In this document: piece by piece, positions 1-42,181 of the stretch | Layout of the letters: every line of letters starts with the position of its first letter | How positions within the stretch are numbered: position 1 is the stretch's first letter | Origin: a virus | Virus record (IMG/VR): IMGVR_UViG_3300025879_000039 | Location: 1-42,181 of that record | Reading direction: 5' to 3' (one strand) | Length of the DNA: 42,181 bases | Program-made: the position numbers and the translations under genes | Notes under the pieces: generated by a model | What the model saw: only the letters and a program-made list of their open reading frames with translations | Told to the model about the DNA's origin: nothing | The model's database searches: none

Positions 1-123
1 TCGCCATAAATATTGGTATTTGAAGTTCCAACTCAATGAAATATTCCTGGCTATTTTTTTATACCAAGGTTTGGCTTTTCGCTCTTCAGCCCATTGTTCG
101 AATATATCTAATTCTGGTTCCAT
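1..123 (-). CDS. Partial hypothetical protein, N-terminus only
   Basis: An ATG at 121-123 opens a frame that reads through to the window edge (41 codons, no stop), so the C-terminus lies outside. The visible part starts MEPELDIFEQWAEERKAKPW and is rich in Trp, Lys and Arg. No family is recognised. It is the most downstream gene of the minus-strand series in this window and follows the Nudix gene after about 45 nt. Confidence 0.5.
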   Translation of the reverse strand, partial: MEPELDIFEQWAEERKAKPWYKKIARNISLSWNFKYQYLWR

Positions 124-167
124 ATTATTTATATAAGGTTTATAGGTTTTGTTTAAATTTAAATAAT

Positions 168-617
168 TTAAATTAGTCCTTTATTTAGAAGTGTAGTTAT
201 AACTTGAGATTGTGATCTCATTATACGAGTCATGGCATCTCTATAGTTAAAAAATCCAGCAACATCAACCTCTTTTAGTTGTAATTGACCTTTAGGAACC
301 TCTAGACTTTTAAGTCCTACCTGTTTAAGGTCATCCAATTCAACTATGAAATAAGTTACAGTCTTATTATATTTATATTTTCTTGATGTAACAACAAATT
401 TATATTCAGTCTTATTAATTAATCTTTCCGGAACCTTGATTCCAGCCTCTTCGTATGTTTCTCTAATTGCAGCTTGAAGATTAGTTTCTCCGTCTTCTAA
501 GCCACCTTTAGGAATTCCATATGAATGTGAATCACTTCTCCCTGTAGTATGTAATAGGAGAACCTTTCGATCATATATTAGTACAAGTCCTGCTGAATAT
601 TGTTGTTTTAATTCCAT
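168..617 (-). CDS. Nudix hydrolase
   Basis: A 149-aa Nudix hydrolase. The Nudix box spans residues 38-60 and fits Gx5Ex7REUxEExGU exactly (GGLEDGE, then RETYEEAGI), so the metal-binding glutamates are present. Such enzymes cleave nucleoside diphosphates linked to another moiety, such as (d)NTPs, ADP-ribose, NAD-type compounds or capped RNA; the substrate cannot be read from the sequence. The stop-to-start junction with the upstream 617-949 gene is tight (about 1 nt), suggesting translational coupling. Phage Nudix proteins often clean nucleotide pools or act on RNA caps, but neither role is shown here. The family call is secure and the substrate open. Confidence 0.9.
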   Translation of the reverse strand: MELKQQYSAGLVLIYDRKVLLLHTTGRSDSHSYGIPKGGLEDGETNLQAAIRETYEEAGIKVPERLINKTEYKFVVTSRKYKYNKTVTYFIVELDDLKQVGLKSLEVPKGQLQLKEVDVAGFFNYRDAMTRIMRSQSQVITTLLNKGLI

Positions 618-949
618 TAAAATATATATCTAACTATTTTTAATCCTATTCTTTGTAGGATTGTAGGTTTATGTCCCCATAAAATACGATCATCAAGCTT
701 CATTTCCCAATCTTTTAATGGGCCTCCAATAAATAATATGTCGAAATTATCAACTTTGAATTTCTTGATGTCGGCGCCATTCGGCAATCTAAATTCAAAC
801 GCTAATAGAGAATATGAATTATAGTCCTTAACAATTTCAAGAAGCGTAAATCCCCAGCATCCATTTCCGTCGTGCAGGAATATATCTAATAGGTTAATTT
901 TAAAGTTCCATCTTCTGGTTTTCCAGGATATTTTTTGAAGTAGTCCCAT
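617..949 (-). CDS. Hypothetical protein, 110 aa
   Basis: A 110-aa basic, aromatic-rich protein with no family I recognise. It carries several Trp residues and a C-terminal KIVRYIF tail. Its stop abuts the start of the downstream Nudix gene, and its own start is 2 nt from the stop of the 952-1164 gene, so the three form one tight operon. The part around residues 8-20 (ISWKTRRWNFKINLL) loosely recalls the SLSWNFKYQYLWR stretch of the partial gene at 1-123, perhaps a shared small domain; that is only an impression. Confidence 0.6.
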   Translation of the reverse strand: MGLLQKISWKTRRWNFKINLLDIFLHDGNGCWGFTLLEIVKDYNSYSLLAFEFRLPNGADIKKFKVDNFDILFIGGPLKDWEMKLDDRILWGHKPTILQRIGLKIVRYIF

Positions 950-951
950 AA

Positions 952-1164
952 TTAAATTAATTTAAATTCCTTAGCTGCTAAAAGAATAGCATCATCATTT
1001 GTTAATTCTGGATTTTCTCTAATAAAATCCATAGCCCCATATAGTATTAATGACTTTAGGCCTCTATCGGCAGCTTTATAAAGAACTTGATTAACATTGG
1101 TTGGATCAAATTCAAAGGCGCCTCTTTCTTCTAATTCTAAATATTTGTCGTATGAGTTTCCCAT
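952..1164 (-). CDS. Hypothetical small acidic protein, 70 aa
   Basis: A 70-aa, mostly helical, acidic protein (NSYDKYLELEERGAFEFDP near the start) with no recognised family. It sits between two similar-sized unknown genes with gaps of 2 and 15 nt, fitting an operon of small early phage proteins. The start ATG at 1162-1164 follows an AT-rich leader without a strong Shine-Dalgarno sequence, as is usual in this window and in Bacteroidetes. Confidence 0.6.
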   Translation of the reverse strand: MGNSYDKYLELEERGAFEFDPTNVNQVLYKAADRGLKSLILYGAMDFIRENPELTNDDAILLAAKEFKLI

Positions 1165-1179
1165 TATGTTTGTCTTTAA

Positions 1180-1440
1180 TTAGATAACTTGTTTTGAAAG
1201 ATTAATGATTAATTCCTCTTGTTCTTGGGTCATTTTAAATCTCTTTCCTACAAGATTCATTAAGGCTCCGTCAAATTCAGCGTCCTGAAATGATTGGTGT
1301 TCTTCAGAAGTTGCTACATTCTGTGGCAACCAATCTGAGTCCTTTAACCATTGAATAACTTCCTGAATTTCAGAACTACTGCAATCATCTAAAAATTCAT
1401 CAACTTCAATATCTAAATCCTCTGTGTAAAATGTTGGCAT
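1180..1440 (-). CDS. Hypothetical acidic protein, 86 aa
   Basis: An 86-aa acidic protein starting MPTFYTEDLDIEVDEFLDDC. The middle contains QEVIQWLKDSDWLP and the C-terminus a helix with QEQEELIINLSKQ. Small proteins of this make-up (IDVDEFLxxCSxxEIxELIxWL) are, from memory, common in Bacteroidetes and their phages, but no function is known to me. It lies in the operon-like series 1725-168. Confidence 0.6.
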   Translation of the reverse strand: MPTFYTEDLDIEVDEFLDDCSSSEIQEVIQWLKDSDWLPQNVATSEEHQSFQDAEFDGALMNLVGKRFKMTQEQEELIINLSKQVI

Positions 1441-1494
1441 AATTATTTTGTTTTAGTTGTTAGATTATTCCACTCTTCGTTCCAAAAGATGAAA

Positions 1495-1725
1495 TTAGGG
1501 TTGTTCTTCATGTTTCTGATAGTTATATACACCTTTAATAGTTTTGTTTAAAGCAGAACCAATAGATTCAGAATTAATTAGTGCTAAATAATCTTCTAGT
1601 ATTACCTCAAAATATGTATACGTTGCTCCATGATTAAATGTAACCATTAGGGTTTTCGTATCTGAATCATAATGTAACGATTCTACGGTTGAAGATTTTA
1701 CAAATGTTGTTTGTGATTTAATCAT
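1495..1725 (-). CDS. KTSC domain protein
   Basis: A 76-aa protein that matches the KTSC domain: SSTVESLHYDSDTKTLMV, then TFNHGATYTYFEV and, near the C-terminus, SIGSALNKTIKGVYNY. KTSC is a small fold named for a conserved Lys-Thr-Ser-Cys-type tail and found in phage and lysyl-tRNA-synthetase-associated proteins; its function is not established. The domain fills the protein. It stands 54 nt upstream of the 1180-1440 gene in the same direction. Confidence 0.75.
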   Translation of the reverse strand: MIKSQTTFVKSSTVESLHYDSDTKTLMVTFNHGATYTYFEVILEDYLALINSESIGSALNKTIKGVYNYQKHEEQP

Positions 1726-1795
1726 TGTCTTTTATTTTATATTTTTACTTACTATAACCTATAGATCTTTTTGGGTTGATTTTTTGTCTTCATTT

Positions 1796-1966
1796 TTATC
1801 CTAAAATTAAGCTATGCAGTGCCGAAAAGGCTATGATTGTAAATAACCCTATAGCTGCTATTAAAAAAATCTTAGCACTATTTTCATATTGCTTTGGAGA
1901 TCTTCCTTGAAGATTGTTATCATCTTTTCTTAGATACTCTTCTCCTTCGTTAAAATAATGTTTCAT
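1796..1966 (-). CDS. Small membrane protein, 56 aa
   Basis: A 56-codon frame from ATG 1964-1966 to TAA 1796-1798. The N-terminal half is charged (MKHYFNEGEEYLRKDDNN) and residues 34-53 form one hydrophobic helix (IFLIAAIGLFTIIAFSAL), giving a tail-anchored topology. The codon pattern and the charged-then-hydrophobic layout argue for a real gene. Function unknown; tail-anchored small proteins in early phage regions sometimes act at the host membrane, but nothing here shows that. Confidence 0.6.
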   Translation of the reverse strand: MKHYFNEGEEYLRKDDNNLQGRSPKQYENSAKIFLIAAIGLFTIIAFSALHSLILG

Positions 1967-1999
1967 GTCCTTATATTTCTTTTTATAATCTTAATAACA

Positions 2000-2200
2000 T
2001 TATGTGTAATTGTTAAATGATTTTTTCATTTGCTTAATTTGTTCTTGTATCTTACCACATCTATATTGGTCTTTCTTATCAATCCATATTCTACCTGTTC
2101 CCCATCTATTATTCCAAGATGTTTGTATTTTTCTAGTACATTTTTCATATTTACCACAACTACATCTTAACATCTCTGTTTCTTTATTTTTATCACTCAC
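2000..2200 (-). CDS. Cys-containing small protein, 66 aa, GTG start
   Basis: A 66-aa basic protein with a GTG start. The GTGA junction overlaps the stop of the upstream 54-aa frame by 4 nt, the classic sign of translational coupling, and this decides the start. Near the N-terminus it has CSCGKYEKC and a later single Cys (YRCGK), a possible metal knuckle. The C-terminus is Lys/Gln-rich. Function unknown. Confidence 0.6.
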   Translation of the reverse strand: MSDKNKETEMLRCSCGKYEKCTRKIQTSWNNRWGTGRIWIDKKDQYRCGKIQEQIKQMKKSFNNYT

Positions 2201-2361
2201 CTCTCTTTGGTGTTAAAGGTTTTATTATAACAATTTAAACATTGGATTGTTCCTGCCTCTATCCTGATTTCAGTTACATATACTTTTTCTTTAGTAAATC
2301 CACAAGTATCACAATAGTTATGTGTACATATTTTTTTAATAAAGTTAAATAACTTTTTCAT
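2197..2361 (-). CDS. Zinc-ribbon-like small protein, 54 aa
   Basis: ATG 2359-2361 to TGA 2197-2199. The 54 aa contain C-x4-C-x2-C (CTHNYCDTC) and, about 24 residues on, C-x2-C (CLNC), the spacing of a small zinc ribbon. The N-terminus is basic (MKKLFNFIKK). It overlaps the next gene by GTGA, so the two are probably translated together. A nucleic-acid-binding role is plausible for a zinc ribbon but is inferred only. Confidence 0.6.
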   Translation of the reverse strand: MKKLFNFIKKICTHNYCDTCGFTKEKVYVTEIRIEAGTIQCLNCYNKTFNTKER

Positions 2362-2401
2362 CTCTTTTTTGTTTTAATATTTTTCGTTTGTTATCTTGGT
2401 G

Positions 2402-2527
2402 TTATGCACCATAAATCACAACCTTATTAAATTTTAATCCACCCCAATACCTAATTATTACCGCTTTGTTATTGTAGCAAAATTCTACACTTGGGTACTT
2501 GTTTTTTAAATCAAAGTTTATTTTCAT
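2402..2527 (-). CDS. Hypothetical peptide, 41 aa
   Basis: A 41-codon frame, ATG 2525-2527 to TAA 2402-2404, with a beta-rich look (VEFCYNNKAVIIRYWGGLKF). The composition is protein-like and not low complexity, and it fills an otherwise empty stretch in line with its neighbours. No family recognised; at this size the call is tentative. Confidence 0.4.
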   Translation of the reverse strand: MKINFDLKNKYPSVEFCYNNKAVIIRYWGGLKFNKVVIYGA

Positions 2528-2582
2528 ATCATTTTAAAAGTATATAACAACGTATAACAGTTATTATAAATAATTAAAATTA

Positions 2583-2660
2583 TTACCTTACCCTTTCAAT
2601 AACAGCATCTAATATTAAAACAAACACTAATATTAAATACAGTATTATTATAATTTCCAT
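2583..2660 (-). CDS. Possible membrane micropeptide, 25 aa
   Basis: ATG 2658-2660 to TAA 2583-2585. It encodes one hydrophobic helix (EIIIILYLILVFVLILD) followed by a short charged tail (VIERVR), which is how real phage membrane micropeptides look. AT-rich DNA gives hydrophobic codons by chance, so this remains uncertain. Confidence 0.3.
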   Translation of the reverse strand: MEIIIILYLILVFVLILDAVIERVR

Positions 2661-2676
2661 AATTTTATTATTTGTT

Positions 2677-2835
2677 TTAATCCCACAAAAAAGGGTTTTG
2701 TGCTTTTTCAAATATACCAACAAAACCATACATTATTAATCCGATAATAAATATACAGATAAGAACTATATAAGCTAAAGGGTTGTAAGGGTTAAATCTG
2801 TAAGCATCAAAATATCCTTTACCAAGTCTTTCCAA
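2677..2835 (-). CDS. Small membrane protein, 52 aa, probable TTG start
   Basis: A frame ending at TAA 2677-2679 encodes GYFDAYRFNPYNPLAYIVLI followed by more hydrophobic residues and a polar tail (FEKAQNPFLWD), so there is one membrane helix with flanking aromatic residues. The only plausible start after the in-frame TAG is TTG at 2833-2835, just beyond the stop of the upstream 42-aa gene. The clear protein pattern supports coding; the exact start is uncertain. Confidence 0.5.
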   Translation of the reverse strand: MERLGKGYFDAYRFNPYNPLAYIVLICIFIIGLIMYGFVGIFEKAQNPFLWD

Positions 2836-2843
2836 ACCGTTTT

Positions 2844-2972
2844 TTACTCTTTTTGCCTAAGTAGTTCAGAAGCTTTTTGTATGTCATTATCGTAGGTTAA
2901 CATATTCCAAACTAACCACTCACCTTTTTGGGTTCTAAAATCTGGTTCTTTATTTACTTTATTTTGTTCCAT
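2844..2972 (-). CDS. Hypothetical peptide, 42 aa
   Basis: ATG 2970-2972 to TAA 2844-2846. It encodes a hydrophilic peptide with KGEWLVWNMLTYDNDIQKAS and a charged C-terminal helix. It lies between the 127-aa coiled-coil gene and the small membrane gene, same strand, with short gaps. No family is recognised. Confidence 0.45.
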   Translation of the reverse strand: MEQNKVNKEPDFRTQKGEWLVWNMLTYDNDIQKASELLRQKE

Positions 2973-3010
2973 AATTAAATTTTTATTATTTATACAACCA
3001 CATTAAAACG

Positions 3011-3394
3011 TTAGCAAACATTATTCAAATAATCACAGTACATTTTTGCCTGTTCTTCGCTATGCATAAAGAAAACTACTTCTAAACCTTTGCCATCGAG
3101 TACTGCCTTACCTTGTTTTCTACCAACCCTAAAAGGCGGTGTATATTTGTTAGCATCATAACGTTTCACAACATCGGTTATAGTTAATTTCTTTTCAAGT
3201 GCTTCTATATAGCCTTTTAATTTATTGCTTTCGTTTTCAAGTTCTCTAACCTTACTTATAACTGAATTTAATTGCTCTTTATGATATATTTTTGCATAAG
3301 CCTTTATATCTGCTTTGTGGCATCTAAAAAAATGTTTGTCATCACTATCAACTAGGCTCATTATTTTATCTAAAAACTTTTCACTTTCTGTCAT
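3011..3394 (-). CDS. Coiled-coil hypothetical protein, 127 aa
   Basis: A 127-aa protein with a helical N-terminus, a central coiled coil at about residues 46-72 (KVRELENESNKLKGYIEALE) and a C-terminal alpha/beta part ending YCDYLNNVC. The coiled-coil segment is nearly identical, in protein and DNA, to one in the 8449-8694 gene, while the rest differs. Its start ATG overlaps the stop of the upstream 3391-3696 gene (ATGA). Function unknown. Confidence 0.6.
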   Translation of the reverse strand: MTESEKFLDKIMSLVDSDDKHFFRCHKADIKAYAKIYHKEQLNSVISKVRELENESNKLKGYIEALEKKLTITDVVKRYDANKYTPPFRVGRKQGKAVLDGKGLEVVFFMHSEEQAKMYCDYLNNVC

Positions 3395-3696
3395 ATTTTA
3401 AATAATTCGTAGTTGCTATTCTCTGTTTTAAACTTTACATAATCATCTCTATGCTCTACAATCTCTGTTACTGTTGTAGTCTGCCAAGTAAAGAAATCAT
3501 TGAATGGAGACATAATTAATGAACGACCTACGGCTGGTTCTTCAAAATTATCTTTGAATGTACCATCCTCATTCCACTCTAACCATAATACTCTAGCTGA
3601 TTCTTTTACTAGTTTATCTCTTTCTCGAATTAACCTATATTCAGGTTCTTCTGTATCTAAATTTAATAGTAGTTTAGGTTGTGCTCCTGGTATCAT
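3391..3696 (-). CDS. Hypothetical protein, 101 aa
   Basis: A 101-aa acidic protein (MIPGAQPKLLLNLDTEEPEY). The second half (SPFNDFFTWQTTTVTEI, then FKTENSNYELFKI) looks like a small all-beta domain. It overlaps the downstream coiled-coil gene by 4 nt (ATGA) and follows the 3698-3997 gene with a 1-nt gap, so it belongs to a tight operon. No family is recognised. Confidence 0.6.
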   Translation of the reverse strand: MIPGAQPKLLLNLDTEEPEYRLIRERDKLVKESARVLWLEWNEDGTFKDNFEEPAVGRSLIMSPFNDFFTWQTTTVTEIVEHRDDYVKFKTENSNYELFKI

Positions 3697-3697
3697 T

Positions 3698-3997
3698 CTA
3701 ATTAAAATGTTTAAGGTGATTCAATCCTGCTAACATACAATCTAATTCATCTGTATGAATTGATATTCTTTTATCTTCCCAATCCCCTGTTTTAGTATTT
3801 GTCTGTGTTTCAAAAGATATATCAAAACCTTCTCCATTTGCCCAAGCTGTAACAGTACAATAAGATTTAGCTAATCCATCTATTTCATAGGTTACGCTTT
3901 TGCTTTTACCAAATAATTTTGGACGGTAGTAATCTTCTTTAATAGCCTCTTGTTTGTTTTTATTAAACCACCTACCTACTTTTTTTAATAATTTCAT
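3698..3997 (-). CDS. Hypothetical protein, 99 aa
   Basis: A 99-aa protein with a basic amphipathic N-terminus (MKLLKKVGRWFNKNKQEAIK) and a beta-rich body (SVTYEIDGLAKSYCTVTAWA, then GFDISFETQTNTKTGDWEDK). It may be a small bacteriophage beta-sandwich, but I do not recognise a family. Its start overlaps the stop of the 3994-4221 gene by 4 nt, indicating coupled translation. Confidence 0.6.
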   Translation of the reverse strand: MKLLKKVGRWFNKNKQEAIKEDYYRPKLFGKSKSVTYEIDGLAKSYCTVTAWANGEGFDISFETQTNTKTGDWEDKRISIHTDELDCMLAGLNHLKHFN

Positions 3998-4221
3998 ACA
4001 TCTAAATCTAAGTTGTTATCAATTAGTAATTCATTTAATTTATGTCTACACTCCTCAAATGCATCATAAACTTCTTGTGACCTTTCATCTGGGAAATACT
4101 TAACCTGTCCTCTTAACCATTGTTTCATGCCCCATAATGTACTAAACATTTTAGATGCATCACTGGCCATTTGGTATTCGGTTTGATCTTCCGGTAAATT
4201 AAATTCTAGTATTGCTTTCAC
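3994..4221 (-). CDS. Hypothetical helical protein, 75 aa
   Basis: A 75-aa mostly helical protein. The start (MKAILEFNLPEDQTEYQMAS) and the rest (SKMFSTLWGMKQWLRGQVKY) follow a pattern often seen in phage genes annotated only as hypothetical (MKAxLEFNLPEDxxEF). It is the first gene of the overlapping set 4221-3011. The leader repeats a 16-nt sequence also found before the zinc-ribbon gene (sense ACACCAAAGAGA at about 4223-4238 and 2205-2220). Confidence 0.6.
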   Translation of the reverse strand: MKAILEFNLPEDQTEYQMASDASKMFSTLWGMKQWLRGQVKYFPDERSQEVYDAFEECRHKLNELLIDNNLDLDV

Positions 4222-4284
4222 ATCTCTTTGGTGTTAAAGTTTAAAAATAAGTCTACTACATGTTTTATTCTATAAAAGAATCTT

Positions 4285-4575
4285 TTAATTCTTTAATATT
4301 ATATCCCAATAGCATATTTTTGTTTCATACCTTCTCAGTTTAATAATATAACAATCTTCAAATTCTACTTGTTTGTTTTTTAAAAAATTATTTTGGTGTC
4401 ATATTTCTAATATATTTCCGTTACTTGTTAATTTACCAAATTTTCCATCAGTAACCACAGAACCGTTTGAGAATATAGTATCTAAACCATAGACCTTTCT
4501 AATACCTGCATTTATTATATCTTCATTGTTATGGATATGACCGAACATCATAAATTTGGGTTTAACTATTTTTCA
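4285..4575 (-). pseudogene. C-terminal remnant of the phosphoesterase gene
   Basis: The stretch 4399-4575 is a diverged copy of the 3' end of the phosphoesterase gene at 5208-5891. It still encodes MMFGHIHNNED, then YGLDTIFSNGSVVTD, and ends at a TGA (4399-4401) about two codons early; the same frame then stays open to TAA 4285-4287. The first two thirds of the gene, with most metal ligands, are absent, so it cannot be an active enzyme. The homology begins at the stop codon of the 4577-4906 gene, where the two copies share ATGAATAAAT, a likely recombination joint. A 50-aa peptide from ATG 4549-4551 could still be made. Confidence 0.75.
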
Positions 4576-4576
4576 T

Positions 4577-4906
4577 TTATTCATCTTTATTTATAAAATA
4601 TATGTTATCTTTCTTCATATTGTATGATATTCCATTCTCGGAAGTAATCATTATTTCAAAACTCCAACCAGACCATTTAAAATCAGGTGTTAGTTCAATT
4701 TCATCCTCTTCAGTTATTTGTATTTTAGAGGTTCTTTTACTTAAACCTACTAACATTTTTCGATTAGTTTCTTTATCAGCATTAAATTGATGTGTGATAG
4801 AAACTCCTTTAACAGTTCCTTTTACTTCACCACCATATTTGCTTTTGTAAACGAAATCTAAACCTACCAGGTCTTTTTGTAAACCCTTTAATATATTTTC
4901 AAACAT
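4577..4906 (-). CDS. Hypothetical protein, 109 aa
   Basis: A 109-aa alpha/beta protein (LVGLDFVYKSKYGGEVKGTV near residue 14) with no recognised family. Together with the 4921-5202 gene it lies between the complete phosphoesterase gene and its duplicated 3' fragment, so the pair may have come in as a cassette. Its stop codon lies at the edge of the duplicated sequence. Confidence 0.6.
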   Translation of the reverse strand: MFENILKGLQKDLVGLDFVYKSKYGGEVKGTVKGVSITHQFNADKETNRKMLVGLSKRTSKIQITEEDEIELTPDFKWSGWSFEIMITSENGISYNMKKDNIYFINKDE

Positions 4907-4920
4907 ACTAACTTTTTATT

Positions 4921-5202
4921 TTAATCGTTTTTACAACTTATTAGAGCTACTTCTGTTTCTCTACTCTTTTCTCTTGGTAGTTCAGGACATAGTACATCTT
5001 TAATGAAAGATTTTGCTTCTTCTATTGTTTCAAATTTTGTTCTAACTTTATAACAATCACCCCAAATCCATTCTTCATGTTTAATATCCTTCCAATAGGA
5101 CCACCATAAGAACCTCTTCCATTCTTGGATGTAATAGTGTTCATTTGTTACTTTACCCTCTTCATTAAAGTATTCGTAGTGTTTGATTCTAAAATCTGAC
5201 AT
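4921..5202 (-). CDS. Hypothetical Trp-rich protein, 93 aa
   Basis: A 93-aa protein rich in Trp and Tyr (YYIQEWKRFLWWSYWKDIKH) with a predicted helix near the C-terminus (TIEEAKSFIKDVLC). Proteins of the form KRFLWWxYW...F.T.EEAxxFI are, from memory, frequent in phages of Bacteroidetes and unassigned. It sits 5 nt downstream of the phosphoesterase gene. Confidence 0.6.
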   Translation of the reverse strand: MSDFRIKHYEYFNEEGKVTNEHYYIQEWKRFLWWSYWKDIKHEEWIWGDCYKVRTKFETIEEAKSFIKDVLCPELPREKSRETEVALISCKND

Positions 5203-5207
5203 GTTTT

Positions 5208-5891
5208 TTATTGTATTAATTCAAATATATTCCCGTTACTTGTTACTTTACCAAATTTTCTATCAGTTACTACTGAACCATTAGAGAATGTTGTATCTAA
5301 ACCATAGACCTTTCTAATACCTGCATTTACTATATCTTCATTGTTATGGATATGACCGAACATCATAAATTTAGGTTTAACTATTTTTAATTTATTCATT
5401 AATGACTTATCACCACAAAACTCTAATTTACCATTTCTATCATAAGATAGATCTAAAACACCCTTTGGTGGTCCGTGTACTACAACTATATCACTATCAT
5501 CTGGTATTGCACTATCCCATACTCTATCTAATTTATGTCTAGCTTTCATAAAAGCCCAGTTACCAAACATTGGTGTATATGGTGAACCAAATATTTTTAA
5601 TCCTTCTATCTCAACAGATGTGTTTTCAAGGTAATGAATACCATTTTTACTAAAATCCTCTTTAGTTACTAAACCTTTTTCGATAGAGGTATCGTGGTTA
5701 CCTGCTATAAATACTTTATGTTTAATAGGTAAATTACTATACCAATCTATAAATGCTCTTACCTCTGGTTCGTTATTATATGGGTCTCTTGGGTTACTGC
5801 AATCACCTGAGAATATAACTAGGTCTACTCCTTGGGGTATTTCTAATAATTTGTGAAATGTGTGTGTATCACTTATATGCCAAATTTTCAT
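5208..5891 (-). CDS. Calcineurin-like metallophosphoesterase
   Basis: A 227-aa dinuclear-metal phosphoesterase with all signature motifs in order: SDTH (7-10), SGD (28-30), GNHD (64-67), a VHGPP motif near 139 and FGHIHN near 180. The family hydrolyses phosphomono- or diesters, including nucleotides and nucleic-acid ends; this compact single-domain form resembles YfcE/MPPED-type enzymes. The substrate is not known. It lies 1 nt after the 5893-6288 gene. A diverged copy of its last about 58 codons is found 0.8 kb downstream. Confidence 0.9.
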   Translation of the reverse strand: MKIWHISDTHTFHKLLEIPQGVDLVIFSGDCSNPRDPYNNEPEVRAFIDWYSNLPIKHKVFIAGNHDTSIEKGLVTKEDFSKNGIHYLENTSVEIEGLKIFGSPYTPMFGNWAFMKARHKLDRVWDSAIPDDSDIVVVHGPPKGVLDLSYDRNGKLEFCGDKSLMNKLKIVKPKFMMFGHIHNNEDIVNAGIRKVYGLDTTFSNGSVVTDRKFGKVTSNGNIFELIQ

Positions 5892-5892
5892 C

Positions 5893-6288
5893 TTAAATTA
5901 ATTTTAGGGCTTCTTGTAATCCTTTTTCTAAAGCTTCTTCGTATGTTTTAAAATTTGACCAACCCATACTTCTCATAGTTAAAGAGGAACTATAGGTGTT
6001 AGTCTCATTCATATAAACTACTTTTATGTGTTCTTTATGTTTTTCTCGTAACCATTTTTGAAGTAAGGATTGTGACGTTGCAGGGTATATTATATGTTTA
6101 ACTTTTGCTTTTTCTCTACCGTATTTTATAACATCTTTAATGAAGTCTATACAATCCCCGTTTAATTCACCCTTGGTATTATAATAGTTTCTCCGAGTTG
6201 ATGAAAACGAAATCCCCACTACCTCACGTGTATATCCTTTTTCATAAGCTAATTTAGCAGTTTCAAATGTTATTAACTCTTCTTTCAT
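5893..6288 (-). CDS. Conserved phage hypothetical protein, 131 aa
   Basis: A 131-aa protein with the pattern ITFETAKLAYEKGY, SQSLLQKWLREKHKEHIKV and a C-terminal YEEALEKGLQEALKLI. I recall this combination as a widespread uncharacterised family in phages and prophages of Bacteroidetes. No catalytic motif is visible. Its start overlaps the stop of the 6285-6854 gene by 4 nt, so the two are translationally coupled. Confidence 0.75.
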   Translation of the reverse strand: MKEELITFETAKLAYEKGYTREVVGISFSSTRRNYYNTKGELNGDCIDFIKDVIKYGREKAKVKHIIYPATSQSLLQKWLREKHKEHIKVVYMNETNTYSSSLTMRSMGWSNFKTYEEALEKGLQEALKLI

Positions 6289-6854
6289 AACTCTACTTTT
6301 ATTTTATCACTATCTTTACAATGTAAATGTACGGAAGAATCTACGGTAATACTACTTCTTTTTGGGTTTTTCTTCCAAAATTCATGTCTAATTACTTGAA
6401 TTAAATCAAACGCTTCTCTACAAGAATCATCTACATTTGGATTATGGATTCCCCAACCTCCATTCCTACCAATTGAGTTATCGTTGTATAACATATTTCT
6501 TGGTTGAACTAACATATTATCTACAGCATCTCTAACTGCATGATATCTAGTATAGTCTGTTGAATAATTTATTTTACCTATATCAGTCCATTTTTTTATT
6601 TCATCACCATTACCCCAACTACCCTTGGTTTTAATCCATTTACCTTTGGGGTCAATTTCAACAACTTCACCTCGCATTGTTTTATCACCAACTTTAAAAG
6701 GTCCACTACCTAAAGCAAATTCTTTATGTAAATGTTTTTCAAATGTTGGATGGTCTTTAATAACCCCAAATTGACCTATACCAACTCTACTATAAAAATC
6801 TAATGCTTGTTGGATTAATCTTAATTGATCTTCTGTTACTGTTAATGTTGCCAT
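6285..6854 (-). CDS. Conserved phage hypothetical protein, 189 aa
   Basis: A 189-aa protein starting with a helical segment (LRLIQQALDFYSRVGIGQFG) followed by a beta-rich insert with repeated Gly/Lys/Trp and a helical C-terminal half containing HAVRDAVDNML and FDLIQVIRHEFW. I recall this as a recurrent but uncharacterised protein in phages of Bacteroidetes and Firmicutes. It is the first gene after a TTG-N20-TATATTTA-type promoter, so the run 6854-1 may be one early transcript. Confidence 0.7.
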   Translation of the reverse strand: MATLTVTEDQLRLIQQALDFYSRVGIGQFGVIKDHPTFEKHLHKEFALGSGPFKVGDKTMRGEVVEIDPKGKWIKTKGSWGNGDEIKKWTDIGKINYSTDYTRYHAVRDAVDNMLVQPRNMLYNDNSIGRNGGWGIHNPNVDDSCREAFDLIQVIRHEFWKKNPKRSSITVDSSVHLHCKDSDKIKVEL

Positions 6855-6884
6855 AACCTTTATTTTTTTATTTATTTCTATACC

Positions 6885-6915
6885 TAAATATACGAAATGT
6901 TATTCAGGTATCCTA
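6885..6915 (-). promoter_or_regulatory. Predicted promoter, TATATTTA element
   Basis: On the minus strand TATATTTA (6892-6885), preceded by CG, matches the shared -7 element of this phage. The upstream box at the conserved distance is TAG instead of TTG (6915-6913), so it may be weaker. It lies 31 nt before the start of the 6285-6854 gene. Confidence 0.6.
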
Positions 6916-6918
6916 ATT

Positions 6919-7281
6919 CTATTTAATAATTGTTAATTTTACTTTATCCCACTTACCATATCTTCTAGTTTTATTAACTAAAAAATCAATACGTTTAGTA
7001 AATCTTCTATTCATTCTATCTTGTATTGTCCAAATACCATCTAGATCACCTGCTCCCTCTACTTTTACTTTAACACCAAATACAAATCCTAATTTTTCTA
7101 AATCCCTTGATACAGCAATCCATCTATGACCTGCTGGGTTTTCTGGGTTTATTCTTTTATTAGAGGCAGTAATAAATGGTGTATCATCTGTTTGTTTTTC
7201 AACTGCATGATATACGGTAGCTGTAACTACTTGATAATCAGTACTAATTAAAATTATGAGTGTGATTAATAGTGTCTTCAT
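6919..7281 (-). CDS. Secreted 3D/RlpA-like barrel protein
   Basis: A 120-aa protein with an N-terminal signal-like helix (MKTLLITLIILISTDYQVVT) followed by a compact domain: ATVYHAVEKQTDDTPFITAS, then RWIAVSRDLEKLGF, then GAGDLDGIWTIQDRMNRRF. This order (T-A-S, vs. K.LG..FG..V.V.G.G..DG.W.V.D.MN.R) is that of 3D/RlpA-like double-psi beta-barrel proteins, which bind or cleave peptidoglycan. A role in lysis or wall remodelling is therefore plausible. The conserved Asp in IQDRMN would be the candidate catalytic residue. The start overlaps the 7278-7442 gene (ATGA). Confidence 0.65.
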   Translation of the reverse strand: MKTLLITLIILISTDYQVVTATVYHAVEKQTDDTPFITASNKRINPENPAGHRWIAVSRDLEKLGFVFGVKVKVEGAGDLDGIWTIQDRMNRRFTKRIDFLVNKTRRYGKWDKVKLTIIK

Positions 7282-7442
7282 ATATAAAATATTTCTTTTA
7301 AGTTTTCCTCACTCCATCCAGCTGCCATAGATATATTGTAAAGCATATCTGCAAACTCTTCTGAAGTTATATCGCTGTGGTCTTTTTCAATACTAACCTT
7401 CTGGTCGTAATGTTCTATTGTTATTTTATAAGGTTGTTTCAT
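7278..7442 (-). CDS. Hypothetical acidic protein, 54 aa
   Basis: ATG 7440-7442 to TGA 7278-7280, 54 aa. A beta hairpin (YKITIEHYDQKVSIE) is followed by an acidic helix pair (SEEFADMLYNISMAAGWSEE). This ITIExxxxxxxxxxSDxTxxEFxxxLxxLLxxxGW layout is common among small phage proteins. Its stop overlaps the start of the secreted barrel protein by 4 nt (ATGA), which supports both starts. Confidence 0.6.
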   Translation of the reverse strand: MKQPYKITIEHYDQKVSIEKDHSDITSEEFADMLYNISMAAGWSEENLKEIFYI

Positions 7443-7450
7443 AATGTGAA

Positions 7451-7672
7451 TTAAGTTATGATTGTGATATGATTATTAAGGTTAGTTATAAATTTTTTAG
7501 GAGTTGCCCAAACTCCTTTTGAATAACCATTTAAGCAAATCTTTTTCTCTCTGCCTGTTTTTACGTTTATTATTTTCCCGCATTCCGTTACCTTTAAATG
7601 CGGGTAATCTATAAACACCCACTTGTATTTATAAATAATTGTTTCTGTATGTGTATCAAAATGATAAAACAT
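7451..7672 (-). CDS. NUMOD4-like DNA-binding fragment, 73 aa
   Basis: A 73-aa basic protein with YKWVFIDYPHLKVTECGKII followed by NVKTGREKKICLNGY. The W-x-n-Y-x-V-T-x-x-G-x-I-x-N-x-x-T-G-R pattern recalls NUMOD4-type domains that precede HNH nuclease domains in homing endonucleases. No HNH motif follows, so it is either a stand-alone DNA-binding protein or a degraded homing endonuclease. The next 170 nt on its 5' side (7673-7843) hold no recognisable gene. Confidence 0.5.
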   Translation of the reverse strand: MFYHFDTHTETIIYKYKWVFIDYPHLKVTECGKIINVKTGREKKICLNGYSKGVWATPKKFITNLNNHITIIT

Positions 7673-7843
7673 TGATATTCAGGTTTTTTTAGTTTGGTTA
7701 AACTTGTTATAATACTTGTTGGTAGTAATATTTTGTTATTAAAGTAGTTTAATGTTTGTAAACTAATTGTATTTTAAGTGTTTCTTTACAAATAATTCGC
7801 AAACAAAAAACTACAACCAACTACGTATAACAAAAATTAAAGT

Positions 7844-8056
7844 TTAGTCATACTCATAATGTTCTTTAATATCTACGTCATAACCTAAGTGTTTAAGTAC
7901 CATTTCAAGTATTGTGGCTGCATCTTGGTTTTGTAAAGGCATTTCTATACCGTTTACTTTAGTTGTTGTACCATAATTAGTGCAACAACCATCGCCACAA
8001 TCGTAAGTCCAATCAATTAAGTCAATCTTTAGTTTTTCTTTATCTACTTTTTTCAT
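7844..8056 (-). CDS. Hypothetical Cys-rich protein, 70 aa
   Basis: A 70-aa protein with a CGDGCCTNYG knot near residue 20 and a helical C-terminal half (NQDAATILEMVLKHLGYDVD). The three clustered cysteines suggest metal binding or a disulphide. Similar small proteins (DCGDGCC.NYG) occur in phages of Bacteroidetes as hypotheticals. It is flanked by gene-poor gaps of about 170 and 40 nt. Confidence 0.6.
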   Translation of the reverse strand: MKKVDKEKLKIDLIDWTYDCGDGCCTNYGTTTKVNGIEMPLQNQDAATILEMVLKHLGYDVDIKEHYEYD

Positions 8057-8098
8057 AATTTATCTTTAACTTTTGTTATACAAATACGTTAGTAGCAA

Positions 8099-8353
8099 TT
8101 AAAAACTACCTTTTGTTTCTATTGGTATTACTAATAAATTGTTTAGTTCATCTGCCGTTTTGCATCCACCCCAAAACATTTCTCCACTTCCAAGTATATA
8201 ACACTCGCAAGTTCCTTGGTTTGTTCTGTATTCGCTTTTAAATGCAAAACTATCCCAGTCTTTCATTGTAAACATAGTACCATTTGGCAAGTTTCTTAAA
8301 CGAGTTCTTTTACTTTTTTTAACTAATTGCATTCTATTCGTTTTTAAAAGCAA
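8099..8353 (-). CDS. Hypothetical protein, 84 aa
   Basis: An 84-aa protein with a very basic N-terminus (LVKKSKRTRLRNLPNGTMFT) and a beta-rich remainder with three Cys (GTCECYILGSGEMFWGGCK). The true start could be the second ATG (MQLVKKSKRT, residue 8), since no Shine-Dalgarno favours either. No family recognised. Confidence 0.55.
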   Translation of the reverse strand: MLLKTNRMQLVKKSKRTRLRNLPNGTMFTMKDWDSFAFKSEYRTNQGTCECYILGSGEMFWGGCKTADELNNLLVIPIETKGSF

Positions 8354-8448
8354 CTAACAATGTATATAGTTAATGTGCTTAGTTAATATTTGTTTTTAAT
8401 TTGAAGGTCAGTGTAATCGCACACTAACCATATACTCAGCGTTAGCCA

Positions 8449-8694
8449 CTATAATTTGCTTAGGTATTTATCAACATTAGCTTCAATGTGTTTTAAATCA
8501 ACATCGTGTATTCCTTTGTAAAAGTCAATATTATAAGCAATTAACAGTTCACGTTGTTGGCTAACATCTTTTATAGTTAATTTCTTTTCAAGTGCTTCTA
8601 TATAGCTTTTTAGTTTAATACTTTCGTTTTCAAGTTCTCTAACTCTAACAATAACTTCTTCCCATTCTGTATCTGTAATCGTGTATTTTTTCAT
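8449..8694 (-). CDS. Coiled-coil hypothetical protein, 81 aa
   Basis: An 81-aa protein whose residues 17-50 form a coiled coil (RVRELENESIKLKSYIEALE) almost identical to the one in the 3011-3394 gene, including at DNA level, while the C-terminus (IDFYKGIHDVDLKHIEANVD) differs. It is the first gene after a strong-looking TATATTTA promoter 22 nt upstream. Function unknown. Confidence 0.6.
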   Translation of the reverse strand: MKKYTITDTEWEEVIVRVRELENESIKLKSYIEALEKKLTIKDVSQQRELLIAYNIDFYKGIHDVDLKHIEANVDKYLSKL

Positions 8695-8715
8695 TGTTTT
8701 ATTTATTAATATACC

Positions 8716-8746
8716 TAAATATACGAAAAAAAGCCTGCCAAAGTAA
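8716..8746 (-). promoter_or_regulatory. Predicted promoter, TATATTTA element
   Basis: Minus-strand CG-TATATTTA (8723-8716) is the same -7 element as at the other sites. The -33 position holds TTA (8746-8744) rather than TTG, and a TTTG lies 15 nt upstream. It drives the 8449-8694 gene, 22 nt downstream. Confidence 0.6.
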
Positions 8747-8754
8747 GCTTTTTA

Positions 8755-8859
8755 TTAATTAAAATTTACATTATTACAGTATTTACATGTGTAGTACGAA
8801 ACACTACCTGAGTTAAATTCTGTAGATATATTACCGCATTTACAGAGTTGGGTTTTCAT
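8755..8859 (-). CDS. Zinc-knuckle peptide, 34 aa
   Basis: ATG 8857-8859 to TAA 8755-8757. The peptide has LCKCGN near the N-terminus and TCKYCNN near the C-terminus, i.e. CxC and CxxC pairs about 16 residues apart, a minimal zinc ribbon. It follows the tRNA-Gln gene by 15 nt and ends just before the next promoter. Small, but the cysteine pattern makes chance coding unlikely. Confidence 0.5.
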   Translation of the reverse strand: MKTQLCKCGNISTEFNSGSVSYYTCKYCNNVNFN

Positions 8860-8874
8860 AGTTAATTATTTTAG

Positions 8875-8946
8875 TTGTCCCACAAGGACTCGAACCTTGA
8901 ATGCCGGTACCAAAAACCGGTGTGTTACCAATTACACCATGGGACA
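8875..8946 (-). tRNA. tRNA-Gln (anticodon TTG)
   Basis: A complete cloverleaf reads on the minus strand: acceptor TGTCCCA/TGGGACA, D-stem GTGT/ACAC with AATTGGTA loop, anticodon stem CCGGT/ACCGG with loop TTTTGGT (anticodon TTG), T-arm CAAGG-TTCGAGT-CCTTG and discriminator A. The CCA end is not encoded. It decodes CAA, which suits the AT-rich codon use of this phage. It lies directly downstream of the structured RNA region. Confidence 0.93.
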
Positions 8947-9238
8947 TTACTGTAGGCGACCGGGAAAAGCCCAATCCTTAATCCCATGAAGGAACATATA
9001 TCCACAATGTGGACCTACATATAGAGAGGTTTCGGGTCTTTCAAGGTTACTGACTAAGCCTGATTTTACCTATACCTACTGTTAACCTTTTTTCAGTATA
9101 GTCACCTTTATCAGTGGTGTGCTCGTTACAGCTTCACTACCTCTCTCTTAATAAGCGATCCAACCACTTTACACCTGCAAGTGCAAGAGGTTGAGGAGCT
9201 AATTGCATGCACAACCTAGTTGGATCTATTTATAATAT
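8947..9238 (-). ncRNA. Structured non-coding RNA region, two closed domains
   Basis: No reading frame is present in this interval. On the minus strand one domain is closed by the perfect 8-bp pair GATCCAAC (9226-9219) / GTTGGATC (9164-9157) and contains AGGTTG/CAACCT and TTGCAC/GTGTAA arms, a three-way junction of 70 nt. A second is closed by AGAGAGGT (9146-9139) / ACCTCTCT (9030-9023); inside it AAGGTTA/TAACCTT (7 bp) and TGACTA/TAGTCA (6 bp) cross, so a pseudoknot is possible. A TCCAC/GTGGA hairpin and GC-rich sequence follow up to tRNA-Gln. GC content is visibly above the neighbours. The family is not recognised; the size and the tRNA neighbours recall large phage ncRNAs such as GOLLD, without sequence proof. 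Confidence 0.65.
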
Positions 9239-9352
9239 AAAAAAACTAGATGTGTTATAGGCCGAGGTTCAAAAACCCCATACTATACAAAGCACGATTC
9301 TTATTTGTAACCCAAACGCGCCCAGGTGCCGATGCAACGCCATCTAGCTTTT
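9239..9352 (-). ncRNA. Discrete ~110-nt ncRNA with own promoter and terminator
   Basis: Transcription from the promoter at 9360-9390 should begin near 9350. The sequence then opens at once with AAAAGCTAGATG, which pairs with CATCTAGTTTTT at its far end (stem core 9347-9341 with 9252-9246; 12 pairs with one G-U), followed by a T7 run at 9245-9239 that would serve as terminator. Inside lies a 6-bp hairpin GGGGTT-TTTG-AACCTC and G-rich sequence. No open frame of note. Promoter, closing stem and U-tract together mark out a self-contained small RNA. I do not recognise it as tRNA, tmRNA, 6S or RNase P RNA. Confidence 0.65.
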
Positions 9353-9359
9353 GTATACT

Positions 9360-9390
9360 TAAATATACGAAATATATCTCGCATATCCAA
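9360..9390 (-). promoter_or_regulatory. Predicted promoter for the ncRNA cluster
   Basis: Minus strand: TTG (9390-9388), 20 nt, then TATATTTA (9367-9360), with CG just before the -7 box. The TTG is part of TTTG. It lies between tRNA-Ser and the ncRNA and points into the ncRNA, with no protein gene for 500 nt downstream. Confidence 0.75.
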
Positions 9391-9409
9391 ACTTTTTAGA
9401 TACTTTTTG

Positions 9410-9494
9410 CGGAAGATGAGGGATTCGAACCCCCGGACCTGTTACAGTCAACAGTTTTCAAGACTGCCGCATTCGACCACTCTGCCAATCTTCC
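9410..9494 (-). tRNA. tRNA-Ser (anticodon TGA)
   Basis: A class II tRNA on the minus strand: acceptor GGAAGAT/ATCTTCC, D-arm with GCAGAGTGGTCGAATGC, anticodon stem GCAGT/ACTGT with loop CTTGAAA (anticodon TGA), a long variable arm (TGACTGTAACAGGTC) typical of tRNA-Ser, T-arm GGGGGTTCGAATCCCTC, discriminator G. CCA is not fully encoded. It decodes UCA. It begins 7 nt after the queC stop codon, so it is probably co-transcribed with queC and cut from the mRNA. Confidence 0.93.
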
Positions 9495-9501
9495 TACCTT
9501 T

Positions 9502-10323
9502 TTAAGCTACGTAATCAGCTAATACTTTCTCTACTGCAGCTCTTGCTACATCATAAGATACAGGTCCTGTTTCGTCTTCGTATTGAACTGGATCTTTACG
9601 TCCTAGTTTAATAAATGCTTCAATACGTTCTACTGAAGAAGCTGATTTGTAATCTGAGTTACCTGATGGATAAGGTTTATAGGACGTATTAGTTCTTTTA
9701 TAGACTTCATCAAAATCTAATCCAAGTTCTTCACATAATTTTTCACCATCCTGTAAAATAGTAAATTTATCTCCTTCTAAATAAGGTGTAAAATAACCTA
9801 CTCTATCAGCGTCCCAGTTACCCATTCTAAAAGCTGCATCATCTGCATCTCTGAATTCTTGTCTACAGTCAGGGTAAACGGCATGATCACCAGAATGGAT
9901 ACCTAAAGCGATATCACAAGTTTCTTCTGTTCTATTTGCAACTGATAATGCAACGGCTTGAGTAATAGAAGCGAACATCTTGTTTCTGTTAGGAACAACT
10001 GTTTCTTTCATATTATCTTGCTCATAATGTCCTTCTGGTACATCATCTCCACCATCAACTAATGCTGAATCTAATAAATCTACTAGTCCATCTAATTTAA
10101 TTTGACGATAATTTACCGTACACCCATTAAAACAATTTTCATCTGAGGGGCAGTTTTTATTAATATAATCTACTAATGATTGAGCTCTCTCTAACTCTAC
10201 TCTGTGTTTTTGACCATAATCGAATGAGATAGCTGTTACAGAATCGTATTCTGATAATGCTCTTAATAATAATGTTGAGGAATCCATCCCTCCTGATAAG
10301 GATACTACTACATGTTTTGCCAT
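9502..10323 (-). CDS. queC: QueC-like 7-cyano-7-deazaguanine synthase
   Basis: A 273-aa member of the QueC ATP-PPi family, which converts carboxy-deazaguanine to preQ0. The PP-loop SGGMDS is at residues 10-15, followed by the family motifs [20 protein letters not shown] and [16 protein letters not shown]. The C-terminal zinc site, normally C-x(8)-C-x2-C-x2-C, is altered: TNTSYKPYP and [13 protein letters not shown] have Ser or other residues in place of all four cysteines. A separate insert, [11 protein letters not shown] near residue 57, carries three new cysteines. In phages QueC often supplies deazaguanine for DNA modification that evades restriction; no partner gene (queD, queE, folE, dpdA) is in this window. 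A tRNA-Ser follows at once. Confidence 0.85.
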
Positions 10324-10398
10324 GATTTATTTGTTTAATTTTTGCCAGGTATTAATAACGTATAGGCGAACGTATAATATAATATAAGAAAAATATTT

Positions 10399-10944
10399 TT
10401 AAATTTCTTCCATTACTTTATCTAATCTCTCCTGTAAAACTGTAAATAACGGATCTACTACTTCTTCCCAAAAGTTTCTATCATAATCCTCATCTTCTTC
10501 TTCAACCATTTCATCCCATTCAGCTTCATCCAGATCATGGTGTTCTTCTTTAAATATTTCCCCATAATATACTTCAAACACCCCTATTGGATCGTAAGAC
10601 TCATCCCAGTATTTACCTGATACTTTAATTTCATCATCAATTTCAGCCATTTGTCTATAAATTTCTAAAATCATATCAGATGGTGGATACCAAGCTGTAT
10701 CTAAATAAATCTCACATCTATTATCACTTTCGTGGTAAATACCTTCATCCCAAATTTGAATCCACTTTGAACCGACTTTATCAATAAATGATTCTGCATC
10801 TGCTCCAAACTCGTCAGCTATATGAGGATTTTCTTCTTGGTTTGGGTAAGGACCGTCATGACACTTTTCAAATCTTTCTACAAAATTGTCAATTGCTTCT
10901 TTAGATCCTTCTATATAGATCTCTGTTCTACAGGAATTTGCCAT
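10399..10944 (-). CDS. Api92/YubB-like ferredoxin-fold protein
   Basis: A 181-aa very acidic protein. It begins MANSCRTEIYIEGSKEAI and contains FDTAWYPPSDMI-like sequence (LDTAWYPPSDMILEIYRQMA near residue 81), the signature of Api92-like ferredoxin-fold proteins found in phages and plasmids. The C-terminal 50 residues are an acidic tail (DEAEWDEMVEEEDEDYDRNF). The function of the family is unknown; the strong negative charge could suggest DNA mimicry, which is a guess. It ends 75 nt before queC, with an AT-rich gap in which I see no good promoter of the common type. Confidence 0.65.
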   Translation of the reverse strand: MANSCRTEIYIEGSKEAIDNFVERFEKCHDGPYPNQEENPHIADEFGADAESFIDKVGSKWIQIWDEGIYHESDNRCEIYLDTAWYPPSDMILEIYRQMAEIDDEIKVSGKYWDESYDPIGVFEVYYGEIFKEEHHDLDEAEWDEMVEEEDEDYDRNFWEEVVDPLFTVLQERLDKVMEEI

Positions 10945-10946
10945 AG

Positions 10947-11252
10947 TTAATCTATATTAGTTAATGTACTCATCTTATCCTGTATCTCTTTCCATTCTAC
11001 CATATACGACTTTACAGAAGTATAGTGGTTATTACCGTTATTTAGTAACTCTCTAGATACTGATTTTAATGCATGATTGAATGTGCCTGGATAACATATG
11101 GTTTTAATGTAAGGAGTTTTATTATCTCCTTTTACCACTCTTTCGTAAACTGTATATCCTCCTGAAGATGATTTAGCGATAAAAAATGGTTCCATTACTG
11201 GGTCTTCAATAACTGTATCCCCTGCTGGGATTGAATCTGGTCGTCTTAACAT
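10947..11252 (-). CDS. Conserved phage hypothetical protein, 101 aa
   Basis: A 101-aa protein: SIPAGDTVIEDPVMEPFFIA, then GGYTVYERVVKGDNKTPYIK and YPGTFNHALKSVSRELL. I recall proteins with IEDPxMEPFFI...GGYTVYE..YPG.F..ALK in T4-like marine phages as small conserved unknowns. It lies 2 nt upstream of the Api92-like gene, so the two are probably co-expressed. Confidence 0.65.
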   Translation of the reverse strand: MLRRPDSIPAGDTVIEDPVMEPFFIAKSSSGGYTVYERVVKGDNKTPYIKTICYPGTFNHALKSVSRELLNNGNNHYTSVKSYMVEWKEIQDKMSTLTNID

Positions 11253-11271
11253 AACTTTAATTTTTATTAAT

Positions 11272-11619
11272 TTATTTCCAATATAACTGAACTAACACTA
11301 TTAAGAAAGCAAGTGAAAGTGTAACTCCTGTCTTAAGTGTAATTCCTTCTCCTAAATGAATGTAGGTAAGCACTGCCATGATGATCATACCGGTAGAAAA
11401 TCCTAGTAATCTACCGGGCCATAGCTGTCCATCAAAACCTGCTACTATGTACTTTGATGCATTGATTAGTATATAACTGATAGGTACTCCTAGAAATGCA
11501 AGTACTAATGGATGTTCCTTTGCCCAATTATTGATGAATTGAGAGTTAGTTTGATACCATATCATACCTTGTGCTAGAGTAAATAAACAAACAGCTACAA
11601 CTATATCTTTATTCACCAA
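11272..11619 (-). CDS. Integral membrane protein, 115 aa, 4 TM helices
   Basis: A 115-aa protein with four hydrophobic segments, at about residues 5-22, 40-56, 66-85 and 95-113 (for example DIVVAVCLFTLAQGMIWYQT and FLGVPISYILINASKYIVAG). I recall QGMxWYQTNxQF...LGVPISY..I.A.KY.. proteins as conserved in T4-like marine phages without function. Its start overlaps the thioredoxin stop by 11 nt, so the two are coupled. Confidence 0.65.
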   Translation of the reverse strand: MVNKDIVVAVCLFTLAQGMIWYQTNSQFINNWAKEHPLVLAFLGVPISYILINASKYIVAGFDGQLWPGRLLGFSTGMIIMAVLTYIHLGEGITLKTGVTLSLAFLIVLVQLYWK

Positions 11620-11869
11620 GTATAAGTTCTTTTAGAGCTTTTTCATCTAACCTACCTGTTTTCTTTACGACTTCGTCACCTTTAATAACAACTGTCATCG
11701 GAATACCTGTTACTTTGTATTCTCCAGCTAATCCTGTAGTGTCGTCTTCTACATTTATGTTTACAAATTCAACTTCATCTTTAAGTTCTTCTGATACTTT
11801 ATCGAAAGTTTTAGCATAGACTCTACAAGGTCCACACCAGCTAGCATAAAATTTAATTACTTTAGTCAT
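11609..11869 (-). CDS. trxA: Thioredoxin
   Basis: An 86-aa thioredoxin. The active site WCGPC is at residues 11-15 and the cis-proline motif GIPMTVV near residue 56. It is shorter than the usual 105-108 aa because the N-terminal beta-alpha unit is trimmed, as often in phage versions. The likely job is to reduce the phage NrdA encoded upstream, whose C-terminal Cys pair (566/569) needs such a donor. It starts 2 nt after the 38-aa gene stop and follows a strong predicted promoter at 12015-12045. Confidence 0.92.
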   Translation of the reverse strand: MTKVIKFYASWCGPCRVYAKTFDKVSEELKDEVEFVNINVEDDTTGLAGEYKVTGIPMTVVIKGDEVVKKTGRLDEKALKELILGE

Positions 11870-11871
11870 TT

Positions 11872-11988
11872 TTATCTATTTTTATTATAGTTAGTTTTCT
11901 TGTTAACAACTTTAGTATTCGCCGGTTTACGGGTTTTTAACCATTCGGTTAGTTGTGTATAAATTTCTTTCGCCGAGTTTTTTGACAT
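11872..11988 (-). CDS. Small basic protein, 38 aa
   Basis: ATG 11986-11988 to TAA 11872-11874, 38 aa. It has one amphipathic helix (SAKEIYTQLTEWLKTRK) and a Lys/Asn-rich tail. It is the first gene after the promoter at 12015-12045 and its stop is 2 nt from the thioredoxin start, a compact arrangement that supports it as a real leader gene of the thioredoxin operon. Function unknown. Confidence 0.55.
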   Translation of the reverse strand: MSKNSAKEIYTQLTEWLKTRKPANTKVVNKKTNYNKNR

Positions 11989-12014
11989 ATTATTTTTAGA
12001 TTTTATATTATAAT

Positions 12015-12045
12015 TAAATATACGAAGAATATTGGTATTCTACAA
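12015..12045 (-). promoter_or_regulatory. Predicted promoter of the thioredoxin operon
   Basis: Minus strand: TTG (12045-12043), 20 nt, TATATTTA (12022-12015), with TTCTTCG just before the -7 box. It starts inside the last codons of the HNH endonuclease gene and lies 27 nt upstream of the 38-aa gene. Confidence 0.75.
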
Positions 12046-12684
12046 CTTATATACCGGTATTTTTAGAATTCTTGATGCCTCCTGTTTACTTCTATACGTT
12101 ACGTTATTGTATGTATATGGAATACCTCTATACGGTGGTTTTATACCTTTCTTTTTTATAGTATTCGATATTTTTTTACGCCATTCAAGGTCTTTTACCC
12201 TACCTTTATTGGCCTCCGAGATAGCTTTTTTAGCTTTCTCTGTATGTTTGTAGGGATTCTTCTTTACAGTCTCCTTTCTCTTATTTATTGTTTCTCTACT
12301 CTGTTTACCAGTTGATTTTCCTTTTTTTGATATTGATATTTTACCTCCCCAAGTAATTTTTCTTCCTTTCATACTCTCACTAAATAAGATACGTGCTCTT
12401 TCGTACTCTCGAGAAGTTACATTATAATCTCTATTGTTATTTGAACTAGCAAGTTGATTAGACATTCCCCATAAAGCATAACGCAGTTTTTTATTAGAAG
12501 GGTGTATTTCTACTAATAACTTATGTACTATGTAGTGTTCTCTTGCTGTTAGCTCTACTAAATTATCATTATCATTACTTCCTCCCATACATTTTGGCAG
12601 TATGTGATGACGTTCTATATAGTGGTTTAACTTTCTTGTTCTAGCTCTTGCTATGATTTGGTTATATATTTTTTGATAATCCAT
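12040..12684 (-). CDS. HNH homing endonuclease with NUMOD3 repeats
   Basis: A 214-aa free-standing HNH endonuclease. The HNH core is at residues 25-51: RHHILPKCMGG (His 26/27), DNLVELTAREH (Asn 41, His 50). Downstream are Lys-rich helix-loop repeats of NUMOD3 type (GRKITWGGKISISKKGKSTG and HTEKAKKAISEANKGR) and a C-terminal helix-turn-helix segment (YRSKQEASRILKIP) like NUMOD1. Such genes spread by cutting intronless or HEG-free alleles and often lodge near nrd and replication genes, as here, between the nuclease/nrd block and thioredoxin. No group I intron is seen around it. It is preceded by a terminator, so its own transcription signal is unclear. Confidence 0.9.
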   Translation of the reverse strand: MDYQKIYNQIIARARTRKLNHYIERHHILPKCMGGSNDNDNLVELTAREHYIVHKLLVEIHPSNKKLRYALWGMSNQLASSNNNRDYNVTSREYERARILFSESMKGRKITWGGKISISKKGKSTGKQSRETINKRKETVKKNPYKHTEKAKKAISEANKGRVKDLEWRKKISNTIKKKGIKPPYRGIPYTYNNVTYRSKQEASRILKIPVYKL

Positions 12685-12686
12685 AA

Positions 12687-12735
12687 TAAAAAAAGTCAGT
12701 GGCTTTCGAGATACGGCCTCTACTCACCAATGACT
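12687..12735 (-). terminator. Intrinsic terminator after the 12792-13226 gene
   Basis: On the minus strand AGTCATTGG (12735-12727) pairs with CCACTGACT (12702-12694), with one mismatch. The hairpin encloses a smaller GAG/CTC arm and is followed by a run of seven or more T. It closes the nrd-nuclease transcript and separates it from the HNH gene. Confidence 0.75.
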
Positions 12736-12791
12736 TTGAATTCTTTCCTAAATTTAAAAGGCGCCGTATTTCCTTTAATATAAATAGGGAG

Positions 12792-13226
12792 TTATTCTAC
12801 TTTTTTATTCGCTTTAACTCTTACTTCATGCCAGAAAACTCTACCTTCTTGTATTGCCTTTTTTATGTTTTTTTGCTTAGGCAGTAAAAATGCATTACCG
12901 CTTTTTACCTCTATAAAATGTACTTCACATTTAGTTTTACTTCCTGTGTTTTTATATCCTATAAAATCTATTGGCTTACCAAGGAAATTTACATCCTCGG
13001 GTCTTAATGGGAATTCATCCATAAATGGTACAAAGTTCTCTATTGCTAGACCCCACTGTACTGCACCTGAACGTTTTTTAGCATCCGCTCTAATACTGCC
13101 TCTCTCTTTTTCAAAGTTAGCTTTTATTTCTACAATAGTACTTTTTAGTTTATTTATTTTCTTTAATGAAACATAGGAAACTACTCCTAATACTGCTAAT
13201 AATGTGAATGTTGTTACGAAAATCAT
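12792..13226 (-). CDS. Membrane-anchored Holliday-junction-resolvase-like nuclease
   Basis: A 144-aa protein. Residues 1-20 form a membrane helix (MIFVTTFTLLAVLGVVSYVS), residues 22-50 a coiled coil, and the rest matches the family described as endonuclease related to archaeal Holliday junction resolvase: SGAVQWGLAIENFVPFMDEF, PLRPEDVNFLGKPIDFIGY, HFIEVKSGNAFL and EGRVFWHEVRV. The D...ExK residues (Asp in PIDF, EVK) fit a restriction-like nuclease core. Its role may be branch resolution or DNA degradation; a membrane anchor is usual in this family. It is the last gene of the nrd transcript, before a terminator. Confidence 0.7.
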   Translation of the reverse strand: MIFVTTFTLLAVLGVVSYVSLKKINKLKSTIVEIKANFEKERGSIRADAKKRSGAVQWGLAIENFVPFMDEFPLRPEDVNFLGKPIDFIGYKNTGSKTKCEVHFIEVKSGNAFLLPKQKNIKKAIQEGRVFWHEVRVKANKKVE

Positions 13227-13255
13227 TTATTTATTTTTATATTATTCCTATTCTA

Positions 13256-14971
13256 CTACCCGTCACAAGAAAGACAGTCTTCAGATGTTCTTGAACCTAT
13301 ATCTCCGTTAATAATTGAGTCTGTACGTAAGTAATATAAGGTCTTTACTCCTAACTTCCATGCAGTTTGGTGAACTAGATTAATAAATTTAGGACTATCA
13401 GTTGGGTCGAAAGCTAAATTTAATGACTGTGTTTGATCAATATATTTTTGACGTACAGATGCCTGTTCTACTAATCCTAATTGGTTTATTTCTGCAAATG
13501 TTAGAAAAATCTCTTTATCCTCGACTGGCATTACATCTTCAGGTATATTAGCTACAGACCCTCTATCTTTCATAATCTGATCCCAAACCTCATCCGTATT
13601 ATGTCCTTTATCTTCAAAATAAGACTCTAATGCAGAATTTCTTCTGATAAAAGTACCTTTTGCAGAATTAAATGTATATACATTAGCCGGTATCGGTTCA
13701 ATTCCTGCTGATACTCCTCCTGATATTGTACTATTTGATACTGTTGGTGCAACTGCTAATAAATGAGTATTCCTCATACCTGTACCTTTACACCATAACG
13801 GTTCTCCGTACTCTTCTGCTAATTTTCTTGAAGCTGCTTCTGCTTCATTCTTAATTTTAGAGAAAATTTGATGAGTAAAAGATGTTGCTGCTATTGAATT
13901 AAAAGGAACTCTTTCGTTCTGTAAGAATGTATGCCATCCTAATACTCCTAATCCGATTGCTCTACCTTTTTTAGCAGATCTATGTGATCTAGCAAGAGAC
14001 TCCTTACCATTAGTCTTAACTAAAAATTCTTCCATAACTCCGTCAAGGAAATAAATCGAAGTCTCAATTAAGTCTGTATTTTTCCATTCATGCCACTTAG
14101 TTAAATTAACTGAACTTAAACAACAAATGAAAGAATGTTCTTCATCTGTATGTAAAGTAATCTCTGAACATATATTTGTCATACTTACGTCTAAGTTATT
14201 TCGTACATAAGCTGGTGGGTTAGCATTATTTACGTTATCCTTAAACATAATATATGGTTCACCTGTCTCTACTCTAGATTTAAGTATTTCTACCCATAAT
14301 CCCATAGCCTCCGGGTCTCTCCTATCTAGTTTTTCCATAAAGGCATCATCCACTACAACGCATTGATGTAGGTTTAGACACTGTCTATTAGGGTCTCCTT
14401 TAGGTCTTCTGATTTGTAAGTATTCTTTAATATCAGGGTGATTTATATCTAGATTTACAGAAGCTGCTCCTCTTCTTACTGCACCTTGGTTAGTTGCAAT
14501 AATAGTAGAGTCGTAGATCTTAGCCCAAGGTACTATCCCTTCTGATTGTCCCATATCTCCGTTACCTATCTTAACTCCTCTACCTCTAACTTTAGATAAT
14601 CCTATTCCTACACCGCCTCCCATTGAGGTCAATCTCATTAGCTCAGCATTAGTAAGCCCTATTCCTCTAATAGAATCTGGAGTATCTATACCAAAGCACG
14701 AAATAGGTAATCCTCTATCTGTACCTGTATTTGATAAAACCGGAGAGGCTAGATTTAACCATCCTTTCCACATATATCGAAAAAATTTATTAGCTAAATC
14801 TGGTCTGTCTAATCTTTTTGCTACTGTATCTGCTACTCTACGGTATGCTTTTTTAGGTGTTTCTCCCTCTAATAAGTAACCTTTAGAAATAGTTGCTATT
14901 GATATTTCGTTCATCCATTCAGGATAATCCTTACCTGCTTCCCAAGCAGATGTATCTACTACTATACTCAT
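13256..14971 (-). CDS. nrdA: Ribonucleotide reductase class I, large subunit
   Basis: A 571-aa NrdA-type catalytic subunit that reduces ribonucleotides to deoxyribonucleotides. Seen: the active-site disulphide partner Cys92 (PISCFGID), the thiyl-radical loop NICSE (Asn266, Cys268, Glu270), Cys284 (FICCLSS), the radical-transfer pair Tyr546/Tyr547 (KTLYYLRT) and the C-terminal redox pair Cys566/Cys569 (EDCLSCDG). The N-terminal ATP-cone of E. coli NrdA (about 750 aa) is absent, so the dATP feedback through that domain is missing, as in many phage enzymes. It lies 16 nt downstream of nrdB. Confidence 0.95.
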   Translation of the reverse strand: MSIVVDTSAWEAGKDYPEWMNEISIATISKGYLLEGETPKKAYRRVADTVAKRLDRPDLANKFFRYMWKGWLNLASPVLSNTGTDRGLPISCFGIDTPDSIRGIGLTNAELMRLTSMGGGVGIGLSKVRGRGVKIGNGDMGQSEGIVPWAKIYDSTIIATNQGAVRRGAASVNLDINHPDIKEYLQIRRPKGDPNRQCLNLHQCVVVDDAFMEKLDRRDPEAMGLWVEILKSRVETGEPYIMFKDNVNNANPPAYVRNNLDVSMTNICSEITLHTDEEHSFICCLSSVNLTKWHEWKNTDLIETSIYFLDGVMEEFLVKTNGKESLARSHRSAKKGRAIGLGVLGWHTFLQNERVPFNSIAATSFTHQIFSKIKNEAEAASRKLAEEYGEPLWCKGTGMRNTHLLAVAPTVSNSTISGGVSAGIEPIPANVYTFNSAKGTFIRRNSALESYFEDKGHNTDEVWDQIMKDRGSVANIPEDVMPVEDKEIFLTFAEINQLGLVEQASVRQKYIDQTQSLNLAFDPTDSPKFINLVHQTAWKLGVKTLYYLRTDSIINGDIGSRTSEDCLSCDG

Positions 14972-14987
14972 TTATCTTGTATTTTAA

Positions 14988-15968
14988 TTAAAACATTGTT
15001 GATGCATCCCAATCCATATGTCCTTTAGAGTAATTTGTTACTCTATTTGCAAAGAAATCAGTTTGCTGTTTTCCTGCGATAACTGCATCAAACCATTTCA
15101 TAGTTTTTAATGCTCCTTTATCTATATCTTCTGAAGGGATTAAAGGTTTTAAGCCTAAGTCTCCCATTTTAGTATTGACTCTATGTTTGATAAAATTCTT
15201 AAGCTCATTTTTAGTTAAGTTCTCTAAATCTCCCATTTCAAACACCTTATCAATAAAATCAAACTCTAACTTAATAGCAGCTTCAGCAGCTTCTCTTATA
15301 TCGTTTTCTAATTTTTCGGTTTTAAATTCTGGGTGTTCTTTCATTAGTGTTCTAAATAACCAGCAACCGGCTTCACTATGTAATGACTCATCTCGAACAG
15401 ACCATTCAACTATTTGTCCTACACCTTTTAATTTGTTTCTCATTTTAAATGAAAGTAAAACTGCAAAGGAAGAGAATAGGTTAACACCTTCTGTAAAAGC
15501 AGAAAAAATAGCTAGAGAAACAGCTCTTTGATGCCAGTCTGGGTTTTCATGAGAGTCTCTTACATTCATTAAATTCTCAATCTTTGCCATAGTTGCTTCA
15601 TCTTCTAAGAATTCAGCAAAATTATCTAAACCTAACTGTTCGTTTAATAGTGAATAGGCTTCGGCATGTATAGTTTCAAAAGAACCAAACGTTACTCCCA
15701 TAGCAATAATTTCTGGTTTTCTAAACCAGTTAGTTACTAATCCTGTCCAGTAGTCATTAACGACTGTTTCTGTTTGAGCAAAACCTTTAAGTATTCCTCC
15801 TATTAGGTTTTTTTCATGGTCTTTTAAATTAGAATTCCAATCAGATACATCTTGTGACATTGGTACTTCTGTATGAAGCCAGTGGGCTTGTTGCTGTTTC
15901 ATCCAATAGTCAAATGCTTGTGGATATTCAAAAGGTTTGTAAACTACGCGTTCTTTGAGTAAACTCAT
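14988..15968 (-). CDS. nrdB: Ribonucleotide reductase class I, small (radical) subunit
   Basis: A 326-aa R2 subunit. The metal and radical residues are visible: Glu98, His101 and Tyr105 in FETIHAEAY, and later RDESLHSEAG with the second Glu/His pair. The position 31 residues before Glu98, Asp in E. coli R2, is Glu67 (AQTETVV), as in some other R2 subclasses, yet the radical tyrosine is kept. The partner nrdA follows at 16 nt. The gene stands just after an RNA structure (16001-16064) that may control read-through from dnaB. Confidence 0.95.
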   Translation of the reverse strand: MSLLKERVVYKPFEYPQAFDYWMKQQQAHWLHTEVPMSQDVSDWNSNLKDHEKNLIGGILKGFAQTETVVNDYWTGLVTNWFRKPEIIAMGVTFGSFETIHAEAYSLLNEQLGLDNFAEFLEDEATMAKIENLMNVRDSHENPDWHQRAVSLAIFSAFTEGVNLFSSFAVLLSFKMRNKLKGVGQIVEWSVRDESLHSEAGCWLFRTLMKEHPEFKTEKLENDIREAAEAAIKLEFDFIDKVFEMGDLENLTKNELKNFIKHRVNTKMGDLGLKPLIPSEDIDKGALKTMKWFDAVIAGKQQTDFFANRVTNYSKGHMDWDASTMF

Positions 15969-16000
15969 TCTTTGTTATTTTAGTTTAGTTAGATAGAAAA

Positions 16001-16064
16001 ATCTCCAATTGTAGAATATACTTCGTTATTGGAGATGTTTCCATAAATAGTATATATATTCTAC
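16001..16064 (-). promoter_or_regulatory. Mutually exclusive RNA helices / attenuator between dnaB and nrdB
   Basis: On the minus strand four segments follow one another: GTAGAATATA (16064-16055, including the dnaB stop), ATCTCCAAT (16036-16028), TATATTCTAC (16020-16011) and ATTGGAGAT (16009-16001). The first pairs perfectly with the third (10 bp) and the second with the fourth (9 bp); the two pairings cross. The second helix is followed by TTTTC and looks like a terminator. The 1-nt link between segments 3 and 4 is too short for both helices at once, so this is more likely a switch than a pseudoknot. Confidence 0.65.
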
Positions 16065-17407
16065 TTTTTGTCAAATAATTCTGTCATTTTTTCTCTCGAC
16101 AACGTAAAAGTAGGTTTATCGTCGGCTGCTAGTAAGTCAGCAGGATCAGCTTTTCCTTTGAAAGATATATGTCCATTATTTGTATCCATATCTACTTCAT
16201 AAGTCATTCCATCCTGACCGTATCTGTTTTTCATAACGTGCATTCTACCGGTACCTAATACCTTATCTTCTTTTTGTCTAGAAAGTGATAAACATATATC
16301 AGCTACCATCATCTTATCGTAAGAACCTGCCGCTTTATCTCCTTCAATAACTGAGTCTTTAGCACCCATTCTATTTACTTGAGATGGAGTAATGATTGGT
16401 ATTTGAAATTGTTTAGCAAGTCCTTTAGTTGCAATAAATACATCATCAATTTCGTCTTTTCGTTCTGAGAATTTACCTTTAGATGGTGCTCTTAAGTAAT
16501 CTACGTAATCAATTACAATCATATCCGGTTTATGATCCATATCAATACATTTTTGAATATGGGATTTAATAGTATTGACAGTAGCTCCCTTAGGAGGATA
16601 CTCCTTTACTATAAGCTTACCTTTTAGCCCTTTAACTATACTCTCAACCTCGCTCCTATGTTGATTTACATGATCGATAGAGTGGCCGGTAAAGTAACAG
16701 TCGAATCGTTTACCAACGTAGTCTTCTCCTAATTCTAAAGTATAGTAATTTACGTTATACCCCATCTTAACAGCATGTGCAGCTGCTGCAACACAAGTCC
16801 ATGATTTACCTCCTCCTGGGTTACCAAAAATAATGATTAAATCTCCTGGTCCCCATCCTCCTTGAATTCCTTCATTCATTAACGGCCAAGGTGAAGGTAC
16901 AGTAGGTCTGTAATTCTCTCTATATCTAGATTCTACATCCTTATTATACTCATGACCCATATTTTTATCCATTCCAGCTCTCATAGCTTTTTCAACCATA
17001 TTTCTAATACCGTCAAAATCTCCATCTTTTAATAAATCTGCTGAGGATAAAATTGCATGTTTCATCTCTTGATTCTTACAGAAACCTAAGAACTCTTCTT
17101 GAACGTATTCTAAATCATCTTGAGAAGCAGCATAAGAATTTCTTAATTCCTCTTTCAATGCTACAACCAGAATCTCATTATCTAATTTCTGTAATTCTAC
17201 TTTAAGTACATCCATAGTAATTGTAGTATGGTACTTATCAAAGTAGTTAATTATTTCATTAATAATCCACTTATGTGAATCCGCATCAAAATACTCCTCC
17301 TTAAGTACGTCCCTAACATTAAGTACGAATTTTTTATCTGTTAATAGTGAACCTAATACTTTAAGTTGAAAACCCTTACCGTATTGATTTAATGCTTTTA
17401 ATGTCAT
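16061..17407 (-). CDS. DnaB-family replicative helicase (gp41-like)
   Basis: A 448-aa hexameric helicase of the DnaB/T4 gp41 type, moving on the lagging strand to unwind the fork. The N-terminal about 150 residues are helical (DnaB-like N domain). The RecA-like core has Walker A GNPGGGKS (195-202), Walker B MIVIDYVDYL near 297, a PSQVNRMGAKD motif with the conserved Gln, and a later arginine-containing KNRYGQDG. It follows the FEN gene by 4 nt and ends in the switch-like RNA before nrdB. No separate primase gene is seen in the window. Confidence 0.9.
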   Translation of the reverse strand: MTLKALNQYGKGFQLKVLGSLLTDKKFVLNVRDVLKEEYFDADSHKWIINEIINYFDKYHTTITMDVLKVELQKLDNEILVVALKEELRNSYAASQDDLEYVQEEFLGFCKNQEMKHAILSSADLLKDGDFDGIRNMVEKAMRAGMDKNMGHEYNKDVESRYRENYRPTVPSPWPLMNEGIQGGWGPGDLIIIFGNPGGGKSWTCVAAAAHAVKMGYNVNYYTLELGEDYVGKRFDCYFTGHSIDHVNQHRSEVESIVKGLKGKLIVKEYPPKGATVNTIKSHIQKCIDMDHKPDMIVIDYVDYLRAPSKGKFSERKDEIDDVFIATKGLAKQFQIPIITPSQVNRMGAKDSVIEGDKAAGSYDKMMVADICLSLSRQKEDKVLGTGRMHVMKNRYGQDGMTYEVDMDTNNGHISFKGKADPADLLAADDKPTFTLSREKMTELFDKK

Positions 17408-17411
17408 TCCT

Positions 17412-18446
17412 TTATTGTTTTATAACCGTTAAACCCCTGAAATTCTCTAGCCATCCTTCTGTATTTTTAGTAATCCCTTCGATCTTATCTTGATCTAAAA
17501 GATGTAAAAATGCTCCGGTCTGTAGTGCTGGTATTTCACTTTTTATTATTTTTAATATATGATTTTTTTCCTTATCATCCAACGAAGTCTCATGTAAATT
17601 CATTAACTTAAAATTAGTTTCTACACGATCCCATTCTGTAATAATTTTAGGGAATATCTTTTTTACTTTCTTACCTTCTAACTTATCCGCACATATATTA
17701 TATACGTAATCTAAGTCCATATTAGGTTTTGTGATTAAGTCCGGAAATTCAGAAAGTATTGTTTTAATTCCTAGTCCCTTAACACCGGCTAAGTTATCTG
17801 AGTTATCACCTGTAAGTGCTTTCACTATATTATAATTTTCTGGAAGTACTTTTAGTTCTTCCTGTATATTTTCTGCTGTGAAAGTCTTCTTCTTTATAGG
17901 GGCAAATACCTCAATATTATTATCGACTAATTGTAGAAAATCCTTGTCTGATGATACTATAGTAACTTTTTTATTATTAGCTGCTCCTTGCTTTGCAAGA
18001 TATGCAATAACATCATCTGCTTCTAGCTTCTCCATCATAATTTGTTGGAGTGGTAGACAATCTAAATAATCCTGGGTTCTGTATAATTGTCCAATTAATG
18101 CTTCTTGCTCTTCTGCTTTATTATCATATAATCCCCAATGTGTTATCCTCGATGTTGCACGTTGAGCTTTGTAGTTAGAGTCTATATTTTTCCTGTTTGC
18201 TGAGCCTCCTTTTCCATCCCATACTACTACTACTCTAGTTGGATCAAAGGTACGTGTAACAAATCCAAGAGACCTTAAGAAACCAACAAGGCCACCTACG
18301 TGATGGCCTGTCGGGTTCATTGCCTTGAGTAATGAAAAACTCCTAATGAGCATATTCATTGCATCTATGACCAGTATATGATCATTTAATTCTCTAGGTG
18401 GGGTTTCTTTTAAATTGTTAAGTATATGGCTATATCCTTTACTCAT
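17412..18446 (-). CDS. 5'-3' exonuclease / flap endonuclease (RNase H-like)
   Basis: A 344-aa FEN-family nuclease like T4 RNase H, expected to remove RNA primers and 5' flaps. Metal-binding acidic clusters are in place: LVIDAMN at the N-terminus, VVVWDGKGGSANRK, KLEADDVIAYLAKQ, TIVSSDKDFLQLVDN and the helix-hairpin-helix part LTGDNSDNLAGVKGLGIKT. Because the phage DNA polymerase here has no 5' nuclease domain, this protein probably provides that activity. Its start overlaps the uvsX stop (TAATG). Confidence 0.9.
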   Translation of the reverse strand: MSKGYSHILNNLKETPPRELNDHILVIDAMNMLIRSFSLLKAMNPTGHHVGGLVGFLRSLGFVTRTFDPTRVVVVWDGKGGSANRKNIDSNYKAQRATSRITHWGLYDNKAEEQEALIGQLYRTQDYLDCLPLQQIMMEKLEADDVIAYLAKQGAANNKKVTIVSSDKDFLQLVDNNIEVFAPIKKKTFTAENIQEELKVLPENYNIVKALTGDNSDNLAGVKGLGIKTILSEFPDLITKPNMDLDYVYNICADKLEGKKVKKIFPKIITEWDRVETNFKLMNLHETSLDDKEKNHILKIIKSEIPALQTGAFLHLLDQDKIEGITKNTEGWLENFRGLTVIKQ

Positions 18447-19516
18447 TAATCAAGGATACCTTTAGTAATAATCTCCTCTTCCATATCTCCTTCTTCTATT
18501 AAATCGAAGTCGATACTACCAACTAATTTAAGCCAATGCTCTTTATGGGTATCTCTATACTTATCAATAGCCTTTTTATCGTCTGGTAAGAAACCATGAG
18601 ATGTCATAACTACCTTACCTCTAGATTGTACTCCTCCAATATGGTTCTTTTCAATCTGGATGTTAGTTCGTTTTGCAAACTCTACTTGTAATCCATTTTT
18701 TACTGCTTTAATCTTAGAAGTACCGGGGTTTGTTATGTTACCAAAAGTAACTACTAATGTAGCATCGTACCACATCGACATACCGCCTTTATTCTGTAAT
18801 TTAGGCTGTCCCATTGGATGTTCAGGTTTCATAGTCCATACCTTATTAATAGCAACTAATGTATTAGTATAAGGTGAATTTTCTTTTCTTGATAATAAAA
18901 TCTTCTGATTTAAATTATTTCCAAATTGAGTAGACATCGCACCAGCATTCCATTCATTATTATTCTTATTCGAACGTACTGATAAGTCACATGGTATTGA
19001 ACCTATTGAATCCCAGAAGAAACACATATCATAAGGTAAATTACCCTTAGACTGTTCATCCATTAAATCAGCCATATACACAGCTACTTCTTCGATTGTA
19101 TTCAACGTTCCTCTATCAGCATACAAGAAATGACCTTCGTAATCTATAACTGATCCGTTTTCATCTAATACTTCTTCAAACTGTAGTCCCATTTCCCTAG
19201 CATGTTCCCAAGACCATTTCATCTCAGAAATAATAAATACCGGTAGGATCCCCATTTTTTGAGCATTAACTGCTGCTTCTAATAATGCGGTTGTTTTTCC
19301 TGTATCACTATGTCCTCGTAAGAGTGTGATATGTCCGGTTGGTATGCCAGGAAGAGATGTAATATCTTGAAAAGCTTTAGATAAAGGAATCCATCCCTGT
19401 TCTTTAAACTTTACAGAAGCTTGAGAAAAACCTTTCTTTTTCTTGAAGTTCCCGAGATTAAAACTCTTTCTAACTGCAGCTGATGCAGCTGCTTGTACTT
19501 CTTTCTTTTTTGCCAT
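18446..19516 (-). CDS. uvsX: UvsX/RecA-like recombinase
   Basis: A 356-aa RecA-family strand-exchange protein. Walker A is GHSDTGKT (68-75), Walker B MCFFWDSIGSIP near 160, and loop regions follow (WNAGAMSTQFGNNLNQ). The N-terminus is Lys/Ala-rich. The size and simplified RecA core match T4 UvsX, which couples recombination to replication together with gp32 and gp41; the genes for all three stand side by side here. It begins 5 nt after the SSB gene and overlaps the FEN start. Confidence 0.88.
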   Translation of the reverse strand: MAKKKEVQAAASAAVRKSFNLGNFKKKKGFSQASVKFKEQGWIPLSKAFQDITSLPGIPTGHITLLRGHSDTGKTTALLEAAVNAQKMGILPVFIISEMKWSWEHAREMGLQFEEVLDENGSVIDYEGHFLYADRGTLNTIEEVAVYMADLMDEQSKGNLPYDMCFFWDSIGSIPCDLSVRSNKNNNEWNAGAMSTQFGNNLNQKILLSRKENSPYTNTLVAINKVWTMKPEHPMGQPKLQNKGGMSMWYDATLVVTFGNITNPGTSKIKAVKNGLQVEFAKRTNIQIEKNHIGGVQSRGKVVMTSHGFLPDDKKAIDKYRDTHKEHWLKLVGSIDFDLIEEGDMEEEIITKGILD

Positions 19517-19521
19517 ATACC

Positions 19522-20334
19522 TTATTCGTTAAATAGATCATCAAATTTAGTAACTGTATCTTTTTTACCAGCCGTAGCTGTTTCTAAAGTAAAGTCTGCT
19601 TTTTGTTGACCTAAGCTTTCTGGCAATTTATCATCTGCAGGTTGTGTTTTTGCAGGGGTATTATTCTCCTCCGCTGCTGCTGTGGGATCTAAATAATTCT
19701 GTAACTGTTTTTTAATAAAATCGTAATCATACTGAGTATGTACTTCTACTGGGTCTGGTTGAGTTTTTAACCAACTATCAACTAAATCGTTATTATCAGA
19801 TAAAGGTGTTTGTTTTGGTTTAATACGAACAGTAGTTTCAGGGTAAGGATTACCTTGCTGCTGCTCTACTACCATATCCCATCCGTTTACTACATCGGTA
19901 AAGTCTCCGATATCCTCATCTTCTGCTAAAGCAAGTAATGCTTTATAGATGGTTACTCCGAATCCCCATAATCTAACTCCTTTATCTTCTTCTCCTCTTA
20001 CTACTACAGGAGCAAAGATTCTAGTTTTAGGTGAGATTTTTCCAGATAATGACCAATTATCTTTATCACTAGTTTTACGAAGCTCTTTTACGAATTCTTC
20101 GATAGGATCTTGTTTACCAAAATTTGATAAAGCAACCATCGGATATTTACCGATACCGTAGTGGAATTTTAATTCTTTAAATGGAAAAGTAGGATAAAAA
20201 GCCGATGGTACGATACGTACTGTTTGCTTACCTAATTGTGGTTTCCAGAAGATTTTTGAGTAGTCAGTTTTCTCTTTTTCTTGACCGTTGTTGTTCAGCG
20301 CGTCTAATTTAGCGCGGATAGCATTAATGTCCAT
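19522..20334 (-). CDS. Single-stranded DNA-binding protein, gp32-like
   Basis: A 270-aa T4 gp32-type SSB. The N-terminus MDINAIRAKLDALNNNGQEK is the usual cooperative-binding arm, the core has YSKIFWKPQLGKQTVRIVPS, and the acidic C-terminal tail ends KDTVTKFDDLFNE, used to recruit replication partners. I place the start at ATG 20332-20334. A longer frame to 20394 would begin with a TTG that is in fact the -33 box of the promoter, and the -7 box would then be inside the gene. The zinc finger of T4 gp32 is not seen. Confidence 0.9.
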   Translation of the reverse strand: MDINAIRAKLDALNNNGQEKEKTDYSKIFWKPQLGKQTVRIVPSAFYPTFPFKELKFHYGIGKYPMVALSNFGKQDPIEEFVKELRKTSDKDNWSLSGKISPKTRIFAPVVVRGEEDKGVRLWGFGVTIYKALLALAEDEDIGDFTDVVNGWDMVVEQQQGNPYPETTVRIKPKQTPLSDNNDLVDSWLKTQPDPVEVHTQYDYDFIKKQLQNYLDPTAAAEENNTPAKTQPADDKLPESLGQQKADFTLETATAGKKDTVTKFDDLFNE

Positions 20335-20363
20335 ATATAACTTATTTAAAATATTACTTATTA

Positions 20364-20394
20364 TAAAGATACGAATAATATCTTTATGAGCCAA
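20364..20394 (-). promoter_or_regulatory. Predicted promoter of the gp32-uvsX-FEN-dnaB operon
   Basis: Minus strand: TTG (20394-20392), 20 nt, TATCTTTA (20371-20364), CG before the -7 box. It lies 30 nt upstream of the gp32 ATG and heads the replication run, whose genes then follow with gaps of 5 nt or less or overlaps. Confidence 0.75.
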
Positions 20395-20402
20395 CTATAA
20401 AA

Positions 20403-20855
20403 TTATAATTCTATAATTCGGTATAGTTTTGTATTGACTCTTTTTAATTCAGGTCCTTTAGTAAGGAGTATACTGTTACGGTAGTCATTCCAGTTAATTC
20501 TGAATGTAGTATCTAATACTCCTCCGTTTAGTTGTTTGATTAATGTATTTAACGCATTAATCGTATAAAGGGTATTAGTTTCTTTTTTTCTATGTACTAA
20601 AATCGTATTTTCTAAGAAAGTTGATACATTTCCGAAATCTACGTTATATGTACACATATATTCATCTTGGCTTTTTGAATAAAGCACAAAAATCTTATTA
20701 TATATTATTTTATACTTACTTTGTATAGTAGTTAACACATTCTCTAAATCATCTTCAGTCGAGAATGTACAGAACAGCTTATTACTCATATCTTCGCTGG
20801 TAAAAAAAGGTTCGATATCATAATCGAACTTAGGTCTTGTTACATTTGTTATCAT
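20403..20855 (-). CDS. Hypothetical protein next to DNA polymerase, 150 aa
   Basis: A 150-aa protein with an alternating alpha/beta pattern: PKFDYDIEPFFTSEDMSNKL, then NTLYTINALNTLIKQLNGG, then TTFRINWNDYRNSILLTKGP. I do not recognise the family. It lies 20 nt downstream of the polymerase and just before the gp32 promoter, so it is probably co-transcribed with the polymerase and could be a polymerase accessory or regulator; that is inference from position only. Confidence 0.6.
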   Translation of the reverse strand: MITNVTRPKFDYDIEPFFTSEDMSNKLFCTFSTEDDLENVLTTIQSKYKIIYNKIFVLYSKSQDEYMCTYNVDFGNVSTFLENTILVHRKKETNTLYTINALNTLIKQLNGGVLDTTFRINWNDYRNSILLTKGPELKRVNTKLYRIIEL

Positions 20856-20875
20856 ATATAAATAGTTAGTCTGTT

Positions 20876-22201
20876 CTATAACATTAAATTATTACTGTAC
20901 TTAAATTTTACCGGGTATTTACCGTTACTTTCCATTATTTTCTTTATGTCATCTAAGGTCTGTTTACCATCCTCTTTACTGAAGTCAAATAATACAGCAT
21001 CGTAAGTATACAGAGTAATAAAAGATTTTTTATCTCTTAAATATCTAAGTAGATCTTTTAATATACGTATATTATTTGATGTCTCCAACGATTGCATCAT
21101 ATAGTTCATTAATTTTGCCGGATGCATGTCTTTTAACTCTTTTGTGAAAGGTTTACCTGATTGTGTGTTACGAACATAGCCATTTTTGTTAAAACTACTC
21201 CACATATTGTCAATATATTCCTGTATTTTTACAAATATCTCTAGTTCTCTATGTTCCTCCGGTATTTTACCGTAAATTGCTTGGAAATTAATTTGTTTTG
21301 CTTGTATGTACTGCTCTTCCGTTATATTCTCTGTACCAAAATAATGTTTAGCTAATTGTTTATGTGCAGACTCTTCAGTCAAAGGGTAATTTATTTGTTC
21401 TGCTAACAATCTTAAATGGTATCCATCAAAGTCAAACTCAACAAAAAAGTCGTTCTGCGGTTTAAAACTAGATCTATGCTCTTCTGTCTTTGGAATTGCT
21501 GCGAAATTAACTGAGTTGAAATTGCTTGTTGGTCTTGAGGTACTGTTGTAGAGGTTATATGATGTATATGCTCTATTCTCTTGTGTATTGAAAATAGGAT
21601 TTTTAGGGGTAAATAACTCTACAAATTGATTTTTTTCTATTCCTACTCCGTTTTGCTCTAATAAATAAAATACATTAGTTGCTGTTTGGTTATAAAACTC
21701 AAAGCCAGGAGGTATTTCTAAGTCTAGGTACTTCTTTATAGAATTAAAAGTACTTTCACATCTTTCGTATAACTTAGTGATAGGAATGATAGAATTTAAG
21801 TCCTGTTTGTCACTATACTTACTATAATACCAATCTACCGTACTATTATTCTTGGTATACTCTAATCTTTCAAAAGTATTCATTGAATACACTAATGATA
21901 GATCGGTAGCTGCTTGTAAATTAAAGTAGTATAGAAGTTTTTTCTTATCTAAGGTATATAGTTTACCTGATTGTTTAAGTATTTTATAGACACGGTCTTT
22001 TGCAACGTTGAGTCCTTCGCTATGTTTAATAGGAATTAAGTATCCGTACTCACTATCAAGTAATCTTATATATACAGCTACTGTTGAAGATAACTTAGGG
22101 TGGAAGAAGTCATTTGTAGTAATTACATCAACATAACATCCTAACTTAACCAGCCTTTCTAATTGAATTAACTTATCTTCTTCTTCTACTAAATAAAACA
22201 T
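20876..22201 (-). CDS. Family A DNA polymerase, compact
   Basis: A 441-aa Pol I-type polymerase. Motif A is EFDFDGYHLRLLA (catalytic Asp257), the O-helix/motif B is AKQINFQAIYG (Lys302, Phe306, Tyr310), motif C is YTYDAVLFDF (Asp401); the segment YNSTSRPTSNFNSVNFAAIP is the usual T-G-R-x-S-S..NLQNIP region. Departures: His262 at the Glu710 steric-gate position, Tyr298 for Arg754, Ala402 for Glu883 (E. coli numbers). The N-terminal about 180 residues correspond to the 3'-5' exonuclease domain but lack a clear DxE motif, so proofreading may be missing. T4 itself uses a family B polymerase, so this is a different replication choice in a T4-like background. Confidence 0.85.
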   Translation of the reverse strand: MFYLVEEEDKLIQLERLVKLGCYVDVITTNDFFHPKLSSTVAVYIRLLDSEYGYLIPIKHSEGLNVAKDRVYKILKQSGKLYTLDKKKLLYYFNLQAATDLSLVYSMNTFERLEYTKNNSTVDWYYSKYSDKQDLNSIIPITKLYERCESTFNSIKKYLDLEIPPGFEFYNQTATNVFYLLEQNGVGIEKNQFVELFTPKNPIFNTQENRAYTSYNLYNSTSRPTSNFNSVNFAAIPKTEEHRSSFKPQNDFFVEFDFDGYHLRLLAEQINYPLTEESAHKQLAKHYFGTENITEEQYIQAKQINFQAIYGKIPEEHRELEIFVKIQEYIDNMWSSFNKNGYVRNTQSGKPFTKELKDMHPAKLMNYMMQSLETSNNIRILKDLLRYLRDKKSFITLYTYDAVLFDFSKEDGKQTLDDIKKIMESNGKYPVKFKYSNNLML

Positions 22202-22225
22202 CTATAACCTTTATTAGTCTTTACA

Positions 22226-22256
22226 CTAATATACGATTAAATTTTAGATGTTACAA
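22226..22256 (-). promoter_or_regulatory. Predicted promoter of the DNA polymerase gene
   Basis: Minus strand: TTG (22256-22254), 20 nt, TATATTAG (22233-22226), CG before the -7 box; 25 nt upstream of the polymerase ATG. The TTG overlaps the last codon of the 22251-22937 gene, so the tail and replication blocks meet here. Confidence 0.75.
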
Positions 22257-22937
22257 CTTTTTTCCTGGTGAAGGTATAACTATAGCAGGTTTACTAGATC
22301 TAATAGGATCTGCAGATTGAAGTACTGTATTTTCAACATATTCTGCTGAATTCTCTATTAGTGTTTCAGTACCTGGCATTAATTTTGTAAGTTCTTGTAA
22401 TGTCTTTTCGTTTTTGCTTTTTACTCCTTCTAAAAAATACCCTTTAATGTTCTGATCTTCTAATGGTCCTTTTATTATCCAGTCGATACACACTACTTGT
22501 TCAAACCTCTCTCTATTTTTTGCTAACTTTACTGCTTTAGTTTTTAGTATTTCCTTTACTTTACCTGTTGATACGTTTTTGTAAAAGCATCGCTTCATTA
22601 CACCTACTTCTTTATCTTTAGATGATGGAGGCAATTTTGTAGATACAATAGAACTTCCTCTGTCATTATCAAATAAAGTAGGATCATTAGATTCCTTTGT
22701 TTTAATCAATTCTATAGCAGAACTAAAATCACCTTTATCAAAATTAATACCTACTGTGCTAAATATTTGTCCTGTTGATGTGACAACTACTTGTGTATTC
22801 TGATTGTTAAGGGAGTTACTCACTTGTTCTAAGATAGATGAATCGGATGTTTGTGTTCTCCCGCCTATCTTTAAATTAAATAAACTATCAAGTTCTTCTA
22901 TAGTCTTCTTAACATATTGGTGTTTTGGTAAGTACAT
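22251..22937 (-). CDS. Hypothetical structural-region protein, 228 aa
   Basis: A 228-aa protein with no recognised family. The middle contains a beta-rich segment (KRCFYKNVSTGKVKEILKTK, then RFEQVVCIDWIIKGPLEDQN) and the C-terminus is Pro/Ser-rich (SSKPAIVIPSPGKKL). It follows the hub gene by 4 nt and is the last gene of the tail run, so it may be a hub-associated or spike protein. Its 5' leader has the sense sequence ATATAAATATAT. Confidence 0.6.
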   Translation of the reverse strand: MYLPKHQYVKKTIEELDSLFNLKIGGRTQTSDSSILEQVSNSLNNQNTQVVVTSTGQIFSTVGINFDKGDFSSAIELIKTKESNDPTLFDNDRGSSIVSTKLPPSSKDKEVGVMKRCFYKNVSTGKVKEILKTKAVKLAKNRERFEQVVCIDWIIKGPLEDQNIKGYFLEGVKSKNEKTLQELTKLMPGTETLIENSAEYVENTVLQSADPIRSSKPAIVIPSPGKKL

Positions 22938-22941
22938 ACTT

Positions 22942-25900
22942 TTATATATTTATATCTCTAGAGTTTATTAATGTATAAGTGAACTTATCTTGCTGTACTT
23001 TTCGTGTTGCTTGTTTTGCTACCTGTAGTATACGAGATAAACTACCAGGTTTACTAACTACTTGACAACCAGCTGACCATTTATCTATTTGAGTGGAACC
23101 AGAATTCCTTGTACTTGCCTTATGGATGTTAATACCAAAAATTCCGGTTTGCGGGTTTTTAAAATCGTAAAATTGATCTCCATTTCTATCTCTCCATACA
23201 GTAACAGGATTAATTTGTGTTAGAGATAAGTATCCTCCCGATCTTTTATGTTTTCCGAATGCATGAGATTTTATGTACTGTCCTTCCTTAAGTATTGCAG
23301 TACCTGCTGAGTTAATACTATTAACAAGCCAGTGTTTTCCTGGATCTGTAGTACATGCGAATTTCTCTGCTTTTTTAATTCCGTTTTCTATCCAAGATAT
23401 TGTCATTATATCGTCAAACTTATTGCTCAACGGTATTTTACCATCGCTAAAGGAGTTATAATTACGGATACCTACAATATTGACAGCCCATTCACGGGAA
23501 TCCCACTCATACCCTTTACTTGTAACTGCGGCTTTTATTGAATCGTAGTCTACATTTTCTCCACTTATTGGCTCTGTATCATCTTCAATTACCGGTTCTT
23601 CTCCGCCGGTAGCAGTTGTTTCTTTATACCCTTCCGATGATGTTTTAGCAGTTTTTTCAAAGTACTCTATTTCTTCCTTTGTAGGAGGTTTAATAGAATA
23701 AAACTGTGTTTTTATGTCTGTTGTCCATCTATTATCTTGAATACTATGAGATAGTCCGGTTATAATATATCCGAAATCTTCTGCGTATCTTTGCGGTAAT
23801 AGTCCCTGTTCAATTAAGAAGGCCTGCCCTATTTTTATTCCACTTATTCCCAATGTTGTAAAGGATAATTCTACCGGAATAACTCCTGGTGGTGGTTTTG
23901 GATCATCTTTCTTTTTAGAATAAGTCTCTACTACGTATTTTTGACAGAATTTTTTATGGTAATTAGAAATTGATGAAACTAGGTCAGCATTAAAATCACC
24001 ATTATCAAATGCCTTATCTCCATTAAATTCTCTCCAATAGTCGTAGTAGTCTTCAATCCACTTTTTTAATCTTGTGTCAGCAGGGTTTTCTCTTTTCTCT
24101 TTTTTCTGAGTGACTTTAGCATTATCGTCTGTATTTTCCTGTGCTTTATGTCTTATGTGCCTGTCTAGCAGTCCTGCATTCCACTTAAGAAGAGGCCCTA
24201 CATTATCTTTAGAATTTCCACCTGTTCCTTGGGCAGCTATAGAAACCATATTCCCTATATTTTGACTAATTTGACTAGAAATATTTACATTTGACATAGT
24301 CGATTTAGTTCCAGATATAGTTAATGTGGGTATTAATTCACGGAGTGCAGGTGTTATTTTTCTATCTACAATATAGAATAAGTCGTCGCTATCGTCATAA
24401 AATAAATCAAAATCATTTACTCCTCCCATAGCTTCGTTCATAGCCTTGAGAAGTATTCTCAAAAAATGTACTATGTTGTTATTTTCGTTTTGATCAGAGT
24501 CCTCATTAGCTTTAGCGATCTTATCTAATTCATCTTTAAGGAATTGTACTGAAATTAGTATATTTAATATGTCATCTGTTTCTCCTCTAATTAGTCCTTG
24601 AGTAAAAGCAGATTCTACCTGTTTATGGAATCCATTTTTCCATATAACGCCTACTGGAAAAGCAGTTCCTTGTCCGTCTGGCCATTCTAAGAGCTTACCT
24701 TCGCTATCTCGTAATGTAGTCAATCGTGGTTTTTTCGGCAATACGCAAACCATAGGATTAATAGAAAAATGTTGATCTGTTGTAAGGTATTTTAGCTTTT
24801 TTTCATATTTACCGGTGTTATATTCGTCTTGATGACCGGTATAAAATTGTGTTAATTTCCTTCCTGTTGAATTTGTTCCTTTAGATTTAGATTTAGTACC
24901 ATCTATTAAAGTAACGTAATTATTATAGACATCTAATATTACATGTAACGGTATCCAGAATTCATTAAGGTCATCATTATCGGTAAAGTTACTATCACCT
25001 TTCAATTCCAAGTCTTTCAATCTGAATGCAGCGAAGTCATTTAATGTTTTCCTGAAGTGTTGTGAAGAATTTCTAGCAAAGTTACCTTTAGTATATATGG
25101 GCATCACCTCACCCTCAGGTTGAAGTCCTGTAATATCTGCTTTATTTTCTTTAGCTATAGCTTGGTTTATCTTCCTGTCAATTTCTTGTTGTTTAGCAAG
25201 TTGTTTTCTCTTCTCTCGGTCTTCCTTTTGTTTTTCCGTAAGTTGTTCTTCTGGTATTAACGAACGATCTTGAATAAAGTTAGTTAATCTTAATCCTTCT
25301 CTATAATCATCAGCTGTGAAAGAATTATCTACCTCAATTTGAAACGATTCTCCATTTTGATCAGTAACTTTTATATTATCTCCTGGGTTACCTTCTTTAG
25401 AATCTGCTTGAGAAAAAGTTAGTCCATATTCTCCAAACTGCCTGTTAAGGTAAAATTCTAATTCTTCTTCCTCTAAGTCTGCAAACCCACTACTTCCTGT
25501 TTTTGTTGGTCCGAAAGTGTAGGTTTTACCATTATATACGAAAGAATCTCCGTTTCTTAGTTTTTCGAATTTTTTATTGAATGCATCATTTTGCATTGAT
25601 ATTTTCGCTTCTGCCCCTTGTGGGTCATCTAGTGCAGCTAATAGGTCTTCGTCATTACCGAACAGTACATCGCTAGTTGCTCCTCCGATTGCGTATCCTG
25701 CTACTACTGCTGCAGTGCCTGCACCACCAGGTAAAGTACTTAAAGCAGCAGCAGTTCCTAATTGACGTAGTTCTGTACTTGATGTTCCTCCGTCTACCCA
25801 GTATTGCATCTCAGTAAAAAGTTTATGGAAAATTGATTTTCTCTCTTCCTTACCTTTATCTTTCCTCAAAGAATTCATCTGATTTGCAGGATATACATTG

Positions 25901-26790
25901 GAAGGGTCGAAAGTACATGCAATAGACTCTAATACACTACCTTTAGCTATAATTTTTATCGTACAATCATAACCTCCCTGTTCGTTGATACTCCAGTTGA
26001 AATTAGATACATATCCAACAAATGAATCGTAATTATAGTCTGAGTCTTTTTTAATCTTAAGTAGGTCCTTCTCAAAAGTTAACATCGGATCATCAACACC
26101 GTCTCTTAAAAATTTCTTATAGGTTTCTATTTGCGTATTTAGACTCCCAGGGTTTTCTGTTGATTGGAGTTGTATGCTATGTCCCCATTCAAGTAATATT
26201 GTATATCCAGGCCTTAAATACAGAGCCTGCATAACCTCTAAATCTTCTAAAGTCCATACCTTAACATTGACTTCAGCTTCCCTCAATGTTCCGTATGTAC
26301 CTTTAGATTTAACATTAACTGATTCAATACCCGGTGTTGGACGGAACCCTAAGCTTTCATAATTATGATAAGCACTATTTTTAATATCACCTGCTTTAAT
26401 ATATCCATTAGCATCAATATCTATAGGATTGTGTCTTTTCTTACTAACTCCTCCTCCTAAAGTTGTAGGTTGATCTGGGGTGCTTTGTTTTATGGTACCC
26501 CCCATAAGTACATTATTGTAAGCTAAGTTCTTATTACCAATTACCTCTTCTACTGTAAGTTTACCTGAAGCTAGTAAATTAGTTTCAGTATCTGTTAATG
26601 TATTAACACTGGATACCATTTTAGCCCATGCACCGTTGCTGTTGAAAAATAAAAGATGCTCTTTTGTTTTCTGATTTTGTGATACAAGTTTTTCACGCTC
26701 TATGAGTTGTCTAGTTACTCCTGAGTTTATTCCTCCTCCGATTACTTCTTGCGGCTGTCCTTGTGGTATATCTTTAGCTGTTTTTGACAT
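22942..26790 (-). CDS. Large baseplate hub protein with C-terminal HxnSxGC domain
   Basis: A 1282-aa multidomain baseplate protein. The N-terminal 300 residues contain VNVKVWTLEDLEVMQALYLR and PGYTILLEWGHSIQL, a pattern I associate with hub/tail proteins of phages of Bacteroidetes, then YNYDSFVGYVSNFNWSINE. The centre is long and helical/charged; a second beta region (YGYIITGLSHSIQDNRWTTD-like, near 1050) resembles gp27-type hub folds. The last about 180 residues form a separate domain ending GINIHKASTRNSGS and WSAGCQVV: His1223 and Cys1242 in an HxnSxGC arrangement, as in L,D-transpeptidase (YkuD) catalytic sites. It may act on peptidoglycan during infection, a role held by gp5 lysozyme in T4. 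It overlaps the LysM gene (TAATG). Confidence 0.7.
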   Translation of the reverse strand: MSKTAKDIPQGQPQEVIGGGINSGVTRQLIEREKLVSQNQKTKEHLLFFNSNGAWAKMVSSVNTLTDTETNLLASGKLTVEEVIGNKNLAYNNVLMGGTIKQSTPDQPTTLGGGVSKKRHNPIDIDANGYIKAGDIKNSAYHNYESLGFRPTPGIESVNVKSKGTYGTLREAEVNVKVWTLEDLEVMQALYLRPGYTILLEWGHSIQLQSTENPGSLNTQIETYKKFLRDGVDDPMLTFEKDLLKIKKDSDYNYDSFVGYVSNFNWSINEQGGYDCTIKIIAKGSVLESIACTFDPSNVYPANQMNSLRKDKGKEERKSIFHKLFTEMQYWVDGGTSSTELRQLGTAAALSTLPGGAGTAAVVAGYAIGGATSDVLFGNDEDLLAALDDPQGAEAKISMQNDAFNKKFEKLRNGDSFVYNGKTYTFGPTKTGSSGFADLEEEELEFYLNRQFGEYGLTFSQADSKEGNPGDNIKVTDQNGESFQIEVDNSFTADDYREGLRLTNFIQDRSLIPEEQLTEKQKEDREKRKQLAKQQEIDRKINQAIAKENKADITGLQPEGEVMPIYTKGNFARNSSQHFRKTLNDFAAFRLKDLELKGDSNFTDNDDLNEFWIPLHVILDVYNNYVTLIDGTKSKSKGTNSTGRKLTQFYTGHQDEYNTGKYEKKLKYLTTDQHFSINPMVCVLPKKPRLTTLRDSEGKLLEWPDGQGTAFPVGVIWKNGFHKQVESAFTQGLIRGETDDILNILISVQFLKDELDKIAKANEDSDQNENNNIVHFLRILLKAMNEAMGGVNDFDLFYDDSDDLFYIVDRKITPALRELIPTLTISGTKSTMSNVNISSQISQNIGNMVSIAAQGTGGNSKDNVGPLLKWNAGLLDRHIRHKAQENTDDNAKVTQKKEKRENPADTRLKKWIEDYYDYWREFNGDKAFDNGDFNADLVSSISNYHKKFCQKYVVETYSKKKDDPKPPPGVIPVELSFTTLGISGIKIGQAFLIEQGLLPQRYAEDFGYIITGLSHSIQDNRWTTDIKTQFYSIKPPTKEEIEYFEKTAKTSSEGYKETTATGGEEPVIEDDTEPISGENVDYDSIKAAVTSKGYEWDSREWAVNIVGIRNYNSFSDGKIPLSNKFDDIMTISWIENGIKKAEKFACTTDPGKHWLVNSINSAGTAILKEGQYIKSHAFGKHKRSGGYLSLTQINPVTVWRDRNGDQFYDFKNPQTGIFGINIHKASTRNSGSTQIDKWSAGCQVVSKPGSLSRILQVAKQATRKVQQDKFTYTLINSRDINI

Positions 26791-27095
26791 TACCTAGTTT
26801 TATTTACTTCTTCAAATAGTGATATCGCTGCTGTTTTATCAGCAGGTATCCTTAACTGTACTCCTGGAGTTACGTTTAAAGATCCTTTTTGATAGTTATT
26901 TGCTGAAGAAATAATCCACCATAACTCTGAGTCTTTGTAAAACTCTTGTGCTAATGTATCGTACCTATCTCCAAATTGGGAAATAACATATACATCATTT
27001 TGATCAAGAGGAATATCTGGGTATATTACATTTCTTTTATATGTAGTACCTCTTGTTGTTTTGTTATCCGGTATTTTTTTAAATCGTCTACCCAT
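26790..27095 (-). CDS. LysM-containing baseplate protein, gp53-like
   Basis: A 101-aa protein built around a LysM-like fold: YVISQFGDRYDTLAQEFYKD, SELWWIISSANNYQKGSL and TPGVQLRIP. This is the arrangement of T4 gp53-type baseplate wedge proteins and of the small LysM tail proteins that glue hub and tube in contractile systems. It stands between the 829-aa baseplate protein and the hub, which fits. It overlaps the hub start by 1 nt (TAATG). Confidence 0.8.
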   Translation of the reverse strand: MGRRFKKIPDNKTTRGTTYKRNVIYPDIPLDQNDVYVISQFGDRYDTLAQEFYKDSELWWIISSANNYQKGSLNVTPGVQLRIPADKTAAISLFEEVNKTR

Positions 27096-27114
27096 CTTCT
27101 AATATAGTTATTAT

Positions 27115-29604
27115 TTAGTTATTAGCAAACGGAAATGTGTTAGGATTTCCCTCCAAATCAGAACTAACTGGTGGAGGTATTGTTACTGGGTTATTTTCTT
27201 TCGCTTTTTTAACTTCTGTTTCTTTTTCTGTTTCAGCTTTTACTACTTCTGGTTTAGGTAAATCTATATAAGTCTGTTTATTTTCTGATATAGGTCTATA
27301 ATTAGTTATAAGAGGTGTGATTCCTGTTTGTGGAAGGAAGTCATGTATAACTTTAAAACTAATCGAAACATCTAGTACATGAGGAAGAATTTGTACATTA
27401 TCTTTTTGCTCTGGGTTTTGGAAAGATATCTCCCATGGGTAATCTTTTTGCCAGGTATATTGAACTGATTCTATTATACCAGGTTGTTCGTAGATATAAT
27501 CCCCTACAGTCACTTTTGCTAAGGAACCTCTCATAAATCTCCCGTTATCCCCGTATGATGGTGCCGTAACAGATGCCAACGTTGCAGCTTTTCTATATAA
27601 CGGCTTCATTTCCTCTTTTGTAGCTGCTGCTATTTTAAACCCTATATTAATAGATCTCTCAAATCCACTATAAGTGTAAAAACTATCTGCCCTACCTAAG
27701 TATTTATTAGTATTCCAAGAACCGGTAAAACTATCATCAAAAGTATCTAAAAATGCTCTAAAAGCAAGGTAGTATGTATCTTCAGGTGTCATTACCTGGA
27801 ATTCTAGTTGGATAAGGTCTCTATTCTCAGTTATTCCATTTAGTGGCTTCTTCGATACATCTAACTTATTTAACTTATCTACTGCTTCTGGATCACTAGT
27901 AGTGTAGGATGTTCTATTTCTGTTAATCTTACCTTGATTTCCTAACCCTACCCTAGTTTCTTTGTTTATAAGTCTATTACTATAGTTAAAGGAATATGTA
28001 TTCGTAGTTCCACCGTTAAACTTGTTCTTACTGTCATTAGATCTGAAGTCTTGTATTTGTTTACCGGAATCTATCGATGTAGTCCCTAATTGACCGTTGT
28101 ATTGATTAGGGTCTTCTTTAGCTTGCTTAATAGTAGGTGAACTGCCATTAAGTCCATCAAAATTAATATTAGCTCTTAACGGAATACTTCCACCTGCACC
28201 GAATACTTCTGCAGATTGTACCGAGTTTATGTTACCTTTGGTATCAAATTCGGTATAAGTATTTCCATCTCGGTACTTGTTTTCAAATTTAGGATTTAAT
28301 TCAGTTATATCTCCTAATACTCCTCTATTCTCTATACTCTTACCGTATACCGGGTTTCCTTTTAGATCTGTAGTATTAAATATAGGAGAATTACCATATA
28401 AATTTTCAGTATTAATAGGAACTCCTACTTGTGCAGCTATGCTGTTATTTTCTGTGCTATCTAAATATCTTGCACCTTCTACATCTATAAATTTCTGTTC
28501 AAATTGCTTAGGTAAACTAGTAATAGTACCTATACCTATTCCGTCTTCACCTGTATTTAAATCGATTAATTTTTTTCTATCCTCCACCGGTGCATTACCT
28601 GATGTAATATAGTCTCTAAATTTATCGTCTTCTAAATTAAATAAAGTTGTTATACCCTTTTGAGAAAGATCATCGGATGGTCTGGTTGGAGTACCTAATA
28701 AAGGTATTTTAGAACCTACTCTTGAATGATTAATATTATCTAAAGTACTTAATGCAGTTCTACCTCCACCGGCTTCTAACTGATTCTTATCAAATAATGT
28801 TATTTTAGAACGTTCTGGTACTGGGTCTGATATATCTCCAGTTATATTCTTGTTATCTTTACCGAGGCTTAGAGGAGTTAATGTTGTTTCTCTCTCAACT
28901 CCTTTTAATGGTATTGCAGAACCGGTTGATGCAAAAGTAATGTTGGATACTGTCGTATATTTACCTTTGGTTTTTTCTGAGTCTAGGTAAAACTTACTTA
29001 TTTCTGTAGATTCTACTTTTATGTTTCCTTCTTCACCAATATGATTTCTACCTAAATCACCACGATTTGCTGTTGTATTTCTATCAGGTAATATAGAGTT
29101 GCTTAATAAACCTTGACTTGGTACTCTTTTTCCACTTAGTGCGTATTGAGATCCCTCTACACCTGCTGCACCAAAAAATCCAGAAGGGTCTCCCTCCTGT
29201 ATATACGTATCTGTCCTAAATCCTCGTAAAAAATGTGTACCTGTACCATTTACCGGTACTTGTGCAAGAGTAGAACCTGCTACTTGAGCTACATGTTTAA
29301 CAGTTCCACCAACTCTCCTAATGATATTACCTACAGCAGTTTTATCATTACCCTGTAACTTCCTTGTTAGTTCTTCTTGTTTAAGTAATGCTTCGTTAGA
29401 TAGGTGTTTTAACCCAGGTTTATCTACAAGCATTTGTGTAATACGATACAAATCGTCTACTCTTCTCGATATTCCGTCAGTTGGATCACCCTTTTGTTTT
29501 GTTACATAAGGAGCCTTAGTCCCCGAATCCTCATATTTTAGAGAACGGAGTTTATCCATACGACCTTCATCAAAGTCTTTTCGTAAGTCCCTTATTATTG
29601 GCAT
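27115..29604 (-). CDS. Large baseplate/tail structural protein, 829 aa
   Basis: An 829-aa protein. The first 550 residues are polar, Asn/Gly/Thr-rich and without an evident fold; they carry many short repeats of the kind GxIPL...RG.L. The C-terminal part (about 600-770) is a compact domain: EFQVMTPEDTYYLAFRAFLD, WNTNKYLGRADSFYTYSGFE, INIGFKIAAATKEEMKPLYR and EQPGIIESVQYTWQKDYPWE. I have seen this domain in tail/baseplate proteins of large phages of Bacteroidetes; its shape suggests a tube-like beta barrel (hub or tube initiator such as gp48/gp54). The role is inferred from position. Confidence 0.6.
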   Translation of the reverse strand: MPIIRDLRKDFDEGRMDKLRSLKYEDSGTKAPYVTKQKGDPTDGISRRVDDLYRITQMLVDKPGLKHLSNEALLKQEELTRKLQGNDKTAVGNIIRRVGGTVKHVAQVAGSTLAQVPVNGTGTHFLRGFRTDTYIQEGDPSGFFGAAGVEGSQYALSGKRVPSQGLLSNSILPDRNTTANRGDLGRNHIGEEGNIKVESTEISKFYLDSEKTKGKYTTVSNITFASTGSAIPLKGVERETTLTPLSLGKDNKNITGDISDPVPERSKITLFDKNQLEAGGGRTALSTLDNINHSRVGSKIPLLGTPTRPSDDLSQKGITTLFNLEDDKFRDYITSGNAPVEDRKKLIDLNTGEDGIGIGTITSLPKQFEQKFIDVEGARYLDSTENNSIAAQVGVPINTENLYGNSPIFNTTDLKGNPVYGKSIENRGVLGDITELNPKFENKYRDGNTYTEFDTKGNINSVQSAEVFGAGGSIPLRANINFDGLNGSSPTIKQAKEDPNQYNGQLGTTSIDSGKQIQDFRSNDSKNKFNGGTTNTYSFNYSNRLINKETRVGLGNQGKINRNRTSYTTSDPEAVDKLNKLDVSKKPLNGITENRDLIQLEFQVMTPEDTYYLAFRAFLDTFDDSFTGSWNTNKYLGRADSFYTYSGFERSINIGFKIAAATKEEMKPLYRKAATLASVTAPSYGDNGRFMRGSLAKVTVGDYIYEQPGIIESVQYTWQKDYPWEISFQNPEQKDNVQILPHVLDVSISFKVIHDFLPQTGITPLITNYRPISENKQTYIDLPKPEVVKAETEKETEVKKAKENNPVTIPPPVSSDLEGNPNTFPFANN

Positions 29605-29611
29605 ACTTTTA

Positions 29612-29821
29612 CTATAATGGTGGGTTATCTAAATATTTCCCTGGTGTTGCTCCATCTAAATCAAGACTTGATGGGCTTTGTTCGATAGCTGGTTGATTAT
29701 TGATTGATGATTGATTATGTAGTTGTGAAGCTCGGTTTGCTCCTGCTCTCTGGTTAGGGGTTAACCCTTGCAATCCTAGAGAAGAATTTTGCAATTGATT
29801 ATTTAATATTCCGTTAGCCAT
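29612..29821 (-). CDS. Small Asn/Pro-rich structural-region protein, 69 aa
   Basis: A 69-aa low-complexity protein (MANGILNNQLQNSSLGLQGL) ending TPGKYLDNPPL, probably disordered. Its first codons and leader resemble those of the tape measure gene next to it (both begin ATGGCTAACGG-like after a TATTTATAATAAA motif). It is conserved in position between tape measure and baseplate genes; function unknown. Confidence 0.55.
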   Translation of the reverse strand: MANGILNNQLQNSSLGLQGLTPNQRAGANRASQLHNQSSINNQPAIEQSPSSLDLDGATPGKYLDNPPL

Positions 29822-29837
29822 AATTATTATATTAATG

Positions 29838-29850
29838 TTTATTATAAATA
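29838..29850 (-). promoter_or_regulatory. Putative late-gene motif
   Basis: Minus-strand TATTTATAATAAA, 17 nt before the ATG of the 29612-29821 gene. One of three perfect copies of the same 13-mer in front of neighbouring structural genes, within the 47-nt gap after the tape measure gene. Confidence 0.5.
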
Positions 29851-29868
29851 GATGTTATTATTATTTGT

Positions 29869-32820
29869 TTACGAACCTGTTAATCTTGAAAATGATTTTG
29901 CCTGAGTTCTTCCTACTTTATCGGAATCAAGATATACATCACCGCCTGAGGATATAACTTCGATTAAAGTGTCAAGTTTGGCTTCTAATTTAGCAAAACC
30001 ATCGCTATCTTCCCCTCCATCTCCAAACAAACCTCCTAAAGCTATGAGCGGTGTTGCCATGAGTGCAAATCCAGATAAGGCTGCCAATGCCGGTATTGCT
30101 GCAATTCCTGTTAGAGCTATTGCTCCTAAACCTGCTGCTATAGACATCAAAGCTCCTCCTAATAAGTACAGCTCCGGTAACATAGTTACTAATGTACCTA
30201 ACTGTCCGAATATCGATACAAATCCTTGTGCAGCAAATTGTATACCTTTACCCATCATCAGTGCTCCTGCACCAATGAGTGCAAATCCTGCTCCTAATCC
30301 AACTGCCATTCCTATTAATGCAGCTAATCCTAAAGCTCCTACTCCTGATACCATTGCAGTACCTAAAGCTGTTAAAGCTGGAATTAGTGTAGTTATACCT
30401 GCTGCAGCCATTGGTGCTGTTACACCCATTAGTGCCATTCCTGCTGATGCAGGTATCATAGCTATAAATGCTGCTGCAGTTGCCAGTAGCCCTAGAGAAC
30501 CTAAAAGTACTTTACCAGTTCCCATAGCTTTTAAACCTTGAGCTAAAGACTCCATAGAAAGGAGTAATTTAGGTCCACTAACTAACTCCATTAACTTGGC
30601 TCCTGCTATTCCTGGTATCATAGCTACTAATCCTAAAGATGCTGGTATTAGGTTTAAAGCACCGTATAGCACTTTCATACTAGCCATTCCTTTCAATCCT
30701 TCTGCTAAATTCTTTAAAAAAGTCTTTATATTTTTACCTGGTTTGACTGCTTTAGTTTTATCAGAAGCTGTTTCTAAACTATCTGTTACTTTTTCTGATA
30801 CTGTGTCTTTTGCTTTATCGGATATTTCATCAACTATATCTTGATCCTTTCCGGTACCTTGATTAAATGCCTCTTTTATTTTTTCCCATTTTCCTCCTAA
30901 CACCTCTTTAATTGAATCAAAAAATCCTTTAGAGTCTGGTGAAGTGATAGTTTTTATGAATTCTTTACTCCCTTTAAATATACTTCCTAATTTTCCTACT
31001 ATACCGGTAAGGTTACCAGCTAATTTACCAGCTGCTACAGCTCCTAGTAGTATTTGCGGTACCCATGGTATGCTTAGTATATCACCAAAAAAATCTAATA
31101 TTGGTGCTAAGGCTGATGCTATCTTTTCTAATGCTTTAGCAAAATTTTCTTGAGCAGTTATCCTCTTCATATCCTCTGCATTTACTCCTGCTGCAGCTGC
31201 TGCCTGTTCTTCTGTCATTTCAAGTTCTAATGCTCTCTGGTAAGCAACTCTAGCTAATTGGTCTCTGGTCATTCCTAAAGCCTTAGCTTGTGCTTCTTGT
31301 TGAATACGGTTCATTTTACCGAATTCATTTATATCAGATGAGTTCTTAAGTAACTCTTTTCCTAATCCCTCTAAGTCATTGTTTAATGCAAGTTCTCTAG
31401 CTTTAGCTAAATTAATATTTTTACCTGTTAGTAACTGTGCCTCTAGTTCACTCTGTATAGAAGAATCAAAATCCAATAGACTACTAGCAATATTATCTAG
31501 GTCTTTTATATCCATTCCTAATCTCCTAGCTGCTGCTGCCCCTTTGACTAACTCTTTTGTATTACCTGCAAAAGATGCTCTTATTCCTTCTGATACATTA
31601 CCTATATCTCTTAATATCGCACCTTGAGAAACTGCTGTTCTATTTGCTCCGTTAAATTCTGAGGTTGTAGCTATTATGCTATCTGTTAATGCCTCTACTC
31701 CCTGGTTAGAGGTCTGTGCCATCATAGCTAAGTTTCCTGCTTCTCCTGCAGCTAACCCCATCTCTACTTTTAAATTAGCAGCTCCTTGTAAATTCTGTTC
31801 ACTAAATGCATTTTGTGCATTAAAACCTACTTGTTTAGTTAACTCTGCTACAACTTCCATTTGATCACGGGCAGATGCTGCCCCGTTAAGGAATGTATCA
31901 AAGTTAGATGCTGACTGTCCTGTCAATCTGCTAATCTCAACTGATTGTTTATTAATTTTAAAAAACGTATCTAGTAATTTTAATCCTATAGATGTAGGAT
32001 CCAATAATGCTTTTCCGAAACCTTGTAAAACTCTCTTTACTCCTGTAGATGCTACTTTCAGTTTATTCATAAAAGTAACGTTATTCCCCATGTCTTTTGC
32101 CATGGTTCTCATTTCTTCAGTAGCTTCACTCATTGCTTGGTTGAAAATACCGGATCTCATACCCAGTCTCTCCATTAACGCACCTGTACCGCCAACTAGC
32201 GCTCCAGCGACACCCATATTTTCGTTAATTGATGTCTCTAATTCTAACCTTTCTTTTGTTTTAGCTATAAGCCCTGTTAGTCCAACATCTTGTTCAGCAT
32301 TAAACTTAGAAACTTCTCTAAGCTGCTTCATTCTTTTAATTTCAGCTTTTGACTTTCCTTTAGTATATTGAAGTTCTTTTGCTTCTTGTTTCGCTATCTG
32401 TGCTTGTAAACTAAGTTGTGCTTGTGATGCCTGGAGATCTTCTAGTTTAGATTCTAACTGTCTCTTACTTAAATCTGTTAACCCTTGGTAATCATTTACC
32501 ATATCTCTGGAGATATTTGCTATTTTATTTTGGGCTTTAGCTGCAATACTAAGTGTACTGTTTTGCTTACTTAATGCAGCAGCATTCTGCTGTATAATAT
32601 TATTAAGATCGGCAAATGGAGTTGAAAGGTTAGCTGCTTCACTTCTTAATTGTTCAACACGTTTACGTACTCTATCTACTTCACCACTTACAGCGGACGT
32701 ATCACCTGCTAGTTCCTTAAATGCTCTATTTATTGCATTTATTTCAGCCGTTGATGCACCTAACTTTTTTAGTTCTTTGTTAAGAAATATTATTTCTTGA
32801 TTTAAATTGCCGTTAGCCAT
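29869..32820 (-). CDS. Tail tape measure protein
   Basis: A 983-aa tape measure protein. The N-terminal 250 residues form long coiled coils (VDRVRKRVEQLRSEAANLST), the middle has TMP-typical helices (SAREL... and FNGANRTAVSQGAILRDIGN), and the last 280 residues are very hydrophobic Gly/Ala-rich helices (LGLAALIGMAVGLGAGFALI). These properties, the size and the place between tube/chaperone and baseplate genes support the call. By the usual about 0.15 nm per residue it would set a tail of roughly 145 nm, an estimate only. It starts 13 nt after a TATTTATAATAAA motif. Confidence 0.85.
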   Translation of the reverse strand: MANGNLNQEIIFLNKELKKLGASTAEINAINRAFKELAGDTSAVSGEVDRVRKRVEQLRSEAANLSTPFADLNNIIQQNAAALSKQNSTLSIAAKAQNKIANISRDMVNDYQGLTDLSKRQLESKLEDLQASQAQLSLQAQIAKQEAKELQYTKGKSKAEIKRMKQLREVSKFNAEQDVGLTGLIAKTKERLELETSINENMGVAGALVGGTGALMERLGMRSGIFNQAMSEATEEMRTMAKDMGNNVTFMNKLKVASTGVKRVLQGFGKALLDPTSIGLKLLDTFFKINKQSVEISRLTGQSASNFDTFLNGAASARDQMEVVAELTKQVGFNAQNAFSEQNLQGAANLKVEMGLAAGEAGNLAMMAQTSNQGVEALTDSIIATTSEFNGANRTAVSQGAILRDIGNVSEGIRASFAGNTKELVKGAAAARRLGMDIKDLDNIASSLLDFDSSIQSELEAQLLTGKNINLAKARELALNNDLEGLGKELLKNSSDINEFGKMNRIQQEAQAKALGMTRDQLARVAYQRALELEMTEEQAAAAAGVNAEDMKRITAQENFAKALEKIASALAPILDFFGDILSIPWVPQILLGAVAAGKLAGNLTGIVGKLGSIFKGSKEFIKTITSPDSKGFFDSIKEVLGGKWEKIKEAFNQGTGKDQDIVDEISDKAKDTVSEKVTDSLETASDKTKAVKPGKNIKTFLKNLAEGLKGMASMKVLYGALNLIPASLGLVAMIPGIAGAKLMELVSGPKLLLSMESLAQGLKAMGTGKVLLGSLGLLATAAAFIAMIPASAGMALMGVTAPMAAAGITTLIPALTALGTAMVSGVGALGLAALIGMAVGLGAGFALIGAGALMMGKGIQFAAQGFVSIFGQLGTLVTMLPELYLLGGALMSIAAGLGAIALTGIAAIPALAALSGFALMATPLIALGGLFGDGGEDSDGFAKLEAKLDTLIEVISSGGDVYLDSDKVGRTQAKSFSRLTGS

Positions 32821-32832
32821 TTATCAAATGAG

Positions 32833-32845
32833 TTTATTATAAATA
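32833..32845 (-). promoter_or_regulatory. Putative late-gene motif before the tape measure gene
   Basis: Minus-strand TATTTATAATAAA ends 13 nt before the tape measure ATG and begins 4 nt after the hairpin at 32849-32874. Identical to the motif before the 69-aa and tail tube genes. Confidence 0.5.
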
Positions 32846-32848
32846 GTC

Positions 32849-32874
32849 AAGGCCCGTAATTATTTACGAGCCTT
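32849..32874 (-). terminator. Hairpin at the end of the gp51-like frame
   Basis: AAGGCTCGTAA and TTACGGGCCTT form an 11-bp stem (one G-U) with a 4-nt ATAA loop, and the stop codon of the gp51-like frame lies in it. No T-run follows, so it may be a processing or stability element, or a weak terminator, rather than a strong intrinsic terminator. Confidence 0.55.
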
Positions 32875-33135
32875 TGTACTATATGAAGGTTTCTTAATAG
32901 TGGGACTTTTTAAGGTCTGAGATTTTTTATTTACTTTGTCGTATTCTGCTTTTTCTTTTTCATAATGCTCTTGCATTTTTTGAAAAGTAAAATTTCTAAG
33001 CCAAATAGGCATATTGTAAACTGTATCATAGTTATACCCTCCTTTTCCGTTAAATACTATTTCATGTATTTGTGTAAATATAGATAACCTATAGGTTGGC
33101 GTCAGGCCAAAGAAAGTTAACCCCGATAGGGATAT
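32860..33135 (-). CDS. gp51-like tail assembly frame, reached by frameshift
   Basis: A 91-codon open frame between TAA 33136-33138 and TAA 32860-32862, in the +1 (equally -2) frame relative to the gp26-like gene and overlapping its last 15 codons. It encodes FFGLTPTYRLSIFTQIHEIV, then FNGKGGYNYDTVYNMPIWLR and a Lys-rich helix. That conserved-looking order (LTPxxR...NGGY...VYxMPxWLRxF) recalls gp51-like hub assembly proteins of T4-like phages. No ATG, GTG or TTG occurs before ATG 33010-33012, which would delete the conserved half, so it is most simply expressed as an about 323-aa fusion by frameshifting within 33092-33135, where GGGG and TTTCTTTGG offer slip sites. The tape measure gene follows. 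Confidence 0.7.
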   Translation of the reverse strand: MSLSGLTFFGLTPTYRLSIFTQIHEIVFNGKGGYNYDTVYNMPIWLRNFTFQKMQEHYEKEKAEYDKVNKKSQTLKSPTIKKPSYSTKARK

Positions 33136-33832
33136 TTACTCCTCCTTCCGGTCCATTCTCAGGGTAAAATTTCATATCTACATCTGGTTGAAAGTCTCTA
33201 AGGTAGTTTCTAAATGCTCTAGAGTCTCTTGCTAGGAACTCATTATCTACAAAGGATCTAACAGTGCTTCTTTCACTATCTCCATTAACAGCTATTATCA
33301 TATGTTTTAAACGTGTTGATAATTCTGCTGATGATTCTTTGTTAATCTTCTTTAATCCTTTTACTTCTGAATCAATAGCTTGTTCATCACCATGTGATAG
33401 TAATTTGAAAGTAATTACTTTTTTGGTAGCCGGTAAAGTATAATTAAATGAATTTTCTGTTGCATTTTCAACATCTGGATGTAGTTCGCTGTTGTTAAGA
33501 AGAGACAAGTCTATATTCTCTTTTTCTCCTGCGTATTCAAATTCATAATCCTTACCGTATCCTAAAATACGTGCTGCAATTAAAAGGGCATTTTTATCAC
33601 CTACAAGTAATTGGTTGTAATCAATTGTTTTATCAACAATTAATACCTGAAGTAATTTATCAATAACAATACCTTTTTCGATATAATTTTGATTGGTTAG
33701 AATATCCTCTTCTTTTGCAGTCATGTACTTCATTTCAATACTACCTTTAGCTAGAGGAGAATCCTGTGGGTAGAGTTTTCCTTTTGAAGGTAAATCAACT
33801 ACCTCTGTAGGGAATTTTTGTGTTTGTTCCAT
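33089..33832 (-). CDS. gp26-like baseplate/tail assembly protein
   Basis: A 247-aa protein of the T4 gp26-type baseplate family: VVDLPSKGKLYPQDSPLAKG, EMKYMTAKEEDILTNQNYIE, VIDKLLQVLIVDK and LLIAARILGYGKDYEF are the family signature, also called hub assembly protein. The C-terminus (GVNFLWPDANL) is read in the zero frame while the gp51-like frame overlaps it. The relation of this pair to the tape measure gene mirrors the G/GT chaperone pair of lambda-like phages. It is expressed from a predicted promoter 32 nt upstream. Confidence 0.85.
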   Translation of the reverse strand: MEQTQKFPTEVVDLPSKGKLYPQDSPLAKGSIEMKYMTAKEEDILTNQNYIEKGIVIDKLLQVLIVDKTIDYNQLLVGDKNALLIAARILGYGKDYEFEYAGEKENIDLSLLNNSELHPDVENATENSFNYTLPATKKVITFKLLSHGDEQAIDSEVKGLKKINKESSAELSTRLKHMIIAVNGDSERSTVRSFVDNEFLARDSRAFRNYLRDFQPDVDMKFYPENGPEGGVNIPIGVNFLWPDANL

Positions 33833-33863
33833 AAATTTTATTAATTAAAACTAGTTCTAGATA

Positions 33864-33894
33864 TAAATATACGAAGAATATTTTTTTAAAACAA
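33864..33894 (-). promoter_or_regulatory. Predicted promoter of the gp26-like gene
   Basis: Minus strand: TTG (33894-33892), 20 nt, TATATTTA (33871-33864), with TTCTTCG before the -7 box; 32 nt upstream of the ATG. The spacer begins TTTTAAAAA, as at the 34273 promoter. Confidence 0.75.
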
Positions 33895-33949
33895 CTACTT
33901 TGTTTTTTTATAGTACATAAAGAAGATAGCTCTTAAGACGGGTTATTAA

Positions 33950-34222
33950 TTATTTTTTATTAATTCTTTTTTCAAATTTATCAAATCTTGAATCTATTTG
34001 TCTATAAATTTCATCAATTTGATTTTGATAATCTAATCGTAAATCTTTAATTTCATTATTAAAATCTTTACTTAGTTCCTCTATAGTTAAATAACTATCA
34101 CCTATAGATTGATTAATACCTCTAACTTTGGTTTTCACCTTAAACACTCCTATCGAAGCATACCCTACTAAGAATACACCTACTGTGGATAGGACACCTA
34201 AAACAAATTCTAAATTTTCCAT
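33950..34222 (-). CDS. Membrane protein with coiled coil, 90 aa
   Basis: A 90-aa protein with one N-terminal membrane helix (LEFVLGVLSTVGVFLVGYAS) and a C-terminal coiled coil (NEIKDLRLDYQNQIDEIYRQ) that ends Lys-rich. The topology resembles small phage inner-membrane proteins of the spanin or holin-accessory kind, but no lysis motif is visible and the place between tube and gp26 genes is unusual for that. It has its own promoter 51 nt upstream. Function unknown. Confidence 0.65.
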   Translation of the reverse strand: MENLEFVLGVLSTVGVFLVGYASIGVFKVKTKVRGINQSIGDSYLTIEELSKDFNNEIKDLRLDYQNQIDEIYRQIDSRFDKFEKRINKK

Positions 34223-34272
34223 ATCTTGTTATTTTTAAAATGTCAAAGAACTATCCCTTTAAGTACTAATCA

Positions 34273-34303
34273 ATAATATACGAAGAAATTATTTTTAAAA
34301 CAA
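34273..34303 (-). promoter_or_regulatory. Predicted promoter of the 33950-34222 gene
   Basis: Minus strand: TTG (34303-34301), 20 nt, TATATTAT (34280-34273), TTCTTCG before the -7 box. The TTG lies in the T-tract of the preceding terminator (34306-34329), so terminator and promoter share bases. Confidence 0.7.
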
Positions 34304-34305
34304 CA

Positions 34306-34329
34306 AAAGCCCGAAATCAATCGGGCTTT
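34306..34329 (-). terminator. Intrinsic terminator after the tail tube gene
   Basis: Minus strand AAAGCCCGA (34329-34321) pairs perfectly with TCGGGCTTT (34314-34306), 6-nt loop, followed by TGTTGTTTT. A 9-bp GC-rich stem with a T-rich tail, 21 nt after the tube stop codon. Confidence 0.85.
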
Positions 34330-34349
34330 CTTATATATTTGAGGCTGTG

Positions 34350-34835
34350 TTAATAATTCAAAACGCAATAATCCATTGCAATTGTCATTGATAATTCAAC
34401 AGCATCTGGTGATGACCAATCAAAATCTCCTTGAGACATTGTTTTGATGAAAGCACCTTTGATAATCCATTCCGATACTACATCTCCTACAGGACCTAGT
34501 ACATTAAGAGTTAAATCTTTTTTATAGAAGTCAGAATAACCAGCTCTACCGGTTACTGATTCATAAGATAATCTAGCCCATTCCATTACTGCTTGAGCTC
34601 CTGAAGGTGTGATTGGATCGTATAATGTCATGTCCATATCATTCCACATTCTCTTTCCTCTTATTTTACGGTAAGAGTTAATATGATCAAGAACCACTTC
34701 TCCGTCTTCAAAGCTTGGTGCTGATACTGTCTTTACCATGAATGATGGAATGTTATCCATGTACATGATAAATCTATTCTGTACCTTCGGTTCGAAGGCT
34801 CTAAACATTATTTCGTTTGGGTCTAATACTGCCAT
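34350..34835 (-). CDS. Tail tube protein (gp19-like)
   Basis: A 161-aa tail tube subunit of the T4 gp19 family, which polymerises into the inner tube through which DNA passes. Motifs: FEPKVQNRFIMYMDNIPSFM, VKTVSAPSFEDGEVVLDHIN, RKIRGKRMWNDMDMTLYDPI and the C-terminal SMTIAMDYCVLNY. Length fits the family (about 163 aa in T4). It follows the sheath gene, the standard order, and ends in a strong terminator, which would allow high, separate expression. Confidence 0.93.
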   Translation of the reverse strand: MAVLDPNEIMFRAFEPKVQNRFIMYMDNIPSFMVKTVSAPSFEDGEVVLDHINSYRKIRGKRMWNDMDMTLYDPITPSGAQAVMEWARLSYESVTGRAGYSDFYKKDLTLNVLGPVGDVVSEWIIKGAFIKTMSQGDFDWSSPDAVELSMTIAMDYCVLNY

Positions 34836-34846
34836 TTTATATATGC

Positions 34847-34859
34847 TTTATTATAAATA
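34847..34859 (-). promoter_or_regulatory. Putative late-gene motif before the tail tube gene
   Basis: Minus-strand TATTTATAATAAA, 12 nt before the tube ATG and between the sheath stop and the tube start. Together with the terminator at 34306-34329 it would define a single-gene transcript for the abundant tube protein. Confidence 0.5.
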
Positions 34860-34872
34860 TCTATTTTTAAAA

Positions 34873-37020
34873 TTATCCTGCAAAAGTTGCTCCTGTTGGT
34901 TCAATTGTGAAGTCTAATACTATGAATTCTGCAGTTTTAGCTGGTTGAATAAATATCTGACCGATTAATTGATTTCTGTCTACAACATCTGCTGTGTTGT
35001 TTGTATCATCCATTACTACTCTGTAAGTATAAAGACCTTGTCTCTGTACTACTGATTCTAAGTAAGGATTTACTGTAGATAAGAATCTATTTCTAGTTGT
35101 TATTGTGTTTTGTTCGAATACTAAATTTCTAGATTGGTCTCCGATAAACTTTTTCAACTCAATTAATAATCTTCTTACGTTTACTCTATCTAAAGCTGAT
35201 GCTTTAGTCTGTAATGTCTTCTGTCCAAATACAGAAATACCTTGTCCTGGGAAAGAAGCTATTGGATTTACTTTATTAGAATATAAAGTATCTCTCTGTG
35301 TTCTTGTTAATCTTCTTTCTGCTTGAATTACTCCTGTAATTCCACCTCTTACTAATCCTGCTGGTGCGAACCAAGGTGCTGAACTATTATCTGTAAAAGC
35401 ATATACTCCTGGAACAACAACTGAGGCTGGTATCCATTCATTTTTACCTGATGCAGATTGAGTTTGTAGCCAAGGCCAATAAGCTGCTGCGTATGAACTA
35501 TTAACAAGGTCTGATTGTCCGGCTGCGTTACTTACTGTTTCTCCATATCCTACTAAGTCTGTTACCGCTATACAATCTCCTCTAGATTCTGCAAGAGAGA
35601 TAATGCTATCTACCTGTGTCTTATGTCCTGCAAATTTGTGGATTAAACCTGGTGCTGTAATAATATTGAATACGTAATCTTCAGTATTTTCTAATACTGA
35701 AATTATATTATCGTAGTTACCTCCTGTTAATCCTTGTGAATCATCTCCATTTATATCACCGAAGAAGTTAGCTGCTCTATCAGAAGCAAATAATGTTCCT
35801 GTTGCTCCATGGAATGAACCAGATTGTGCTACCGGTAAAGAAGCTGAGTAAGAAACGTTATCAGAATCTGTATTAACAGTTAATCCATCATTACCTAAGT
35901 AATTTAATGTTGGTGTATTCACTGCTGATACTCTAATATAGTTTGATCTATTTACATATTCTCCAGTAGTGCTGATGTAAGCAGGTGATTCTGAAGTATT
36001 AATTGATTTTACTTGGTTACCAATTACTTTCTCGATATAATTTTCTGAGTTAGGGTCTAAAGATAAGTTATTAAATGTTTCAAGAATAACTTTATTTTTA
36101 AGACTATCATTACCCTGTCTTATACTTAATGTGAATGTACCTTGTTTTTTATTAACATTAGATACTTCCCATCTTACATTGTCTGCTGAACCGCTTATTA
36201 GTGAATTGTCACTGTTTTCTGCTCCTGCATCACTTGCAGCTGTAGAATTATTGTACAATTCTCCTTTTCCTATAGTCTCTAATTCAAAAGAATTTAAAGT
36301 AGCTGTAGTTGTATTTGTACCTCCTTCTAAAGTAATCAAAGTAGAGTCTGGTGTTGCTCCTGCTGCTGAACCTGTTAGGAATGTAATTCCGTTTCTTGAT
36401 GTTCCTGCAATCGCACCAGTTAATTCTAAAACTTCTGCTGTGTTATCAGCTGTTACTATTGCTGATAATGTAGCATTATTGTTTATTTCTGATGCTAAGT
36501 TTTCTGCAGTTTCTGTTGCAGTAGACCCTGTAGAGAAGTAAAAGGTGTTACTTCCTGGTACATCCGCTGGTATTGGATCATCTGATGCTATTAAGTCATA
36601 GTTTGTATCATTATATACAATACGGAATTTTTGTCCGTCTGCTGCTGCAGCTGCTAAAGTTCCTTGACTTGATGCAAAAGCATCTCCTGTAGTTGTAGTT
36701 GTGTTTGTAATATTTGTACTACTAGCTCTATCAAAAGGACCTGAAACAACTCTAGATACTAATACTGAATTACCTCCTTGTTGGAAGTAGTTTTTTACAG
36801 CAATAGAAGTTAAAAATTCATAAGAAGTAGATCCACTTGAAAAAGTAGTTCCAAACTGTCTTACATAATCATTATAAGAAGTAACCAATGTTGGTACTTC
36901 TACTGGTCCTTTTACTGTTGGTCCGATGATTGCTGCTCCTGCTTCTACAGGTGCTGGTTGGATAAATGAAATATCATTTTCTCTTGTGAATACACCTGGA
37001 GAGATAATTGTTTCTGCCAT
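34873..37020 (-). CDS. Contractile tail sheath protein (gp18-like)
   Basis: A 715-aa tail sheath protein. The N-terminus TIISPGVFTRENDISFIQPA and GAAIIGPTVKGPVEVPTLVT, the VRRLLIELKKFIGDQSRNLV segment and the C-terminal IFIQPAKTAEFIVLDFTIEP are the family marks. A central Ser/Thr/Asn-rich insert (about 100-330) is the variable surface domain. It contracts to drive the tube through the host envelope. Length is close to T4 gp18 (659 aa). Upstream lie two hairpins and a TATTTATAA motif. Confidence 0.93.
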   Translation of the reverse strand: MAETIISPGVFTRENDISFIQPAPVEAGAAIIGPTVKGPVEVPTLVTSYNDYVRQFGTTFSSGSTSYEFLTSIAVKNYFQQGGNSVLVSRVVSGPFDRASSTNITNTTTTTGDAFASSQGTLAAAAADGQKFRIVYNDTNYDLIASDDPIPADVPGSNTFYFSTGSTATETAENLASEINNNATLSAIVTADNTAEVLELTGAIAGTSRNGITFLTGSAAGATPDSTLITLEGGTNTTTATLNSFELETIGKGELYNNSTAASDAGAENSDNSLISGSADNVRWEVSNVNKKQGTFTLSIRQGNDSLKNKVILETFNNLSLDPNSENYIEKVIGNQVKSINTSESPAYISTTGEYVNRSNYIRVSAVNTPTLNYLGNDGLTVNTDSDNVSYSASLPVAQSGSFHGATGTLFASDRAANFFGDINGDDSQGLTGGNYDNIISVLENTEDYVFNIITAPGLIHKFAGHKTQVDSIISLAESRGDCIAVTDLVGYGETVSNAAGQSDLVNSSYAAAYWPWLQTQSASGKNEWIPASVVVPGVYAFTDNSSAPWFAPAGLVRGGITGVIQAERRLTRTQRDTLYSNKVNPIASFPGQGISVFGQKTLQTKASALDRVNVRRLLIELKKFIGDQSRNLVFEQNTITTRNRFLSTVNPYLESVVQRQGLYTYRVVMDDTNNTADVVDRNQLIGQIFIQPAKTAEFIVLDFTIEPTGATFAG

Positions 37021-37048
37021 GTTTGATGAAGTTTATTTAAATGTCTTT

Positions 37049-37056
37049 TATAAATA
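37049..37056 (-). promoter_or_regulatory. Putative late-gene motif, partial, before the sheath gene
   Basis: Minus-strand TATTTATAAAAG 29 nt before the sheath ATG shares the TATTTATA core with the other late motifs but not the full 13-mer, and the distance is longer, so it is the weakest member of the set. Confidence 0.35.
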
Positions 37057-37085
37057 TCTGCTTATTTTCTAAACCTGTCATACTC

Positions 37086-37139
37086 TATACAGGTAGGTAG
37101 CTGTATATAAATAGGAAGGGAGGATCTAAAACCCTCCCT
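37086..37139 (-). terminator. Two hairpins between the 37165-37455 gene and sheath
   Basis: Minus strand first AGGGAGG/CCTCCCT (37139-37133 with 37123-37117, 9-nt loop), then TATACAG/CTGTATA (37107-37101 with 37092-37086, 8-nt loop). The first lies 26 nt after the stop of the coiled-coil gene and probably ends that transcript; the second may be a processing or protective 5' structure for the sheath mRNA. Confidence 0.6.
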
Positions 37140-37164
37140 CTTTTATCCAATGTAAATAGTGTAC

Positions 37165-37455
37165 CTATTCTTTTGCAGGAACTTCAGACTCCTGTGCAGT
37201 TGCTGTTTCACTAGGAATGAATTCTCCTTTCTGTAAATCAATTGAACCTACTCCATAGTTTTCCTGTAATTGGTTTACTAATTCAGATTCTGCTTGTTTT
37301 ACTTCACTTAAGAATTTCTTTGCTCCCTCACTTCTCTCCTGTAAGTTAATTTCAAGTAATGAGATCTCTCCTAATTCTCTAACCAGTGCAGTATTCTTCT
37401 GTTGTAATTCCTGTAACTGGTCTAGCTCTTCCTGTTTTAATTTCTGGTTTGCCAT
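37165..37455 (-). CDS. Coiled-coil protein, 96 aa, before the sheath gene
   Basis: A 96-aa protein that is almost all coiled coil (LKQEELDQLQELQQKNTALV, then LLEINLQERSEGAKKFLSEV), with a short C-terminal tail rich in Glu/Ser/Ala. The prefoldin-like two-helix layout suggests a chaperone or tail-associated factor, but no family is known to me. It has its own promoter and terminator, so it forms a separate transcription unit between the fibre and sheath genes. Confidence 0.65.
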   Translation of the reverse strand: MANQKLKQEELDQLQELQQKNTALVRELGEISLLEINLQERSEGAKKFLSEVKQAESELVNQLQENYGVGSIDLQKGEFIPSETATAQESEVPAKE

Positions 37456-37497
37456 AATTTCTAAAAAATTTATTTAATTAAATCGATTTATATAATA

Positions 37498-37528
37498 CTA
37501 ATATAGGTACTTAATAATTATTGAGCAA
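37498..37528 (-). promoter_or_regulatory. Predicted promoter of the 37165-37455 gene
   Basis: Minus strand: TTG (37528-37526), 20 nt, TATATTAG (37505-37498). The same -7 box as the polymerase promoter but with CC instead of CG in front; 43 nt upstream of the ATG. Confidence 0.65.
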
Positions 37529-37561
37529 CTATATCTTATATTTTTTTTATTTTTTTTATTA

Positions 37562-38761
37562 TTATAAATTAAATCTATTTTTGTATGCTTTGAAGTTTTG
37601 TTTTACTTCTTGGGCTGTGAGTGCTCGGTTGTATATTTTTGCGACTGGGATTTTCCCGTTAGTCACGGAATTGTTACCTGGGAACTGTCCTATTAGGGGT
37701 TGTCCTGAGTAGTTAGTTGCTGTTGTGCTGTTGCCACTTTGTACTTGTACACCATTAATATACAGTCTTACGGTAGTTCCATCATCAGTCCCCATTATAT
37801 GGTACCACTGATTAAGGTTTATCCCAGTTGTAGCTTCTATACTATATGCACCCGAAGTCCCATTATAATGATGTCTTAACCCTAATCGAGAATCAGGACC
37901 ATCTAAATAAAATATCCAACCCCTCAAAGAGCTGTAATTGTTTACAATTACACTTCCGATATTAGTGTTAGAGTTATGTGAATTTAAATTTACTACAGCT
38001 TCAACGCTAAAATTATTGGGATCTGGGGTTTGTGTGAATCCTGTAAGTTCAATTCTATCATCCGTACCATCAAAAGTAGGTAATCCATCAGAATCAAATG
38101 ATACATTAGATACGTCTATAGTTGTTGATTTGGTTAGGTCTATAAGTGATTGGGTTGAGGAGCGAGTACCTTCTACAAAAGGGGATGCTTTGGTCCCTAC
38201 TTCCATTTGAGGGGCACAGAACCAAGTTCTACTCGAATCTCCTGTATCCGCCATACTAAAATTAAATGATAAACTATCTGATTGACTATTAGAAGGATTT
38301 AAAAAACTAGGCCATACTATTCTATGCCATTTATTATCGTTAGGCACTGTAATATATGAACCCCAAACTCTACCTGTTTCTGAGTTATTTGCAGTATAGA
38401 ATGTAATTCTAAAATTAGAGTCCCTAGTTTTTACAAACATTGAAACTGTATATGTTGTATTTGGGGTTTGTGGGGCATAATCTCCATAAGAATACCAATA
38501 ACTACTTGAACTACTTTTATTAAAACCTACAACTTGAGATTTTATTCCTTTGGGTGGTTTTATTTCATCATATTCTATGGCTGTTTGGTATCCTTTAGAC
38601 CACCCAGTATTTAAATTAGTATTAGTAACAACATTTGTAGAAGCACTACCTTTAAAAAACCTACGTTTTTTATTTTTATGATCAAAGTTAGAAGAAGGGT
38701 TTGCACCGGTATCATACCCAAATACTAATCCATCTCTTTTTATGTGTGGTCCTGAATACAT
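37562..38761 (-). CDS. LamG/concanavalin-like tail fibre protein A
   Basis: A 399-aa putative adhesin. N-terminal tag GPHIKRDGLVFGYDTGANP, a central carbohydrate-binding-like jelly roll (about 45-200), the linker STTIDVSNVSFDSDGLPTFD and a C-terminal LamG/ConA-like domain with NLNQWYHIMGTDDGTTVRLY and the ending IYNRALTAQEVKQNFKAYKN. Such domains bind glycans and mark receptor-binding proteins. It overlaps the next LamG gene (TAATG) and shares a 100-nt repeat with it. Which host sugar is bound is unknown. Confidence 0.75.
   Translation of the reverse strand: MYSGPHIKRDGLVFGYDTGANPSSNFDHKNKKRRFFKGSASTNVVTNTNLNTGWSKGYQTAIEYDEIKPPKGIKSQVVGFNKSSSSSYWYSYGDYAPQTPNTTYTVSMFVKTRDSNFRITFYTANNSETGRVWGSYITVPNDNKWHRIVWPSFLNPSNSQSDSLSFNFSMADTGDSSRTWFCAPQMEVGTKASPFVEGTRSSTQSLIDLTKSTTIDVSNVSFDSDGLPTFDGTDDRIELTGFTQTPDPNNFSVEAVVNLNSHNSNTNIGSVIVNNYSSLRGWIFYLDGPDSRLGLRHHYNGTSGAYSIEATTGINLNQWYHIMGTDDGTTVRLYINGVQVQSGNSTTATNYSGQPLIGQFPGNNSVTNGKIPVAKIYNRALTAQEVKQNFKAYKNRFNL
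38072..38171 (-). repeat. Repeat copy 1 in fibre gene A (pairs with 39280-39379)
   Basis: About 100 nt that match fibre gene B at 39280-39379 (constant offset 1208). A 41-nt core at 38131-38171 differs at very few positions. It encodes the linker LIDLTKSTTIDVSNVSFDSD between the two lectin-like domains and would serve for recombination that swaps domains. Confidence 0.8.
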
Positions 38762-39972
38762 TATATATTAAATCTGTTTTTGTAAGCGTTGTAATTTTTT
38801 CTTACCTCGTCAGGTGTGAGTGCTCTACCATACACTTTACCAACATACACTTCCCCATTAAAATAATAATCATTATATATTGGTGTCCATCTACCCGAAC
38901 ATATTGGTTGAGTGATAAAATTAGGAGTCGCTGAAAGACTGTATGTCGAATCTGATTCTCCATTTATAAACCACTCTATAGTGTTATTAGATGAGTCGTA
39001 TTTTAACACCGCATGAAATGGTACACCTATTTGAATAACATATGATGTATTTTTAGACGCATATTCTCTTGATCCATTTGTATATCCGATAGAGGCACCT
39101 AATCTATTTCCACTCACGTAGTTTATCCCGAAATTAGATTGTGGTGATTGGAAGTAGTGATTTGTTAATATTCCAGCAGGTGAATCGGGACCCCCGTTAG
39201 CAATAGCAACAACTTCCCAAGTCTGATCTCCCGTTATTAAAAAACTATTATCAGTTACAAAATAATCGTTTGTACCATCAAACGTAGGTTGTCCCGTTGA
39301 ATCAAATGATACACTAGATACATCTATAGTTGATGTACGGGTTAGGTCTATGAGTGATTGGGTTGAGGAGCGAGTACCTGTTAAGAAAGGACTAGGATAT
39401 TGAGAATTTTCGGCTTGTATATTATCCCAATATGTATCTTGGTTTTGTACTGAAGGATATAAAAAATAGTATGCTGTTGTATTAGAGGTTGCAGGAGATG
39501 AAGATCTAACGTATAAATACTCCCATCCTGTACCTGTATGAGTATTTCGAGTTTGAGCAACTCCCCAACTGTAATCACCACCATTATATTCTAAAGTTAG
39601 AATAGCTCCGGGGGTTGTAGAATAAACCCAACATGAAACAGATAAATATTGTCCTAAGGTTAAAGAGAGGGTTCTATAAACTCTTCCTGTTCCTCCTGTT
39701 CCTCTATTAATTTTAAGAGATTTAGTTCCTTTATATGATATTGTGGGTGATACTCCTAAATAATTACCGGTTCCCAATTGATTTAGGAAACCACAAGTAT
39801 TCCCATCAGCTAAAGAATCAAAAGTAGGGTCAAATGAATTACTAATTAAGTTATTAGTATTCTTACCAGGATAAAACCTAGTAGATGTAGAATTATCAGC
39901 TACCCTATATCCAGTATCATACCCAAATACTAATCCATTTCTCTCTATGTCAGGTCCCCCAGCTGTAGCCAT
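38761..39972 (-). CDS. LamG/concanavalin-like tail fibre protein B
   Basis: A 403-aa paralogue of fibre protein A with the same plan: tag GPDIERNGLVFGYDTGYRV, jelly-roll region with CWVYSTTPGAILTLEYNGGD, linker STIDVSSVSFDSTGQPTFDG and C-terminal domain with WFINGESDSTYSLSATPNF and the ending VYGRALTPDEVRKNYNAYKN. The two lectin-like domains differ much more from those of A than the linker, N- and C-terminal tags do, suggesting diversification of binding specificity. It overlaps gene A and follows the 110-aa gene with a 3-nt gap. Confidence 0.75.
   Translation of the reverse strand: MATAGGPDIERNGLVFGYDTGYRVADNSTSTRFYPGKNTNNLISNSFDPTFDSLADGNTCGFLNQLGTGNYLGVSPTISYKGTKSLKINRGTGGTGRVYRTLSLTLGQYLSVSCWVYSTTPGAILTLEYNGGDYSWGVAQTRNTHTGTGWEYLYVRSSSPATSNTTAYYFLYPSVQNQDTYWDNIQAENSQYPSPFLTGTRSSTQSLIDLTRTSTIDVSSVSFDSTGQPTFDGTNDYFVTDNSFLITGDQTWEVVAIANGGPDSPAGILTNHYFQSPQSNFGINYVSGNRLGASIGYTNGSREYASKNTSYVIQIGVPFHAVLKYDSSNNTIEWFINGESDSTYSLSATPNFITQPICSGRWTPIYNDYYFNGEVYVGKVYGRALTPDEVRKNYNAYKNRFNI
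39280..39379 (-). repeat. Repeat copy 2 in fibre gene B (pairs with 38072-38171)
   Basis: Second copy of the linker-coding repeat; its near-identical core is 39340-39379. It marks the boundary between the N-terminal jelly roll and the C-terminal LamG domain of fibre B. Confidence 0.8.
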
Positions 39973-39975
39973 ATC

Positions 39976-40308
39976 TTAAATCTCTTCTATTGGTGAGGTC
40001 CAAGCCTCAGTTGATAATAATTCTAAAATATCAGCATGATTATATTCTGTATATTCTTCAGAATAAATTGAAGGTCTTCCATACACTCCTGCCTCTATAG
40101 AGGAGGTTAACATTATATTTGGATCTTCTGCGTCTGGGTAATATTCTTCATATGAGGCTGTTACTTCATTTATCTCGTATTTTACAAATGTTTCACTACC
40201 GTCTACAGATAGACGTAATGAATCTGTATTTGATTCTAATACTTGATTAAAATCTATTGAGCTTGTTATACTTGTTGGAATGACCAACCATCTTCTGTTC
40301 TCAAACAT
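39976..40308 (-). CDS. Small protein among fibre genes, 110 aa
   Basis: A 110-aa acidic protein starting MFENRRWLVIPTSITSSIDF, with SLRLSVDGSETFVKYEINEV in the middle. I recall small proteins with an FENRRWxxIPxS start in fibre regions of marine T4-like phages; they may be fibre adaptors or assembly factors. It lies 3 nt before fibre gene B and 11 nt after the third LamG gene, so it shares their transcript. Confidence 0.6.
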   Translation of the reverse strand: MFENRRWLVIPTSITSSIDFNQVLESNTDSLRLSVDGSETFVKYEINEVTASYEEYYPDAEDPNIMLTSSIEAGVYGRPSIYSEEYTEYNHADILELLSTEAWTSPIEEI

Positions 40309-40319
40309 AATTTATATTT

Positions 40320-41054
40320 TTATAGTCCGAATCTTGATTTATATGCATCGAAGTTTTGAAATACCTGTTCTTGTGTTAATGCAGTGTTGTACATAAGAAC
40401 GAAATCCATCAAGCCATTCCAGTTTCCTCCTCTAGAGTTAGTTGCTCCTATATGTAAAGCATTACTATTTGATCCTATAGCTACATTAGAAGTAGCACGT
40501 TCATCTACTTTTCTTTGCCCATTGGAATCATGTAAATAGGTTTTTAATCCTGTTGAGGAATTCCTTTCATAGGTAACACAGTATATTTGCCATACATTCC
40601 CCCTATAGTCCCCTGTTGTTGATGTTAGAGAAGCATATAACGTATGTGCTGTTCCTGCTATACCCCACCTAGGACCATCAGTTCCATATCCCGTACCAAA
40701 TACAAATCCATCATCTCCTGCCCATGCTCCAGTTGTTTCTTTACCAAAATTTGGATGATCTATACTACCGGCATCTTCAAAATAATGTGCCCACATCCAG
40801 GTACCGGTGTTTTCAGTAGGGACTGTAATGTTAACTGAAGGGAATGATATATAACAATTTCTAGTTCCTCCACCATTAAAATCTACATGATTGTTAATTC
40901 TAGTGATAGAATTAGCTCCAGTTTTAGTTCCTGTACCTTTACCTTTTAAGTCAGTATGAGTTGAAGAGGAACCATCCCAAGATCTTGGAGACATTCCATC
41001 CCAAGCAAATACTAAACCATCCCTAACAATATTTGGTCCTCTTGAAAATCCCAT
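40320..41054 (-). CDS. LamG-like tail fibre protein C, short
   Basis: A 244-aa relative of fibre proteins A and B: tag GFSRGPNIVRDGLVFAWDGM, a single LamG-like domain with NVWQIYCVTYERNSSTGLKT and the ending MYNTALTQEQVFQNFDAYKS. The first lectin-like domain and the linker repeat are absent, so it is a one-domain version. It is the first of the three fibre genes to be transcribed, 16 nt after a TATTTATAA motif. Confidence 0.75.
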   Translation of the reverse strand: MGFSRGPNIVRDGLVFAWDGMSPRSWDGSSSTHTDLKGKGTGTKTGANSITRINNHVDFNGGGTRNCYISFPSVNITVPTENTGTWMWAHYFEDAGSIDHPNFGKETTGAWAGDDGFVFGTGYGTDGPRWGIAGTAHTLYASLTSTTGDYRGNVWQIYCVTYERNSSTGLKTYLHDSNGQRKVDERATSNVAIGSNSNALHIGATNSRGGNWNGLMDFVLMYNTALTQEQVFQNFDAYKSRFGL

Positions 41055-41069
41055 TCAATATAATTTAAT

Positions 41070-41077
41070 TATAAATA
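41070..41077 (-). promoter_or_regulatory. Putative late-gene motif before fibre protein C
   Basis: Minus-strand TATTTATAATTAAA, 16 nt before the ATG, differs by an extra T from the 13-mer. It follows the hairpin at 41098-41125, giving the terminator-then-motif order also seen before the tape measure and tube genes. Confidence 0.45.
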
Positions 41078-41097
41078 ACTTATTTAACTTGTACTAA

Positions 41098-41125
41098 AAT
41101 ACAGGCTATGTATTCAACCTGTATT
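41098..41125 (-). terminator. Hairpin terminator after the 41180-41539 gene
   Basis: Minus strand AATACAGG (41125-41118) and CCTGTATT (41105-41098) form an 8-bp stem with a 12-nt loop, followed by TTAG. The T-tract is short, so termination may be partial. Confidence 0.6.
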
Positions 41126-41179
41126 ATTAGTTACTTTAGATTACCTTAAAAAAGGTTTTCTCTAGACTTGTTTTCTTTT

Positions 41180-41539
41180 CTACTCCTCTACTTCAGGATC
41201 GTCAGCCACAGTCTTAGTTACCGAGGTTGGAGTTATCAGAGAGTTTATTTGATTCTCTATGCTTGTCTCTATGCTAGTAACTTCTTCAGTTCCCATAGCT
41301 GCTTTAACCCATCCAATAACATCGCTATGTACCACGCTATCAAATGATGTAAAAGAAGAAAGGTCATCTGTACTTAAGATCTGAGTTCCTATATTAGTAC
41401 TAGAATAAGGATTTCCGTTATCATCTAATTGATCAGATGTTCCTGTTACTCTATAGTGTACATTATATACTACGTTTGATTCACCTCCATGTTCTGGGTA
41501 AATATCTACTGTTTTGCAATTCCAATTGTAAGTAATCAT
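41180..41539 (-). CDS. Fibre-region protein, paralogue 1, 119 aa
   Basis: A 119-aa acidic protein: MITYNWNCKTVDIYPEHGGE, SNVVYNVHYRVTGTSDQLDD and FDSVVHSDVIGWVKAAMGTE. It shares start, length and layout (M-I-T-Y-N-W, a beta-rich first half, then a V-x-x-W-x-K/A helix) with the neighbouring 41624-42001 protein. Such proteins are known to me from T4-like marine phages near fibre genes, function unknown; a fibre chaperone role is possible. Confidence 0.65.
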   Translation of the reverse strand: MITYNWNCKTVDIYPEHGGESNVVYNVHYRVTGTSDQLDDNGNPYSSTNIGTQILSTDDLSSFTSFDSVVHSDVIGWVKAAMGTEEVTSIETSIENQINSLITPTSVTKTVADDPEVEE

Positions 41540-41550
41540 TGTGTTTTATT

Positions 41551-41563
41551 TTTATTATAAATA
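41551..41563 (-). promoter_or_regulatory. Putative late-gene motif before the 41180-41539 gene
   Basis: Minus-strand TATTTATAATAAA, a perfect 13-mer, 12 nt before the ATG; the same spacing as before the tube gene. Confidence 0.5.
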
Positions 41564-41623
41564 TTAAAGTTTAGTATTTCCAAGGAGTTTTACGTACCTC
41601 CGTTTATGTTTACGTTATATTAT

Positions 41624-42001
41624 CTACTCAGCATCAACTCCTTCATCTGGGTTATCTGATCCTGATGGTGTTTCTGTATTTAACCAGTCTAATTCTGTTA
41701 CATCTTCGTTAGTAGGTACAACTTTAGCTTTAATACCTTTTTTAATAACTTCATTCATATGATCTACAGGGTGATTTGCTTTTGCCCACTCGATAACCAT
41801 ATCTTCAGTTAATGTTTCAATACTTGCAAAGTTTTCAGCAGATGGTGCTCCTACGGGGCAAGCTCCATTAAATGTGTGGGACTCTCCAGATTCCGCATCA
41901 GTACCTGTATAATCAAATTTAATGTGTGTAATCACATTAGACAATCCGTCTAGCGTTGGTGCTTTCTTTAAAGCCGTGATTTTCCAATTGTAAGTAATCA
42001 T
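41624..42001 (-). CDS. Fibre-region protein, paralogue 2, 125 aa
   Basis: A 125-aa acidic paralogue of the 41180-41539 protein: MITYNWKITALKKAPTLDGL, SNVITHIKFDYTGTDAESGE, and a helix TEDMVIEWAKANHPVD. The first 20 nt of the two genes are identical, the rest diverged, which points to an old duplication with a conserved translation start. It follows the S74-chaperone fibre gene by 2 nt. Confidence 0.65.
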   Translation of the reverse strand: MITYNWKITALKKAPTLDGLSNVITHIKFDYTGTDAESGESHTFNGACPVGAPSAENFASIETLTEDMVIEWAKANHPVDHMNEVIKKGIKAKVVPTNEDVTELDWLNTETPSGSDNPDEGVDAE

Positions 42002-42003
42002 AA

Positions 42004-42181
42004 TTATTTATTTTCTAATGTTTGTATTCTTGTTTCTAATAATTCTATTTTTTGTATTGCCTCTTTTAGTGCTGCTGTAAGGACAGGAATCACTTTACTA
42101 TAATCTAGATCTTGATAAACAGGATTACTATTCTCATCTACTGCATCTTTTACTCCTGTTACAGCTTCTGGGACTACCTCT
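42004..42181 (-). CDS. Tail fibre C-terminus with S74 intramolecular chaperone, partial
   Basis: The last 59 codons of a gene whose 5' part lies beyond the window. The sequence VYQDLDYSKVIPVLTAALKE followed by a coiled coil (IQKIELLETRIQTLE) is the C-terminal end of the S74 peptidase (endosialidase-type) chaperone that folds trimeric tail fibres and then cuts itself off. The catalytic Ser-Lys part is not in the window. It identifies the upstream gene as a major tail fibre or spike. Confidence 0.8.
   Translation of the reverse strand, partial: EVVPEAVTGVKDAVDENSNPVYQDLDYSKVIPVLTAALKEAIQKIELLETRIQTLENK

Follow-up and report, generated by a model that had tools for sequence, protein, structure and literature searches.

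What does a phage carry between two neighboring tRNA genes, and is such a space occupied by one RNA or by several? The question is raised by positions 8,947-9,238 of a 42,181-nt stretch of DNA (hereafter the window; IMG/VR virus record IMGVR_UViG_3300025879_000039), which a sequence-only reading had described as a large structured RNA domain pair lying between a small RNA and tRNA-Gln. The region is indeed without an ORF, none of at least 60 aa overlapping it, and its GC content is raised as claimed, at 41%, where the window as a whole has 33% and the other intergenic DNA 26%, a value that 2.9% of 292-nt windows reach. The strand, however, had been mistaken. Every gene of this 42-kb phage contig, tRNA-Ser and tRNA-Gln included, is carried by the minus strand, so that the transcript corresponds to the reverse complement of the plus strand that had been folded. 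Positions 9347-8951 of the minus strand contain four distinct RNA modules head to tail in the order D-C-A-B, each 67-124 nt long and about 400 nt in total, flanked by tRNA-Ser and tRNA-Gln. The "domain pair" was thus a misreading of three modules (C, A and B), and the "small RNA" is the fourth, D. ARAGORN and Rfam call only the two flanking tRNAs in this region and none of the modules A-D. The features, in the order of transcription, are as follows.

9409-9494, minus strand: tRNA-Ser (TGA), by ARAGORN and Rfam, the neighbor upstream of the modules.
9354-9372, minus strand: promoter-like repeat TTTCGTATATTTAAGTATA, directly upstream of D.
9246-9347, minus strand: RNA module D, with closing helix CTAGATG/CATCTAG and inner hairpins.
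9157-9226, minus strand: RNA module C, a three-way junction closed by GATCCAAC/GTTGGATC, with the conserved loop ATGCAATTAGCTCCT.
9023-9146, minus strand: RNA module A, with P1 AGAGAGGT/ACCTCTCT, P2 CTG/CAG, P3 and a pseudoknot, and conserved AGTGAAG and GAAAGACCCGAA.
9083-9089, minus strand: 5' pseudoknot strand of A, AAGGTTA, in the P3 loop.
9043-9049, minus strand: 3' pseudoknot strand of A, TAACCTT, pairing with the P3 loop.
9031-9042, minus strand: near-invariant unpaired core of A, GAAAGACCCGAA, from sequence comparison.
8952-9018, minus strand: RNA module B, with P1 GTAGG/CCTAC, P2, P3 and P4 in a four-way junction.
8874-8946, minus strand: tRNA-Gln (TTG), by ARAGORN and Rfam, the neighbor downstream of the modules.

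The repeat TTTCGTATATTTAAGTATA has near-identical copies on the same strand at 6897-6879, 8728-8710 and 12027-12009, and its five matches compare with 0.14 expected. It is promoter-like, and the transcript that contains the modules and tRNA-Gln probably starts there. The tRNA array is adjoined by a QueC (7-cyano-7-deazaguanine synthase) gene at 9502-10323, and in several relatives A lies directly downstream of QueC. On the other side, after tRNA-Gln, a minus-strand ORF of about 34 aa (8755-8859) carries CxC and CxxC and looks by eye like a zinc ribbon; by eye, too, it is followed by a terminator-like hairpin.

The long-range helices are present where they had been placed. The closing helix of C pairs GATCCAAC (9226-9219) with GTTGGATC (9164-9157), P1 of A pairs AGAGAGGT (9146-9139) with ACCTCTCT (9030-9023), and the P3 loop of A pairs as a pseudoknot with the seven bases that follow CAG and precede GAAAGACCCGAAA. 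Shuffled-sequence folding is a weak test: on the plus strand 31 of 200 shuffles folded as well (z -1.04), and on the minus strand 8 of 200 did (z -1.72). It is by comparison with relatives that the structure is far beyond chance. In an alignment of 33 copies of A (A3), the 29 pairs in four helices, pseudoknot included, are 90.8% kept, and double-sided changes fill 153 cells against 40.6 +/- 6.5 in shuffled alignments, none of 500 of which reached that number. The covariation score is 0.449, against 0.152 when shuffled and at most 0.146 with the partner slid. For the pseudoknot, 6 or 7 of the 7 positions of the partner strand are paired in all 47 copies, compared with 24% in shuffled loops, and compensatory variants include AGGGTTT/AAACCCT, AAGCATT/AATGCTT, ATGGTTT/AAACCAT and AGGCGTT/AATGCCT. 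P2 is CTC/GAG in Klebsiella and E. coli phages and invariant CTG/CAG elsewhere. The comparative evidence for the structure of A is decisive, and the compensatory changes bear out both the AAGGTTA/TAACCTT pseudoknot and the more general claim that this phage tRNA cluster harbors structured non-coding RNA. A second crossing helix that had been proposed, TGACTA/TAGTCA, is not kept in relatives (TGATCA in L303, none in L330).

Part of the invariance of the core GAAAGACCCGAA is ascertainment, since our first scans demanded it; the copies of A found with a pattern free of this demand have few changes there. We took the string GUGAAG...GAAAGACCC to resemble 23S rRNA near the peptidyl transferase center, a likeness that we regard as chance because the Rfam listing holds no rRNA match. 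In the window, A (9023-9146) belongs to a subtype whose variable region has a possible second loop pairing, CTGAT/ATCAG, also seen without variation in L303, L313 and L330. In three loci (L087:3205-3310, L108:12830-12945 and L112:1390-1505), A lies within an outer helix, GGCAG/CTGCC, whose flanks are conserved, and it may there be part of a larger RNA. Just upstream of tRNA-Cys in Flavobacterium phage immuto (L001:2200-2330) there is a divergent A-like element, in which an extra hairpin separates the pseudoknot strand from the core.

The first relatives of A were found downstream of QueC on viral metagenome contigs, and further copies came from pattern scans of IMG/VR, a covariance model (R1) and a profile search; protein-coding pattern hits (e.g., L084, L099 and L127) were discarded for want of the pseudoknot. 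The profile search yields at least 118 unique copies at E<1e-6, never two in one locus, and R1 finds exactly one copy per record in 34 of 34 matching records, jumbo phages and large tRNA arrays included. The hosts of these phages include Bacteroidota, Escherichia, Klebsiella, Proteus, Erwinia and Rhizobium. Among isolated phages, R1 matches the Klebsiella phages RaK2 (E 1.5e-13) and KP13-26 (E 1.3e-12), Erwinia phage Hena1 (E 7e-12, between tRNA-Gly and tRNA-Glu), Proteus PM135 (E 4e-10), Rhizobium RHEph12 (E 1.6e-5), the E. coli Mosigvirus mogra (E 5.9e-5, between tRNA-Met and tRNA-Arg) and Cellulophaga phi14:2. By BLAST, A is also found in further Klebsiella, Pectobacterium and Pseudomonas phages.

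Module A exists in two circular permutations. Nine copies (L229, L231, L232, L235, L237, L239, Cellulophaga phi10:1 and phi19:3, and Rhizobium RHEph12) follow the order P3 loop, CAG, pseudoknot, core, P1 as a hairpin, AGTGAAG, CTG, P2; other hits to the permuted pattern (L230, L234, L236, L238 and L240) lack the pseudoknot and were set aside. All nine can form P1, P2 and the pseudoknot with differing sequences, the pseudoknot pairing, for example, as AAGGTCA/TGACCTT, AAGCATT/AATGCTT or AGGGATT/AATCCCT, and therefore, as far as sequence comparison tells, selection acts on the fold of A rather than on the order of its strands. In Cellulophaga and Rhizobium phages, some of the permuted copies are found outside tRNA arrays, with protein genes on both sides.

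A compact fold of this kind could be a new class of self-cleaving ribozyme, in which P1, P2, P3 and the pseudoknot would bring about a cut in the conserved core and so separate transcripts in or near tRNA arrays. We hold this possible, though the less probable reading. The retention of P1, P2 and the pseudoknot in the nine permuted copies is in its favor, as are the conserved unpaired strands that surround the pseudoknot. It keeps its standing because hammerhead and twister are self-cleaving classes with natural circular permutations (PMC10085705) and the 3' ends of phage tRNAs are a known site of HDV-like theta ribozymes (PMC10879173). However, permutation is not specific to ribozymes, being known from SRP RNA and tRNA genes too (PMC10085705), and outside P1 there is no conserved sequence where a tRNA end would be released. 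Moreover, A occurs exactly once per record even beside many tRNAs, and it is therefore no general tRNA-trimming device.

The other modules are conserved as well. B has 16 unique copies, one of them in Flavobacterium phage immuto just before tRNA-Gln, and B lies 4 nt before tRNA-Gln; its 18 pairs are 98.1% kept, and its TCC strand may pair with either of two partners. Of the 14 unique copies of C, 13 precede a tRNA or A by 2-6 nt, with copies 2-3 nt from tRNA-Thr, tRNA-Glu or tRNA-Ser; its 19 pairs are 96.6% kept, with double changes at nine of them. For both B and C, none of 500 shuffles matched either the cells paired or the covariation score. D has five unique copies and recurs in L106, L187, L148 and L197; in L106 it sits exactly between tRNA-Glu and tRNA-Ala, with gaps of 2 and 3 nt. 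Across four sequences, double changes occur at 5 of the 29 consensus pairs of D, and its closing helix varies in compensation. The structures of B and C are supported by covariation, and that of D rests on four sequences. In the window, the closing helix of D is followed by a terminator-like run of seven U (9245-9239, minus strand); an intrinsic terminator is nevertheless rejected, because this run is missing after D in L106 and the terminator scan was empty. All four modules are conserved structured RNAs with copies in other phages.

This independence bears on whether the region could be one large ornate RNA of the GOLLD or ROOL type, as the sequence-only reading had suggested. GOLLD and ROOL are often found near phage tRNA islands (PMC12286853), which is the setting here. 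However, a search of Rfam 15, both at gathering thresholds and at E<=10, returned only tRNAs and sub-threshold chance matches, with no family for A, B, C or D; the GOLLD, ROOL, HEARO and intron models gave no match even at E<=10. The total length is only about 400 nt, and all four modules recur independently of each other. A single RNA spanning the region is rejected, since the modules occur apart in other genomes, and a single ornate RNA is extremely improbable; what we find instead is several small, independent families. Their orders also differ among loci: D-C-A-B in the window, A-B in L186, C-A in L269, A-C in L322, D-A in L187 and A-D in L148. Therefore, the modules have been shuffled between arrays.

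The modules mostly lie 0-7 nt from a tRNA or from another module. A tRNA on the same strand is found within 40 nt of A in 74 of 118 copies, compared with 3.4% of random positions, with gaps mostly of 0-5 nt. Many copies start 0-5 nt after a tRNA, and many others lie only 5' of one. The 44 of 118 copies with no tRNA within 40 nt include some at contig ends or beside other modules or degenerate tRNAs, and others that are not so placed. Such tight packing on tRNA ends would suit modules that act in cis, as spacers or folding aids for the processing of tRNA precursors, with no function once released. We consider this improbable, as most tRNA pairs in the same arrays do without modules, every family possesses a conserved core of its own, A occurs in a single copy, and permuted copies of A lie outside tRNA arrays. 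In the tRNA array of Klebsiella phage KP13-26 (L226) many further spaces of 80-250 nt between tRNAs look structured and are unannotated (9-116, 287-476, 562-778, 855-1103, 1370-1455, 1705-1833, 1910-2041, 2118-2245 and 3124-3332); these may be more RNA families.

From this analysis we infer a function for the modules along the following lines. The reading that we prefer, with a probability of roughly 0.55, is that they are small RNA genes, four in number and independent, that ride in a tRNA operon of the phage, their products being released by tRNA maturation and stable thereafter, with A acting in trans. They would be co-transcribed with the tRNAs of the operon and freed by the enzymes that mature tRNA ends, RNase P acting on the downstream tRNA and 3' nucleases on the upstream one. 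Once released, they could persist as small stable RNAs, for which RNAC and RNAD of T4 would be the precedent. A would then be a compact pseudoknotted RNA acting in trans, in which the near-invariant strands AGUGAAG and GAAAGACCCGAA would make up a site where a ligand, or a protein of the host or the phage, binds. We favor action of A in trans over self-cleavage, as each record has a single copy and not one for every tRNA, although invariant unpaired strands and circular permutants would suit a ribozyme about equally well. More tentatively, A may represent a ribozyme class not seen before, which has natural circular permutants and is spread over phages of both Bacteroidota and Proteobacteria, and tRNA arrays of phages in general may carry several RNA gene families that have yet to be described.

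Phage tRNA operons carry at least four RNA families that are not in Rfam, and one of them, A, is widespread, single-copy, pseudoknotted, circularly permuted and present in phages that grow on laboratory E. coli. This makes the old question of the role of extra RNAs in phage tRNA clusters directly testable, and A is a candidate new ribozyme or a candidate phage RNA that binds a host factor. The spaces between phage tRNAs deserve to be annotated rather than left blank. In the open-access literature we found no description of these RNAs.

Several known systems invite comparison. The modules resemble GOLLD and ROOL in being phage non-coding RNAs near tRNA islands without a known function; however, GOLLD and ROOL are large oligomeric RNAs, whereas the modules are four independently recurring RNAs of 67-124 nt. 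With theta ribozymes, of which a tested example of 56 nt cleaves at a tRNA 3' end (PMC10879173), A shares the character of a small pseudoknotted phage RNA adjoining tRNAs, mostly in Bacteroidota phages. A is longer, though, lies on either side of tRNAs and has a different core. Theta ribozymes form a nested double pseudoknot with an HDV core, whereas the one conserved pseudoknot of A joins its P3 loop to a strand of 7 nt; the HDV models in Rfam do not match A. Like hammerhead and twister, A is a compact fold with natural circular permutations, its catalysis being only a candidate property, and the hammerhead and twister families in Rfam do not match the modules. A parallel in setting is offered by T4, where RNAC (species 1, 139 nt) and RNAD (species 2, 119 nt) are packed beside tRNA-Arg in the tRNA cluster; both come from the T4 tRNA region and have been seen on Northern blots, their roles being unknown (PMC9697503, PMC3014915). 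Homology of A-D to these two was rejected, as no profile matches in their genes: R1 has no significant match in T4, the profiles of B and D have none, and that of C reaches only E 0.02, outside the RNAC and RNAD genes. The modules are likewise encoded within a phage tRNA cluster near tRNA ends, and we place them with a kind that is already known, the structured phage RNAs of tRNA clusters.

Follow-up and report, generated by a model that had tools for sequence, protein, structure and literature searches.

The window analyzed here is a virus record of 42,181 nt of DNA whose tail sheath protein is 64% identical to its counterpart in Flavobacterium phage immuto. Along its minus strand lie queC, a tRNA-Ser gene, an RNA element that we call R1, a second structured region, and a tRNA-Gln gene. 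The features of this locus are collected in Table 1. The first-pass annotation had described R1 as a discrete small RNA with its own promoter, a closing stem, and a U-tract, located in a region free of open reading frames (ORFs). The closing stem is present as described. A search for minus-strand ORFs of at least 40 amino acids inside the R1 region found none, as had also been claimed, and the length differences between R1 members are not multiples of three; R1 was therefore rejected as a protein-coding sequence. The fold of the region beat 200 of 200 shuffles (z = -3.5). The promoter and the closing stem exceed chance, and the finding in the window is real.

Table 1. Features at and around R1 in the window, with positions as numbered in the window
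Feature	Positions	Strand	Description
R1 RNA (feature under study)	9352-9241	minus	about 105-112 nt, three-way junction
tRNA-Ser (UGA)	9494-9409	minus	upstream of R1; ARAGORN, Rfam
tRNA-Gln (UUG)	8946-8874	minus	downstream of R1; ARAGORN, Rfam
Promoter, recurrent phage type	9391-9360	minus	TTTGG 9391-9387, TTCGTATATTTA 9371-9360
Promoter-class copies in window	9391-9360, 6915-6879 (core 6894), 8725-8710	minus	
P1 closing stem, 5' strand	9352-9341	minus	AAAAGCTAGATG; 12 pairs with the 3' strand, one G-U; 10/10 counted pairs changed on both sides, 16 members
P1 closing stem, 3' strand	9252-9241	minus	CATCTAGTTTTT; last five U belong to the U7 run
P2, 5' strand	9335-9329	minus	pairs with 9297-9292; 92.6% of cells paired, 4/6 pairs changed on both sides
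P3 hairpin	9327-9310	minus	ACC 9327-9325, 12-nt loop UGGGCGCGUUUG 9324-9313, GGU 9312-9310
Conserved 12-nt bulge	9309-9298	minus	UACAnnUAAGAA; invariant in alignment A2
P4-P5 arm	9287-9256	minus	UAUAG 9287-9283 with CUAUA 9260-9256; hairpin GGUUUUUGAACC 9277-9266
tRNA-like three-way junction	9226-9157	minus	closed by GATCCAAC/GTTGGATC, between R1 and R2
R2 RNA	9148-9019	minus	conserved, pseudoknotted, separate from R1; 33 distinct members aligned
M3, third conserved element	9019-8951	minus	65-70 nt; UCCUU...AAGGAUUGG...GGUCGCCU, directly before tRNA-Gln

The promoter that had been proposed, TTG at 9390-9388 followed after 20 nt by TATATTTA at 9367-9360 on the minus strand, was found to be present. 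The R1 copy of the window sits on TTGG-N17-TTCGTATATTTA, and P1 begins 7 nt behind the promoter element. The loose pattern TTTG-N18-21-TAnnTTT[GA] is not significant on its own, with two minus-strand matches versus about 1.2 expected. The exact element CGTATATTTA[AG]GTATA has three perfect copies in the window, all on the minus strand. Across 81 loci (L003-L083, some of which are near copies of one another), the core CGTATATTT[AG] was found 49 times on the queC strand versus 0 times on the opposite strand; first-order Markov simulations place the chance level at 0-3. T[TA]GG lies at offset -21 in 32 of 40 distinct promoter sites, and the R1 promoter carries TTGG at exactly -21. For the class as a whole, the next ATG follows at a median of 24 nt. 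This sequence evidence points to a promoter belonging to R1 itself, a conclusion confined to the window copy. The promoter class, composed of an A-tract, TTGG, N17, and TTCGTATATTTA, is usable for annotation of Flavobacteriia phages.

The 3' end of the window copy is less clear-cut. The U-tract of the first-pass annotation exists as a run of seven U at 9245-9239, five of which form the base of the closing stem. A scan of 8690-9520 called no intrinsic terminator, leaving U7 unsupported as the terminator of the window copy. The description as a discrete small RNA thus held up for the structured RNA, its putative promoter, and its covarying stem (see below), and it did not hold up for the terminator of this copy.

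The first relatives of R1 came from blastn and nhmmer comparisons of loci that had been collected for a different purpose (L125/L179, 91%; L163; L107; and L177, in which the copy is truncated). A scan with GGTTACANNTAAGAATCG then gave 14 stretches, two of which (L189 and L192) look like chance and had no model match. When the loop was left free at 6-16 nt, a second scan returned 56 stretches, which were kept if their flanks fold alike. Two further, looser pattern scans produced no new member accepted by the covariance model, the best match being L251 (20 bits, E 0.12), which was excluded. All excluded pattern matches (L189, L192, L196-L206, L208-L211, L213-L217, L219, L220, L223-L239, L241-L244, and L245-L262) had either no model match or marginal ones, with E values of 0.12 to 0.93. 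L194 and L179 were omitted because they nearly duplicate L190 and L125, and L177 is cut by the contig end and resembles L107. By this comparison, R1 is a conserved RNA family with 16 distinct members in IMG/VR virus contigs: the window, L125, L163, L107, L187, L188, L190, L191, L193, L195, L207, L212, L218, L221, L222, and L240. Roughly half of these belong to a single phage group that shares one gene order, and the members are therefore not independent. The trimmed units are 97-115 nt long, and each of the 19 carrier records (near copies included) has a single copy. The model matches the window at 9350-9243 with 83.1 bits, the window being one of the 16 model sequences. L207 (61.7 bits) and L221 (69.1 bits) fit the model less well, and no convincing P1 is present in L212.

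R1 was found only in virus contigs. A scan of genome_contigs for bacterial copies gave four pattern matches, none of which was confirmed by the model. Among cultivated phages, blastn searches of 50,697 phage records with the R1 copies of L240 and L163 returned chance-level matches only, and the R1 model had no match in 11 named phage records, an empty result that, having no positive control, shows little. Rfam includes families covering tRNA, transfer-messenger RNA (tmRNA), 6S, RNase P, riboswitches, ribozymes, GOLLD, ROOL, and OLE, and R1 matches none of them. At the gathering threshold, Rfam searches returned only the two tRNAs from the window and only tRNAs and one group I intron from the other loci. 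With E values up to 10, the region 8690-9520 gave the two tRNAs plus sub-threshold matches, none overlapping R1 as a whole. With E values up to 5, L218 gave no match and L240 gave only seven sub-threshold matches, six on the plus strand at 989-1088 and one on the opposite strand; those at 989-1088 fall on the 3' part and the following terminator. The Rfam search proposed in the first-pass annotation accordingly yielded no family match to R1, and its statement that R1 shows no tRNA, tmRNA, 6S, or RNase P pattern is borne out by both ARAGORN and Rfam. Because R1 has no Rfam match, Rfam-based annotation would miss it. No published description of R1 was found in the open-licence literature, which misses most subscription journals.

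A five-helix structure was written by comparison on the MAFFT alignment A2. It consists of the closing stem P1, an arm P2-P3 with a conserved 12-nt bulge, and an arm P4-P5. The structure comprises 31 pairs and 467 cells, 85.2% of which are paired; 23 pairs and 67 cells are changed on both sides. The covariation score of 0.395 compares with a shuffle mean of 0.181 (0 of 500 shuffles reach 0.395) and with at most 0.112 for slid partners, over which the structure is favored in part because it was drawn from the same sequences. RNAalifold, applied independently to the first alignment, predicted 21 pairs, and both sides are changed in 13 of these. Covariation of the closing stem among relatives had been set as a test by the first-pass annotation, and every counted P1 pair was found to be compensatory. 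The P1 letters swap while pairing is kept: CUAGAUG/CAUCUAG in the window, UUGAAUG/CAUUCAA in L125, CUGAAUA/UAUUCAG in L218, and AACAAU/AUUGUU in L207. Just 73.8% of P1 cells are paired, the outer pairs failing in several members. In P4, both partners are changed in 6 of 9 pairs. Within R1, the L125 and window sequences share 91% identity, yet their P1 letters and flanks differ, which indicates that P1 marks the boundary of the unit. The invariance of CACC, GGUUACA, and UAAGAAU is no evidence, because the search patterns fixed these letters, and the conservation of the bulge and of P3 is partly circular for the same reason, the patterns fixing parts of both. The 12-nt bulge is likely a binding or folding core. 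Taken together, the comparison shows the predicted R1 fold.

P3 has the form ACC-loop-GGU (CCC-loop-GGU in L195), with a loop of 12 nt in the window and L125 and of 8 nt in the other 14 members. In 16 of 16 members, representing nine distinct loops, the loop is self-complementary around its center over at least 6 nt. The palindromes are CUGCAG, CUCGAG, UUCGAA, AUGCAU, and CUUAAG and, when G-U pairs are counted, the whole 12-mers UGGGCGCGUUUG and UGGGCUAGUUUG. There are five distinct central tetranucleotides (UGCA, UCGA, UUAA, CGCG, and CUAG), all of which are palindromes. A palindromic center is expected by chance in about 5.7% of loops of the same composition, and the loop letters were left unconstrained by the patterns that yielded the members. 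The comparison thus shows that the predicted P3 loop is self-complementary. Because adjacent loop bases cannot pair within one strand, pairing between two molecules is the natural reading. The palindrome demonstrates a capacity to pair and suggests that R1 may form a loop-loop homodimer in the cell.

The genomic places of R1 are diverse, as judged from gene names assigned by reading translations by eye and not by family searches. Three of the 16 members (the window, L125, and L107) lie inside tRNA arrays proper, with the L125 copy between two tRNAs. In L163, R1 lies behind the apparent end of queC and before R2. R1 is found between SSB-like and T7-like primase-helicase genes in L187, L188, L190, L193, L222, and L240; it also precedes that primase in L195, with an HNH-like gene between, and in L191, where the upstream genes fall outside the reading. 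Elsewhere it lies between head-morphogenesis-like and prohead protease-like genes (L218), beside tail-like genes (L221), behind GroEL/GroES-like genes (L212), or near a ribonucleotide reductase gene (L207). No single gene class follows all copies, as tRNAs, primase, prohead protease, tail, and other genes lie behind them. Because these contexts are unrelated, R1 is not the leader of one gene. A queC or deazaguanine riboswitch was rejected, as most members are far from queC, and the specific link to deazaguanine or tRNA biology that had been suggested earlier found no support, since just 4 of 16 members are in or beside tRNA arrays or queC-type genes. Among named phages, the L188 primase has a relative in Cellulophaga phage phi10:1 (44%) and the L218 capsid has one in Flavobacterium phage 11b (69%), and the carriers of R1 appear to infect Flavobacteria-type bacteria. 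In L193 and L222, a further hairpin-rich stretch (AAAGC ... GGACAGCUUU) lies directly 5' of R1 and differs from the one in L187 and L188, which suggests stacked RNA elements.

R1 has conserved neighbors in the window. R2 is composed of AGUGAAGCUG ... AAGGGUU ... CAGUAACCCCGAAAGACCCGAAAC and is widespread, occurring both inside and outside tRNA arrays; its carriers include the window, L005, L010, L024, L084, L104, L125, and L163. The pattern ACCNNGAAAGACCCGAAA gave 103 stretches, many with a matching 5' half and an adjacent tRNA-like sequence and others plainly chance matches in coding sequence. From these and the queC loci, we aligned 33 distinct, complete copies with a matching outer stem. 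Two helices and a pseudoknot are kept in 91.9% of cells, and the pseudoknot pair at the single variable position is G-C, A-U, G-U, or U-A. Rfam had no match to R2 at the gathering threshold in the loci tried and none at E values up to 10 in the window. The R2 model matches the cultivated Cellulophaga phage phi14:2 with 51 bits. R2 is present in 8 of the 19 R1 records and lies within 1.5 kb of R1 in 5 of 16 members (the window, L163, L107, L125, and L191, the last a weak partial match). The letters of R2 may resemble the region of 23S rRNA around A2058.

Several variants of R2 were noted. In L286 (phi14:2, 4050-4450; read by eye) and L287 (phi10:1, 2850-3300), the halves are permuted, with GAAAGACCCGAAA first and AGUGAAGCUG behind, and are closed by the former outer stem; permutation of halves is known among ribozymes. 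An extra hairpin stands between CCCUG and AAAGACC in L191 (about 250-370) and in L288 (immuto, 20050-20330). In L092, L130, and L143, R2 variants with UUAAAGCUG are nested in a further conserved frame (AGGCAGGAG ... CUUGUACUGCCGAG). The tRNA array of L104, which carries R2, contains a group I intron (Rfam RF00028) at 2063-2259 on the minus strand. M3 is common to L003 (the cultivated immuto), L021, L160, L161, L331, L343, and L346. No relatives of the junction at 9226-9157 were seen among the loci compared.

We favor, with some reserve, the reading that R1 is a discrete, noncoding phage RNA with a three-way junction that forms a kissing dimer and acts in trans. Transcription of the window copy would start at its own phage promoter, and its 3' end could arise from weak termination at U7 or from cleavage of the tRNA-array transcript during processing. 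An intrinsic terminator comes directly after R1 in many of the relatives located outside tRNA arrays: in 8 of 16 members, versus 17 of 960 random windows, one begins no more than 8 nt behind P1. We infer that two copies of this discrete transcript likely join through their P3 loops in the cell. The dimerization loop of HIV is a precedent for such a kissing dimer. The R1 dimer would then probably present two UACAnnUAAGAA bulges to a host or phage partner, which could be a protein, the ribosome, or RNA polymerase, and R1 would act in trans as a structural RNA. In a wider formulation, to which we give an even chance, R1 would represent an undescribed class of small phage RNAs: an RNA-only homodimer whose kissing loop resembles the DIS. 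Unrelated phages that probably infect Flavobacteriia would carry it as a movable cassette, sometimes next to R2, itself undescribed, and both would belong to an RNA tool kit produced in the tRNA array.

The main rival, and an unlikely one, is that R1 is a cis-acting antiterminator or attenuator RNA that controls readthrough of a terminator into the genes behind it. Of the eight members in which a terminator closely follows P1, seven belong to one phage group. Seven members have a terminator within 8 nt followed by the primase-helicase gene, so that in one phage group R1 and its terminator occupy an attenuator-like place shortly before that gene, and R1 is on the same strand as the upstream gene in the contexts read. 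Cis control would suit the primase context but not the tRNA arrays. Moreover, no terminator was found directly behind R1 in the window, L125, L163, L107, L193, L207, L212, or L218; the genes downstream are unrelated; the window copy lies at a promoter and is not followed by any protein gene until 8694; and cis control would have no need of a palindromic loop.

Alternatively, R1 might act as a self-cleaving ribozyme and trim polycistronic transcripts at sites between tRNAs or between genes, which we consider improbable. Phage ribozymes are known from scattered intergenic places such as those of R1, and a compact junction with a purine-rich, highly conserved bulge, as well as the L125 copy between two tRNAs, would be compatible with this activity. 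However, no Rfam ribozyme matched at E values up to 10 in the window or up to 5 in L240 and L218, P1 is fully variable and nothing outside P1 is conserved, and the terminators directly behind some members would make cleavage superfluous there. It is very improbable that R1 serves as a stability or RNase-stop element guarding the 3' end of an upstream mRNA or of tRNA precursors. R1 often follows closely behind a stop codon (e.g., in L218, L190, and L240), and a terminator follows in half of the members, but the conserved bulge and palindromic loop exceed the needs of a simple block, and the window copy, directly behind its promoter, has no upstream message of that promoter to protect. A chance inverted repeat in AT-rich phage DNA, to which the AU-rich stem and the failed terminator call in the window copy might point, is hardly credible and was ruled out, because the compensatory changes are far above those of shuffles and slid controls and the blastn and nhmmer matches in other phages preceded any model building.

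The presence of R1 in unrelated phage gene orders implies that it probably meets some general need, either against Flavobacteriia-type hosts or within them. The phage RNA homomers solved in PMC12286853 are large. At about 110 nt, with a loop that changes yet is always palindromic, R1 offers a small and readily produced system in which to test RNA-only dimers in infection.

Several known RNAs resemble R1 in part. T4 RNAs C and D are small, stable RNAs of orphan function from a tRNA gene cluster; like R1 they are small RNAs made with phage tRNAs, although the phages differ and the likeness is one of description. The prohead RNA of phi29 oligomerizes through loops, as predicted for R1, and is part of the packaging motor, whereas most R1 copies are not beside packaging genes. 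The HIV-1 DIS has a short stem and a loop with a variable palindromic hexamer flanked by purines. It resembles P3 of R1 in its short stem and palindromic loop, but it pairs two genomic RNAs, whereas R1 is a small element that stands by itself in the DNA of phages. Natural RNA homomers are described as rarely observed in PMC12286853, in which multimers of OLE and GOLLD are demonstrated by cryo-electron microscopy (cryo-EM) and mass photometry and in which the palindromic-loop argument is applied to both RNAs. OLE dimerizes via kissing loop L9.3, which has a covarying palindromic tetranucleotide, and the homodimer evidence is of the same kind as that for R1 (PMC12286853); OLE is a large bacterial RNA, whereas R1 was detected in virus contigs only. 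GOLLD and ROOL are, like R1, phage encoded, of orphan function, often near tRNA arrays, and endowed with symmetric kissing loops, and a GOLLD kissing loop has a covarying palindrome (PMC12286853), as does the P3 loop of R1. R1 would share with them the symmetric loop-loop contact backed by covarying palindromes. They are several hundred nucleotides long, make many contacts, and assemble into 14- and 8-mers by cryo-EM (PMC12286853), whereas R1, with about 110 nt and one predicted contact, has neither their size nor their multiple contacts, and its multimer is predicted from sequence. We therefore regard R1 as a phage-encoded, predicted homo-oligomeric RNA that is far smaller than the known ones and has no detected sequence relation to them.

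Follow-up and report, generated by a model that had tools for sequence, protein, structure and literature searches.

A putative +1 frameshift on UUU_C for the two forms of a gp26/gp51-family tail assembly chaperone in an environmental phage

The window analysed here, a virus sequence of 42,181 nucleotides (IMG/VR record IMGVR_UViG_3300025879_000039), carries a tail gene whose 3' end is overlapped by a second open reading frame (ORF) lacking a start codon of its own, and the question is how this second ORF is translated. The features of the locus are collected in Table 1. The first ORF (0 frame) ends at the TAG codon 33091-33089, and an ORF scan placed the first ATG, GTG or TTG of the second one at ATG 33012, confirming the sequence-only reading in that no usual start codon precedes its conserved part. 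Both ORFs, GGGG (33124-33121), TTTCTTTGG (33115-33107) and ATA 33135 were all found at the coordinates given in that reading; AAGGAGG (33147-33141) is present but stands 25 nt before TTT rather than about 20 nt. As expected of a G/GT-type locus, the chaperone gene is placed directly upstream of the tape measure gene and the overlapping second ORF lies near its 3' end. The gene order is sheath, tube, a small ORF (33950-34222), chaperone gene and tape measure, and among the relatives described below a tube homologue is found upstream in 110 of 112 and a tape measure homologue downstream in 84 of 98. The small ORF, also on the minus strand, has an apparent N-terminal hydrophobic segment, a charged tail and a weak match to PHROG_1009.

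Table 1. Features of the chaperone locus in the window
Feature	Position	Strand	Observation
0-frame ORF, gp26-like tail assembly chaperone, short form, 247 aa	33089..33832	-	PHROG_150, E 1.6e-5
Second ORF, 91 aa	33135-32860	-	+1 relative to the 0-frame ORF (one base downstream in frame); opened by TAA 33138-33136
Putative slip codon UUU (Phe), with re-pairing to UUC in +1	33113..33115	-	UUU then Y in 112/112 relatives
C skipped by the putative +1 shift	33112	-	base that varies most in the 12-nt core; C or T throughout
Conserved 12-nt core TTT-CTT-TGG-CCT	33104..33115	-	near-zero differences in 482 close pairs
+1-frame extension FGLTPTYRLSIFTQIHEIVFNGKGGY..., 83 aa after the shift	32860..33111 (stop codon included)	-	profile match to -1 extensions, 90%
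Tail tape measure protein, 983 aa, 39 nt downstream	29869..32820	-	PHROG_167, E 3.5e-14
gp19-like tail tube protein, upstream neighbour	34350..34835	-	PHROG_4542, E 5.7e-23

In all likelihood, the locus is a gp26/gp51-family tail assembly chaperone gene whose two forms arise from a putative +1 frameshift on UUU_C. Most ribosomes would terminate at 33089 and release the short form of 247 aa. In a minority of them, the tRNA-Phe on UUU (33115-33113) would re-pair with UUC one base forward, C 33112 would be skipped and reading would resume in the +1 frame at TTT GGC CTG. The minor product would be a long form, about 323 aa in all, extended at its C-terminus by a helical part. Following the precedent of lambda G/GT, on which the proposed chaperone function is modelled, both forms would coat the tape measure protein and recruit tube subunits. 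The overlap, the slip site, their conservation and the synteny are read in the sequences themselves and indicate that the shift very probably occurs; the shares of the two forms are predicted. Both UUU_C and UUU_U permit full re-pairing of tRNA-Phe in the +1 frame, and UUU_Ynn is described as especially prone to +1 shifts in bacteria (review, PMC5009743).

Homologues were detected by tblastn in Flavobacterium phages immuto (66% identity in the core, 51% in the extension), in Microcystis phage Mel-JY01 and in uncultured phages. Three scans of IMG/VR yielded some 180 loci, selected via the 0-frame protein only and without use of the junction, and clustering at 90% identity left 114 representatives, 112 with the overlap and two (L098 and L104) without it. 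The second ORF is in the +1 frame in all of the 112 non-redundant relatives having the overlap, and the same holds, wherever the two ORFs overlap, for every resolved locus of the +1 clade; such a recurrence indicates that the +1 overlap is not due to chance, and it strongly supports the earlier proposal that the two frames are joined by frameshifting before the tape measure gene. A sequencing error splitting one frame would be conceivable in an IMG/VR virus record, hence in assembled metagenome reads; however, the same overlap is present in isolates (the Flavobacterium and Microcystis phages above) and at about 180 loci, and these independent genomes already refute it. Substitutions in the extension, counted at codon positions 1, 2 and 3 of the +1 frame, amount to 2021, 1352 and 6124, a pattern indicating that the extension evolves as a +1-frame protein under purifying selection. 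Such selection also argues against a dead gene, and error or decay together retain next to no probability.

The junction reads TTT-YTT-TGG-CCT: of the 114 representatives, 73 have TTT TTT TGG CCT, 27 have TTT CTT TGG CCT and the others carry variants. Every relative with the overlap has an in-frame UUU with C or U as the next base. At the third base of the first slip codon, which is silent in both products, T occupies 106 of 110 Phe codons, versus 76% in the rest of these ORFs (p about 3e-9, with clusters taken as independent). At the wobble positions of the 0 frame, the commonest base has a frequency of 0.29-0.45 until two codons ahead of TTT, rises to 0.71 in the codon just preceding TTT and reaches 0.87-1.00 from TTT on. 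As these positions vary until shortly before TTT and are nearly fixed thereafter, we infer that dual coding begins at TTT. The 482 close pairs show 0.245 differences per nt in the 63 nt upstream versus almost none in the 12-nt core, whose conservation is partly a consequence of the two overlapping codes. In nearly all relatives, 18 or 24 nt separate the slip codon from the stop. The slip, formerly placed at GGGG or TTTCTTTGG, is narrowed to the UUU_C tetranucleotide within the latter.

The sequence-only reading left the shift as +1 or -2. A -2 shift into the same frame, as used by gpGT of phage Mu (PMC3498833), would allow re-pairing of the second codon at 80 of the 112 loci; it is impossible for the TTT-CTT-TGG of the window and for 31 others, whereas a +1 slip on UUU_Y fits all 112, and we regard -2 as extremely unlikely. 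An RNA polymerase slipping on a T run, so that a base is added or dropped in part of the mRNAs, is suggested by the run of seven T found at the site in 76 of the 112 relatives. The longest T run is however three in the window and in 26 others, where the overlap is still the same, and this explanation is likewise exceedingly improbable.

The slip sequence is conserved throughout (UUU_Y in 112/112). In 42 of the 112, the +1 frame becomes open no earlier than 11 nt ahead of the slip codon, and 30 of these have no ATG, GTG or TTG up to 60 nt after that codon. This late opening excludes both the ATA start and the GGGG site. For GGGG 33124-33121, once a candidate slip site, the frame is closed at or after that place in the 42 relatives, and the GGG is not conserved.

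The same observations bear on the possibility that the extension is translated on its own, from a non-standard or cryptic start (ATA 33135, CTG 33105, TTG in relatives) or from ATG 33012, perhaps coupled to termination of the first ORF. AAGGAGG lies 5 nt before ATA 33135, a +1-frame TTG occurs in many relatives, and L098 and L104 do use a separate ATG gene. On the other hand, of the 112 relatives only 70 have an open +1 frame at the ATA position and 17 have ATA itself; the ATA start named as the alternative by the earlier reading fails in the many relatives where a stop separates that position from the conserved part. The CTG is replaced by CTA, CTT or CTC in 26 of the 112, 30 loci lack both an upstream-open frame and a standard start, and initiation at ATG 33012 would lose the conserved FGLTPTYR..QIHEIVF block. 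A separate start is very unlikely.

The two representatives without the overlap are informative for the +1 shift. In L098 (TTC TTG TAT) and L104 (TTC CTT TGG CCA), the in-frame UUU_Y is missing and the extension forms a separate ORF in the other frame, with its own ATG directly after the stop. As judged from these two loci, loss of the slip site is accompanied by gain of a start codon; they equally show that production of a free-standing extension protein is possible, which counts against the frameshift reading. Since L098 and L104 are sisters in the tree, the loss counts as one event. A prfB-like slip on CUU_U was rejected, because L104 retains CTT-TGG but has lost TTT and has the separate ATG gene, and L003 and L048 have CTA. 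AAGGAGG was also discarded as a stimulator: Shine-Dalgarno-like (SD-like) motifs stand mostly 28-33 nt upstream, which is too far, and are encoded by conserved residues. A search for a stimulatory RNA structure downstream found none, the mean folding z being near 0; among known cases of UUU_Y frameshifting, only some have such a structure.

The relationship of the gene to T4 gp26 and gp51 was examined by profile comparison. Both T4 proteins are members of PF12322, and gp51 has about 48 extra C-terminal residues. The match of the core to PF12322 is below threshold (15.9 bits). The core profile matches the cores of relatives with a -1-frame extension at 98.5%, and these -1 cores match T4 gp26 at 99.3% and gp51 at 97.8%; the extension profile matches the -1 extensions at 90%, and these match the gp51 C-terminus at 97.6%. 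Column-shuffled nulls were far below these values. Compared directly with T4 gp26 and gp51, neither the core nor the extension profile gave a significant match, the link being transitive via the -1 relatives only; in the direct comparison of the extension with PHROG_634 (gp51 C-terminus), 3 of 37 members gave a match (best E 0.015) and hhalign gave 4.5%. No PHROG family named tail assembly chaperone matched the window gene, whose core matched phrog_150 alone; weak hits to chaperone families arose only with relatives. Such a match is not required, since known tail assembly chaperones (TACs) share little sequence similarity (PMC5009743). These comparisons place the core in the T4 gp26/gp51 family; the extension would correspond, through intermediates, to the gp51 C-terminus. 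The label gp51-like, which the second frame had received, is right for the extension only: PF12322 includes gp26 as well as gp51, the latter consisting of a gp26-like domain followed by such an extension. The fused product was modelled with AlphaFold2 (pLDDT 87.9), the skip being placed at GGGG so that a few junction residues differ from the proposed product; the model has a helical extension and matches gp26/gp51-type hub proteins of T4-like phages and SP-15 in BFVD. In the PDB, no match was found for the fused model and none by sequence search.

The extension lies in the -1 frame in the distant phages Agrobacterium Atu_ph07, Pseudomonas PA5oct, Stenotrophomonas RAS14, cyanophage Sf-FS3, Rhizobium IC12 and RL38J1, and Aeromonas phiAS5. 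The heptamer U_UUU_UUC is present in 84 of 84 cyanophage and Aeromonas loci (24 clusters), a single codon separating it from the stop; an ATG just after the stop is present in the cyanophages and absent in the Aeromonas phages. In the T4-like gp26 genes of this group (L211, L217-L300), which end in an invariant U_UUU_UUC_G just before the stop, the records annotate the gp51-C-terminus-like -1 extension as a separate short ORF or a hypothetical protein. A quick tree gave four changes among five states, with -1 cases on both sides of the midpoint root and the +1 clade nested among -1; it is tentative because of rooting and long branches. It is somewhat probable that a large phage clade switched its gp26/gp51-type chaperone from -1 to +1 at the same Phe-Phe position, with a bare UUU_Y and no RNA structure, SD element or stop codon. 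If so, few natural UUU_Y +1 sites in bacteria would be as widely conserved.

Among known systems, T4 gp26 (TAC-N) and gp51 (TAC-NC) belong to the same family as the window gene (PHROG_150/PF12322) and likewise provide short and long forms from tail genes, but T4 uses two divergent paralogous genes and no shift, whereas here one gene would use a +1 shift. In the RB43-like phages L209 and L210, gp51-like and gp26-like genes overlap in tandem on one strand, unlike the divergent T4 arrangement, possibly as a relic of duplication. The -1 TACs with poly-T sites (PMC12846349) share with the window family a homologous core plus extension and a Phe-Phe slip site at the same place; their tandem slip on U_UUU_UUC contrasts with the +1 slip on UUU_Y, in the opposite direction. 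Lambda G/GT (-1) and Mu gpGT (-2) also stand before the tape measure gene and give a short form and a rare long form with a C-terminal extension, but have no detectable sequence similarity to the window gene and differ in direction and slip site. Frameshifting in +1 on UUU_Y is described for influenza PA-X (UCC_UUU_CGU) and YopN-TyeA (PMC5009743, PMC3498833), which resemble the window family in a P-site UUU followed by a pyrimidine without a stop codon; the latter differs in being a bacterial phage tail gene with A-site codons CTT, TTT or TGG. Streptococcus phage GXN1, a distant relative, has TTC TTT CGT.

The 2016 review (PMC5009743) describes G-T frameshifting as widely conserved except in T4 and mentions a likely +1 case in halophage HSTV-2. 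According to the citation in PMC12846349, Vladimirov, Gautam and Davidson (Virology 2022) identified T4-like tail assembly chaperones and proposed a non-frameshifting mechanism, which, as cited, overturns T4 as an unexplained exception. We read these chaperones as gp26 and gp51, in agreement with the profile comparisons. The same citing text gives poly-T -1 signals in TAC-N genes of T4-like phages. The earlier suggestion that gp26/gp51 be unified with G/GT is thus sound but, going by that citation, was already published for T4 in 2022, along with the use of -1 shifts by some T4-like relatives. No report of a +1 shift in the gp26/gp51-type chaperone family was found in the open-access literature, and the +1 direction, its UUU_Y site and its coupled loss appear to be new.

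With these results, frameshifted tail chaperones would be known also from a large environmental clade of phages with contractile tails, where the shift is +1, and one chaperone family would make its short and long forms in four ways: by +1 shift, by -1 shift, from separate genes and from paralogous genes (T4). Recoding research would gain a natural UUU_Y +1 site for which numerous sequence variants and one natural loss are available. Annotations can be corrected too: the annotated relatives examined lack the long form and list the extension as a hypothetical protein, with a late start in the Flavobacterium phage record.

Elsewhere in the window, a QueC-like queuosine/7-deazaguanine biosynthesis gene (9502-10323, minus strand; PHROG_1550, E 1.1e-42) is adjoined by two tRNA genes, Gln (8874-8946) and Ser (9409-9494), and a tail-region protein of 1282 aa (22942-26790, minus strand) has an endolysin-like C-terminus (PHROG_3000, PHROG_33083).
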